Below are positions 1 through 41,068 of a stretch of DNA of 41,068 nt, piece by piece. The stretch is taken from IMG/VR virus record IMGVR_UViG_3300034072_002066, positions 1 to 41,068 of that record. One strand, written 5' to 3'. The translations under genes were made by a program, and so were the position numbers. Origin of the DNA: a virus. Under the pieces are notes generated by a model, which was given only the letters and a program-made list of their open reading frames with translations, made no database searches and was not told the DNA's origin. Numbering within the stretch: position 1 is the stretch's first letter; each line of letters opens with the position of its first letter.

Positions 1-127
1 TCTGAACGCGCTTGCCAATTCGCTAGAAGCGTTTGTACCAGACGTGCGCCCAAACGTTCGCTTCCGCAGATGGAAGGGCGAACAACGCGTTGAAGACGCG
101 CCGCTTCCTATGCGAGAGCGCGCTTTT
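1..127. repeat. Terminal direct repeat, left copy (circular overlap)
   Basis: Bases 1-127 are identical to 40942-41068. The neck gene that is open at the left edge is completed exactly, in frame, by the sequence before the right copy, so the repeat marks circular closure. The length of 127 matches a common assembler k-mer size, so this is more likely an assembly overlap of a circular or circularly permuted molecule than a biological terminal repeat. Confidence 0.95.
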
Positions 128-433
128 CAGCTGCGGCTAGGTATCTCTCGGATCCCGCGTACACTCTCTTCGTTTGAGCAATTTTGGAATCGTGTAGAGC
201 TGCAACTTATCATAGGCTACAACTTCACGGAGCCGCGTCAAAATGACGTCGCCGGGCTAGGAATAGACGCTATGGCATGGGCAGACAACCGCGCGGTTCT
301 TGGTGCAATGACGTTCACCAAACCGTTGCAAAGCGTTCCCAATTGCAAGCCGCTTATCTTGCTTGCCGCAGACGCGCCGTCAACAACAGCCCGCGTTTAC
401 CGCTTTGATTTTGAATGGGCTGAACAGTTATGA
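1..433 (+). CDS. Neck / head-tail connector protein (C-terminal part; gene starts at 40919)
   Basis: The gene is split by the window edge. On the circle it starts with ATG at 40919, sharing one base with the stop of the DUF1320-type connector gene, and ends at 433, giving 151 aa. The sequence is soluble and mixed alpha/beta, with no membrane segment. Its place after the major capsid and gp36-like connector genes and before the tail tube gene fits a head-tail joining or tail-terminator protein (Mu gp37-like slot). I do not recognise a family from the sequence, so the role is inferred from position. It overlaps the next gene by four bases (ATGA), which suggests translational coupling. Confidence 0.75.
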   Translation, partial: LNALANSLEAFVPDVRPNVRFRRWKGEQRVEDAPLPMRERAFQLRLGISRIPRTLSSFEQFWNRVELQLIIGYNFTEPRQNDVAGLGIDAMAWADNRAVLGAMTFTKPLQSVPNCKPLILLAADAPSTTARVYRFDFEWAEQL

Positions 434-813
434 GTTCCTACACAACAACGCCGATCGTATTTTCGTTTTCAGATCGCGGGCTAGAAGAGATTGCAGAAGC
501 GGCGTTTGATACAATCGCAAACCAGACGGCTACAGGTACAAGCGCAAGCGGCGCGCAATACCCGCCGGGCTTGACGAAGAACCCGCTAGATATGATTGAC
601 ACTCGCAACATGATCTTCGTTGAGAGAGATTTTACTTCTTCGTTTACGCAAACAAGCGAGAATCCGATTGCTAAAATAACTCTATTTTACAACGCAAGAT
701 ACGCTTCCATTGTAAACGCAAAATACAATTGGGCGGGTATCTCTCCGCTATGGTTACCTGATTTCGAGCAAGCAATACAACCAACAATTTTTACCGAAAC
801 AAGCGGGAGTTAA
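430..813 (+). CDS. Tail terminator / tail completion candidate
   Basis: This 127-aa protein starts with ATG overlapping the stop of the preceding neck gene by four bases. It is acidic to neutral, without a signal peptide or membrane segment. It lies between the connector genes and the tube protein, where siphoviruses usually encode a tail terminator or a second head-tail joining protein. The next gene follows after three bases. No catalytic motif or domain is recognisable, and the role rests on gene order alone. Confidence 0.65.
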   Translation: MSSYTTTPIVFSFSDRGLEEIAEAAFDTIANQTATGTSASGAQYPPGLTKNPLDMIDTRNMIFVERDFTSSFTQTSENPIAKITLFYNARYASIVNAKYNWAGISPLWLPDFEQAIQPTIFTETSGS

Positions 814-816
814 CAA

Positions 817-2037
817 ATGAGCCAAGGCGCTTTGACAAGAGTTCAGCGAATAGCAATCGGGCAAGAGTCTTCTATCTACAACACACCCGCTTCTTTTGAG
901 CAGGTGCGCGGTATAGAGGGCGTTACAATGACGGCTTCGCGCGAATCTCTTGCAGATAATAGACAGCTGACTTCTCAGCGCAATCAGTTTGCTTCTCACA
1001 TTGGGCAAAAGAGCTTTACGGCAGAGTTTACGGTTCCTGTTCATGATGCTATTGACAGCGATCTTGACGTTGTTTTCACAAGCGTAATGGGCAGCAAGCT
1101 AGCTCAAACGGCTCCTACATTTGCAAGCGGTACAGTATCTGCAATCACTATTTCAGCGGGCGCTTTTGACCCGCTCGTTCTTATCTCTCTTAGCGACGGG
1201 CGAAAGTTTGTTCGCCCCGTCAAGAGCGTTGCGGGCGGTACAGTTGCAACGCTTGCAATTCAACTTCCATCTCTGGGTATTGCAACCGTAAGCGGCGTTG
1301 AGAATGCCGCAGACAATAGCGGCTCTTGCTATGTAGTCGACCCGCTTGCAACGCCAATCACAATCGGAATTGAGATTGATAGAGACGTAGAGCCCGATCA
1401 AGTTCCATTCGTAGGCAAGGGCTGTATCCCTACTTCTCTTGCAATGTCGCTTGACCTTACACAGCGTCTCTCGTTTAGCGTTGGTTTGAGCGGCGGTGAT
1501 TGGCTGCAACAAGCTCCTAGCAATACAGCAACGCCCGCCGCGCTAGAGAATCAACTTATTGCTTTTGCCGCAGAAGCCTACATTCAAGAAATCGGAACTC
1601 CCGTCGCAGGTACACAGCTTGACGTTTCCGCTGCAACAATTGAGTTCTCTCCGCAATTCATAGCGCGTAATGCAACGCGCTATGATACCTCAGTGAACTC
1701 TATTCCGGGTTCTGCAATTGTAGGCTACACGCGCGGCTTGCAATTTGTCGACCCTATCAGCGTAACGTTGACGCTTGCAAACAACGCATGGCTTGCAGAT
1801 CGTACTAGCAAAACACCTTTCGCTTTGATGCTTTCTTTTGCGCTAGGCGTACCCGGCGAGAATGCAAGCGCTAACCGTTTAGCTATCTACTTCCCGCGCG
1901 TTGTTCTTGACGCGGATCCTACATACGTTGATATTGACGGTGTAGAAGGTATGCAGCTTTCGCTTAAGGTTGAGCAAGAGCTGTCTCTCTCAGGTGTATA
2001 CGGCGCGCAAGCTTCTATTGCTTTCTTCAAAGCCTAA
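817..2037 (+). CDS. Major tail tube protein
   Basis: This 406-aa protein is rich in Ser, Thr, Ala and beta-strand-type stretches and has no membrane segment. Its place between the neck genes and the frameshifted assembly chaperone is the standard slot of the major tail (tube) protein, and its length is usual for tube proteins carrying an extra Ig-like or surface domain. No sheath gene accompanies it, which supports a non-contractile tail. The stop is followed after three bases by a hairpin covering the start of the chaperone gene, which could keep the chaperone at a lower level than this abundant structural protein. Confidence 0.75.
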   Translation: MSQGALTRVQRIAIGQESSIYNTPASFEQVRGIEGVTMTASRESLADNRQLTSQRNQFASHIGQKSFTAEFTVPVHDAIDSDLDVVFTSVMGSKLAQTAPTFASGTVSAITISAGAFDPLVLISLSDGRKFVRPVKSVAGGTVATLAIQLPSLGIATVSGVENAADNSGSCYVVDPLATPITIGIEIDRDVEPDQVPFVGKGCIPTSLAMSLDLTQRLSFSVGLSGGDWLQQAPSNTATPAALENQLIAFAAEAYIQEIGTPVAGTQLDVSAATIEFSPQFIARNATRYDTSVNSIPGSAIVGYTRGLQFVDPISVTLTLANNAWLADRTSKTPFALMLSFALGVPGENASANRLAIYFPRVVLDADPTYVDIDGVEGMQLSLKVEQELSLSGVYGAQASIAFFKA

Positions 2038-2040
2038 GAA

Positions 2041-2080
2041 TATCATAGCGGCGCAACCCTTCGGAGAAGCCGCTATGATA
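2041..2080 (+). promoter_or_regulatory. Hairpin enclosing SD and start codon of the tail chaperone gene
   Basis: Arm TATCATAGCGGC (2041-2052) is perfectly complementary to 2069-2080, giving a 12-bp stem with a 16-nt loop. The GGAG Shine-Dalgarno (2063-2066) lies in the loop and the ATG (2075-2077) lies in the 3' arm. Translation of the chaperone should be restrained unless the hairpin is opened, for example by ribosomes finishing the tube gene, whose stop is at 2035-2037. There is no following T-run, so an intrinsic terminator is unlikely. Confidence 0.75.
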
Positions 2081-2617
2081 AAGTTTGACCCGCTAGATCT
2101 TGACTTGCGAGAGCGAGAGATTGAACTTCCCGTCTCTCGCAAGAATCCTACCCTTGGAACCATCTCTATACGCCTTCGCGAAATACCTTTCGGCAAATGG
2201 CAAAGCCTCATTTTAGAAGCCAATGCCGCAAACGTTGCAGCCGCAAATGCCGCCGAAAAATACCGCAAAGAAAATACAGAAGAATCTTCGCTTGCGTTTG
2301 GTGAGGCGCTAGCAAGGCGCGGGCGCTCTGAAATGCAATTGATTCTTTGGGGCGTATGCAATCATGCGGGCTTCTATAGCGGCGAGAATGCTTTCCCGTT
2401 TCAATCACAACGTATCGTTTTTGACGGCAAAGAATACAACATCGCAGCGGAGAAGATGTTTCGTTTGTATTCTCTCGTTGGTGACAAGAACGCGGGCGGC
2501 GTAGGGAGCGAACTGACTAGCGAGATCGCAAGCGCAATAACTCGCTTTCAAGAAGGTAGAGAGCAGCCTAGCGCAGATGACATCTGGAAGGAGAGCGCGG
2601 TTGATAGCCCTTTGTAA
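2075..2617 (+). CDS. Tail assembly chaperone, short form (G-like)
   Basis: This 180-aa protein uses the ATG at 2075 with GGAG nine bases upstream; in-frame codons further upstream run back into the tube gene and have no SD. It sits directly before the tail genes that lead to the tape measure, the canonical slot of lambda G / GT-type chaperones. The last sense codons, AGC CCT TTG before TAA, contain the slippery heptamer CCCTTTG, and the -1 frame stays open to 3006. The short protein should be the main product, and a minority of ribosomes should make a 310-aa fusion. The chaperone role is inferred from this arrangement, since G-like proteins share little sequence. Confidence 0.85.
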   Translation: MIKFDPLDLDLREREIELPVSRKNPTLGTISIRLREIPFGKWQSLILEANAANVAAANAAEKYRKENTEESSLAFGEALARRGRSEMQLILWGVCNHAGFYSGENAFPFQSQRIVFDGKEYNIAAEKMFRLYSLVGDKNAGGVGSELTSEIASAITRFQEGREQPSADDIWKESAVDSPL

Positions 2618-2649
2618 TCAGCCGTAGGTTGATAGCCATAAACCTACGG
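2608..2649 (+). promoter_or_regulatory. -1 programmed ribosomal frameshift site (slippery heptamer plus hairpin)
   Basis: The heptamer CCCTTTG (2608-2614) has the X XXY YYZ form in the zero frame and sits immediately before the TAA at 2615-2617. After a 7-nt spacer, CCGTAGGTT (2622-2630) pairs perfectly with 2641-2649 around a 10-nt loop, giving a 9-bp stem that one G-U pair can extend. Heptamer, spacer and stimulatory hairpin match established -1 frameshift signals. Confidence 0.9.
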
Positions 2650-3006
2650 TTGCAACAACGAATGATTGTACGCGTAAAAGATGCAGAATTCGCGCTAGGC
2701 TTGCTTGAACATAAAAAGCCTAACCATATATGCAACCGCGTACAAAAGCCGCTAAAAGTCAAAGTTGATTGTTTTGGGCCGCAAGATTTCGATGAGATAG
2801 AAGGTTGCCCCGCAAGGCTGTATGATAGCGCGCTTACAGATGCAATCTACAGAGCTATTGAAATAGAAGATCTTGGCGGCTTGAAATGCTATAGTTCTCT
2901 TGCGATTGCACACTTGCCCTATAGGGCGGTATGGTTTTACAAAGAAAGCATTGCAGCAAGAGATAGGTTCTTGCGAGAAGCGGACTACAAACGATGCAAT
3001 TCTTGA
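2614..3006 (+). CDS. Tail assembly chaperone, frameshift extension (T-like)
   Basis: This frame is entered by -1 slippage on CCCTTTG and adds 130 residues to the 180-aa chaperone, giving about 310 aa. Read alone it has only a TTG at 2629, inside the hairpin, or an ATG at 2662; neither has a Shine-Dalgarno, so independent initiation is unlikely. The extension contains several Lys/Arg and Cys residues and no recognisable domain. In lambda the equivalent T domain recruits the tube protein to the tape measure. The 3' end overlaps the next gene by 13 bases. Confidence 0.85.
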   Translation, partial: VISRRLIAINLRLQQRMIVRVKDAEFALGLLEHKKPNHICNRVQKPLKVKVDCFGPQDFDEIEGCPARLYDSALTDAIYRAIEIEDLGGLKCYSSLAIAHLPYRAVWFYKESIAARDRFLREADYKRCNS

Positions 3007-4115
3007 GAGCGTTTGGTACAACAATACGCGTAAGCAGCGCGCTAACTGTCAACATAGCCGTAACGATTACAGACGGGACAAACACTAGCGTTTACTCAGG
3101 TAGCGCTCTCTCCATTGCAGCGGGCGCGTATCGTACAGCTGACTATTGCAGCGCGCTAGCGTCAACAATCATCTCTTGGCTATCTGCACAGATCGCGCTT
3201 GACGCAAGCGTTGTAGCGACGGGTACGCCAATCGTAGATGTCGAGTTCATACCCGCAACAACCGCAGATGGAAGCCGCTTCAACCTCACACTCGTTTCGC
3301 CCGCTTGTGACTTCGTTGCTTCTTCTTTGCCCGCTTCTTTTGCTTCTGCTTCTATCAACAATGCAAACGGCGTTTTCAGCAACCTAGGGCTAGCCTACAG
3401 AGATCCGTCATTTCCCGCCCGTAGCGCTACGATAAGCAGCGGAGAAGCTCTCTTCTCTGGTTTGTTTCAACCGCGTTCAATTTTCGTTTTTGAGCGCTCT
3501 GAAATAGACGAAGGCGAAGACGATAGTCCCGCGCAATTTGTAGCGCATAAACTCGCAAGCGGCGCGCTAAGAACGTATGTTCTAGGCTCAAACAGAATCA
3601 GCAAGAGAAGATTGCGAGTTGTTGACTTAGACCCAGATGTTTGCGGTCCGCCTATTGAGGTAGCGCTTGCGACGGGAATCAACGTTGATAGAAACGAACT
3701 AACGATACCTGCAACCGTAACAACATCTTTGACGGGCATAGAGGCCGCGTTCTCTTTGCCTTCGCTGATTCCGATTGGCGCGTATATAGAGTTTCAAGGT
3801 TTTGTTGCGCGCGTTCGCTCTGTAACGTCAACGGCTATTCAGCTTTGCGAAACAATACCAACAACAATTTCTCTTAGCGCATACTCCTACATTCGCGTTG
3901 TAAGCGAAGTACACGCGCTATGGAGTGAGGCTTTGCGACTAGGAGAAATTCTCGTTTACGAAACAAGCGATACAACGGGAGAGATTCTCTGGTACCCGCA
4001 AAGCTATTGCTTGGCGGGCGACGAAACGCCGCGCTATTTTGGCGAGAGAAGAGACATCGGAAACGCTCTATATTCATACACTTTTGCAATGCTACGCCGC
4101 GACATAGAGGGCTAA
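2994..4115 (+). CDS. Unrecognised tail protein between chaperone and tape measure
   Basis: This 373-aa protein starts at ATG 2994, inside the end of the chaperone extension. It is rich in Ala, Ser, Thr and Ile, with likely beta-sandwich stretches and no signal peptide. Genes are rarely inserted between the chaperone and the tape measure, so its place is unusual; a tail-tip, distal-tail-like or tube-associated protein is possible. I cannot name a family. It ends five bases before the tape measure ATG, so the genes are co-transcribed. Confidence 0.8.
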   Translation: MQFLRAFGTTIRVSSALTVNIAVTITDGTNTSVYSGSALSIAAGAYRTADYCSALASTIISWLSAQIALDASVVATGTPIVDVEFIPATTADGSRFNLTLVSPACDFVASSLPASFASASINNANGVFSNLGLAYRDPSFPARSATISSGEALFSGLFQPRSIFVFERSEIDEGEDDSPAQFVAHKLASGALRTYVLGSNRISKRRLRVVDLDPDVCGPPIEVALATGINVDRNELTIPATVTTSLTGIEAAFSLPSLIPIGAYIEFQGFVARVRSVTSTAIQLCETIPTTISLSAYSYIRVVSEVHALWSEALRLGEILVYETSDTTGEILWYPQSYCLAGDETPRYFGERRDIGNALYSYTFAMLRRDIEG

Positions 4116-4120
4116 AATAT

Positions 4121-6637
4121 ATGGCTGTTCAAGTCAACGTTACAATCGATTTTAGCGAGGCAGCGAGGCAGCTTGCAGCTTTTCAGCAAGAGCTTGGGCA
4201 AGAGCTTGTTCAGTCTGCGAATCAATCTCAACAAGCTTTTCAGCGCGTAGCTAGCGAGGCAGCGCAGAACGTACAACGCCAAACCGCGCAGATCACGCAA
4301 GGCGTACAAGACGCTACAACGAGTGCAACCCGAAGCGCGGCGCGCGCCGGCAAGAACATGACTGAGGAGTTTTTGCGCGCTTTCGATCCCGACAAGATCC
4401 GCGCAGAACTTGAAGCGGCCGGGCTAGATGAGCAGCAGATTGATATCCTAATCAACACAACGCAAGCGCGCGCAGAAACACAAAAGCTCAAAGATGCAAT
4501 TGCGGGCGCGTTTGGTGAGGCTAGCGGGCTTGCGGAAGAATCTCTCAAACAGATCACGGCGCAAGCTGCAAGGGAAGTAGACCGCGCGGCGGGCAAGGTT
4601 AAGAGTGTTACAGAGATCGTTGACGGCGTAAGAGACTTGACCGAAGAAGTCAAGAGACTTGACGGCGCGGGCGGTGAGGCGGCTGAAAGCCTCGGAATGC
4701 TAGTTCTCAACGAGACGGTAGATAAGTTTGGAGATCTGAAAGATATATTTGAAAAGAGCGCGGGCGCTCTGTTTGGTCTATCCGAAGAAGCAGTAGACGC
4801 AACTGTGCGCGTTGCAGATCTTGCGGAGAAAGGCGCAATGGTAGGCGCGGCGTTTGGGCCTATGGGCGCGGCTATTGGCCTTGTTGCGGGCGGCGCGCTA
4901 GGCGCTCTTGTTGAGAGTTTGACCGCGTCAAGCAAGCAAGCAGAAGAAGCAGCGGCGGCTGCGGCAGAATATGAACAGCGCGTTGCAAGATTAAGCATTG
5001 CAGCGTCTGTAGCTGTTAGCCAAGAAGAACTAAACGCGGCGCTTGAAGAAGGGCGCAAAGCAGCAGAAGCAAACGCGGGCGCTGTCAAGATTCTTACAGA
5101 TGCGCAAGCCGCAGAACAGAAGCGCGTTGAAGAAGTACAAGCAAAGATTGCTAGTTACAAAGCAGAACTAGAATCTCTCAACAAAACACGGACAGAAGAA
5201 CTTTCTCTTCTTCAAGAAGAAGAAATCAGAAGCCGAAAGAATATTCTTACTTACGAAATATCAACATATCAGGTAGGGCTTTTAGACGAAGCAAAAGGCA
5301 AGCTAACAACCGCTACAAAAGCTCTCACAATCGCAGAGCAAGAACAGCAAAAAGTAGCTAGCATTCTAGCGCAAACGCAAGCAATACAGGCTATTGATAC
5401 GCTAGACGCGGCGAATGCAATTGAAGAACAATTGCTTATCATTACGCAAGGATCAAAGTTTGCGAAACAATCAACTTCCTCATTGGAAGCTGAACAAGCG
5501 CGTTTAATAAAAACGCTTGGCGTTTCTGCAAAAGAAATAGAGGGCTTAGGCCTTGCGAATATAGAACTTGCAGATTCTCAATTTGACGCTGTGGAAGCTA
5601 CGCAAGCGCAGAATGAAAACCAAGAACAAGCCAATATAATTACAGCTTACGCAAAGGCAGATCTTGCAAGGCTTGCAGAGATAACAAGCGAACTCTCTTC
5701 AAGAAAGCAAGCGCTTGCGTCTTCAACAAAGGCTTCCACCGCTGCAACAAAAGAAGATACAGCGGCAAAGAAGGAAGCTGAGCAGGCGGCAAAAGCGCTA
5801 GAGAAAGCAGAAGAAGTATACGCAAAAATACAAGAAGATCGCGCGGAGAAGAAACTTGCATATCAACGCCGCCTAAGAGATCAAGCGCAAGCTGACTACC
5901 TTGCAGAGCAAGCAGCTCTCAAGAAACGCGCAGAAGAAGAACTCAAACTTGCGCAAGAGATAGCAAAGAAGCGAGACGAAGCCGAACAATACGCGCGAAA
6001 GCTACAGAATGAACGCAAGCAAAAAGAAGCAGAAGACGCGCTAGCGCAAGCTGAACAGCTTCTTCGCCCGCTTGAAGATGTCACAACTACAATCTTTGAT
6101 ACGATTGTTGAGAACGTAGCAAACGGCGAGAAAGCTTTTGCCGGGCTAGGAATTGCGATAAGAGATAGCATAGTCAATACGCTCAAAGCTATGGGCAAAG
6201 AATACCTTGTCAAAGCGCTAGGCGAGACAGCGGAAGGAATTGCGTCGCTTGCGATTGGCGGCCCAATAGCGGGCGCATCTGCGGCGGCGCATTTCAAGGC
6301 GGCGGCGGGCTTCGCGGCGGCGGCGGTTGCAGCGGGCGCGGGCGCAGCTGCAATTGGCTCTGTAGGCGGCGCGGGCGGCGGCGGAGGTATACCAACAAGC
6401 GGCGCGGGCGGCGGCGGCGCAAACGCGGGCGGCGGCGGTTCTGCTAGCTTAGGCGGCGCTTCTTCGTCTGCGAGCTCGCAAGGCCCCGCTCCTACGGTTG
6501 TTGTTGACTTTCGCGGCGCTATGTTCCCGACAACAGATCTTCGCGCGGCGCAAGAGTTTGGTGCAGCCGTAGCGGGCTATATAGACGCGGCATTTCGTAG
6601 CGGCGCAACAACACAGCGCCCGATTTTTAGGCGGTAA
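4121..6637 (+). CDS. Tail tape measure protein
   Basis: This 838-aa protein is taken from ATG 4121, five bases after the previous stop. Longer in-frame starts lie inside the upstream gene. It is dominated by Ala, Gln, Glu and Lys heptad-like helices (coiled coil, about residues 20-240 and 270-670). An Ala/Gly-rich hydrophobic segment lies near residues 240-270, and Gly runs lie near residues 750-785. This layout is typical of tape measures, which set tail length and leave through the tail on DNA ejection. At about 0.15 nm per residue it predicts a tail of roughly 125 nm. It is the longest gene between the chaperones and the tip genes, as expected. Confidence 0.92.
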   Translation: MAVQVNVTIDFSEAARQLAAFQQELGQELVQSANQSQQAFQRVASEAAQNVQRQTAQITQGVQDATTSATRSAARAGKNMTEEFLRAFDPDKIRAELEAAGLDEQQIDILINTTQARAETQKLKDAIAGAFGEASGLAEESLKQITAQAAREVDRAAGKVKSVTEIVDGVRDLTEEVKRLDGAGGEAAESLGMLVLNETVDKFGDLKDIFEKSAGALFGLSEEAVDATVRVADLAEKGAMVGAAFGPMGAAIGLVAGGALGALVESLTASSKQAEEAAAAAAEYEQRVARLSIAASVAVSQEELNAALEEGRKAAEANAGAVKILTDAQAAEQKRVEEVQAKIASYKAELESLNKTRTEELSLLQEEEIRSRKNILTYEISTYQVGLLDEAKGKLTTATKALTIAEQEQQKVASILAQTQAIQAIDTLDAANAIEEQLLIITQGSKFAKQSTSSLEAEQARLIKTLGVSAKEIEGLGLANIELADSQFDAVEATQAQNENQEQANIITAYAKADLARLAEITSELSSRKQALASSTKASTAATKEDTAAKKEAEQAAKALEKAEEVYAKIQEDRAEKKLAYQRRLRDQAQADYLAEQAALKKRAEEELKLAQEIAKKRDEAEQYARKLQNERKQKEAEDALAQAEQLLRPLEDVTTTIFDTIVENVANGEKAFAGLGIAIRDSIVNTLKAMGKEYLVKALGETAEGIASLAIGGPIAGASAAAHFKAAAGFAAAAVAAGAGAAAIGSVGGAGGGGGIPTSGAGGGGANAGGGGSASLGGASSSASSQGPAPTVVVDFRGAMFPTTDLRAAQEFGAAVAGYIDAAFRSGATTQRPIFRR

Positions 6638-6640
6638 ACA

Positions 6641-9316
6641 ATGGCTCAATACGCCGTAGGCTTGCTGATAAAAGGTTTACCAAACCCGCTAGATTTGACT
6701 TCTAGCGCGCCCGTGTTGTTTACGAATGCAATCGTTGACGCTGCAAGCTTGCCCGCGCCAATCCCTAGCGGCTGTGTTGTTTTGCCTTGGTTAGATACAA
6801 CGCAAGGTAGCATTTCGGGTATATCAATTTCTTCGGATGTCCGCGATCCCGTCAAGGGTTCTGCGGCGATCTCTGTACGATTGATTGACGTTGACGGCGC
6901 GCTTGCCGCTCTCTTCGCTAGAGACCCCGGTTTTCAGAACACATCATTTTGGGATCTGACAACAACATCAGTTGACGCAACTACAACTTCTTTGAGCGTC
7001 TCAGGTTCTGCGGCGATCACGCAAAGAATATATTGGCTTGAACAAGAAGCCGTTCTTGTGACATCTGCAAGCGTAACGACGGGAATTGATTGGGCGCTTA
7101 CAGTTACACGCGGCGCGAATGGTAGCTACGCGCGCGTTCATCGTATCAACCCCGCCGCGTATGGGCCGGGCGAAGACGGCGCGTTTGATATGGTTTCGTT
7201 GTCTTCGCGCCCTCAGTTTGAGAGCTTTACGTTTGACGCTGATTTGTTTCTGATGCAGATAGAGCAAGGCGGCGTTGTGCAAGTTGTTTACACGCGCGCG
7301 GGTTTTATCGATGGACGTCCCGAGCCTACGGGCGACGCGCGTTGGGATCTCTCGCTAGGCGACAACACTTCCATTGTTGCAGATCACGACTTCGGTGAGG
7401 CTAGGGAGAACGTAACAATTCGCCGTTGCGCGCAAGTCATTACGCAAAGCGGCGCGCCCGATTTCTACATTTCTCCGCTGCAATATACCGCGCCGTTCAT
7501 AAAGCTTTGGGTTGACGGCTACGAAGCGGAGAAGATATTCAACGAGCCATTGCACCAACCGGGCAATGATATGCCGGTTCAGTCTCTTGTGAACGCGCTA
7601 AGCGCAAAGCTTACACAAGATGCAAGCGTACGCTATCTGCTCAAAATGAAGATCGGCGGCTATGATTACGTTTACCGCGCAACAAAGCTGCAATGGTTTC
7701 CTACTGTCACAAACTACCAAGATGACGCGCTAGTTGTTGTCTTCTGCGCGCTAGACTTCGCGCCTATCAATTCGTCTATCAAAGACAACCCGTATGTTTC
7801 TTTTGAGAGCGGTCTATCTTCAAGCCCGCGTTTCGGATTGAACAGCGGCTTCTCTCGCGCCGCCGCTGACTATCTGCAAGAAGACGAAGAGAAGATTGAG
7901 ATAGAGTTTCGAGTTGGTATTAGAGACAGCGTAGTCAATACGCTTTTGCGCTTGCTACATTCCGATGACGGTTCGCAAACAACAGATCCCGTTTATGATA
8001 CCATCTTCGGGCGCATAGGCGCGGGCTTGTTCTCAGGTGAAGTCAATCAGGGTACAACGCCCGCCAATCCCTACGCGGTTGAAGAGACAACAACAGAACT
8101 CTTAGAGCTGAACGCGCTCTTGCCGCAACCTTTCGACTTTATCATTACGCCCAAAGACAAGTTCAAGGATTGGCTGCAAAACATATGCAGACTGCATACG
8201 CTCTTGTTTGGTTGCATACCAACAAGCGGCGCTCTTGCGCTTCGCTTCTGGTTTACGTTTACCGCGCCCGCGTCTATTGCTACTCTCAACCCGATAGTCA
8301 GCTCAAACGATTTGCCTTCGCTCGAAAAACTTGAACCGCTAGCGCAAGTCAAAGTAGACGTTGGTTACAACGAGATTGACTTAAAACCGCCGTTCTCTCC
8401 GTTTGTGATACGAGCAAAAGGCGCATCGCAGAAAACGGCGGGAAACACACAAAGCGTTCGTTTGTGGATAAAAACAACGAACCCTAACTTTGCGCAATTC
8501 GTTATGTCGCAAGTTGTGTGGAGACTAACACAAGCGTTTTTCCGCATGCTGCAAGGGCAACCAGAATATATTTTGACAGCGACGTTCTTGCCCGGCGCGG
8601 TTCGTACGTTTGGCGATCTTGTTTTGTACGAAGATGCAACGGCGCTCTTGCCTACGCCGCTAGGGTATGGAATTGACGGGCGCTACATTGTAGCGGGCAT
8701 TGATATCAACCTTGAAGACGGGCGGCAACGTCTGCGCTTGCTACCTGATTTGATAAGCAGAACATCTTCAAGCGCGGGCAAGATCGCGCCTTCGCTAGTT
8801 ATCACAAATGTTGTATCAATAAGCGGCCCCGTTTCGGGCGTATATACCGTTGATTGTGAAGTTGATTCTATTGCAGAAGCAGCCTTTGATATTACAACCG
8901 CGCACGAAGGTATATGGCAAGAGCTGCAAAATCAAACGGGGCGCGTACGATTATACAACGTACAAAAGCACAACCCCGTTTCTTCTTCTACCGTGGGCGT
9001 TGAAAGGCATGGCTACCTAGAAGCTTCTGCGCTTGTGTCAACTATCTTGCATGTTGCGGGCGTAAACACGATTGCAATCAAAATAGACGAGAGTTGGTTA
9101 CGAAGCGGCGCGGTTGCAATAGGCGATCTTGCCGCCGCAGGAAACTATATTGTTTTGACAGATCGGCGCTTTGCGACAAGCAATGTTGAGAACGTAAGCA
9201 TTTCGCCCATACCGTTTCAATACTATGATGGCGGCGCGGGCGCGGATTTCTTGAAGATCGCTCCTAGTTCTGCGACGCCGCCGTTTGATAATCATTTTTC
9301 GGAGATCTCAACGTGA
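6641..9316 (+). CDS. Large tail tip / baseplate hub candidate
   Basis: This 891-aa protein starts four bases after the tape measure stop. It is beta-rich, with many Thr, Ser, Gly and Asp residues and no membrane segment. The first large gene after the tape measure in siphoviruses normally encodes the distal tail or hub complex that closes the tube and carries the fibres, and the size fits. Clusters around residues 270-330 and 480-560 (a PFDFII stretch and nearby Trp-rich segment) look like folded hub domains, but I do not recognise a named family. It overlaps the next gene by four bases (ATGA). Confidence 0.7.
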   Translation: MAQYAVGLLIKGLPNPLDLTSSAPVLFTNAIVDAASLPAPIPSGCVVLPWLDTTQGSISGISISSDVRDPVKGSAAISVRLIDVDGALAALFARDPGFQNTSFWDLTTTSVDATTTSLSVSGSAAITQRIYWLEQEAVLVTSASVTTGIDWALTVTRGANGSYARVHRINPAAYGPGEDGAFDMVSLSSRPQFESFTFDADLFLMQIEQGGVVQVVYTRAGFIDGRPEPTGDARWDLSLGDNTSIVADHDFGEARENVTIRRCAQVITQSGAPDFYISPLQYTAPFIKLWVDGYEAEKIFNEPLHQPGNDMPVQSLVNALSAKLTQDASVRYLLKMKIGGYDYVYRATKLQWFPTVTNYQDDALVVVFCALDFAPINSSIKDNPYVSFESGLSSSPRFGLNSGFSRAAADYLQEDEEKIEIEFRVGIRDSVVNTLLRLLHSDDGSQTTDPVYDTIFGRIGAGLFSGEVNQGTTPANPYAVEETTTELLELNALLPQPFDFIITPKDKFKDWLQNICRLHTLLFGCIPTSGALALRFWFTFTAPASIATLNPIVSSNDLPSLEKLEPLAQVKVDVGYNEIDLKPPFSPFVIRAKGASQKTAGNTQSVRLWIKTTNPNFAQFVMSQVVWRLTQAFFRMLQGQPEYILTATFLPGAVRTFGDLVLYEDATALLPTPLGYGIDGRYIVAGIDINLEDGRQRLRLLPDLISRTSSSAGKIAPSLVITNVVSISGPVSGVYTVDCEVDSIAEAAFDITTAHEGIWQELQNQTGRVRLYNVQKHNPVSSSTVGVERHGYLEASALVSTILHVAGVNTIAIKIDESWLRSGAVAIGDLAAAGNYIVLTDRRFATSNVENVSISPIPFQYYDGGAGADFLKIAPSSATPPFDNHFSEIST

Positions 9317-9903
9317 GCGAGATAACAACTCTTTGGCTAAACGCAGGTCACCAAGATTCGCCGTTTGACGCGTTCTTTTTGGCGGCGAGTAGAGATACTC
9401 AAGCCGCGCAACTTCTCGCGCTTGACGGTACCATTTTGAGCGGTACGGTTAACGTTACGGGCGGTCACAAACATACGGGCGGCGCGGATCAAGTTTTGGC
9501 TTGGTTGCAACTAGGTTCTTGGCGAATCTCAAATTCGCTAGATACAACAGAGCTCGCAAGCGCAAGAATCAATTCAACGACTGACAAGACAGTTCTCTAT
9601 GCTGCTTTTGTGCTACCTAGCGGCGTAGATGACATCTACCCCGCAATTCGCGTTGACGCTCAATCTCATGACGTTATTGCAACATTTGACTTTTACGCGC
9701 CTAACAATCTTGCTGCAAGCCTTGCGACATCTACAATAACTTGCGCGCATCCTATAACTGATTCATGGACAGTTGCAGCCGCTAGCGTAAACTTGTCTGC
9801 AATACCGCTGACAAGCGGCTTACGTTTGGTATACTTTCGCTTACAGGCAAGAATGGGCGGCGGCGGGCATGCGCATTTGTTTGAGACGCAGATGGGGTAC
9901 TAA
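9313..9903 (+). CDS. Small tail-tip / fibre protein with His-x-His motifs
   Basis: This 196-aa protein carries HKH at residues 52-54, within a Gly-rich turn, and HAH at 186-188 near the C-terminus. HxH pairs are known in trimeric phage fibre and spike tips, where they bind an iron ion, so a trimeric tip role is plausible. The rest is Ser/Thr-rich beta sequence. It lies between the large hub candidate and another HxH protein, with four-base overlap upstream and a three-base gap downstream. No named family is recognised. Confidence 0.65.
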   Translation: MSEITTLWLNAGHQDSPFDAFFLAASRDTQAAQLLALDGTILSGTVNVTGGHKHTGGADQVLAWLQLGSWRISNSLDTTELASARINSTTDKTVLYAAFVLPSGVDDIYPAIRVDAQSHDVIATFDFYAPNNLAASLATSTITCAHPITDSWTVAAASVNLSAIPLTSGLRLVYFRLQARMGGGGHAHLFETQMGY

Positions 9904-9906
9904 GGA

Positions 9907-11463
9907 ATGTCGACTATTGAAGAAGTGCTAGATAGCGAAATAGAGCCTTCGCAAACCCTTTCAGAAACCGTCATGGACAAACTCTATCGCAACAACATTG
10001 CGGGCTTGCGAGAGCTTACTTACGGTACAACACAGCCGTCAAAAGTATATCGACACAACCACGCAGACGCGCGCGGAGAAACAATAGAGCGTAGCTTGCT
10101 TTCGTTATCGTTTGGGCCGCAAGCTGCGGAAGGTTCGCCGTCTACTTCTTGGGAAGTAGGCTTGCCCATGTGGCAACCAATCAGCGGTTCGTTTGCGACT
10201 ACGCCCGCAATGCTAGCGGCAAGCGGCTTTCTCTTGCCGGGCGGCGTATCGGAAATGTATGGTTCTCTTGCTGTATCTCTACCCGGTGCAGGATCTCGCT
10301 CTGTAACGCTCAAAGTTTGCATTCGCGCGCAAGAAGATGCGGGGTTTGATTGTGACAGCGCGGGAGTTACAAAGACTGTCACAATCGCAATTCCCGCGCT
10401 TGCCGTAGGTTTCAAGGTGCAGACGTTTACAATCACCGCAGATGACTTGCTAGAGCTTGGCGCTTTCGAGACGAACCGCTTGCTAGAAGCTAGCGTTTGG
10501 CTTGCTAGTGATTCTCCCGCTGCAAGCGACTACAGGCTTCTTTCGCTTGAGCTTCGCGCCGCGCCTAACACGCTTGACTTTCAGCTTGAACCCAACCCGC
10601 AAACGCCAGAATCTTTTTTTGACGTTCAACCCGCAGACATTCGCGCGGGCGCATATATAACCGCGCCGCTTGCTAGCGTTCTTCGGCGACAGAGTCAGCA
10701 ACATACTTTTGCAATTCTCGGCAGAATACCGGGCATTTTCAATTTGGGAATTCAAGACGAAGGAACGCCCTTCCGTCGCACGATCTCGCAACCTCACCAA
10801 CATACAGGCAAGTTTTACGGAGATGGCGCTTGCCTTCCCTACGGCGGCTTTGCGCAGAACTACCTTGCATTCTACGGAGAAGTGGGCGCGCAGATGCAAG
10901 TTGCCAACGGGATCGGGCAATTCCTATACAACGTAAACCGCGCATCGTACGAAGGCCGCGTTTCTTGCCCGCAAGGGCTAGGCGCGTTCATTTTGCAACT
11001 GGCGGTTCAGCCGCTGAACACAAACGTATATGGTACCCTTGTTGCAGAGATCAAGGTTACATCACTAGCAAGCGCAACAAACCTAGCGTACAACGCGGTA
11101 GATCAAGTCAACGGGCTGTTTGCAGATACGGGCGCAAGAGCGGGCTATATCACAATGCAACTCTCGCCAATCACAACGGCGAACTTTCAAACCGTACCTA
11201 GCCCGCAACCGCAATTCAACGACAACCCAAAGATGTGGACAAAGCGAAGATTGCTTGCAGATGACTTGCTACCAGACGGCGCTAGCGCAGAGAACGCCTA
11301 TAGAATAAGCGTTCCGATCTTGGTGCAGATTGACAATAGCACTACCCAAGATCTGCGAGTTGTTGTAGAGTTGACGTTGACGGGCGAAACAAGCGGCGTT
11401 GCAACCGAAGATATTGGCGCTAGACTAGTTTGGCTTTTGCTGTACCCCGCGCCGGGGTATTGA
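9907..11463 (+). CDS. Tail fibre / receptor-binding candidate with His-x-His motifs
   Basis: This 518-aa beta-rich protein has HNH at residues 50-52 and HQH at 297-299, the same spacing style as its smaller upstream neighbour. Short helical N-terminal residues (about 1-40) could attach it to the tail tip, with the rest forming beta domains. It is placed in the adhesin region, between the hub candidate and the beta-helix fibre. HNH here is not a nuclease motif, because the wider HNH fold residues and Cys pairs are absent. The last codons form a short perfect hairpin. Confidence 0.65.
   Translation: MSTIEEVLDSEIEPSQTLSETVMDKLYRNNIAGLRELTYGTTQPSKVYRHNHADARGETIERSLLSLSFGPQAAEGSPSTSWEVGLPMWQPISGSFATTPAMLAASGFLLPGGVSEMYGSLAVSLPGAGSRSVTLKVCIRAQEDAGFDCDSAGVTKTVTIAIPALAVGFKVQTFTITADDLLELGAFETNRLLEASVWLASDSPAASDYRLLSLELRAAPNTLDFQLEPNPQTPESFFDVQPADIRAGAYITAPLASVLRRQSQQHTFAILGRIPGIFNLGIQDEGTPFRRTISQPHQHTGKFYGDGACLPYGGFAQNYLAFYGEVGAQMQVANGIGQFLYNVNRASYEGRVSCPQGLGAFILQLAVQPLNTNVYGTLVAEIKVTSLASATNLAYNAVDQVNGLFADTGARAGYITMQLSPITTANFQTVPSPQPQFNDNPKMWTKRRLLADDLLPDGASAENAYRISVPILVQIDNSTTQDLRVVVELTLTGETSGVATEDIGARLVWLLLYPAPGY
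11443..11459 (+). repeat. Short perfect hairpin at the end of the fibre gene
   Basis: TACCCCG (11443-11449) and CGGGGTA (11453-11459) form a 7-bp stem with a 3-nt loop, four bases before the stop codon ends. No T-run follows. It could pause transcription or protect the mRNA 3' end, or it may simply reflect coding sequence. Confidence 0.4.
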
Positions 11464-11484
11464 TACACGAGAAGAGGTTATACA

Positions 11485-12636
11485 ATGCCATATTTTCCAC
11501 CAAGCGGCGGCGGCGGCGGAGCTCCTACGGGGCCGGCGGGCGGCTCTCTTGCGGGCTCTTACCCAAACCCAACAATAGCGGGCGGTGCAATTACAGACAC
11601 AGAAGTCAGCGCCACAGCGGCTATCACACAGAGCAAGATCAGCGGGCTGACAGCGGCTTTGGTGACTAAGATCGCAAGAGTATATAACGTCTCAACAAAT
11701 GGCAACGACCTTACAGCCGACGGCTCTGTTAGCAAGCCTTTTGCGACTATCAACGCGGCTCTTGCGCTAGGCGCAACAGAAGTTCCCGCGCCTAGCGGTG
11801 CAGCGGGTAGCAATTATTTTGCGGTCAATATTGCGCCCGGTGACTATACCGAAGATGTCAATATTACGCGCGTAAACGTTATTCTTCGCGGCGCGGGAAG
11901 TGAGTATTCAAGAGGGCAAGCAACTGTTCTTCGCGGTCAACTTACAATCAACCCAACAACGGGAATCAGCAAATTCAACCAACGAATTGGGTTGCAAAAT
12001 TTGATGTTGCACGGAAGCACGGCTGATACTTACGCTGTCAAAGTTACGGGCGCACAACAGTTTGGCGTTGATATTGACGGCTGTTATATCTATATGCCCG
12101 CAACGGGAAATGGCTCTGCGCTTGTTTCGGATAACACAAACGCAACAAGATGCAGAATCAATATAACATCAAGCTCGATCAATTGTGAGGATGCAACATT
12201 TCACGCCGCAGACCTGAGCGGTACGGTAGAACTCCAGTGTGGCGACACAGTGTTGTTTCAGGCGCAAGGCGCTACAGGATCTGCTCTCAAGCTTACAGGA
12301 AGCGCTTCTGCGCTATGCGATACATGTAGCTTTGAAGCTGTAGGTAGTTCTGCGATTGATATATCTGGGACGCAAGCGGGAACCTTTAAGCTTGCAATCT
12401 CAAATAGCGCAATTACGTCTGCAAGCGGCGACGGTGTAGATATTTCGGCAAACGGGTTTTCTATCATATTGATTCGTTGTGTGTTTAGCGTATTGACAGC
12501 TGCAACGAAAAACGTGATCCGATTGACCGCGCCCGCAACAGGCGTAAACTACGCCAACAGCGGAAATATTGCAGCTCCTACAACATCAACAACTAAGTCA
12601 GCGGGCGTAACTTCTATTCCGTATAGTGCTGTATAA
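11485..12636 (+). CDS. Beta-helix tail fibre / spike with collagen-like N-terminus
   Basis: This 383-aa protein begins with a Pro/Gly-rich stretch (about residues 1-35), followed by the GSYPNPTIAGG-type and AITQSKISGL-type linker seen in many phage fibres. From about residue 72 a DUF1565-like start (NVSTNGND, then KPFATINAAL) leads into a right-handed parallel beta-helix, shown by repeated short strands ending in Asp, Asn or Cys. Such proteins form trimeric fibres or depolymerase spikes; I see no clear pectate-lyase catalytic site. The start has AGAGG upstream of ATG. It begins the fibre cassette that continues through the 20-residue-repeat protein. Confidence 0.8.
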   Translation: MPYFPPSGGGGGAPTGPAGGSLAGSYPNPTIAGGAITDTEVSATAAITQSKISGLTAALVTKIARVYNVSTNGNDLTADGSVSKPFATINAALALGATEVPAPSGAAGSNYFAVNIAPGDYTEDVNITRVNVILRGAGSEYSRGQATVLRGQLTINPTTGISKFNQRIGLQNLMLHGSTADTYAVKVTGAQQFGVDIDGCYIYMPATGNGSALVSDNTNATRCRINITSSSINCEDATFHAADLSGTVELQCGDTVLFQAQGATGSALKLTGSASALCDTCSFEAVGSSAIDISGTQAGTFKLAISNSAITSASGDGVDISANGFSIILIRCVFSVLTAATKNVIRLTAPATGVNYANSGNIAAPTTSTTKSAGVTSIPYSAV

Positions 12637-12659
12637 ACAACAATAAGGATCTAAAAACA

Positions 12660-13052
12660 ATGGCAGACAAGTCAACAACTCTTAGCAATGCAATGCTTAA
12701 TCTTGTTCTTCGTAACGTTGCTTATTCTCCGTCAACAACAAACGTGTTTGTTGCATTGTTTACGGGCGCTGTAGACGGCGCGTTTACAAATGAAGTATCA
12801 ACCTCAGGTACAAACTACAGCCGCAAGCAAGTTACTTTCAGCGCGGCTTCTAGCGGTCAAACAGCCAATAGCGCGGAAGTAGATTTCGGAGTTGCAACGG
12901 GCAACTATGGCAACGTACAGAACTTCGCGCTTGTTGATAATTCAACGGGCGGAAATATCTTGTATTCTGATTCGCTTACCGTTGCTCAAACAGTATCAAC
13001 AGGCAATCAGCCAAAGTTTGCCATTGGCGCAATCACTGTTCAAGAATCGTAA
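12660..13052 (+). CDS. Small phage tail fibre / minor tail protein
   Basis: This 130-aa protein opens with DKSTTLSNAMLNLVLRN, continues with a YVALFT-like strand and a YSRKQVTF segment, and ends in the GDQ/GNQ-F-type strand pattern of a small phage structural family often found beside tail-fibre genes. It has no signal peptide. The start has AAGGAT upstream. The family is usually annotated as a tail fibre or minor tail protein; its biochemical role is unknown. It is followed after five bases by the first of two paralogous virion proteins. Confidence 0.75.
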   Translation: MADKSTTLSNAMLNLVLRNVAYSPSTTNVFVALFTGAVDGAFTNEVSTSGTNYSRKQVTFSAASSGQTANSAEVDFGVATGNYGNVQNFALVDNSTGGNILYSDSLTVAQTVSTGNQPKFAIGAITVQES

Positions 13053-13057
13053 AATAT

Positions 13058-13879
13058 ATGACTATTGCAAATATGGACCAACTTGTCGCTGCAATGACAA
13101 GTTCAAGCGCGCAAAATATAACGTGGAATAAAACAAACGTAACGACAGAGGGCGCGGGTACGTTTCACGATCTCGCGCAGGTTGCGGGCTTGCCGGGCGC
13201 AATGCTTACGCCAGACGATGCAGGTTCGGGCGGTAGCAGCCTCACAAGCGCTAGTACGGGCGCTTTGCCTTTTATTGCGCCGTCCGGAAGCAACAAGCTT
13301 TACCTCTTAAATTTTTCTGCGACTAGCACACAGCCGGGCGGCGTTTATGTGACGGATCGTCTGTGGGCTTGTCGCGGCCTAGCTACGGGCTCGGGCGCAA
13401 CAACTACAGTTACGGGCATGACGCCGATCACAAGATATGATGACGGTGTAGGAGCGGAGATCTGGTATTGGTGCATAACAGCTCCTAGCGCGGGCGGTTC
13501 AGGTAGCATGACGGTTAGCTACACAAACAGCGATGGCGTAAGCGGGCGTACAGCTACAATAACGCTTGGCGCGGGCACGCCGCCGCCTACGGCGGGGCAG
13601 TGCTATCCCGCTAGTTTGCAAGCGGGCGATCGCGGAGTTCAGAGCATACAATCAGTCACAAACACAAGCACAAGCTTTACGGGCGGATCGCATGGGCTTG
13701 TAGTTGCGCGAAGAATCATTACCGCGCCAATCTCAACAACCGGCGTAGGAACTTCTCTTGACGGCTTGCGAACAGGTTTGCAAGAGATTGATCCTAGCGC
13801 TTGTCTCAATTTTGTGATTCTTTGCAGCGCTACAACTACGGGCTATTGGGTCGGATCTATGCAGCTAGTTGAGGGATAA
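13058..13879 (+). CDS. Virion protein with LQAGDRG signature, copy 1
   Basis: This 273-aa protein contains the DRLW motif (near residue 100), an ITRYDDG segment, a SYTNSDG strand and the LQAGDRGVQS motif. That order is familiar from a widespread phage structural family of uncertain function, possibly tail or capsid decoration. The neighbouring gene contains the same motifs in the same order, so the pair probably arose by duplication. The stop overlaps the start of copy 2 (ATGA-like overlap at 13879). Likely product of the late operon and displayed on the virion. Confidence 0.75.
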   Translation: MTIANMDQLVAAMTSSSAQNITWNKTNVTTEGAGTFHDLAQVAGLPGAMLTPDDAGSGGSSLTSASTGALPFIAPSGSNKLYLLNFSATSTQPGGVYVTDRLWACRGLATGSGATTTVTGMTPITRYDDGVGAEIWYWCITAPSAGGSGSMTVSYTNSDGVSGRTATITLGAGTPPPTAGQCYPASLQAGDRGVQSIQSVTNTSTSFTGGSHGLVVARRIITAPISTTGVGTSLDGLRTGLQEIDPSACLNFVILCSATTTGYWVGSMQLVEG

Positions 13880-14781
13880 TGACTATATCTACATTGCAAG
13901 AGCTGCGAGACGCGTATGCTTCTGCAAGCAGAGTTAGCGTCTACAAACCATCAAACACAATGGCAACTTATGGGAATTCAAATATACACGCCGGTCATCT
14001 ATGGGACTATTTTCGCGTCTCAAATGGATATCCGATTGCGGGCGCAACTCCTTCCACGGGCGCGGGAACGCTATATAGCAAAAGCAGCGTAGGAGCGATT
14101 CCTCTGCTAGGAACTAGCGCGGGCAGTTCGTATTTGCTCGCAGATGTTCAAGCTAGCGCCTATTGGTCACCAGTTAGTCAAGGTGCTGTTGGTCAAACAT
14201 TCGCGGGTAGCGGCGAGTATTATATCCACGTATATGATCGTCTATGGGCGAATAGCGGAATCAATCCCGCTAGCACATCTCTGCAATCATGGGTACCTCC
14301 CGCGCTAACTCGCTATGCAAGCGGCGAGGGCTTGACGCTTTTTATGTGTTGGATTGGGACATTCAATCCAACAAACACAACAACAACAATCAGCTATGTT
14401 AACAATGTAGGCGCATCGCAGACGCTAACAAGCGCTTGGAATGCGCTAGCGGGCTTTGCGTATCACAACCCGCTTATGATGGCTTTGCCGCTGCAAGCGG
14501 GCGACCGCGGAATCAGAAGCGTAAGCAGCATACAGTTTGCCGCGCCTTCGGGCGCAGGCGGCAACCTAGGCTTGATGATAGCAAAATACTTAGGTTGTTA
14601 TCGTGTTTCGGTAAGTTCAGAAGCAGCAAACAGCGCGCCAATATCTTTGTTTTCGGGACTTCCTTTGTTTGATGGAGATGCTTGTTTAGCGCTAGCAATA
14701 CAAGCGCCCGGACCTATTGCAAATTTTGCTGGCGGCACAATGCCGCAGATCGCGTTTGAAGCGCGCATCTTGCAGGCTTGA
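13879..14781 (+). CDS. Virion protein with LQAGDRG signature, copy 2
   Basis: This 300-aa paralog of the preceding gene keeps DRLW (near residue 121), LTRYASGEG, a SYVNNVG strand and LQAGDRGIRS, with insertions around residues 20-60. Divergence is large outside the motifs, so the duplication is old or the two copies serve different attachment points. It starts at the last base of copy 1 and ends four bases before the ATG of the repeat protein. Function is unknown beyond a probable virion role. Confidence 0.75.
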   Translation: MTISTLQELRDAYASASRVSVYKPSNTMATYGNSNIHAGHLWDYFRVSNGYPIAGATPSTGAGTLYSKSSVGAIPLLGTSAGSSYLLADVQASAYWSPVSQGAVGQTFAGSGEYYIHVYDRLWANSGINPASTSLQSWVPPALTRYASGEGLTLFMCWIGTFNPTNTTTTISYVNNVGASQTLTSAWNALAGFAYHNPLMMALPLQAGDRGIRSVSSIQFAAPSGAGGNLGLMIAKYLGCYRVSVSSEAANSAPISLFSGLPLFDGDACLALAIQAPGPIANFAGGTMPQIAFEARILQA

Positions 14782-14785
14782 ACAA

Positions 14786-16240
14786 ATGAGCGGCCGCCTT
14801 TCGTATCCTTTCGTAGGTATTTTTACGCCGCAATCTGCGAGCGCATCTGCAAATAGTCAGCTCATAACAGAGCAAGAGATATTTGAGTCAACGCTTGAAA
14901 TACCGCTACAGGGCTCGCTAGAAGGCTCCGCAAATGCAAGCGCGACTATATCGCAAGTGCAAGCGCTGCAAGGCTCGCTAGAAGGCAGTGCAAACGCAAG
15001 CGCATTGCTAGCGCTAACGTATATTTTGCAACCCAATTCGCTGCAAGGCGAAGGCGATCTTGTCGGCACGGTTTCGCAGATACAGTTATTGCAAGGCGCG
15101 GTAGAAGGCGAAGGCTTTCTCGTTGGTACACTTCGGCAAATAGTTTTTATGCAAGGCGCGCTAGCGGGCGAAGGTTTTGCAAGCGGCGACTTAGAATCAA
15201 CAAAGTTTCTTGCGGGCTCTCTCAGCGGCGTTGCAGATGCAAGCGCAACTATATCGCAAGTGCAAGCGCTGCAAGGATCTCTTGACGGTGAGGCCAACGC
15301 AAGCGGCGCGCTGTCAACGTCAATCTTCTTTGCGGCTTCTGCAAACGGAGAAGCAAACGCTAGTGCGAGCTTTGATATATTCAACGCGCTAGCGGGAGCT
15401 CTTGACGGTGAGGGCAATGCTAGCGCCAGTCTCGAGACAACAAAGTTCTTGCAAGCAAGCGCTAGCGGCGTTGCAGATGTTAGCGCCGCTCTTACCGTTC
15501 AATTCGCGCTAGCGGGCGCTTTACAGGGCGAAGGCAATGCTAGTGCTACGATATCGCAAATCAACGCGCTATTGGGCAATCTTGACGGCGTAGGCAACGC
15601 TAGCGCGGCGCTCTCTACCGTCAAGTTTTTTGCAGGCGATCTTAGCGGCGAAGGCTTTACAACGGGCGCTCTATCTCAGTCTTTGCCGCTAGCGGGCGCG
15701 CTGCAAGGCGTTGCAGATGCAAGCGCATCGTTGCTCAAAGTCAACGCGCTAGCGGGCTCTACAAGCGGTGAGGGCGAGACATCTGCAACTATCACAATCA
15801 ACAAACTGTTCAGCGCAAACCCAGAAGGCGCGGGCTTTGTCGTTGGTACGCTAGGCGTTCTTGCCCCGCTAGCGGGCTCTCTTGATGGCGTTGCAGATAC
15901 AGGCGCGGCGCTTACAAACAACGTCTTCTTCGCGGGCGCTCTTACGGGCGAAGGCTTTGCAGATGCCTTGCTCAAAATAGATATTATTCTAGCGGGCGCT
16001 CTTACGGGCGAAGGCTTTGCTAGTGCAGATCTTGAACTTCTTGTTTCGCTAGCGGGCGCTCTTGCGGGCGAAGGCTTTGCAAGCGCAGATCTTGACGTAT
16101 TGATCCCGTTCCCAATCGCTGCAAGAGTAAGCGTAGCGCTAGGCAAAACAACGCAGACGAAGGCGGCGCTAGGCGTAGAATATACAGTTGCAACACGGCT
16201 AGGTGAAACCGTACAAATAAAAGGTAAAATACCGCTATGA
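14786..16240 (+). CDS. Tail-associated protein of twenty 20-residue repeats
   Basis: This 484-aa protein starts at ATG 14786, four bases after the previous stop. After a 40-residue head, residues 41-441 consist of 20 consecutive units of 20 residues (one has 21) with the pattern L-x-G-x-L-x-G-x-[AG]-x-A-S-A-x-L plus a variable five-residue end, for example LAGALTGEGFASADL. The Gly and small residues at fixed places suggest a narrow beta-solenoid or stacked-strand rod. The last 43 residues are unique and may be an attachment or tip domain. Such repeats are known in scattered phage structural proteins. Position in the fibre cassette suggests a rod-like tail appendage. Confidence 0.85.
   Translation: MSGRLSYPFVGIFTPQSASASANSQLITEQEIFESTLEIPLQGSLEGSANASATISQVQALQGSLEGSANASALLALTYILQPNSLQGEGDLVGTVSQIQLLQGAVEGEGFLVGTLRQIVFMQGALAGEGFASGDLESTKFLAGSLSGVADASATISQVQALQGSLDGEANASGALSTSIFFAASANGEANASASFDIFNALAGALDGEGNASASLETTKFLQASASGVADVSAALTVQFALAGALQGEGNASATISQINALLGNLDGVGNASAALSTVKFFAGDLSGEGFTTGALSQSLPLAGALQGVADASASLLKVNALAGSTSGEGETSATITINKLFSANPEGAGFVVGTLGVLAPLAGSLDGVADTGAALTNNVFFAGALTGEGFADALLKIDIILAGALTGEGFASADLELLVSLAGALAGEGFASADLDVLIPFPIAARVSVALGKTTQTKAALGVEYTVATRLGETVQIKGKIPL
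14906..16108 (+). repeat. Tandem 60-bp coding repeats, 20 copies
   Basis: The repeats encode the 20-residue units of the tail protein. Most copies have diverged at DNA level, but units 1 and 6 are nearly identical over about 40 bp (near 14936 and 15238), as are units 18-20 (15930-16090). This suggests unit exchange or recent duplication, so copy number may vary between related phages. Confidence 0.9.
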
Positions 16241-16683
16241 GCGTGATCAATCTTAGCAATAGCAAGGCTGTCAACCTCACAAAAGAATACCTAGCGCCGC
16301 GCGGGTTTCAACCGCTGTATGTAGGAGACGACACAGCCTTTCGTTTCCAAGCGCTAAACGGTACAACGCCCGTTGATTTGACGGGCTATACAATCACCGC
16401 AGAGCTCGTCAATGATGCCGCAGAATCTAGCCTTTCGCGTTCTTCTGCGGTCACAATACCAACAACAATTACACCGCAGATTGATATTGATGATCAAACA
16501 GTGATTGCAAACGAGACGGGGCGCGGTTGGTATCAACTCAATTTTGCGTCTGTTGTTGCAGATGTTGCGCTTCTTACGCCGCTTCTAGGTCGCTGTACGT
16601 TTGGCGTACGTTTGATTTCGCCCGCCAATATTGTTACAACTCACGTTACAGGTACGATTGATCTGCTAACAAAAACACAATAG
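16237..16683 (+). CDS. BppU N-terminal-like baseplate/fibre protein
   Basis: This 148-aa protein has a single Ig-like or jelly-roll-type pattern: a GDDTAFRFQAL strand, then a PVDLTGYTITAEL segment, then a GWYQLNF strand and a C-terminal GTIDL strand. This order resembles the N-terminal domain of lactococcal phage BppU and similar baseplate proteins, which docks fibres onto the tail. It starts overlapping the stop of the repeat protein by four bases, so it may act as its connector. The similarity is by pattern only. Confidence 0.6.
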   Translation: MSVINLSNSKAVNLTKEYLAPRGFQPLYVGDDTAFRFQALNGTTPVDLTGYTITAELVNDAAESSLSRSSAVTIPTTITPQIDIDDQTVIANETGRGWYQLNFASVVADVALLTPLLGRCTFGVRLISPANIVTTHVTGTIDLLTKTQ

Positions 16684-16692
16684 GCGGCAAAT

Positions 16693-17019
16693 ATGGACGC
16701 GCAAAAACTTATAGAAGCGGCAAGAAACATTTCTGCAAACGGCGCGGCCGATCCCGTCAAGATAGAGACTACGGGGCGCGGCGTATGGTTTCTTGCAACT
16801 TGCGTATGTAGCGCCATTGCGGGCGCGCTAACCTATATGGGCGGGTATTTCACAGACGAAGAAGCGCGCGCTCTTGAAACAAAAGTTACCGAAGAATTGC
16901 GAGAGTTTAGACAGCACGAGTTAGCGCAAGATGAACAGCTTATTGAGATAGCCAAACACTTGGGCGCTAGAGTTGTATTGCAACCAACAACACAACCAAC
17001 AACGTCAAAAACGAGGTGA
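16693..17019 (+). CDS. Single-pass membrane protein of lysis cassette (holin/antiholin candidate)
   Basis: This 108-aa protein has one predicted membrane segment, about residues 31-52 (WFLATCVCSAIAGALTYMGG), after a short charged N-terminus, and then a helical charged tail rich in Glu and Arg. It opens the lysis region, ten bases after the last fibre gene. One membrane span plus a cytoplasmic or periplasmic coil fits a small holin, antiholin or a membrane anchor of the lysis system. Holins cannot be assigned by sequence alone. Confidence 0.55.
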   Translation: MDAQKLIEAARNISANGAADPVKIETTGRGVWFLATCVCSAIAGALTYMGGYFTDEEARALETKVTEELREFRQHELAQDEQLIEIAKHLGARVVLQPTTQPTTSKTR

Positions 17020-17023
17020 GGCT

Positions 17024-17443
17024 ATGGAACTTGACGCGCTAGGATTCGCGGGAAAAATCATTCCGTACTTTATCGTTTCTGCTGCAATAGCTGCAATCGT
17101 AGCGGGCTTGCGGCGCGGCTTTCGCTCTCTTGAAGAGAGCAAGATTCTCTCGTCGGTTGTACCGCTCGTTCTTGGCGCGCTAGCGGGCTATTACGTTCAT
17201 TCTCTTGCGCCCAAAGATACTGAAACTTCTCTTCGAGTTTTGTACGGCATTCTAGCGGGTAGCTTCTCCGCGCCCGTGTATCATGCGTTTAGACGCGTTG
17301 TAGCAAGCAAGCTCAAAGGAGACAGCAAGCGCGCAGATGCAGGCTATGAAACAACCTTCGCAAACGACATTTCCGCGCCAAAAATAAAAGCAACGAAGAA
17401 GCCGCGCGAAGAGAAGAAGCAAGAAGAGAAGAAAGATGTTTGA
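17024..17443 (+). CDS. Three-pass membrane protein, holin candidate
   Basis: This 139-aa protein is taken from ATG 17024, with GAGG ten bases upstream. Three hydrophobic segments are visible: about residues 11-29, 45-62 and 74-90. A strongly basic and acidic tail of about 45 residues follows (KKPREEKKQEEKK near the end). Three spans with a charged C-terminus are typical of class I holins such as lambda S, so it is the best holin candidate here. It overlaps the next gene by eight bases. Confidence 0.6.
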   Translation: MELDALGFAGKIIPYFIVSAAIAAIVAGLRRGFRSLEESKILSSVVPLVLGALAGYYVHSLAPKDTETSLRVLYGILAGSFSAPVYHAFRRVVASKLKGDSKRADAGYETTFANDISAPKIKATKKPREEKKQEEKKDV

Positions 17444-17717
17444 GTTCATACCGGGCGGGAATACATGGGCGCTAGTGGTTGCGGCGTTTAGCTTTCTTCT
17501 TGGCTTGCATCTGCGCAAACGACAAGACGCTTTCCCGCGCTCGAAATCAAAAATGCAAGCGAAGGTAGCGCCCGCGCAAGAAAACGCGGTAGAACAGGCA
17601 AAGCGAGAGTTTGGCGAAGAGAAGCAGGCTCTTGAAGAGAAAGCGGTTGAGAAGCATGAAGAGAACAAGACAGACGCTAGCGCGGCGGCTAGTGCTATCA
17701 ACAATGCTTTTGACTAG
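17436..17717 (+). CDS. i-spanin-like protein (Rz-like)
   Basis: This 93-aa protein has one N-terminal membrane segment (about residues 11-25) followed by a basic stretch and a charged helical coil of about 50 residues, the plan of inner-membrane spanins. The lipoprotein gene begins inside it in another frame, as in Rz/Rz1 pairs. Spanins fuse inner and outer membranes in Gram-negative hosts after the endolysin has acted. Identity is inferred from topology and overlap, not sequence similarity. Confidence 0.6.
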   Translation: MFEFIPGGNTWALVVAAFSFLLGLHLRKRQDAFPRSKSKMQAKVAPAQENAVEQAKREFGEEKQALEEKAVEKHEENKTDASAAASAINNAFD

Positions 17718-18063
17718 CGCTTGCTTGCCCGCGCGCCCTGTTATGATTGACAAACAAACAATCTCTACCGAAACGCCCGCGCGCTTGAAGATGCAAGGCA
17801 AAGCGGCTGCAATACCGAAAGGCGCTATCGTACAGAATGACAGCGTTTGCCTAGCGCCAGAAGACGCTAGTGCGATTGCAGCGCAAAAGACGTATATGCA
17901 AGGCTTGATCTTGCCTGCTTACGAGTTAGGCCGCGCAGAAGCAAGCGCCGTATTGATGCAAGCGCAAGCAAGAGAACAAGCGCTTGTAAGATATATCGCA
18001 ATCGCAGGCGGCCTTGTTCTTGGCGCGGCGGCTACAATCACAATCGAAAGGCTTGCAGAATGA
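17656..18063 (+). CDS. Lipoprotein, o-spanin candidate (Rz1-like)
   Basis: Starting at ATG 17656 gives a 135-aa protein with a basic n-region (KRTRQTLARR), a hydrophobic core (LVLSTMLLTSA) and a lipobox LTSAC, so Cys22 should be lipidated. A start at 17704 would leave too short a signal. The first 62 bases overlap the i-spanin candidate in a different frame. Unlike lambda Rz1, it has a long middle part and a hydrophobic segment close to its C-terminus (IAIAGGLVLGAAATITI), so it may span a membrane again and is an unusual o-spanin or a different lysis lipoprotein. It overlaps the endolysin start by four bases. Confidence 0.6.
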   Translation: MKRTRQTLARRLVLSTMLLTSACLPARPVMIDKQTISTETPARLKMQGKAAAIPKGAIVQNDSVCLAPEDASAIAAQKTYMQGLILPAYELGRAEASAVLMQAQAREQALVRYIAIAGGLVLGAAATITIERLAE

Positions 18064-18914
18064 CGTTGAAGAAGGGCGAGAAAAGCTTAGAGGTACAGAA
18101 GCTGCAACATCTCTTGCTAGCGCTAGGTGAACGCTTGCCGCGGTTTGGTGCAGACGGCGCGCTAGGAGAAGAGACGCTTGCAGCGGTAGAGCATGCGCTA
18201 CGCGGAATTACAGGCGCGGGAATAGCCGCAGATGACGTTGTTAGCGCAGACGAAATAGAAGCGCTGCAAGAGCTCTTTGAGCGGCGGCAAGAAAGCAACG
18301 TTGCATTCCCTAGCGCGTTTCTAGCTTGCGTCTCAGATCACGCCTTGCCAAAACCTAACCTATGCAAGCCGCGCCCATGGGCGCAAGTTGATAGCATTGT
18401 ATTGCACCAAACCGCTTGCGTTCTTGGTGAGGAACCGCGCCGTTGGTACGATATCCCAATTCATGTTGGTATAACTCGCGCGGGGCTAGTGCTATGGCTA
18501 AACAAGTTTGATATCAACTTGCCTCATGCAAACGGTTTCAATTCGCGGTCAATAGGGATTGAGATTGACGGCGCATTCGCGGGCGTAGAAGGCGACAAGA
18601 AAACCTTCTGGACGGGCGGCCCATACAAAGAGCCAATGTCAATTACGCCCGCGCAGGTTGATTCTGCGCGTCAAGCCGTGAAGTTTATTGTAGATATATG
18701 CAACGCAAACGGCGCGCGAATCAAACATATCTTTGCGCATAGACAGAGCAGTTCTCAGCGCGTTTCGGATCCCGGCTCGAAAGTTTGGCAAGAGATTGCG
18801 CTATGGACAGAGAAGACGCTAGGCTTGTCTGCGGGCGGTGAGGAAGGCTATTGCATAGGCGGCGGGAAAGCTATTCCGAAAGAATGGGATTCGCGGCGTT
18901 CAGCAAGCTACTGA
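18060..18914 (+). CDS. Endolysin: peptidoglycan-binding domain plus N-acetylmuramoyl-L-alanine amidase
   Basis: This 284-aa protein has an N-terminal PG_binding_1-like domain (about residues 5-75, with FGADGALGEETLAAVE) and an Amidase_2-type domain (about 105-245). Zinc-ligand candidates are His116 in IVLHQT, His227 in FAHRQS and Asp237 in the SDPG motif; His135 in HVGI is another conserved-type residue. It should cleave the amide bond between N-acetylmuramic acid and L-alanine. There is no signal peptide, so release through the holin is expected. Its stop overlaps the 3' end of the converging zinc-finger gene by 15 bp, where the two arms of the genome meet. Confidence 0.93.
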   Translation: MTLKKGEKSLEVQKLQHLLLALGERLPRFGADGALGEETLAAVEHALRGITGAGIAADDVVSADEIEALQELFERRQESNVAFPSAFLACVSDHALPKPNLCKPRPWAQVDSIVLHQTACVLGEEPRRWYDIPIHVGITRAGLVLWLNKFDINLPHANGFNSRSIGIEIDGAFAGVEGDKKTFWTGGPYKEPMSITPAQVDSARQAVKFIVDICNANGARIKHIFAHRQSSSQRVSDPGSKVWQEIALWTEKTLGLSAGGEEGYCIGGGKAIPKEWDSRRSASY

Positions 18915-19478
18915 TTCTTGTTCTTCTTCTTCTTGGTATTGTTGATCTTCTCTTTTGCATGCTTTTGAGCAATATACTTTTTGATACATTGCAGAGAAGT
19001 TTTCTCCGCACCAAAGACATTCCAAGACAGTCTTCTGCGTTATATTTATACTTCTCCAATCTTGCGTTGTTTTTTTTGTTCTGCATTCTTTCGAGCAATA
19101 TATTTGTGTTTTGCAATTTTGTCTAAACAACTTGTTGCAAAGCAGGCAGTTTTTTTCTATCAGAACAACGCCCCGATCTTGCTTTCTTCTTGTTATAGCA
19201 GATTGATTGTAGCAAATAGCAGAGCAGTATTTTTTCTGCGCTTCTTCTTGCGGCCTGCGACAAGCAAACACTTTTTGACAAACTAAGCATTGCTTGCTTG
19301 CCAGTTCGTTCTTTTGCGCTTTGGCAACTCGTTTCTTTTTTTTGTATGTTTTGTTTCTGCAAGAGACAGAGCAATATATTTTTCTGGCGGCAAGAAATGC
19401 CGTGTTGACGGTAAAAGATTTTTTGCAAAATAAACAAGCTCGCTCAATTGAAGAAATAAGAGATTGAGATATATTCAT
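18900..19478 (-). CDS. Four-finger zinc protein (tandem C-x2-C...C-x3-C units)
   Basis: This 192-aa protein consists of four Cys4 units: C15/C18/C36/C40, C64/C67/C85/C89, C111/C114/C128/C132 and C154/C157/C170/C174. Each has the CxxC-x(3)-F knuckle and a YCS-x2-C second half, typical of treble-clef or FCS/MYM-type fingers and of the finger part of phage HNH nucleases. No HNH catalytic residues are present. Linkers are Lys/Arg-rich, which suggests nucleic-acid binding; the C-terminus is acidic (Glu/Gln). It starts three bases after the stop of the five-finger gene and is the last gene of the minus-strand arm. Function is unknown. Confidence 0.85.
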   Translation of the reverse strand: MNISQSLISSIERACLFCKKSFTVNTAFLAARKIYCSVSCRNKTYKKKKRVAKAQKNELASKQCLVCQKVFACRRPQEEAQKKYCSAICYNQSAITRRKQDRGVVLIEKNCLLCNKLFRQNCKTQIYCSKECRTKKTTQDWRSINITQKTVLECLWCGENFSAMYQKVYCSKACKREDQQYQEEEEQESVAC

Positions 19479-19481
19479 TTG

Positions 19482-20228
19482 TCAATCTTTCGTATCTGTA
19501 GTGTATTCTTCTTCTTCTCTGGAATATGCGCTGTCTTCTTTGCGGCAAATCATAGAGCAATGCTTGCTAGTTACAAGCGCTGCAATGTAATCTTCTCCGC
19601 ACCAAGCGCATTCTTTTTGCATCCTATCTGCTATAGGTATTGTGTTTGCAATTGCATATTCATACGCTCTTTTCTTCGCGAGCTCTTTTGAGCAGGCTTC
19701 TGAACATGTCTTGCGATCTCTGCGAGTTGGCTCGAAATCTTTTGAGCAATAGGCGCAAAGCTTTTTTTTGCCTTGCAATAAAAGCATGCGCTCTTTTTTG
19801 CGCTTCTCGCCGCCTATAGCGACAGAGCATTTTTCTGAGCAATACTTATGCCTTCCCGCTGCTTTCGGATGTGGAATAAATAGCGTTCCACATCTTGCGC
19901 ATTGCGGGTTGTGATTGACGATCGGCGAAGGTATATGGTTAGGATTTGCTCTTTTGCGCGTTGCATAGACGCTGCATTTTCTATTGCAATATCTTTGCCT
20001 TCTTCTGCTTAGCGCGTTTGCTGTAAAGGATTGCTTACACCAAGAGCAAACCCTTGTTTCACCTTCTACTTTTGCGGAGGGCTTTTTTTTAGCTCTACAC
20101 TCTACAGAGCAATACTTTTTATAGTCTCTTGTAAAAGCAGTTGTAACGACAAAGACCGCATTGCAAGCAATGCAATTGCGGTCTATTGGCGCAATTATAC
20201 CGCCTCTTTGTCTTGGCGGTTTATTCAT
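19482..20228 (-). CDS. Five-finger zinc protein (tandem C-x2-C...C-x3-C units)
   Basis: This 248-aa protein has five Cys4 units: C19/22/40/44, C61/64/81/85, C110/113/130/134, C158/161/175/179 and C207/210/224/228. Each shows CxxC followed by a short loop with Phe/Tyr, then YCS- or TCS/HCS-x2-C. Linkers are basic and the C-terminal 20 residues are acidic. It starts inside the end of the three-finger gene (8-bp overlap), so translation is probably coupled. A catalytic domain is absent; binding to DNA, RNA or a host protein is possible. T-rich composition and few CTAG sites set it apart from the structural genes. Confidence 0.87.
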   Translation of the reverse strand: MNKPPRQRGGIIAPIDRNCIACNAVFVVTTAFTRDYKKYCSVECRAKKKPSAKVEGETRVCSWCKQSFTANALSRRRQRYCNRKCSVYATRKRANPNHIPSPIVNHNPQCARCGTLFIPHPKAAGRHKYCSEKCSVAIGGEKRKKERMLLLQGKKKLCAYCSKDFEPTRRDRKTCSEACSKELAKKRAYEYAIANTIPIADRMQKECAWCGEDYIAALVTSKHCSMICRKEDSAYSREEEEYTTDTKD

Positions 20229-20721
20229 ATTGTTGTCTCAGTTTCCATGCGCGCATATATTCCCGCTTCTTCTTTTTGTATTCTTCTCTTTCTTCTTGCG
20301 TCATTCTCGCAAGCCTTCGCGCTCTTGAAGCAGCGTCATTAATCAACTGATTCTTTCGTTCGCATTCGCCCTCGCAAACCAGTTTGGTTGCTTGCTTCCA
20401 TTGCACAACAAAGCTCTTGTTGCATATCTTGCAAGCTCTCGTTTCTTGCCAATATACTTCTGTTTTCAAGCGTAGCTTTGATCTCTGCAAGCCTTCCATA
20501 TAGCTGCAATCACCAGAACAAAATATATTCTTGTGACTGATTGGCGCAAAAGCCTTGCTACAATGCGCGCATTTTCTGCTTGTTGGTTTGGGCGCAACTG
20601 GTTTACGCCCTCTTTTCTGCATATAAATATTGTTTCTCTGTTTGCTGCAAGCCGCTGAACAGCAAAGAACGGGCGACCTTCTTGGCACAAAGCTAGCGCC
20701 GCATATGATACAATTTTTCAT
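20221..20721 (-). CDS. Three-finger zinc protein with basic C-terminal helix
   Basis: This 166-aa protein has three Cys4 units: C4/C7/C21/C25, C51/C54/C68/C72 and C97/C100/C116/C120. They belong to the same finger class as the two downstream genes. The last 45 residues (MTQEEREEYKKKKREYM region) form a strongly charged helix like the linker that follows zinc fingers in phage HNH endonucleases, but no HNH motif follows. Its ATG overlaps the stop of the 73-aa gene by four bases. It begins the three-gene finger array. Confidence 0.87.
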   Translation of the reverse strand: MKNCIICGASFVPRRSPVLCCSAACSKQRNNIYMQKRGRKPVAPKPTSRKCAHCSKAFAPISHKNIFCSGDCSYMEGLQRSKLRLKTEVYWQETRACKICNKSFVVQWKQATKLVCEGECERKNQLINDAASRARRLARMTQEEREEYKKKKREYMRAWKLRQQYE

Positions 20722-20939
20722 ATCTTGCGCCCTTTCTCAACAATCCAAAAAAACTCGCGGTTGCCTTCTTCGCCGCAGAGCTCTACGCCCATAGTTTTGT
20801 AAGAACTAAACGCAAGCGCCCATTGCATCGTATTGATCATGCGAACCGCTTCTCCGCGGCTATGGGCGTATTCTACCCGTATGTTGGTTTGCTTCTCTTT
20901 CGCGTTGCGTACAATCAAACTGTATATTCTGTTGTTCAT
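20718..20939 (-). CDS. Small unrecognised protein in the zinc-finger operon
   Basis: This 73-aa protein is taken from the ATG at 20939, which overlaps the stop of the 58-aa gene by four bases; a longer start at 20951 would lie deeper in that gene. It has mixed alpha/beta character, a FFWIV strand near the C-terminus and one Cys. The four-base overlaps on both sides make it a real gene of the operon. I do not recognise a family. Confidence 0.7.
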   Translation of the reverse strand: MNNRIYSLIVRNAKEKQTNIRVEYAHSRGEAVRMINTMQWALAFSSYKTMGVELCGEEGNREFFWIVEKGRKI

Positions 20940-21112
20940 CGTGTACCCCAATAGAGTTCTGCGGCGAAGTCAAACGCCGCAACGAAGCTATCAAAAATTG
21001 CGATTACGCGCGTTTCTTGGCGCGAGACGTATCTGAGTTCAAACTTCCGCGCAACGCCGTCTAAACGCGAAATAACGTAGCGCCCTAACCTTGCCTTCTT
21101 CTGCGCGGTCAT
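20936..21112 (-). CDS. Small basic protein, 58 aa
   Basis: This short gene reads ATG at 21112 to TGA at 20936. Its ATG overlaps the stop of the 194-aa gene by four bases, and its own stop overlaps the next ATG by four bases, so it fills the gap in a run of ATGA junctions. The N-terminal half is Arg/Lys-rich (KKARLGRY) and the C-terminal half hydrophobic and aromatic (FVAAFDFAAELYW). It may be an amphipathic helical protein. No family is recognised. Confidence 0.72.
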   Translation of the reverse strand: MTAQKKARLGRYVISRLDGVARKFELRYVSRQETRVIAIFDSFVAAFDFAAELYWGTR

Positions 21113-21693
21113 TCTTCCGTAGCCTCGCTCTCTTCGTTACGACGGCGAGAAACGCGCATTCGTTGAGACGAGAAATATCTTTGTTCAATGTCGCAAGCGG
21201 CGTTGATATATCGCAGGCGCGTTTCTTGTTGCAGAGAAAGAAGTTCTTCGCCCATAGTCGAAAGCGTGTAATCACCAAGAATCTTGAACAACAAAGCAAA
21301 GCGATCGGGGCGTTCAAGAAGCGCGTTCTCTTCGTATTCGTCAAAATGCAATTCTTCATTTGTGATTGTGGCAACCGCAATCATTTTATTTGGTGCAAAC
21401 ACTTCGACCCATGCGACATCTTGACGAACAATAAAACGATATCGCTTTGATGTTGTTGTATGAACAAGCTGGTTTTCTTCTTCAGCCCAGCCTTCTAGCC
21501 CGCGAAGCGGTATAGGCAAGTTCTCGTTGCGCGCCGCGCCCCGTTGCCTCATTTCGGCATTGATTGTGAAGATATCTTTTTTAATCCAGTCACCGGCATT
21601 TTCTTCAATTGCGCAACCATGATTAAGAATATAGGCTGCCTTAAGCAGCAAGATTGACGGGGTGAGTTCGGTTCCGGTTTTGTAAGATATCAT
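21109..21693 (-). CDS. Unrecognised early protein, 194 aa
   Basis: This gene starts at ATG 21693 behind CGGAGAAAG, the same leader used by several other minus-strand genes. The protein is soluble, rich in Glu and Arg, and ends in a basic then acidic tail (RVSRRRNEESEATEE). A hairpin stands between it and the upstream 360-aa gene. It leads the run of four-base overlaps into the zinc-finger genes, so it is in the same operon. No domain is recognised. Confidence 0.75.
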   Translation of the reverse strand: MISYKTGTELTPSILLLKAAYILNHGCAIEENAGDWIKKDIFTINAEMRQRGAARNENLPIPLRGLEGWAEEENQLVHTTTSKRYRFIVRQDVAWVEVFAPNKMIAVATITNEELHFDEYEENALLERPDRFALLFKILGDYTLSTMGEELLSLQQETRLRYINAACDIEQRYFSSQRMRVSRRRNEESEATEE

Positions 21694-21726
21694 AGTGCTT
21701 TCTCCGTTTTTGTTGCGATTGAAGAG

Positions 21727-21757
21727 AGGCGCGGCGACCGCAACAACCGCCGCGCCT
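21727..21757 (-). promoter_or_regulatory. Intercistronic GC-rich hairpin
   Basis: AGGCGCGGCG (21727-21736) and its perfect complement (21748-21757) form a 10-bp stem with an 11-nt loop in the gap before the 194-aa gene. On the minus strand it is followed by CTCTTC rather than a real T-run, so partial termination, RNA processing or mRNA protection are all possible. Confidence 0.65.
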
Positions 21758-21767
21758 ATATTGATTG

Positions 21768-22850
21768 CTAGTGCATCAAACCGTAGTAGCTAACTTCCTC
21801 ACCGAGATCGTCAACCTCATAGTCATCTGCACCCCAAGAAACAACGCGGGCTTCTTCGCCGTCTCGCCAAGAGAATTCAACGCTAGGCTGCAAGTTGATT
21901 TTGATATGGGCGGGTATGGGCTTGCTTGCAGAGAGAAGAGAGAACAGCCAAACAAGGGCGCGAAGGCGCTTGCTTGTCTTTGGTAGTACGCAAGCGGGAG
22001 AGACGGTAAACGAGAAGTCATCTGCGAGCTCTCCCACAAACAATGCGCTGCTCTTGCCGGTCTTCTTGTTGCCCGTCGCTACGCTTACAAGAATTGCGTT
22101 TACGCGCACTGAGACGCAATAGGCGTATGTATTTCCGCTTTCGGTATTCTCAAGCGTAAAAACCACGTTCTCGCTCTTGCCGTAGCTACGAACAAGGCGC
22201 TTTGCCTGTTCAATCTTGCCAAGAATTGTTTGCGCTTCTTCTTGGCGCTTTGCGCTTTCTTCTGCAATGCGCGCCGCGCGCTCTTTTGCAAACATCAATT
22301 CCATTTCGTAATCAGCTTGAATTGTTTCGCGGGCAGAAATCGAAAGAAGGAAGTAGCTAAGAAAATCAGAAACGCTTCTGCCCGCGTTGTTTGCGATTGC
22401 AATGATCTTGTCTGCGGTGATTGTTTCAAAGCGCCAATCAATCCATATGGAAGCTTTGATTCTCATTACCAAAGAAGACACAAAGTAGTTGCGCATGCAG
22501 ATCAGAAGCAGCTTCTCTTCGTTGGTTGCAGCTCTTGCGAATGCTTCTGCAAAAGCGGCGATCGTCTCGTTGACAAGGCGGGCTTGAACGTCAAGCGCCC
22601 ATACGCGGGCTTTGTCGCTAAGAGTATCCGGGCGGGCGATCTTCAAGTTTGCAACAACAACTTCTTCTGCAACAACCACGATCTCTTCTTTGGCGATCTC
22701 TGCAACAACTTCTTCTTGCTTGCTAGCGCCTTCTTGGCAAGCGCTGCAAGTCACTACCCAACGCCCATTTCCACGGGTAAGAGATCCTTCGTTTGCGGCT
22801 ACGCGGGCTTTGCAAGATTTACAGTCTGCGGCGAATTTGTTTGTTTTCAT
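21768..22850 (-). CDS. Unrecognised protein with N-terminal zinc ribbon
   Basis: Taken from ATG 22850 behind GAAGGAG, this is a 360-aa protein. Residues 10-37 hold two CxxC pairs (CKSC and CSAC) that look like a zinc ribbon. Glu-rich (about 40-70) and helical parts follow, and the C-terminal part is beta-rich with a VVSWGADDYEVDD stretch. It is the first gene after the promoter/operator at 22895-22935. It could be a nucleic-acid or protein-binding early protein; no family is recognised. Confidence 0.72.
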   Translation of the reverse strand: MKTNKFAADCKSCKARVAANEGSLTRGNGRWVVTCSACQEGASKQEEVVAEIAKEEIVVVAEEVVVANLKIARPDTLSDKARVWALDVQARLVNETIAAFAEAFARAATNEEKLLLICMRNYFVSSLVMRIKASIWIDWRFETITADKIIAIANNAGRSVSDFLSYFLLSISARETIQADYEMELMFAKERAARIAEESAKRQEEAQTILGKIEQAKRLVRSYGKSENVVFTLENTESGNTYAYCVSVRVNAILVSVATGNKKTGKSSALFVGELADDFSFTVSPACVLPKTSKRLRALVWLFSLLSASKPIPAHIKINLQPSVEFSWRDGEEARVVSWGADDYEVDDLGEEVSYYGLMH

Positions 22851-22894
22851 TTTGGCTTCTCTCCTTCGTTGCTTTCTCCTCACAACGTAAGATT

Positions 22895-22935
22895 CTTGTA
22901 CCAAACCTTGTTTTGTTGCGTCAATAAAAATTGAC
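22895..22935 (-). promoter_or_regulatory. Minus-strand promoter with palindromic operator (copy 3)
   Basis: On the minus strand the -35 is TTGACG (22919-22924), the spacer is 18 bp and the extended -10 is TGG followed by TACAAG (22895-22900). The palindrome GTCAAT-N4-ATTGAC (22920-22935) overlaps the -35. The leader then holds a CGTTG/CAACG hairpin with GGAGAAAG in its loop and ends in the SD of the 360-aa gene. The same design occurs at 25866-25906 and 26414-26454. Confidence 0.85.
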
Positions 22936-22980
22936 AAGCAATGTAAAAAAAAGATTTTGAGGAAGCTCAAATCCGCATGG

Positions 22981-23466
22981 TTACAAGGTTTCCGCTTGTT
23001 GTGATTCTTGCAGATCGCGCCCGGAACGAGCGGCGTTTATGATTTCGGAGATCTGTTCAGCGCGTTTTTTCACCGCGCGACGTACCGCCTTCTGCTCTTT
23101 TGACGGGCTTTCGCTTGCGAGAGAAGCGGAGATCTCTGCAAGCCGCTGCAAGGCTAGGCTACGAAACGGGGCGAAGGCGCGCGCGTCAAGAGTTGGTAGT
23201 CTTTGCGCATAGACGATCGTTGCAGACGAGACGCGCCAAAGCGCGGCGCGCTGCGTATTGCTACATTTTCCGCGCAAGAGATCGGCTGCAAGAGCTCTCG
23301 CTTTTGCAACAAGATGCAGACTGCTTCCGCTTGCAAGTTCTTCGAGACTGATTCCGTATGCAAGGCAAACGGCGATCTCAACTTCTGCGATTGTTTGGGC
23401 TGTTGTTGCGTCTATTGGCGCGGGCTTTCTCTCTTCGAGCCGCGCTGTAAGCGATCTTTTTATCAT
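22981..23466 (-). CDS. DnaA domain IV-like DNA-binding protein
   Basis: From ATG 23466 this is a 161-aa protein; an in-frame TTG at 23523 would add 19 residues. Residues about 28-90 follow the C-terminal DnaA helix-turn-helix pattern: a VCLAYGISLEELAS segment, then a VAKARALAADLLR helix, then a VSSATIVYAQRL recognition-type helix resembling the DnaA HTVLHA region. The ATPase part of DnaA is absent. Stand-alone domains like this may bind DnaA boxes to recruit or block host initiation, or act as regulators. It sits beside a RecT-like gene, in the replication/recombination part of the arm. The C-terminus is a charged helix. Confidence 0.65.
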   Translation of the reverse strand: MIKRSLTARLEERKPAPIDATTAQTIAEVEIAVCLAYGISLEELASGSSLHLVAKARALAADLLRGKCSNTQRAALWRVSSATIVYAQRLPTLDARAFAPFRSLALQRLAEISASLASESPSKEQKAVRRAVKKRAEQISEIINAARSGRDLQESQQAETL

Positions 23467-23569
23467 AGTCAGTTTGCCAATTCTCGCCCACGTATGGGCG
23501 TATGATGCTTTCTCTATCTGCAAGGGCGCGGCGAAGAAGCGAGATCTCTTCGCCGCTATACGAAGTCAT
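23378..23569 (-). CDS. Small protein, 63 aa, overlapping the DnaA-like gene
   Basis: This frame runs from ATG 23569, eight bases after the stop of the RecT-like gene, to 23378, and overlaps the DnaA-like gene by about 89 bp in another frame. It has a helical, acidic N-terminal half and a strongly basic C-terminus (RREKARANRRNN). The close spacing favours a real gene, but the long overlap and lack of a strong SD leave doubt. Confidence 0.5.
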   Translation of the reverse strand: MTSYSGEEISLLRRALADRESIIRPYVGENWQTDYDKKIAYSAARREKARANRRNNSPNNRRS

Positions 23570-23576
23570 CTTGCTA

Positions 23577-24464
23577 TCAATCTGTTTTTGCGTTTGGCGT
23601 AGTTGGTACGGGTTGAGACGCGCGATCTTCACCACTAGCAAGCGCACCTGATTCCGAACGCGGGCGAAACAAATTCTTTTCGATTTCGGATTTCTCCTTT
23701 CGCGTTGATACGAAGAGAGAACGCACCGCGTCTTTCACAATCGGATGTAGCGCCATAATCTGCGCGCCTAACCGATCTAGCTCTGCAACCGTTGCAGCGG
23801 CGAGAATTGCGTTCTTGACGGCTTCAATCTGTATTGTAGCTTCTTCTTCGTCTTCTTTGCTTAGCCCGGCGGGAAGGGCGGGTTTTGTTTGTTCTGCGGG
23901 CAAGGCGGGTTTGATATCTACAACGACGGCGGGCTTGACGATCTCTGCTCTTGCGGGCGCGGCTTCTGCGGGTACGGGCGAGAGATCGTCAAGTTCGTCT
24001 GGCGTATAGAGACCTAGCACGACATCAGGAAAATACGCGCGGCAAGCGGCCGCCGTAGCGCGGGCGCGTAGCATTGCTTTCGTATGTCTTTGCCAATTGG
24101 GGCGGTTCGCAAGCCCGGCTTTGCGCGCTTCTTCAATCGTGTAACTGTACGGCGGCTTGACGATCCCGTTTCTCGCAATCTGCACAACACACTTTTCGTC
24201 GGTGAGTTCAAGAATCTCATAGCCTGTACAATGCCCGCTCTTGTATGCAAGCGCCAATAGCAGATCCGCGGACAGAGTTGGCTTGCCTTCTACAACTGAG
24301 ATAGACCGCAAAGCTTGCAGCGGCAAGAGCCCTAGCTCTCGCCCCGTCATGATGATCACAACGGCGGCCTCAGGTGTTTTGACGCTAGCGGGTAGCAAGC
24401 CTGATTTGATAAGCGTTGCAGCCAAAGAGAGATCGGCTTGTAGAATAGAGAGTTCAGTTGACAT
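23577..24464 (-). CDS. RecT-like single-strand annealing protein (candidate)
   Basis: From ATG 24464 (CGGAGAAAG upstream) this is a 295-aa protein. Residues about 28-140 match the pattern of a phage family annotated as RecT-like recombinase: MTGRELGLLPLQALRSI, then VVEGKPTLSADLLLALA, later EEARKAGL, an aromatic W-Q segment, MLRARATAAACRAYFPDV and LGLYTPDEL. These proteins anneal single strands during recombination-dependent replication. The C-terminal half is Ala/Pro-rich and probably disordered, with a charged helix. A hairpin precedes the SD. No partner exonuclease is visible in the window. Confidence 0.7.
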   Translation of the reverse strand: MSTELSILQADLSLAATLIKSGLLPASVKTPEAAVVIIMTGRELGLLPLQALRSISVVEGKPTLSADLLLALAYKSGHCTGYEILELTDEKCVVQIARNGIVKPPYSYTIEEARKAGLANRPNWQRHTKAMLRARATAAACRAYFPDVVLGLYTPDELDDLSPVPAEAAPARAEIVKPAVVVDIKPALPAEQTKPALPAGLSKEDEEEATIQIEAVKNAILAAATVAELDRLGAQIMALHPIVKDAVRSLFVSTRKEKSEIEKNLFRPRSESGALASGEDRASQPVPTTPNAKTD

Positions 24465-24482
24465 TGTGCTTTCTCCGTATGG

Positions 24483-24511
24483 GCGGGGCGTAGTCATCTG
24501 CTACGCCCCGC
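24483..24511 (-). promoter_or_regulatory. Perfect 11-bp hairpin upstream of the RecT-like gene
   Basis: GCGGGGCGTAG (24483-24493) pairs perfectly with 24501-24511 around a 7-nt loop. It lies between a 22-codon frame and the RecT-like SD on the minus strand. No T-run follows, so a role as a simple terminator is doubtful; an attenuating or processing element is possible. Confidence 0.7.
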
Positions 24512-24523
24512 GTTGATTGTTGG

Positions 24524-24592
24524 TTAGTTCTTCTTTGTTCTTGGCTTGCCGAATGCGGGGCCGCTTTTCACAACTAGCACTAGCTTCTTCAT
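24524..24592 (-). CDS. Possible 22-aa basic peptide
   Basis: ATG at 24592 follows AGGAG by eight bases and encodes 22 residues (KKLVLVVKSG start, KPRTKKN end), closed by TAA at 24524. The SD matches neighbouring real genes and the frame fills the gap between the Cys-rich gene and the hairpin, but at this length it could be a leader peptide or chance. Confidence 0.4.
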   Translation of the reverse strand: MKKLVLVVKSGPAFGKPRTKKN

Positions 24593-24616
24593 TTCGAGAT
24601 CTCCTATTGTTGATTG

Positions 24617-25000
24617 TTAGTTCAGAGTATGCGCTTGCGTCAAAACCCACTCGCAATCTTTTGCGTGTTCTTCTGCAACGAGATCCCAACCGATCGTTGC
24701 AGCCTGCTTGCCGTCAAGCGGCGTTCCAAGGTGATCGCAATACAGGCAAGCTTCAACCTCGCAATTCTCTTGCCATTCCATTTCGCTAGCGCAACCGCTG
24801 CAAACGTCGCTTTCTTCTGTGTAGAAACACTCGCAGATCGGGCAAGCCTGCTTTGCGCTATTGGCGCTTTTGACGGCGCAAACATCGCAAGTCAAACCAT
24901 GGGCGATCTCGCCGCAAACAATGCAATCTTGCGGGCGCGTAGCCTCGCAGATGTCACAAATTTCTTTGGTGCTTTCGGTATCGCAGATCTCGCAGAACAT
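24617..25000 (-). CDS. Cys-rich zinc protein, seven CxxC pairs
   Basis: This 127-aa protein starts behind AAGGAGAAAG. It contains seven CxxC pairs (CEIC, CDIC, CIVC, CDVC, CPIC, CSGC, CLYC) within its first 90 residues, spaced like double zinc ribbons, and is otherwise acidic. It differs from the YCS-finger family at the end of the operon. Zinc-ribbon chains of this sort may bind RNA polymerase, nucleic acid or simply zinc. No catalytic motif is visible. Confidence 0.75.
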   Translation of the reverse strand: MFCEICDTESTKEICDICEATRPQDCIVCGEIAHGLTCDVCAVKSANSAKQACPICECFYTEESDVCSGCASEMEWQENCEVEACLYCDHLGTPLDGKQAATIGWDLVAEEHAKDCEWVLTQAHTLN

Positions 25001-25028
25001 GGGCTTTCTCCTTTTTTAGCCTCATCAG

Positions 25029-25062
25029 TTGACGCGTAACGTCAAGACGGGCTCTTGCCCGT
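25029..25062 (-). promoter_or_regulatory. Two adjacent inverted repeats between the 79-aa and Cys-rich genes
   Basis: TTGACG-N5-CGTCAA (25029-25045) is followed by ACGGGC-N4-GCCCGT (25047-25062). The first has the same half-sites as the minus-strand operators but in opposite order. The second is a small GC hairpin of the type seen in other gaps of this operon. Confidence 0.5.
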
Positions 25063-25073
25063 TTCGGCTTGTG

Positions 25074-25313
25074 TTATAGAAAGTTGCGTACAGGCAAGAG
25101 CCGTACAACATGCCGCGTTCCACAGTGCGAAATATCTCTTATTGCAACCGCCGGGCAGCCTTGCCCGAAGATCTCTGCAAAGCGATCGTTGACTAACACG
25201 CTTGCAGCGCTTGCGAATTGGCGTTCGCAAAGCCCAAAAACCGCGTTGTATTTGCCTGCTTTTACCGCTTGAATCGCTGCTTCAATTGTTTGTTCAATAG
25301 ATAGGTTTTTCAT
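25074..25313 (-). CDS. Unrecognised small protein, 79 aa
   Basis: ATG at 25313 follows CGGAGAAGCC. The protein begins with an Ile/Ala/Glu-rich helix, contains three Cys and ends in a basic, hydrophobic stretch (RHVVRLLPVRNFL). It lies between the 140-aa gene and the Cys-rich gene, with hairpins in both gaps. No family is recognised. Confidence 0.62.
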   Translation of the reverse strand: MKNLSIEQTIEAAIQAVKAGKYNAVFGLCERQFASAASVLVNDRFAEIFGQGCPAVAIRDISHCGTRHVVRLLPVRNFL

Positions 25314-25357
25314 TTTGGCTTCTCCGTTGCGTATGTTGTTGTTGTTGTTGAGAGATA

Positions 25358-25383
25358 GCGGGGCGGCTTCTCTACCGCCCCGC
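25358..25383 (-). promoter_or_regulatory. Intercistronic GC hairpin
   Basis: GCGGGGCGG (25358-25366) pairs perfectly with 25375-25383 around an 8-nt loop, in the gap after the 140-aa gene. On the minus strand no T-run follows. It belongs to the series of gap hairpins in this arm. Confidence 0.6.
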
Positions 25384-25395
25384 GCTTGCTTGTTC

Positions 25396-25818
25396 TTAGT
25401 AAAGCGGCTCGCCGTTCTCTACCCGCTTTGCTTTCATTTCTCTTGCGAGCAGATACATCTTATTGATCTTTCCATCGGAATAATTCATGCGTTGCGCCGC
25501 GGCGCGGCGGCAAATATCCGCCAATACGGCGGGGCTCTCTTCTTTGATTTCGATACGAAAGAGCTCTGTGTTGTATTTCTCGATCTTGCGGTTTGGGTTT
25601 TCGGAGAAGAGAAAGTGTCCTTTGATACCCTTACAAAGCCGCTTTGCCTTGTTAGCCGTAATGATCGCTGTGTTGAAGATCTTCGAGCCATTGCTAACAA
25701 GCAACGTCTCGCTAGCGCCAAAATCAAAATGCGCGGTGTATACAATCGAGAGATCCGCCTTTTGTGTGTAGGTTACAGCGACAAGATGTTTTTTGATTTC
25801 TGCGGTTGTTGTAATCAT
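25396..25818 (-). CDS. Unrecognised early protein, 140 aa
   Basis: ATG at 25818 follows AAGGAGAAAAC; longer reading would run into the promoter leader. The protein is basic, with beta-strand stretches (YTAHFDFG, ETLLVSNGSKI) and a helical C-terminal half (AVLADICRRAAAQRM). It is the first gene after the promoter/operator at 25866-25906. No domain is recognised. Confidence 0.68.
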   Translation of the reverse strand: MITTTAEIKKHLVAVTYTQKADLSIVYTAHFDFGASETLLVSNGSKIFNTAIITANKAKRLCKGIKGHFLFSENPNRKIEKYNTELFRIEIKEESPAVLADICRRAAAQRMNYSDGKINKMYLLAREMKAKRVENGEPLY

Positions 25819-25835
25819 TTTGTTTTCTCCTTTTC

Positions 25836-25857
25836 GGTTACGCCGTATTGCGTAACC
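25836..25857 (-). promoter_or_regulatory. Leader hairpin of the 140-aa gene
   Basis: GGTTACG (25836-25842) and CGTAACC (25851-25857) form a 7-bp stem with an 8-nt loop in the 5' leader, directly after the predicted transcription start and before the SD. The leaders at the two sister promoters have a comparable 5-bp CGTTG/CAACG stem. Confidence 0.55.
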
Positions 25858-25865
25858 ATGTTTCT

Positions 25866-25906
25866 CTTGTACCAAACTATGTTTTTAGCTGTCAATTTTT
25901 TTTGAC
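25866..25906 (-). promoter_or_regulatory. Minus-strand promoter with palindromic operator (copy 2)
   Basis: On the minus strand -35 is TTGACA (25890-25895), spacer 18 bp, extended -10 is TGG plus TACAAG (25866-25871). The palindrome GTCAA-N6-TTGAC spans 25891-25906 and overlaps the -35. It should drive the 140-aa gene and those downstream. Confidence 0.87.
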
Positions 25907-25933
25907 GCAAGCATGAAAATATTTTTATGAGGT

Positions 25934-25948
25934 GAGGTACAGAGCGGC
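25934..25948 (-). promoter_or_regulatory. Small hairpin after the 131-aa gene
   Basis: GCGGCT (25934-25939) and AGCCGC (25943-25948) form a 6-bp stem with a 3-nt loop downstream of the 131-aa gene on the minus strand, upstream of the next promoter. The following bases are not T-rich, so termination would be weak. Confidence 0.45.
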
Positions 25949-25975
25949 TGTTAGCCGCCCCGTACGGCGGGCTTG

Positions 25976-26371
25976 CTACCCTAGCGCGTCAAGCGCCAGC
26001 TGCTTTGCTAGCGGGGCGTAGCAGAAGATGTCACCTCCTAGCATGCTAGCGATGTTTGAGAGTGTGTTCTGCAAGCGAGAGATCTGCTTCTCGAGAAAGG
26101 TGATTTCTACTTCCTGCTTCTGAATCTTCTCTTCTGCGGCGGCGCTTACAACCTGAACTTCTACAATCACAATCTCTTGCTTCTCTGCGGCGGCTAGAAG
26201 GTCTTCTTGGGCGCAGATTCTAGCGTCAATCTCTTTGGCTTTGCGCATCATTTCTGCGGCGGTGCTTTTGTTACCAACACGGTCAAAGAGATTTGCGGCG
26301 GCGAGAAACTGATTGAAGAGAGCTGTCATTTCTTTGATTGCGAGTTTGATTTGAGCGATTGAAGTTTTCAT
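25976..26371 (-). CDS. Coiled-coil early protein, 131 aa
   Basis: ATG at 26371 follows GAAGGAGAAAAC. The protein is mostly helical: an N-terminal amphipathic part (IKLAIKEMTALFNQFL), and a long Glu/Gln/Val coil (about residues 60-115, EKQEIVIVEVQVV to ITFLEKQISRLQNTL) that should dimerise. There is no catalytic motif. It is the first gene after the promoter at 26414-26454, followed by another copy of the promoter after its stop. Function is unknown. Confidence 0.68.
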   Translation of the reverse strand: MKTSIAQIKLAIKEMTALFNQFLAAANLFDRVGNKSTAAEMMRKAKEIDARICAQEDLLAAAEKQEIVIVEVQVVSAAAEEKIQKQEVEITFLEKQISRLQNTLSNIASMLGGDIFCYAPLAKQLALDALG

Positions 26372-26413
26372 TTTGTTTTCTCCTTCGTTGCTTTCTCCGT
26401 GCAACGTGAGTTC

Positions 26414-26454
26414 TTTGTACCAAACCTCACTTTCTTGTGTCAATTTTTTTTGAC
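26414..26454 (-). promoter_or_regulatory. Minus-strand promoter with palindromic operator (copy 1)
   Basis: On the minus strand -35 is TTGACA (26438-26443), spacer 18 bp, extended -10 is TGG plus TACAAA (26414-26419). The palindrome GTCAA-N6-TTGAC (26439-26454) overlaps the -35. The leader carries CGTTG/CAACG pairing with GGAGAAAG in the loop before the true SD. Confidence 0.87.
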
Positions 26455-26493
26455 GCAAGCATGAAAAAAAGTTGAAAATAGTTTTTGAAGAGA

Positions 26494-26524
26494 GCGCAAA
26501 GCCTTACTACGAAAGGCTTTGCGC
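26494..26524 (-). terminator. Strong hairpin after the Dam-like gene (probable terminator)
   Basis: GCGCAAAGCCTT (26494-26505) pairs perfectly with 26513-26524: a 12-bp stem with a 7-nt loop, 14 bases after the Dam-like stop on the minus strand. It is followed by TCTCTTC and then A- and T-rich sequence. The tail is not a clean U-tract, but its place between an operon end and a new promoter fits a terminator. Confidence 0.6.
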
Positions 26525-26537
26525 TAGTGAAGATTTT

Positions 26538-27038
26538 TTAGGCGAGAGGTACCCAGAGAGATCCGCGGGCGCGAAAGGTATCGATGAAGAGATCGATCTG
26601 TTCTCCATGATAGACAAGCGCAGACGGGAAGGGCGCGCCGCTTGTAGCGTTTCCGAAACGAAGGCGGCCGCGCCAGAAAAGAACGGCGGCCGCGTTGGTA
26701 GTCAGCGTCTCAAACCACGCGGTATCAACGCGCGCGGGTACGAGCGAAACGATCTCCGCGCCCTTGCCTGCTTCTATTGCAGCCTTCTTAGCCCATTTTG
26801 AGATCTCTCTACCGTACGGCGGGTTGCAGAAGACAAGCCCGCAATCTTGCCAAGAAGAAGCAAGCCCGTCCTCACCGCGATCTTTGCGGTATGATTTGCG
26901 CGCTAGCGTAAGCGATCCCGCGTTGTCGCAAGGATCAAGCCCGATCTCTCCGAAGCCCGCGCGCAACGCGTCAAGAACAACGGCGGGCGTATTCCATGTT
27001 TCGTCTGCAGAAGACATCATAGCCGCGCGGTTTTTCAT
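26538..27038 (-). CDS. Phage DNA N6-adenine methyltransferase (Dam-like)
   Basis: This 166-aa protein matches the phage N-6-adenine methyltransferase family: ETWNTP near residue 12, IGLDPCDN near 32, a DGLASSW segment near 57, the catalytic NPPYG motif near 72 (variant of DPPY), and a LVPARVDTAWF segment near 98. Size is usual for this single-domain family, which typically methylates A in GATC-like sites and protects phage DNA from host nucleases. Its ATG overlaps the stop of the 297-aa gene by four bases. No matching restriction enzyme is seen. Confidence 0.9.
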   Translation of the reverse strand: MKNRAAMMSSADETWNTPAVVLDALRAGFGEIGLDPCDNAGSLTLARKSYRKDRGEDGLASSWQDCGLVFCNPPYGREISKWAKKAAIEAGKGAEIVSLVPARVDTAWFETLTTNAAAVLFWRGRLRFGNATSGAPFPSALVYHGEQIDLFIDTFRARGSLWVPLA

Positions 27039-27928
27039 TTCGGGAGCTCCTTCGTCTCGATAGCCGCTTGTACCTTCTTCGCAAGGCGGTAAACCGTTCG
27101 CACAAGCTGCTTTGCTTTCTCTTCGTCAAACAGGCGTACAGCTACGCCGTTCTTGGTTTGGCGCGTTTGGTAGTCAACGCCCGGCTGCATAGCCGCAGAA
27201 TCAGCGGCGCGGTAAAGCAGATCGGCGAAGATCTTGTACAGCGTAGGATCGTCTTCTTCGCGCAGATAGCGGCGCGTGATCTGGTACGTAGTACGCGGCT
27301 CTATAGGCGCGGGCTGTTCAGCGGGCGCGATCGGCTTTTCAGCAACCGAGAGATCTGCATTGCTTGCCATAGTCATCTTAGGCAAGCGGATCGGCGGCGC
27401 TTGTAGAAACAATACGCGCTGTTCAGCGGGCGCGGGCGGTGCAGAGATCGGCGGTTTGGGCGAAGGCGCTAGCGCTTGCTTGACGGCGCTGTCAAGCGGG
27501 GCAAAAGCGTTGCGTATAGTATCAGCTGTAAGCAGACGAAGAGAGCGCAGAACGGCGGGATCCGCGTCAACAGGCGGGTTGTCAATCAGGTATTTGATAT
27601 GCGCTAGCGTTGCAAGCCGTACGTGCTTTGTCTTGTAACCGCGCGGTTGCGCTAGCGTAGCCGTCTGCGCGCCAATAGTCACAATGGGCATTGGCTGTAT
27701 TGCATTCGCGAAGAGAGACGCTGCAAGGTTGCTTACGGGCGTTTTACCCTTCTTCGCTTGCGCTTGCGTAGCTTGCAGCGGCGCAACGATCTCCGCTAGC
27801 AGATCGGCGCGAAAACCTCCTAGCTCGTTATCATTGACATAATACCATGTAAGAGATTTGAGACCGGCGAGAGAAGAGAGCGGGAAGTCAAGCGCAGACG
27901 TAGCGCGGATCGGTGTTGTAGAAATCAT
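27035..27928 (-). CDS. Unrecognised early protein, 297 aa
   Basis: From ATG 27928, with AAGGGG eight bases upstream, this is a 297-aa protein. The N-terminal part (about 1-120) contains a WYYVNDNELGGFRADLLAEI segment and a helical KYLIDNPP region. A Pro/Ala-rich middle (about 150-215) is probably disordered. The C-terminal part has a RRYLREEDDPTLYKIFADLLYRA helix and a VRLFDEEKAKQLV helix. It could be a regulator or DNA-binding early protein, but no family is certain. Its start site lies directly behind a hairpin that buries the SD. Confidence 0.7.
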   Translation of the reverse strand: MISTTPIRATSALDFPLSSLAGLKSLTWYYVNDNELGGFRADLLAEIVAPLQATQAQAKKGKTPVSNLAASLFANAIQPMPIVTIGAQTATLAQPRGYKTKHVRLATLAHIKYLIDNPPVDADPAVLRSLRLLTADTIRNAFAPLDSAVKQALAPSPKPPISAPPAPAEQRVLFLQAPPIRLPKMTMASNADLSVAEKPIAPAEQPAPIEPRTTYQITRRYLREEDDPTLYKIFADLLYRAADSAAMQPGVDYQTRQTKNGVAVRLFDEEKAKQLVRTVYRLAKKVQAAIETKELPK

Positions 27929-27930
27929 GT

Positions 27931-27953
27931 AGTACCCCTTCGGCGGGTGTACT
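27931..27953 (-). promoter_or_regulatory. Hairpin burying the SD of the 297-aa gene
   Basis: AGTAC plus CCC (27931-27938) pairs with GGG plus GTACT (27945-27953), with one bulged base and a 6-nt loop. On the minus strand the GGGG of the SD is in the 3' arm and the ATG follows two bases later. Translation should be limited when the hairpin is closed. Confidence 0.55.
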
Positions 27954-28026
27954 AGGAGCCGCCGATCTCCGTGTTTGGTAGGTAGACATCTTGCAGATGT
28001 TGCGCCGCTGCAAGCCGGCGTTGTGC

Positions 28027-28344
28027 TTATCGTACTCTGTTCAGCCGTTGGTATGCAAACCACATCGCAAGGCGCTCTTGCGCGGCTTCTTCGCTTGTCT
28101 CAGGTAGCAAGCCGCGTCTCACTCGCTTATTTCGGATCGTTTCATGAATCGCAAAGAACGGGTTGAAACTAGCGTCTTCTTCTCGCCAAGAATCAAACGC
28201 GGCGATCTCTTCTGCGGTTGCTTCTTCAAGCCGCTTTGCAGATGACATCTTGTAGCTGTTCTTGTTTGGTGATTGGCGCGGTGCTTCTTCGGTGGTTGAC
28301 TTGCTAGCGGCAAGGGCGGCTAGACGGGCATAGATATCTTGCAT
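28027..28344 (-). CDS. Unrecognised small early protein, 105 aa
   Basis: ATG at 28344 follows AAAAGGAG with good spacing; an upstream ATG at 28371 lacks an SD. The protein is charged and helical, with an EEIAAFDSWREEDASFNPFFAI segment near residue 45 and a C-terminal AMWFAYQRLNRVR helix. As the first gene of the minus-strand arm next to the divergent control region, it may be an early regulator, but nothing in the sequence shows a DNA-binding motif clearly. Confidence 0.68.
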   Translation of the reverse strand: MQDIYARLAALAASKSTTEEAPRQSPNKNSYKMSSAKRLEEATAEEIAAFDSWREEDASFNPFFAIHETIRNKRVRRGLLPETSEEAAQERLAMWFAYQRLNRVR

Positions 28345-28383
28345 GTTTCTCCTTTTACGCGCTTTCTCCATTGGCGCAACGTC

Positions 28384-28412
28384 ATTCTCTGCGCGTCAAA
28401 ATACCTTGTCAA
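28384..28412 (-). promoter_or_regulatory. Probable promoter of the minus-strand arm
   Basis: On the minus strand TTGACA (28407-28412) is followed after 17 bp by GAGAAT (28384-28389). It points at the 105-aa gene. It lacks the extended -10 and the palindrome of the three internal promoters. Confidence 0.55.
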
Positions 28413-28434
28413 GCAATCGCAAAAAGATTCTTAT

Positions 28435-28455
28435 AGTGTGCAAATTCTGCACACT
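28435..28455. promoter_or_regulatory. Perfect inverted repeat, likely operator
   Basis: AGTGTGCA (28435-28442) and TGCACACT (28448-28455) are perfect inverted copies around five bases, a typical dimeric repressor or activator site. It lies about 22 bp upstream of the minus-strand -35 box. Confidence 0.7.
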
Positions 28456-28625
28456 GGCTAGCACTTGGCTCAAACAGCGCTCTATTGCGAAATGTTGCGC
28501 CCAAAAACATAAAGCAACACTCTAACTTCTCTGCATAACCATATGAAATATAATCAATTCTTCTTGGCTCAAACAACAAGCAATGCGCCAAAGAAAGGGA
28601 TCTGCACTCTCGAAAGGTATCAATT

Positions 28626-28654
28626 TTGACACCCCGAAAAAAGCTAGCAATAAT
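28626..28654 (+). promoter_or_regulatory. Plus-strand sigma70-type promoter
   Basis: TTGACA (28626-28631) is followed after exactly 17 bp by AATAAT (28649-28654). It would start a transcript with a leader of about 450 nt before the first plus-strand gene at 29117. A second TTGACA at 28674 lacks a good -10. Confidence 0.6.
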
Positions 28655-28945
28655 CAATATATAAAAATAGTTCTTGACAAGCATTTTCCAAAAAAGTTCT
28701 CTTTAACAAGTCGTCTCGGACTTACGGCAAGAGCCAACTCGTTAAGCACAGATCTACCGCTGTTCTCTTCTCTCCGTGCGGCTGTAAGCTACGCGCCTTG
28801 CAGATGATTTACGAACTTCTTTTTCAGAGAGACTGTCAACCAAACGAGAGGTTCTGATGAACTAGCGCAAGGCTAGTGATCTCTCCTAACCGCCGTGCCG
28901 GTACATTGTACGAACGGGCTACATAGCAAACTGAGACGATCTGCG

Positions 28946-29010
28946 CGCTACGCTACGCGCTACCGCGCTACGCTTGCTTTGTACACGCTACCGAGCAACT
29001 ACGGCGCTAC
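28946..29010. repeat. Cluster of six CGCTAC motifs
   Basis: CGCTAC occurs at 28946, 28951, 28958, 28966, 28986 and 29005 in the same orientation, within 65 bp of non-coding DNA. Spacing is irregular at first, then 20 and 19 bp. It may be a binding cluster such as origin iterons. Confidence 0.5.
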
Positions 29011-29116
29011 AAAACAGCAAACAAGCTACACAGCAAGATGAGAGCTGCAAGCCGCTGCAAAGCTAGTCTTGGCGCGTTTTTGGTGAAAAGTGTATCTTCT
29101 GCGCTAGGAGCCGATC

Positions 29117-29539
29117 TTGAAACATAAAAGCCTGTTTGACCTCATAGCCGATCTCGACGTTGCAGCTTGCGATCTCTTCGCCCTCACAACCGAAAGCGCT
29201 ACCCCGCCAAAGACAGTTCAAGAAGAAGCAAAGCGAGGGCTAGCGCTTAGAGAGTCAGTCTCTCCTAGCAATAGAGGCGGGACAGAAGTAGGCCTAGCAA
29301 GAGCTCGTGATCTTGCCAATGGAAGGCCGATCTCCGTTGATACTCTAAAAAGAATGAAAGCCTATTTTGACCGTCATGAAATCGACAAAGAAGCTAGCGG
29401 TTGGAAGCAAGGCGAAGAAGGATACCCTAGCAAGGGCTTGCAAGCTTGGCTGTTGTGGGGCGGTGACAGCGGTAGAACATGGGCTGTAAGCGAACTACGA
29501 AAGCGCGGGCAACTCGCAGAACAGCAAGACGAAGAATAA
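29117..29539 (+). CDS. Conserved phage protein with RGGTxVGxARAR module
   Basis: The start is TTG at 29117, eight bases after AGGAG; no ATG is better placed. The 140-aa product has a SNRGGTEVGLARARDLANG segment near residue 52, an RMKAYFDRHEIDK segment near 80 and WLLWGGDSGRTWA near 112. I have seen this order in many phage proteins, sometimes as a C-terminal domain of larger proteins, but no activity is established. It opens the plus-strand arm after the control region. The C-terminus is acidic. Confidence 0.75.
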   Translation: MKHKSLFDLIADLDVAACDLFALTTESATPPKTVQEEAKRGLALRESVSPSNRGGTEVGLARARDLANGRPISVDTLKRMKAYFDRHEIDKEASGWKQGEEGYPSKGLQAWLLWGGDSGRTWAVSELRKRGQLAEQQDEE

Positions 29540-29567
29540 GATATACAACAAAAGCAAAAGCCGCCTT

Positions 29568-29596
29568 GCACCATGCAAAGCGGCTTGTACCTTGCT
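29568..29596 (+). terminator. Inverted repeat after the first plus-strand gene
   Basis: AAGCCGC and TTGCA pair with TGCAA and GCGGCTT (29568-29596) with a single C/A mismatch, giving 12 pairs around a 3-nt loop. It begins 28 bases after the stop. No T-run follows, so it may terminate weakly or protect the 3' end. Confidence 0.5.
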
Positions 29597-29639
29597 ATTC
29601 TGCGAAACAAGGCAAGCAAATATAAACAAGGTTCCTACC

Positions 29640-29834
29640 ATGATCAAAGCAAAAGTTATTGTTTGTCGCGGTGATTACTACCAACTTTTTGCTACCTACG
29701 ATGACAGCAACGAAATCAAAGACATCTTGCGAAAGCCTTGCATGGCAGAAGGATGCAATCCTAACAATCATATGGTAGTCAGCGATTCTGCAATCTCTTT
29801 TATCTATCGAAAGCAGCTTGCAGACGAAGAATAA
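29640..29834 (+). CDS. Small unrecognised protein, 64 aa
   Basis: ATG at 29640 gives a 64-aa protein with strands at both ends (IKAKVIVCRGDYYQLFATY and VVSDSAISFIYRKQL) and two Cys near the middle (PCMAEGCNPNNH) which with Cys10 and His could hold a metal. The SD is weak (AAGG ten bases upstream). It lies between the RGGT-module gene and the methyltransferase. No family is recognised. Confidence 0.6.
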   Translation: MIKAKVIVCRGDYYQLFATYDDSNEIKDILRKPCMAEGCNPNNHMVVSDSAISFIYRKQLADEE

Positions 29835-29903
29835 ACTGTATCAAAAACACACACAAATTTGTGTAGATATTCAAAAAAGACAACAAGTTATCGGAGAAAC
29901 TTA

Positions 29904-31157
29904 ATGTCTTACGTTAACATTCTGCAAGGTGATTGCAGGGCTCTTCTTGCCAATCTCAAAGACAACTCAATTGACAGTATCGTTACAGATCCGCCGTATG
30001 AACTCGGGTTTATGGGCAAGCGTTGGGATTCCTCAGGTATAGCCTACGATCTCTCAGTTTGGCGCGAATGCCTGCGCGTTCTCAAACCGGGCGGACATCT
30101 GCTCTCTTTCGGTGGTACAAGAACTTATCATCGCATGACTTGCGCTATTGAAGATGCAGGCTTCGAGATTAGAGATTGTATCATGTGGGTTTATGGAAGC
30201 GGCTTTCCGAAAAGCCACGATGTAAGCAAAGCCATAGACAAGGCGGCGGGGGCAGAGCGGGAGGTGGTTGGGCCTGCTGCAGTTGGCGGCAAGGGGCAAG
30301 GCAATGCATACGGAACAATCACACGGCCTCTGGCAACCGCTCCCGCTACCGAAGCCGCGCGCCAATGGCAAGGGTGGGGGTCTGCGCTTAAACCGAGCTG
30401 TGAACCAGTTGTTGTAGCTCGCAAGCCTCTTATCGGTACCATTGCAGAGAACGTGCTAGCCTATGGTACGGGCGCGCTGAACATAGACGGGTGTAGGATA
30501 GAGCATACAACTGTTGTTGGTGCAAACATCTCTGTCAATACGCATCTTAGGCAATCTGTGCGCGCAGGAAAACGTGTAAATATTACATCTTTTGCACTAC
30601 CTGAAAGAGAGATACCCGTGAGTCCCCTCGGCCGTTGGCCCGCCAACCTCATTCACGACGGGTCGCAAGAGGTGATTGAGTTGTTTCCAGAAACGGGGCC
30701 TAGCAAAGCTATCAAAGGCGGCGCCAATAGAAGGGCCTATGAACAAAACGAAATAACTAACCCTAGCGGGTGGAAAGAAGTCGGTAGAATTCGGAAGGAC
30801 GAAGGATATGACGATAACGGCGGTTCCGCCGCCCGCTTCTTCTATTGCGCCAAAACAAGCCCCTCGGAACGTGGCGACAATCGACATCCTACCGTCAAGC
30901 CGATCTCTCTGATGCGATATCTATGCAGGCTTGTAACGCCGCCTAGCGGTGTAGTTCTTGATCCTTTTGCGGGTTCAGGTACAACGCTCGTTGCAGCGCG
31001 GCTAGAAGGCTTCTCTGCTGTTGGTTGTGAGTTGCAGCAAGAACATGTTGATATAATCAAACGACGGCTTGACTTGCCCGCGGAAGCTTACGCAGAAGAA
31101 CCGCGCGAAGAAGAGAACCCGAAACCGCCAAAGAGAGAGCAGCTCAAACTCTTTTGA
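29904..31157 (+). CDS. Site-specific DNA methyltransferase (beta-class, N4/N6)
   Basis: From ATG 29904 (TCGGAGAAAC upstream) this is a 417-aa enzyme. The catalytic DPPY motif is at residues 29-32 and the AdoMet-binding DPFAGSGTT motif at about 353-361, the order of beta-class amino-methyltransferases. Residues about 175-300 form a large insertion that probably includes the target-recognition part. The C-terminus is charged (EEPREEENPKPPKREQ). It should methylate an adenine or cytosine amino group in a short site, probably to protect the genome. No cognate endonuclease is adjacent. The MazG-like gene follows after 11 bases. Confidence 0.92.
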   Translation: MSYVNILQGDCRALLANLKDNSIDSIVTDPPYELGFMGKRWDSSGIAYDLSVWRECLRVLKPGGHLLSFGGTRTYHRMTCAIEDAGFEIRDCIMWVYGSGFPKSHDVSKAIDKAAGAEREVVGPAAVGGKGQGNAYGTITRPLATAPATEAARQWQGWGSALKPSCEPVVVARKPLIGTIAENVLAYGTGALNIDGCRIEHTTVVGANISVNTHLRQSVRAGKRVNITSFALPEREIPVSPLGRWPANLIHDGSQEVIELFPETGPSKAIKGGANRRAYEQNEITNPSGWKEVGRIRKDEGYDDNGGSAARFFYCAKTSPSERGDNRHPTVKPISLMRYLCRLVTPPSGVVLDPFAGSGTTLVAARLEGFSAVGCELQQEHVDIIKRRLDLPAEAYAEEPREEENPKPPKREQLKLF

Positions 31158-31168
31158 GAGAATAAACA

Positions 31169-31462
31169 ATGGAATTCGCAAACGACAAATATTTTCATAC
31201 GCTCTTGCAGCGCGAAGTTCAGCGGGCGAGAAATAAGCATCCGATGAATTTCAATCTCTTCACCGCGCTAGTTGAAGAGATCGGCGAGGTAGCAAGAGCG
31301 CTACAAGAAGAAGATGTTGAGAACTTGCTAGAAGAGTTGGTGCAAGTTGCTTGCGTTGCAATGCGCCTTGCTACGGAAGGCGACATGCAACACAGAGCGG
31401 CAAGAGACGCGGCCCGCTTGCTATCTGCAAAGCATGTTGAAGAGAGCGCCGCCAATGACTAG
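31169..31462 (+). CDS. MazG-like nucleotide pyrophosphohydrolase
   Basis: This 97-aa all-helical protein has the EEIGE motif (about residues 36-40) and EELVQVACVAMRLA (about 55-68), with Glu residues placed to bind Mg as in MazG-type NTP pyrophosphohydrolases. An N-terminal LLQREVQRARNKHP helix fits the family. Phage MazG proteins hydrolyse dNTPs, NTPs or alarmones such as ppGpp. It overlaps the next gene by eight bases. Confidence 0.8.
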   Translation: MEFANDKYFHTLLQREVQRARNKHPMNFNLFTALVEEIGEVARALQEEDVENLLEELVQVACVAMRLATEGDMQHRAARDAARLLSAKHVEESAAND

Positions 31463-31643
31463 CGAACCGTACGAAAGATATATCAACTGTCCACACGCAA
31501 GAGATTTGCCGCGCGTTGTGCTATCAATCGTGCATTGTGTGTTTGACGGGCGCGCGTATCGCGTTGTTTGCTGTAACGAATGCAAGGCGCGTTTTTGCGC
31601 GAGAGAAGAGAGCGATGCTGCAAGTGATATACAGCAACTGTAA
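31455..31643 (+). CDS. Small Cys-rich protein, 62 aa
   Basis: ATG at 31455 lies in the last codons of the MazG-like gene. The 62-aa protein has Cys13, a Cys near 28, then CC-x2-C near residues 39-43 and a further Cys at 48, so it could bind zinc. It overlaps the following gene by 29 bases. The dense overlaps argue for a genuine gene. No family is recognised. Confidence 0.6.
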   Translation: MTSEPYERYINCPHARDLPRVVLSIVHCVFDGRAYRVVCCNECKARFCAREESDAASDIQQL

Positions 31644-31827
31644 ACACGGCGTAAACGGGCAAAGCTTGCGCCCTATGCGCTTTGTCGTGCAGAGAGTAGA
31701 GTATATACATCTATCATGCAGTGAGTGCGCTAGCGAGCTAGTTTCCATGTTTGACGCGGAGTGTGTTTGTGACGCTTGCCGCCTAACGAGAGACGAAACA
31801 GATGAGACAACCCAACAACCCGAATAG
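31615..31827 (+). CDS. Small Cys-rich protein, 70 aa
   Basis: ATG at 31615 follows GAGAAGAGAG. The 70-aa protein has a Cys9-His11 pair, CSEC near residue 35 and a CVCDAC cluster near 50, so zinc binding is likely. It begins inside the 62-aa gene and ends inside the 98-aa gene, each in a different frame. The C-terminus is acidic and Thr/Gln-rich. Function is unknown. Confidence 0.6.
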   Translation: MLQVIYSNCKHGVNGQSLRPMRFVVQRVEYIHLSCSECASELVSMFDAECVCDACRLTRDETDETTQQPE

Positions 31828-32098
31828 TCTCTTGCAACTAGGAGCGGCGATCTCTGCAAGCGCAAGAGATGTTCTTCATTACGCCCGCCGTATAGAGATT
31901 GCAGCCATTGGGCGCGGTACAGAAGACAGCGATCTTGACCTGTTAGGCGCGGCGCGTATTGCAGCAAACGCCGGGGCAATGCTACAATCTCTTGCAGCTA
32001 CCCTCCTAGGAGAGGCATACCGCAATGAAACCCTTACCCCTAGCCCTGAAACAAGCGCGCCAGAACCGCAAAAAGAACAGGCTACGCCGCTTGTTTGA
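31802..32098 (+). CDS. Helical small protein, 98 aa
   Basis: ATG at 31802 lies inside the end of the preceding gene. The protein has Ala/Leu-rich helices (LLQLGAAISASARDVLHYARR, AARIAANAGAMLQSLAATLLG) and a Pro/Glu/Thr tail. It overlaps the next, membrane-anchored small gene by 74 bases. No family is recognised. Confidence 0.6.
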   Translation: MRQPNNPNSLLQLGAAISASARDVLHYARRIEIAAIGRGTEDSDLDLLGAARIAANAGAMLQSLAATLLGEAYRNETLTPSPETSAPEPQKEQATPLV

Positions 32099-32180
32099 TG
32101 GCATTGATCAATCAGTCTTCTTTGGTTTGCTGAACTTGCTAGTTGTTGCTCTCTTCATTCTCGGCAAAGTCTTGCTATGA
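32025..32180 (+). CDS. Short membrane protein, 51 aa
   Basis: ATG at 32025 follows AGGAGAGG at about ten bases. The N-terminal half is very basic (LKQARQNRKKNRLRR) and the C-terminal half is one membrane span (SVFFGLLNLLVVALFILGKV). Its TGA overlaps the next ATG by four bases, which supports a real gene. A basic head with a C-terminal anchor is seen in small phage proteins that bind host membrane enzymes, but its target is unknown. Confidence 0.7.
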   Translation: MKPLPLALKQARQNRKKNRLRRLFDGIDQSVFFGLLNLLVVALFILGKVLL

Positions 32181-32593
32181 AAGCGATTCCCGTTGAAGAT
32201 CTCGAGTTGATAAATCTGTTTTTTGGTTATCTGCACGGGCGCTCTGTCGGTATACCTAACAACGAGCCTAGAAGCAGCGCGCCAATCTCAAATAGACCTG
32301 AGTATGTTGACAACCGCGCAGAGCTCTTGACGCGAGCTATCAACGCAGAGAGCAGGTTACGCAAGCTTGAACGCGGGAATGCCTTGCAGAGAGAAGCCGC
32401 CGTTGCGCTACGCTATCTTTGGCTTGAACGCGGGCAAGCTGAACGTCAACTCTCAACAACTTACGCGCAACTGGCGAAGAAGTTTGAGGCGGCAGAAGAC
32501 AACGGCAAGCGGGAATACGAAGAACTTGTCAACGAAGGCTTCAATAGATATCGCTACGCGCTAGCCCAATGGAAGTTCCTAGATGACTTATGA
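32177..32593 (+). CDS. Unrecognised helical protein, 138 aa
   Basis: ATG at 32177 overlaps the membrane-protein stop by four bases. Residues about 55-138 form Arg/Glu-rich helices (LLTRAINAESRLRKLERG, RYLWLERGQAERQL, AQLAKKFEAAEDNGKREYEELV), probably a coiled coil. No motif points to a function. It overlaps the next gene by 11 bases. Confidence 0.65.
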   Translation: MKAIPVEDLELINLFFGYLHGRSVGIPNNEPRSSAPISNRPEYVDNRAELLTRAINAESRLRKLERGNALQREAAVALRYLWLERGQAERQLSTTYAQLAKKFEAAEDNGKREYEELVNEGFNRYRYALAQWKFLDDL

Positions 32594-32852
32594 CAAAACT
32601 ATTTTGGAAATGATACGCGAAGATCTGCAAAAGAGAGAAGACAAGGGCGTTGCAACCTACGGCTGCAAGCTCGTTGCACACAACGGCAGAGACGCGCTGA
32701 TTGACGCGTACGAAGAAGCGCTTGATCTCTGTATGTATCTTAGGCAGGTGATTGCAGAGAGAGACGCTAGCAAGCCTCACTATGTCCCTATTCTTGGTTG
32801 CAAATGCAGTGATTGTAGCGCCAAGAAGTTTATATCTAGCGAAGGCTGTTAG
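32583..32852 (+). CDS. Conserved small phage protein, NGRDALIDAYEEALDL motif
   Basis: This 89-aa protein carries YGCKLVAHNGRDALIDAYEEALDLCMYLRQ (in two parts: residues about 27-41 and 42-56), a pattern common in phages and possibly related to the all-alpha MazG/dUTPase-like fold. A Cys-rich end (CKCSDC near residue 76, then a final Cys) could bind zinc. The motif is familiar, the activity unproven. It is the last gene before the terminator at 32915. Confidence 0.7.
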   Translation: MTYDKTILEMIREDLQKREDKGVATYGCKLVAHNGRDALIDAYEEALDLCMYLRQVIAERDASKPHYVPILGCKCSDCSAKKFISSEGC

Positions 32853-32861
32853 TTTCTCTCG

Positions 32862-32889
32862 TTGACAACTTCCCTGTTTGCGATATTCT
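32862..32889 (+). promoter_or_regulatory. Promoter-like sequence just before a terminator
   Basis: TTGACA (32862-32867), 16-bp spacer, TATTCT (32884-32889). A transcript starting near 32896 would meet the terminator after about 60 nt, so it could make a short RNA. It may also be chance within the intergenic gap. Confidence 0.45.
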
Positions 32890-32914
32890 GCAAGCGCTTT
32901 CTCCGAAGCATTGC

Positions 32915-32957
32915 GCGGCGCGGGTAGTCTTCTCCTTGCTACTCGCGCCGCCTTTTT
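32915..32957 (+). terminator. Rho-independent terminator
   Basis: GCGGCGCGGGTAG (32915-32927) pairs with 32939-32951 (13 pairs, one G-U) around an 11-nt loop and is followed by CTTTTT. It closes the plus-strand accessory operon (29.1-32.85 kb) and is the clearest terminator in the window. Confidence 0.92.
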
Positions 32958-32976
32958 ATCAACAGGCTGTTGATAA
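32956..32976. promoter_or_regulatory. 21-bp palindromic operator, copy 1
   Basis: Arm TTATCAACAG, one central base, then CTGTTGATAA: perfect dyad. An inverted twin lies 33 bp away centre to centre, about three helical turns. Both stand upstream of the HTH gene at 33079, so autoregulation is likely. Confidence 0.85.
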
Positions 32977-32988
32977 CTTCTCTCATAC

Positions 32989-33009
32989 TTATCAACAGCC
33001 TGTTGATAA
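32989..33009. promoter_or_regulatory. 21-bp palindromic operator, copy 2
   Basis: This is the reverse complement of copy 1, with the same ten-base arms and the other central base. It lies just upstream of TTGACA (33017-33022) and of the TATAAT at 33053. A protein bound at both copies could loop or cooperate. Confidence 0.85.
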
Positions 33010-33052
33010 CTTGCTCTTGACAACGCCGCGCAATCAATACACACTCTTAGCC

Positions 33053-33058
33053 TATAAT
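33053..33058 (+). promoter_or_regulatory. Consensus -10 box upstream of the HTH gene
   Basis: TATAAT stands 20 bases before ATG 33079. No good -35 is found at 16-18 bp; TTGACA at 33017 is 30 bp away. The promoter could need an activator bound at the palindromes. The 5' leader would be about 14 nt, without an SD. Confidence 0.55.
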
Positions 33059-33078
33059 CGACTATTTTGGTCTTTGGT

Positions 33079-33306
33079 ATGGAAACCTACACGGTGAAAC
33101 AATTCGCGGCTGCAATAGGCAAGCCCGCTCGTACAGTGCAATATTGGCTTGCTATTGGCGCTTTGCCCGCCGTAGAGAAGACAGCGCGCGGCTACGAAAT
33201 ACCGCAAAGCTACTGTGAGTTTTACCAACAAGGTATTTTGCCATTTCGAGACAAAGGCGGCCGCCGTGATCGTGAAAAGACAAGAGGGTTTCTATCTTCT
33301 TTCTAA
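33079..33306 (+). CDS. HTH_17/excisionase-like DNA-binding protein
   Basis: From ATG 33079 this is a 75-aa protein. Its first 45 residues follow the MerR/excisionase winged-helix pattern: YTVKQFAAAIGKPARTVQYWLAIGALPAVEKTARGYEI, read as helix (TVKQFAAAIG), recognition helix (ARTVQYWLAIG) and wing (GYEIP). The basic tail is rich in Arg/Lys. No integrase accompanies it, so transcription control is more likely than excision. The two palindromes upstream are its best candidate targets. There is no SD; a leaderless or weak start is possible, with TTG at 33067 as alternative. Confidence 0.75.
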   Translation: METYTVKQFAAAIGKPARTVQYWLAIGALPAVEKTARGYEIPQSYCEFYQQGILPFRDKGGRRDREKTRGFLSSF

Positions 33307-33433
33307 GGACGGTTCCCGCAAGCTTGGCGGCCCGTACGAAACCAGAGAAGAAGCGGCGAAGAGAGAGCAGCTCATTCTTCGTATAATTGAATTGAAGAAG
33401 CGCGCAGCAGATGCAAAAAGAGCAGATTCGTAA
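33266..33433 (+). CDS. Small basic protein with LSKDGSRKLGGPY motif
   Basis: GTG at 33266 follows AAAGG by eight bases and gives 55 aa; a GTG at 33215 would reach further into the HTH gene. The pattern GFYLLSKDGSRKLGGPYETREEAAKRE recurs (here in two parts, residues 8-20 and 21-34) in small phage proteins near terminase and ParB-like genes. It overlaps both neighbours. The tail is a Lys/Arg helix. Its role is unknown. Confidence 0.6.
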   Translation: MIVKRQEGFYLLSKDGSRKLGGPYETREEAAKREQLILRIIELKKRAADAKRADS

Positions 33434-33899
33434 CCGTATCATCGCAAGCGAGAACGTCTCTCCGAAAGACGTGAAGAAGAACGTTCTCAACTTCCGCAAA
33501 CATCCGAAGAAGCAGCGAGACGCACTAGCCGCAACACTGCAACAAATCGGGTGGATTCAAGATGTGATCGTCAACAAAAGAACGAATACGTTGATTGACG
33601 GACATCTTCGTTTGCAGATTGCGATTGAGAACAAAGAAGCAACGATCCCGGTAAAGTATGTTGACTTAGACGAAAGCGAAGAGAAGCTTGCGCTTGCTAC
33701 TTTTGACCCAATTTCTGCTCTTGCCGAAACGGAGAAGCAGACGCTTGACGCGCTTCTTAGGGAGCTACCAGACGCGCTCCCTACTGAAATACAAGAGATG
33801 CTTTCTTCGCTTGCAGATATAAAAATTGACGGTGAGAGTTCTGCCCCAAAGAATGAGGCAAAGAAGAAACTCTGCCCCAATTGCGGTTGTGAAGTATGA
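33411..33899 (+). CDS. ParB/Srx-like domain protein with C-terminal zinc knuckle
   Basis: This 162-aa protein matches the ParB N-terminal domain: NFRKHPKKQRDALAATL (about 26-42), GWIQDVIVNKRTNTLIDGHLR (two parts, 47-56 and 57-67), and VKYVDLDESEEKLALAT. The GHLR (usually GHxR) motif at about 64-67 is the nucleotide-binding or hydrolysis site of the fold. Phage versions stand near terminase or methyltransferase genes and their role is unclear; nuclease and CTPase activities are known in the family. The end CPNCGC may bind zinc. Confidence 0.8.
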   Translation: MQKEQIRNRIIASENVSPKDVKKNVLNFRKHPKKQRDALAATLQQIGWIQDVIVNKRTNTLIDGHLRLQIAIENKEATIPVKYVDLDESEEKLALATFDPISALAETEKQTLDALLRELPDALPTEIQEMLSSLADIKIDGESSAPKNEAKKKLCPNCGCEV

Positions 33900-34225
33900 A
33901 TTGCAAGATCTGCGGTGTTGAGATTCGCGCGCCAAAGAAATCCTATTGCGGCAAAGAATGCGCCGTGCAGGGCAATCACAACAACGCGCTTGCAGCTTAC
34001 GAGAGAATTACACCGTCAGAGCGTTCTTGCACATATTGCAACGCCTTGTTCGCCGTCTCTCGCAATCGCAAGATCTGCGGTGCAGAAGCTTGCAAGAGGT
34101 ATCTCAAACAAGCGCAAAACAGAAGATACAACGTGAGGTATATGCAAGAAGACTACGCGGTGTATATTGCAAAGCAGCGCGAATATAAACGCCGCTATCA
34201 AAACAGGCTGGCCAATGCCGCGTAA
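33896..34225 (+). CDS. Two-finger zinc protein, relative of the finger-array genes
   Basis: This 109-aa protein has C3/C6/C18/C22 and C45/C48/C61/C66 fingers of the CxxC...YC-x3-C type, followed by a basic helix (RRYNVRYMQEDYAVYIAKQ) like the linker in phage HNH nucleases. No HNH motif is present. It resembles the three genes at 18.9-20.7 kb but lies on the opposite strand beside the terminase, where HNH nucleases that help packaging are often found. Thus it may be a decayed HNH enzyme or a packaging accessory. It overlaps both neighbours. Confidence 0.78.
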   Translation: MNCKICGVEIRAPKKSYCGKECAVQGNHNNALAAYERITPSERSCTYCNALFAVSRNRKICGAEACKRYLKQAQNRRYNVRYMQEDYAVYIAKQREYKRRYQNRLANAA

Positions 34226-34754
34226 AAAGAAGCCGCAAGAAACGCCCGAAGAGAAGGCGCATCGTGAGAAGGTAGAAGAGCTCGCAAGAACAGAGCCGTT
34301 TGACGGGCGGCATGATGTTCGTTTCGGTAAGAAGGTTTCCTACACAAGACTGAGACGGGACGCTATACAGAAGCGAATTTGTGACGCTCTCTCACTAGGT
34401 TGTTATATCAAAGAAGCCGTAGCCTACGCGGGCATTCATTATAATACTTATGCAAATTGGATAAATAACAGCAAACAATTTCGTGAGGCCGTTCACGAAG
34501 CGATCGCTAAAAGTGAGACGTTACTTCTTGCAGAGATTCGCCGCGATCCTTCTTGGCAAGCAAAGGCGTGGATTCTTGAACGTCGCTTTCGAGAGCGTTG
34601 GGCAAGAGAAGTCAAGACAGACGCGGACAACATACCGCGTACAATTACCCTAACATGGGCCGGCGAGAACGGCGTTGATAGGGTAATTGAAGCAACGCCG
34701 CAACCCGCGCAAGAAGAACAGTCAAACACGCAAGCAGCGCAAGACGAAGAATGA
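34215..34754 (+). CDS. terS: Terminase small subunit (TerS)
   Basis: From ATG 34215 this is a 179-aa protein. Residues about 52-90 carry a helix-turn-helix (QKRICDALSLGCYIKEAVAY, then GIHYNTYANWINN) of the type used by small terminase subunits to recognise the packaging site, followed by a helical middle (AIAKSETLLLAEIRRD) suited to ring formation. The acidic end could contact TerL. It overlaps the TerL gene by four bases. Confidence 0.85.
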   Translation: MPRKKKPQETPEEKAHREKVEELARTEPFDGRHDVRFGKKVSYTRLRRDAIQKRICDALSLGCYIKEAVAYAGIHYNTYANWINNSKQFREAVHEAIAKSETLLLAEIRRDPSWQAKAWILERRFRERWAREVKTDADNIPRTITLTWAGENGVDRVIEATPQPAQEEQSNTQAAQDEE

Positions 34755-35971
34755 ATCTGCGCTTGCCTACACTGCATAGCGGTCAGCTCGAAATCTTCGA
34801 GAGTGAGGCGCGAAACCGCGTAGTCATCTGCGGCCGCCGTTGGGGCAAGACATACTTAGGTTGTGCAGAAGCAATACGCGCATGCTTACAAGCAAAGCAA
34901 GTTTGGTGGTTAGCTCCTACACACGCCGTTTCTTCGCTAGCGTGGGAGCAGCTCAAACTTCTTTTCACGCCGCTTGTTAAGCTAGGCCTAGCAGAAATCC
35001 AAGAAAGCAAAAAACGCATCGTTTCGCTAGGAGGCTCAATCACCTGTAAGAGCGCGGAGTTGTACGATAACTTACGCGGGGCGGGGCTTGATCTTGCTAT
35101 CTTCGACGAAGCCGACTTCATAGAACATCAGGCATGGGCAGAAGCAATACGGCCTACGTTGTCAGATCGGCGCGGGCGCGCTCTCTTCTTGACTACGCCA
35201 AACCCGCGCTTGCGTAATTCTTGGATACAAAAACTGTATCAACGCGGGCAGATGGCTTCTGCAAATTGGCGTTCGTTCTCTCGCCCGTCATGGACAAACC
35301 CGTTTCTTTCTCCCAGTGAGATTGAAGACGCGCGGCTTGACTTGCCTAGCGTAACCTTTCGTACAGAATACGGCGCGGAATTTGTTTCCGAAGACGGCGC
35401 AAAAATAAAAGAACAATGGTTGCAGGCTACGCAAGCAATACCGCCTAGCGGGCTTGACATAGCGATCGGCGTTGACCTTGCAATCTCTCTGTCACAAGAC
35501 GCTGACTATACCGCCGTTGTTGCGCTAGGGAGAAGCAAAGACGGGCGCTTGTACGTTCTTGGTGCAAGCCGCGGGCGCATGCCGTTTGATGAGATCTTGC
35601 GGTTTATCAAATCTTTTGCGGAGAGATACAAAGCGCGCGTTGTAGGAGTTGAGAACGTTCAGTTTCAAGCGGCGGTTGTGCAAGAGCTCTTACGCAATAC
35701 ATCGCTCCCAGTTGTTGGTATACGCGCAGACAAAGACAAGCTTACGCGTTTCTTGCCCGTTGCAGCGCGCTATGAACAGCGGTTAATATATCATGCGCAA
35801 AGCTTGCCAAACGAGTTCTTAGACGAGTTGCTTTCGTTTCCTGAGGTAAAGCACGATGACTTCGTGGACGCGCTTTCTACCGCGTACCAAGCGCTAAACT
35901 TCGTCGCTTTCTCTTCGGTACACGCAAGTTCAGGAAACAAGCGCGGACATCTTTCGGGGTTCATCAGATGA
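34751..35971 (+). CDS. terL: Terminase large subunit (TerL)
   Basis: This 406-aa protein has the N-terminal ATPase domain with Walker A GRRWGKT (28-34) and Walker B LAIFDEAD (115-122), and an STTPNP-like LTTPNP coupling motif near 150. The C-terminal RNase H-type nuclease domain shows an acidic GVDLAIS segment near 238, VENVQ near 297 and HDDFVDALS near 377. It powers DNA entry into the prohead through the portal and cuts the genome. The length is short but normal for this family. It overlaps the portal gene by four bases. Confidence 0.96.
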   Translation: MNLRLPTLHSGQLEIFESEARNRVVICGRRWGKTYLGCAEAIRACLQAKQVWWLAPTHAVSSLAWEQLKLLFTPLVKLGLAEIQESKKRIVSLGGSITCKSAELYDNLRGAGLDLAIFDEADFIEHQAWAEAIRPTLSDRRGRALFLTTPNPRLRNSWIQKLYQRGQMASANWRSFSRPSWTNPFLSPSEIEDARLDLPSVTFRTEYGAEFVSEDGAKIKEQWLQATQAIPPSGLDIAIGVDLAISLSQDADYTAVVALGRSKDGRLYVLGASRGRMPFDEILRFIKSFAERYKARVVGVENVQFQAAVVQELLRNTSLPVVGIRADKDKLTRFLPVAARYEQRLIYHAQSLPNEFLDELLSFPEVKHDDFVDALSTAYQALNFVAFSSVHASSGNKRGHLSGFIR

Positions 35972-37380
35972 GTATATTTGACAAGCTTGCATTCTGGCGC
36001 GCAAAGAAAGACTACGCCGCGCCGCAGATGCCTACAACATACCCTAGTTTGCCGCCGCCTATGTATTCGCAGATCGGCCGCCCCGCGCCTAGCGGAATGG
36101 TACAATGGCCCGAGTACCTAACAAGCGGGCTAACACCGACAAAGCTAGCGCAGATTACAAGACAAGCTGACTTAGGATATATGCGCGATCAAATGGGCTT
36201 GCTGCAAGAGATCGCGGGTAGAGACGGTTTGTTGCAAGGCTTGCTTACAACGCGTCTCTCTGCGCTTTCCCGCAAAGAAGTTAGGGTCGAGCCTAGCAAG
36301 GCGGATAGAGACGAAGTGCGCGCCGCAGAAGTTGCAGAATATGGCAACTATATCTTGCATTCTTTGCGCATGATTGAACAGCAAATTGACGGTTCGTTCT
36401 TGTACAGCGGCGGGCTTGCTACGATTGTAGAAGCTCTCACAATCCCTACGTACTACGGTTGCGGCCTTCTTTGGGTTCATTGGGATACGCCTATGGGCGA
36501 GAGCTCGCCGCGCCCGTGCTACCTTGAAAAGATAGACGAGAGACGGCTAGGGTTTGACGTACCAACGCAAACCTTACATATCTCAACCGAAGACAACAAT
36601 TCGCCGGGCGTACCAGTGACAGCCTACGATCCCGCGCTGTACGTTCAGGTTCGCAATACACGCGTCTCACAACGTTTGTCGCAATGCGGAAGCGGGCGCG
36701 CCGTATTGATTCCGTATTCTCTTCGCTTAGGCTCGCTCAAAGACCTGCTTACATACGCAGAAGTTTGGGCTTTGCCGGGCATTGTAGGTAAGATGTCGAG
36801 CGAGGTTGCAGCCGCTTTCAGCGCAGACGCGGTAGCAAACTTTCAATCTATGATTGAAGACTTCGCGGGTGATTCTAGGCAGATTCTCCCGCCGGGCTTT
36901 GACGTTGAAGTTCTCTCTGCGGTTGCGGGCGGCGAGAAAGTTTTTGATCTGATTGATTCTCTTACAGAGCGTCAAATACAGTTTGCGATTGTAGGCAACG
37001 TTGGTACGGCTAGCGGTGACAAAGCAACCTACGCAAGCGCAGAAGTCGGTATGCAAGTTCAGTCAACGCTAACAGACGGCGACGCGCGCATGGTTAGCGA
37101 AGCGTTGCAAGGGCTCTTGAAGCAAGCCGTTGCTCTTAAGTTTGGCGCGGGTACACCGCCGCCAGAAGTCAAGTTCGTTCAGCAGACAGACAACAACGAC
37201 GCTCTCAAACAAAAAGCGCAAGTGTATGCAACGATCGCATATCCTCTTATTGCGTTGATAAACAGAGGCGTTCCGCTTGACGTTGATGCAATCGCAAAAC
37301 AGTTTGACTTCCCGCTTACGGCTTCGGGACTTCCCGATCCTAGATTCCCGCCAAAAGCAGAAGAAGGAGAAGCAAAATAA
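35968..37380 (+). CDS. Portal protein, Mu gp29-like (DUF935)
   Basis: This 470-aa protein carries the DUF935 pattern: LTPTKLAQITRQADLGYMRDQ near residue 51 (two parts), LLQGLLTTRLSALSRKEVRV near 87, a GLLWVHWD segment near 163, VWALPGIVGKM near 265 and a C-terminal Pro-rich end. Twelve copies should form the ring at the capsid vertex through which DNA passes. Mu-like portals are often joined to siphoviral tails, as here. The protease gene follows directly after the stop. Confidence 0.9.
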   Translation: MSIFDKLAFWRAKKDYAAPQMPTTYPSLPPPMYSQIGRPAPSGMVQWPEYLTSGLTPTKLAQITRQADLGYMRDQMGLLQEIAGRDGLLQGLLTTRLSALSRKEVRVEPSKADRDEVRAAEVAEYGNYILHSLRMIEQQIDGSFLYSGGLATIVEALTIPTYYGCGLLWVHWDTPMGESSPRPCYLEKIDERRLGFDVPTQTLHISTEDNNSPGVPVTAYDPALYVQVRNTRVSQRLSQCGSGRAVLIPYSLRLGSLKDLLTYAEVWALPGIVGKMSSEVAAAFSADAVANFQSMIEDFAGDSRQILPPGFDVEVLSAVAGGEKVFDLIDSLTERQIQFAIVGNVGTASGDKATYASAEVGMQVQSTLTDGDARMVSEALQGLLKQAVALKFGAGTPPPEVKFVQQTDNNDALKQKAQVYATIAYPLIALINRGVPLDVDAIAKQFDFPLTASGLPDPRFPPKAEEGEAK

Positions 37381-38700
37381 ATGAAATCAATTTTACGATA
37401 TAAATTTAATGCAGAAGCGCCTAGCGGTATGGTTCAGCTTGCAAGAACAGGCTCTTTCTTTCGCGCAGATCAAGGACAGTTCAAGGTAACAAAAGCAATG
37501 CTCTTACAGATGAGAGACAATGCAATTGAGCGCGGCGTTGATATACCGCTCAAATTGACGCATGAAAAAGAAGAGTATGCAGCGGGGTGGATAAGTCCTG
37601 AGACAATATCTGTACAGCCGTGGAGAAACGGCTATGGCTTGTTTGGTAAAGCAAACTTTACCGACGAGACGAAAGCAGCGATCCGACAAGGTGCGGTGAG
37701 GTATATCTCACCAGAGATTGTGTGGAACGCGAAGAGAATGTCTGCGTCAAGAAAGGGCGCGGCCGGCGAGAACATTGGGCCTATGCTAGTTGCAGCCGCG
37801 CTTGTTCTCTCGCCGTTTTTTGAAATGGAACCAGTAGTGGCGTACGCGCTAAAAGCGCAAGAACTGCGGCAATATATGGCCGCGAAAGGTAGCAATCAGA
37901 TGCATTATTCTTGGATGAATCTTCTTGGTGAAGAGAAGCTTGCAGCGCTAGGCGCAAAGCTTGTAGCAGCGGGAGTCAAAGAAGCAGCCGCCGCCGGGCT
38001 TGCCGCTGAAATTACTCTCATGATGCTTAGAGAGCAAGTCAAAGAAGCGGGCGCAGAAGTTGAAGAAGAGAAGCCCGCTATTGAGATTGAGCTTAAAAGC
38101 GAAGAAGAATCCGCAATGATGGAAGCACTTCCCGGCGCGGAAGGCTTGCCGCAAATGACAGAAGAAGAAGGCGCAGAAGGCATGATGCCTAGCGCGCCCG
38201 CAAGCCAAGCGCCCGCTCTTGCTGCAAGCTTGCAGCGTATTGCAGCGGCTTTTGGCCTAAAAACAACCGCAAACACAGAGCAGCTAGTTGCGCTTGCGTC
38301 TGCTCTCAAAGACGCGCAGAACGTCAATTCTAAGCGTTTGGCGGCGCTTGAAGCTGTAGAGAAGAAGCGTCAAGATGCAGAAGCGCAAGAGCTGTTTGCG
38401 CGCTATTCTTCGGAAAGCCGCTTCCGTTCTTACTCTACCGCCGCCGATCCGAAGGGCGAGAGTTACGCAAAAGAGCTTCTCAGCAAGAGCGGCGTTGAAG
38501 TTTTCAAGACGGTGTTTGAGCCTGTTGCCCCGCTTAAAGGTGCAGCTCCCGCCGCGCCCGTTTCTTTCTCTGCAAACAGCGTCTCAACAACGGGCAAGCC
38601 GTTTGACGTTTCGCCCGCTAAGGTTATGGAATACCAAGCACAACACAACATCGCTACTTACGGCGAAGCGCTTAAGCGTATTCTTGCAGCGCAAAAGTAA
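37381..38700 (+). CDS. Mu I-like head maturation protease with scaffold
   Basis: This 439-aa protein starts right at the end of the portal gene. Residues about 1-150 follow the Mu gpI-like protease: FNAEAPSGMVQL, LTHEKEEYAAGWI near 60, GAVRYISPEIVW near 103 and VLSPFFEMEPV near 145. The C-terminal half is Ala/Glu/Gln-rich and helical with a Met/Glu-rich middle (about 235-275), typical of an internal scaffold. As in Mu, an in-frame scaffold product could start inside the gene (possible ATGs near residues 240-270). It shapes and then matures the prohead. Confidence 0.85.
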   Translation: MKSILRYKFNAEAPSGMVQLARTGSFFRADQGQFKVTKAMLLQMRDNAIERGVDIPLKLTHEKEEYAAGWISPETISVQPWRNGYGLFGKANFTDETKAAIRQGAVRYISPEIVWNAKRMSASRKGAAGENIGPMLVAAALVLSPFFEMEPVVAYALKAQELRQYMAAKGSNQMHYSWMNLLGEEKLAALGAKLVAAGVKEAAAAGLAAEITLMMLREQVKEAGAEVEEEKPAIEIELKSEEESAMMEALPGAEGLPQMTEEEGAEGMMPSAPASQAPALAASLQRIAAAFGLKTTANTEQLVALASALKDAQNVNSKRLAALEAVEKKRQDAEAQELFARYSSESRFRSYSTAADPKGESYAKELLSKSGVEVFKTVFEPVAPLKGAAPAAPVSFSANSVSTTGKPFDVSPAKVMEYQAQHNIATYGEALKRILAAQK

Positions 38701-38744
38701 GCAATCACAACTAAACAATCTCACAACAAGAAACGAGGGTTTCA

Positions 38745-39152
38745 ATGGGCGTTAACATGGCTCCTACATTGGCGGGTTCTATTCAGCGCGAATTCATCGC
38801 AAACGGCGCAATTACCCAGTATGCCGTTGTTGTTCTCTCTACTCCTACGGGCGACGGGCTAGACAGCCGTTGCGCGCTTCCTAGCGCAGTGACCGATCAG
38901 GTTCTTGGCGTTGCACAACACGCCGCCGCGGATGGCGAGCCTGTACGCGTTGCAATGCAAGGCGAAAGCTACATCGTAGCAAACGGCGCTTTCTCTGCGG
39001 GCGATCTGCTTTCGCTTGCTGCAACAACGGGCAAGGTTGATACCGCCGCAAGCGGAAACGTTATCGTAGGACTAGCTCGTGAGGCTGCAACAGCGACAAA
39101 CGATATTATCGTTTGCGTTCTCTCCGCTGGGTTCAGCGTAGTCAAGCCGTAA
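38745..39152 (+). CDS. Capsid decoration protein (DUF2190-like)
   Basis: This 135-aa protein matches the DUF2190 pattern: an IANGAITQYAVV strand, GVAQHAAADGEPVRVAMQGE near residue 52, VANGAFSAGDLLSLAATTGKV near 75 and GLAREAATATNDII near 105. Such proteins form small beta-trimers that stabilise the capsid surface or head fibres. It has two near starts (38745 and 38757); GAGGG lies before the first. It precedes the major capsid gene, as usual. Confidence 0.88.
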   Translation: MGVNMAPTLAGSIQREFIANGAITQYAVVVLSTPTGDGLDSRCALPSAVTDQVLGVAQHAAADGEPVRVAMQGESYIVANGAFSAGDLLSLAATTGKVDTAASGNVIVGLAREAATATNDIIVCVLSAGFSVVKP

Positions 39153-39163
39153 CGACAAGCGCA

Positions 39164-39169
39164 TATAAT
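39164..39169 (+). promoter_or_regulatory. Possible -10 box upstream of the major capsid gene
   Basis: TATAAT stands 27 bases before the capsid ATG in a 43-bp gap. No consensus -35 is present at the right distance, so this is only a candidate for extra capsid expression. Confidence 0.4.
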
Positions 39170-39195
39170 CTTCTTTTTACGAAAGGGTTTTTACA

Positions 39196-40131
39196 ATGGC
39201 AAACAATGCACCGCTTTTGACAGATCTCTTTTCACCACAAACCCTAAGCGAAGTATCGATTCAGTTTAGACAGCCAAACTTTATCGGTTCTTCTATTCTC
39301 CCGATCGTTCAGGTTCCCAAGCCTAGCGGCCGCTTCTTCAAATATGGACAGAATGATTTCTACACCCTAACCAACGATCTCGCTGATTACCGCGCAGACG
39401 TTGCAGACATCTCGCCTTCGTACGAGGCAGACAACTACAGCGTTGTATATCATGCGCTTTCGTCGTTTGTCGGTGAAGATGAGATTCTTGCCGCAGATGT
39501 CCCTATCAACCCTCTGGTTGACGCAACAACCTACCTCACAGAGCGTTTGATGTTGGGTCATGAGCAGCGCGTTGCAGCTCTTGCTTTCAACGCTGCAAAC
39601 TTTGCGACAAGCAATAAGCTTACGCCAGCAACAAAATGGGATCAGAATTCCTCAGATCCTATTGGTGACATCTTCGCCGCTATCGATGGAACGCTAGGCA
39701 ACGACGGGCTTTACGGCGCGATCGGTATTGAGGCGTTTCGCGTATTGCAGAAGCATCCTGATATCGTTGCAGCCTTCCATTTCGTAAGCGAAGGCGCGGT
39801 TGCAAGCCGTCAACAGATTGCAAACTTCTTCGGGTTGCGCGATCTGTATGTTGGTGAGGCCCGTATCAACAACGCCAATATTGGGCAGACTGCTTCTCTC
39901 GGCCGCGTATGGGGCGACAACATGCTTATCTACCGCCGCCCCGAGAATCCTTCTCCACGCGCTGCGGCGTTTGGTTATACTTTCGCGTTCAACAACCGTG
40001 AGGTTCTCACACAGCAGAACCTTATGCGCGGCGGAGGGCGCGGCGGCGTTGACCTCAAAGTTACTTTCGCCTATGATACCAAGATCACGGGCGCACCATG
40101 CGGTTTCTTGATCAATGATTGCTTGACCTGA
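39196..40131 (+). CDS. Major capsid protein
   Basis: This 311-aa protein starts after AAAGGG. It contains an E-loop-like N-terminal part (VQVPKPSGRFFKYGQNDFY near residue 38), a helical YLTERLMLGHEQRVAALAFNAANF region near 112, and beta-rich end segments (RPENPSPRAAAFGYTFAF near 247) of an HK97-type fold. Size, position after the decoration gene and lack of any other candidate make the assignment firm, although it lacks the long N-terminal delta-domain because a separate scaffold exists. A small gene follows after 12 bases. Confidence 0.88.
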   Translation: MANNAPLLTDLFSPQTLSEVSIQFRQPNFIGSSILPIVQVPKPSGRFFKYGQNDFYTLTNDLADYRADVADISPSYEADNYSVVYHALSSFVGEDEILAADVPINPLVDATTYLTERLMLGHEQRVAALAFNAANFATSNKLTPATKWDQNSSDPIGDIFAAIDGTLGNDGLYGAIGIEAFRVLQKHPDIVAAFHFVSEGAVASRQQIANFFGLRDLYVGEARINNANIGQTASLGRVWGDNMLIYRRPENPSPRAAAFGYTFAFNNREVLTQQNLMRGGGRGGVDLKVTFAYDTKITGAPCGFLINDCLT

Positions 40132-40143
40132 TAGGGGGTTCAA

Positions 40144-40437
40144 ATGCCGCTGCAAGTTCCTAGTAGAGCGCAGAACGCTAACACTTCCCGTGTTGCTTCT
40201 AGCGTAACAACTGTAACAGTTGCAGCGGCGTTTACCGCGCGTACAGGTTTGTTGCTTTACAATGATTCAACGGCAAACTGTTTTGTGAAGTTTGGCGCTG
40301 CGGCTTCTTCAACAGATTTTGTTGTGAAGCTTGCAGCGTCAAGCTATTACGAAATGCCGCAACCAATCTACAATGGTTTGGTTACGGCGGTATGGGACGC
40401 GGCAAACGGCGCGCTACAAGTTACGGAGTTATTTTAG
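40144..40437 (+). CDS. Small structural protein, 97 aa
   Basis: ATG at 40144 follows AGGGGG. The product is a beta-rich protein with a SSVTTVTVAAAFTARTGLLLYN segment near residue 17 and a YYEMPQPIYNGLVTAVWD segment near 67. This resembles small trimeric head or decoration proteins found between capsid and connector genes. It may be a head completion or capping protein. Two bases separate it from the next start. Confidence 0.7.
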   Translation: MPLQVPSRAQNANTSRVASSVTTVTVAAAFTARTGLLLYNDSTANCFVKFGAAASSTDFVVKLAASSYYEMPQPIYNGLVTAVWDAANGALQVTELF

Positions 40438-40439
40438 CT

Positions 40440-40919
40440 ATGGCATATTGTACGCAAGCTGACATAGAAGCTTCTATTGGCGGCGCATCTGCGCTTGTTT
40501 GGTTGAGCGATTTAACCAACACTGCGATTGATACGGACGCTGTTTCTTCTGCAATAGAATGGTCAACAAATTTGATTGATTCTTACGCGGTAGGAACGCC
40601 CGAAACAAACAACACCCCGGGCGATCTTTGGGGCGACGTTACAACGGGAACGCCAGAAGCGGCGAAGTCAGCTTGCGTTACACTATGTATTTTTAGGTTG
40701 TATCAAACAATTTGGCGCGACATTCCCGCAAGCGTTCAATCATCGTACGATCGCGCAATCAGAGAACTTGAACTCTTACGAGACGGGCGCGTTTCTTGGC
40801 TTGCAACACAGCCAACAACCGTTCAGAACATATCTACTTTCTATTTCCAAAATTCGCGTTCACCTAGCGCTATTGGCTCTTATCGTACAGCGCGCAGAAG
40901 ACAAACGGATTCGCTCTGA
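40440..40919 (+). CDS. Head-tail connector, Mu gp36-like (DUF1320)
   Basis: From ATG 40440 this is a 159-aa protein. The start MAYCTQADIEASIG and the helices VSSAIEWSTNLIDSYAV (near 37) and KSACVTLCIFRLY (near 80), followed by SYDRAIRELELLRDGRVSW (near 103), match the DUF1320/gp36 connector family, which forms an adaptor ring under the portal. GGAG lies about 11 bases before ATG. Its stop shares a base with the next gene, which crosses the window edge. Confidence 0.85.
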   Translation: MAYCTQADIEASIGGASALVWLSDLTNTAIDTDAVSSAIEWSTNLIDSYAVGTPETNNTPGDLWGDVTTGTPEAAKSACVTLCIFRLYQTIWRDIPASVQSSYDRAIRELELLRDGRVSWLATQPTTVQNISTFYFQNSRSPSAIGSYRTARRRQTDSL

Positions 40920-41068
40920 TGGCTACGAACATAGAGGTCATTCTGAACGCGCTTGCCAATTCGCTAGAAGCGTTTGTACCAGACGTGCGCCCAAACGTTC
41001 GCTTCCGCAGATGGAAGGGCGAACAACGCGTTGAAGACGCGCCGCTTCCTATGCGAGAGCGCGCTTTT
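40919..41068 (+). CDS. Neck / head-tail connector protein (N-terminal part; continues at 1)
   Basis: This is the beginning of the 151-aa neck gene that ends at 433. ATG at 40919 shares its first base with the end of the connector stop. Bases 40942-41068 repeat 1-127, so the coding sequence continues at position 128 without change of frame. See the entry for 1-433 for the likely role. Confidence 0.8.
   Translation, partial: MATNIEVILNALANSLEAFVPDVRPNVRFRRWKGEQRVEDAPLPMRERAF
40942..41068. repeat. Terminal direct repeat, right copy
   Basis: Identical to 1-127. Removing one copy gives a circular unit of 40,941 bp. Confidence 0.95.

Follow-up and report, generated by a model that had tools for sequence, protein, structure and literature searches.

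What role a bacterial virus could have for three adjacent genes that encode tandem Cys4 fingers and no catalytic domain, and whether such genes are remnants of nucleases or proteins retained in their own right, is the question raised by the locus at 18900-20721. The window, i.e. the whole stretch of DNA analyzed, comprises the 41,068 bases of a complete virus, with 127 terminal bases identical at both ends (a 127-bp terminal repeat). The genome codes for terminase, portal, capsid, and tail proteins, an endolysin, a RecT-like annealing protein, and several DNA methyltransferases; its capsid protein is no more than ~29% identical to the top-ranking proteins of the phage collection. The features relevant here are the following:

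18060..18914, plus strand: endolysin (amidase), convergent with the array operon and overlapping its end by 15 nt
18900..19478, minus strand: gene 3 (P0001), 192 aa, four fingers (residues 15-40, 64-89, 111-132, 154-174), acidic tail, net charge +21
19482..20228, minus strand: gene 2 (P0002), 248 aa, five fingers (residues 19-44, 61-85, 110-134, 158-179, 207-228), acidic C-terminal tail, net charge +26
20221..20721, minus strand: gene 1 (P0003), 166 aa, three Cys4 fingers (residues 4-25, 51-72, 97-120), net charge +24
20718..24497, minus strand: upstream section of the leftward run of genes that includes the arrays (20718-20951, 20936-21112, 21109-21693, 21768-22970, 22981-23523, and the RecT gene)
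23577-24497, minus strand: RecT-like annealing protein, in the same leftward run as the arrays
33896..34225, plus strand: fourth array-only gene, 109 aa, two fingers and a basic, helix-like tail
34167-34754, plus strand: terminase small subunit as listed, true start after 34211
34751-35971, plus strand: terminase large subunit (terminase region 34215..35971)

The preliminary description had presented the locus as three overlapping minus-strand genes with 3, 5, and 4 fingers. Strand, place, and finger numbers hold: a fixed finger motif occurs exactly three, five, and four times in genes 1, 2, and 3, and residue-shuffled versions of the proteins contain on average 0.04-0.14 fingers and at most two (5000 shuffles each). 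Gene 1 overlaps the preceding gene by 4 nt (ATGA) and genes 1 and 2 share 8 nt, but genes 2 and 3 are separated by 3 nt; the overlap does not extend to the whole set, which is more accurately described as closely coupled. The proposed pattern CxxC...YCS-x2-C was partly too narrow, as the C-x2-C ... C-x3-C frame is invariant in all 12 fingers but YCS is exact in only six, the others showing CCS, FCS, TCS, HCS, YCN, or VCE. All three proteins are strongly basic, with basic linkers, as had been claimed, and a Cys content of 8-10%; in gene 1 the fingers are followed by a basic tail of ~45 residues, helix-like by sequence. The GC content of the array genes (0.37-0.44) is the lowest among 32 genes measured, which is consistent with a recent arrival. 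Genes 2 and 3 are paralogous to each other (E 1e-20): their first fingers are best mutual matches, as are their last fingers, the acidic tails are common to both, and both genes keep open frames and all finger cysteines. Because third-codon-position identity in the first-finger segment is only 0.42 with the Cys frame kept in both copies, this duplication is probably old.

Two further observations concern the rest of the genome. At 24617-25000 (minus strand), a small acidic protein is encoded (127 aa, 13% Cys, charge -19, weak double zinc ribbon match), which differs from the arrays in charge. Genes related to DNA methylation, of Dam-type, second-methyltransferase, and ParB/methyltransferase-like kinds, are located at 26538-27038 (minus), 29859-31157 (plus), and 33411-33899 (plus), and their number suggests extensive modification of the genome.

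The fold of the fingers was approached by the two routes that had been recommended at the outset, a Pfam search of each finger and structure prediction. The former does lead to treble-clef and FCS-type families, yet with weak matches only. The latter, carried out for gene 3 with AlphaFold2 (mean pLDDT 85.6, pTM 0.39), yields a hairpin followed by a helix starting near the second Cys pair, repeated four times. As modeled, the fingers are thus treble-clef-like, composed of a zinc-knuckle hairpin and a helix bearing the second Cys pair, and they presumably bind zinc. Searching predicted viral proteins with this model by Foldseek returns 58 matches at E < 0.001 (best 5e-10), consisting of multi-finger phage proteins that include HNH endonucleases, WhiB-type proteins, and proteins automatically annotated as CTCF-like. 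C2H2 fingers, which made up most of the matches when solved structures were searched with a finger profile, were discarded because the alignments extended over the first 10-15 residues only and matched merely the CxxC knuckle.

Against the PDB, Foldseek finds no match to the P0001 model at E < 0.001; single modules resemble YacG in gyrase complexes (4tma) in short local alignments (TM by target <= 0.62, rmsd 3.6) that agree with a treble clef. Together with the Pfam matches of some array-only relatives to YacG, this resemblance could be taken to mean that the fingers bind proteins, either as inhibitors of host enzymes with a fold like that of this DNA gyrase inhibitor or as counter-defense factors. 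Such a role is very improbable: the structural matches have a Foldseek E of ~1, YacG (PF03884) is absent among the Pfam matches of the three array proteins at E up to 5, and the high positive charge favors nucleic acid as ligand. YacG shares the fold of a single finger, but it has one finger only and acts on gyrase.

Profile searches connect the arrays to phage nucleases. The family phrog_1271 ("HNH endonuclease") is matched by gene 2 (6.2e-19), gene 3 (3.6e-14), and gene 1 (1.3e-7), in each case along the part of the profile that represents the fingers, and in gene 1 the match covers the fingers and the start of the tail. Pattern scans of IMG/VR for tandem fingers gave a sample of at least 144 distinct proteins with three or more fingers; among the matches listed, at least 74 have three, at least 39 have four, and at least 31 have five to nine. 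Likewise among the matches listed, phrog_1271 is hit by 128 of the 142 tandem-finger proteins scanned. The Pfam domains in this sample, counted with overlaps, are HNH (at least 63), HNH_5 (at least 29), HNH_3 (at least 28), DUF559 (at least 11), Vsr (at least 4), endonuclease VII and TnsA-like (at least 3 each), GIY-YIG (at least 2), and WhiB (at least 1). As array proteins are mostly fused to HNH, and some to DUF559/Vsr, GIY-YIG, or WhiB, finger arrays can be regarded as a widespread accessory module of phage nucleases, and since phages usually join them to DNA-cutting domains, array-only genes resemble the DNA-holding half of such an enzyme standing alone. Individual examples of arrays joined to other domains include WhiB (L205:220-903), GIY-YIG (L093:2217-3125), and, by eye, a LAGLIDADG-like domain (L156:3017-3709).

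A DNA search of the array region against phages gives no match; as single queries against IMG/VR, P0002 finds one weak locus and P0001 three (L423-L425), of which L423 and L424 are of HNH type by eye, and P0001 matches nothing in bacterial genomes. Aligning unlike array proteins leaves no block conserved enough for scanning. Reading of the matches in L364, L324, and L313 showed them to be of low complexity, and they were set aside; most of the 119 pattern matches in bacterial genomes lack multi-finger frames.

The absence of a catalytic domain, already asserted in the preliminary description, is borne out by Pfam and PHROG profiles, which detect none in any of the three proteins. No HNH domain is found in them by Pfam, PF01844 and PF13392 are absent from the whole record, and whole-record searches of the HNH, HNH_3, GIY-YIG, and DUF559 families detect no such domain in the genome. 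A partner nuclease of the HNH, GIY-YIG, or DUF559 kind acting in trans was rejected on these grounds, as were frameshifted HNH or transposase genes, of which there are no remnants.

Proteins built only of such arrays, three in a row, had been called new. This stands for the arrangement: the sampled contigs, with their limited flanks, contain no further instance of three array-only genes side by side. It does not stand for the architecture, given that arrays of 3-9 fingers are common and that array-only proteins occur in other phages. A minority of the tandem-finger proteins lack a nuclease, and individual Pfam scans (E up to 0.01) of ten candidates, nine from viral contigs and one from a phage record, reveal no nuclease domain in any of them. 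Array-only proteins are encoded at L365, L383, L239, L275, L197, L119, L367, L261, and MT836260, and two in bacterial genomes (L521 and L486) appear array-only by reading of the sequence. In these proteins ~3-7 fingers make up the whole protein, as here, but they occur singly or as the L239 pair, whereas the present phage has three in succession and a fourth at the terminase. The L239 pair consists of two paralogues on the same strand (372-1160 and 3556-4215), 2.4 kb apart, followed by a RusA-like and a sigma-like ORF (by eye). The array-only arrangement is therefore uncommon, not unique. Papers on array-only phage finger proteins were not found among the open-licence literature.

A motif scan of the whole 41,068-base record yields one further finger gene, the fourth array-only gene, which immediately precedes the gene for the small terminase subunit. 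The TTG start listed for this subunit is wrong, because the close relative described below has an in-frame stop at 34209-34211. In finger 2 of the fourth protein, the second Cys pair is spaced as C-x4-C. The only close relative found (contig 3300042453_005489, 94-95% identity) lacks the three-gene array region and carries a 97% identical copy of the fourth gene, which differs by 7 synonymous and 3 non-synonymous changes (Q25R, S41T, T46I; every finger Cys kept). With a dN/dS of 0.11, calculated from these small numbers, and its cysteines preserved, the fourth gene indicates that purifying selection appears to act on at least one of the array-only proteins of this phage. The terminase gene of many phages is adjoined by a gene for an HNH endonuclease (PMC5304195); here, a finger protein lacking a nuclease is found in a neighboring position.

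The favored reading, with a probability of roughly 0.55, is that the three genes encode stand-alone treble-clef-like arrays which descend from nuclease arms and are retained as nucleic-acid-binding proteins, most likely for DNA. The main rival, which we regard as unlikely, holds that they are debris of mobile HNH homing endonucleases, with the nuclease parts deleted and the functionless arrays on their way out. A foreign base composition would suit such an origin, as would fingers that are the same as in HNH nucleases; truncated HNH genes are also common elsewhere (56 of 268 in Skunavirus; PMC12724721), and on visual inspection gene 1 has a basic tail similar to the linker preceding HNH in relatives, although BLAST matches of the tail reach only E 0.03 or worse. 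Speaking against decay are three intact and closely coupled frames, 12 of 12 fingers complete, two old paralogues that are both intact, no HNH remnant in the genome, and purifying selection on the sister gene. The outcome named initially as a refutation, HNH fragments broken by frameshifts, is half borne out: the fingers are of the HNH-nuclease type, but frameshift debris is absent.

For the retained binding proteins, the following course of events can be envisaged. The arrays would descend from the targeting arms of phage HNH nucleases of the phrog_1271 kind, the nuclease domain having gone, and would be kept, probably as a limited group of DNA-binding proteins of the phage, whose genes close the recombination gene run. 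Binding of nucleic acid, most likely DNA, would proceed via successive fingers and basic linkers, and the proteins may thereby be bound at sites in the phage or host genome, serving as regulators or accessory factors. Nucleic-acid binding, also put forward in the preliminary description, is the likeliest predicted activity in view of charge, kinship, and the modular AlphaFold2 model. Treble-clef fingers can bind RNA or protein too. Post-transcriptional regulation by RNA binding is highly improbable here: the finger profile does match the ribosomal protein eL24, an rRNA-binding treble clef (E 0.007), but the relatives are DNA nucleases and nothing RNA-specific was seen.

An improbable alternative would make the arrays NinG/Rap-like recombination accessory factors that bind branched or single-stranded DNA and aid the RecT system encoded in the same gene run. 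The N-terminal finger part of gene 1 matches NinG (PF05766) with 26.9 bits against a Pfam cut-off of 25.4, and the L239 array-only pair lies near an ORF that resembles the RusA resolvase by eye. This match, however, is limited to profile positions 3-48, i.e. 46 of the 193 NinG positions, the remainder of NinG is absent, and genes 2 and 3 are not listed.

Phages commonly carry arrays of 3-9 different treble-clef-like modules, for the most part as nuclease arms, and papers on their recognition rules were not found among the open-licence literature. Natural arrays free of nuclease are the simplest proteins for learning the contacts of single fingers, and the present set is tractable for asking what phage finger arrays recognize. 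The locus is partly explained: the phage finger module is known, and the nuclease-free, multi-gene form is new. A bolder and rather doubtful extension regards the four proteins, with their different fingers, as a modular set of sequence-specific DNA binders, i.e. domesticated arms of homing nucleases and a prokaryotic counterpart of polydactyl zinc-finger regulators. If specific DNA is bound, the arrays would represent a bacterial-virus equivalent of multi-finger eukaryotic regulators and possibly a modular binding scaffold.

Among known systems, the phrog_1271 HNH endonucleases (e.g. of the Gordonia phages GAL1 and IDyn) share tandem Cys4 fingers, similar spacing, and basic linkers with the four proteins, but end in an HNH domain that the latter lack. 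Tandem fingers of the same type without a nuclease are also found in a family of ~130-150 aa proteins with two fingers (L097, L121, L122, L129, L168-L171, L193, L198, and others), which differ by an N-terminal helix-turn-helix that is missing here. With respect to mode of action, although not of descent, the nearest analogy is I-TevI, a GIY-YIG enzyme with one zinc finger that serves both as nuclease and as transcriptional autorepressor: its DNA-binding part represses without cutting (PMC2988022), and the arrays may act much like this targeting part of a phage nuclease, which is able to function by binding alone.
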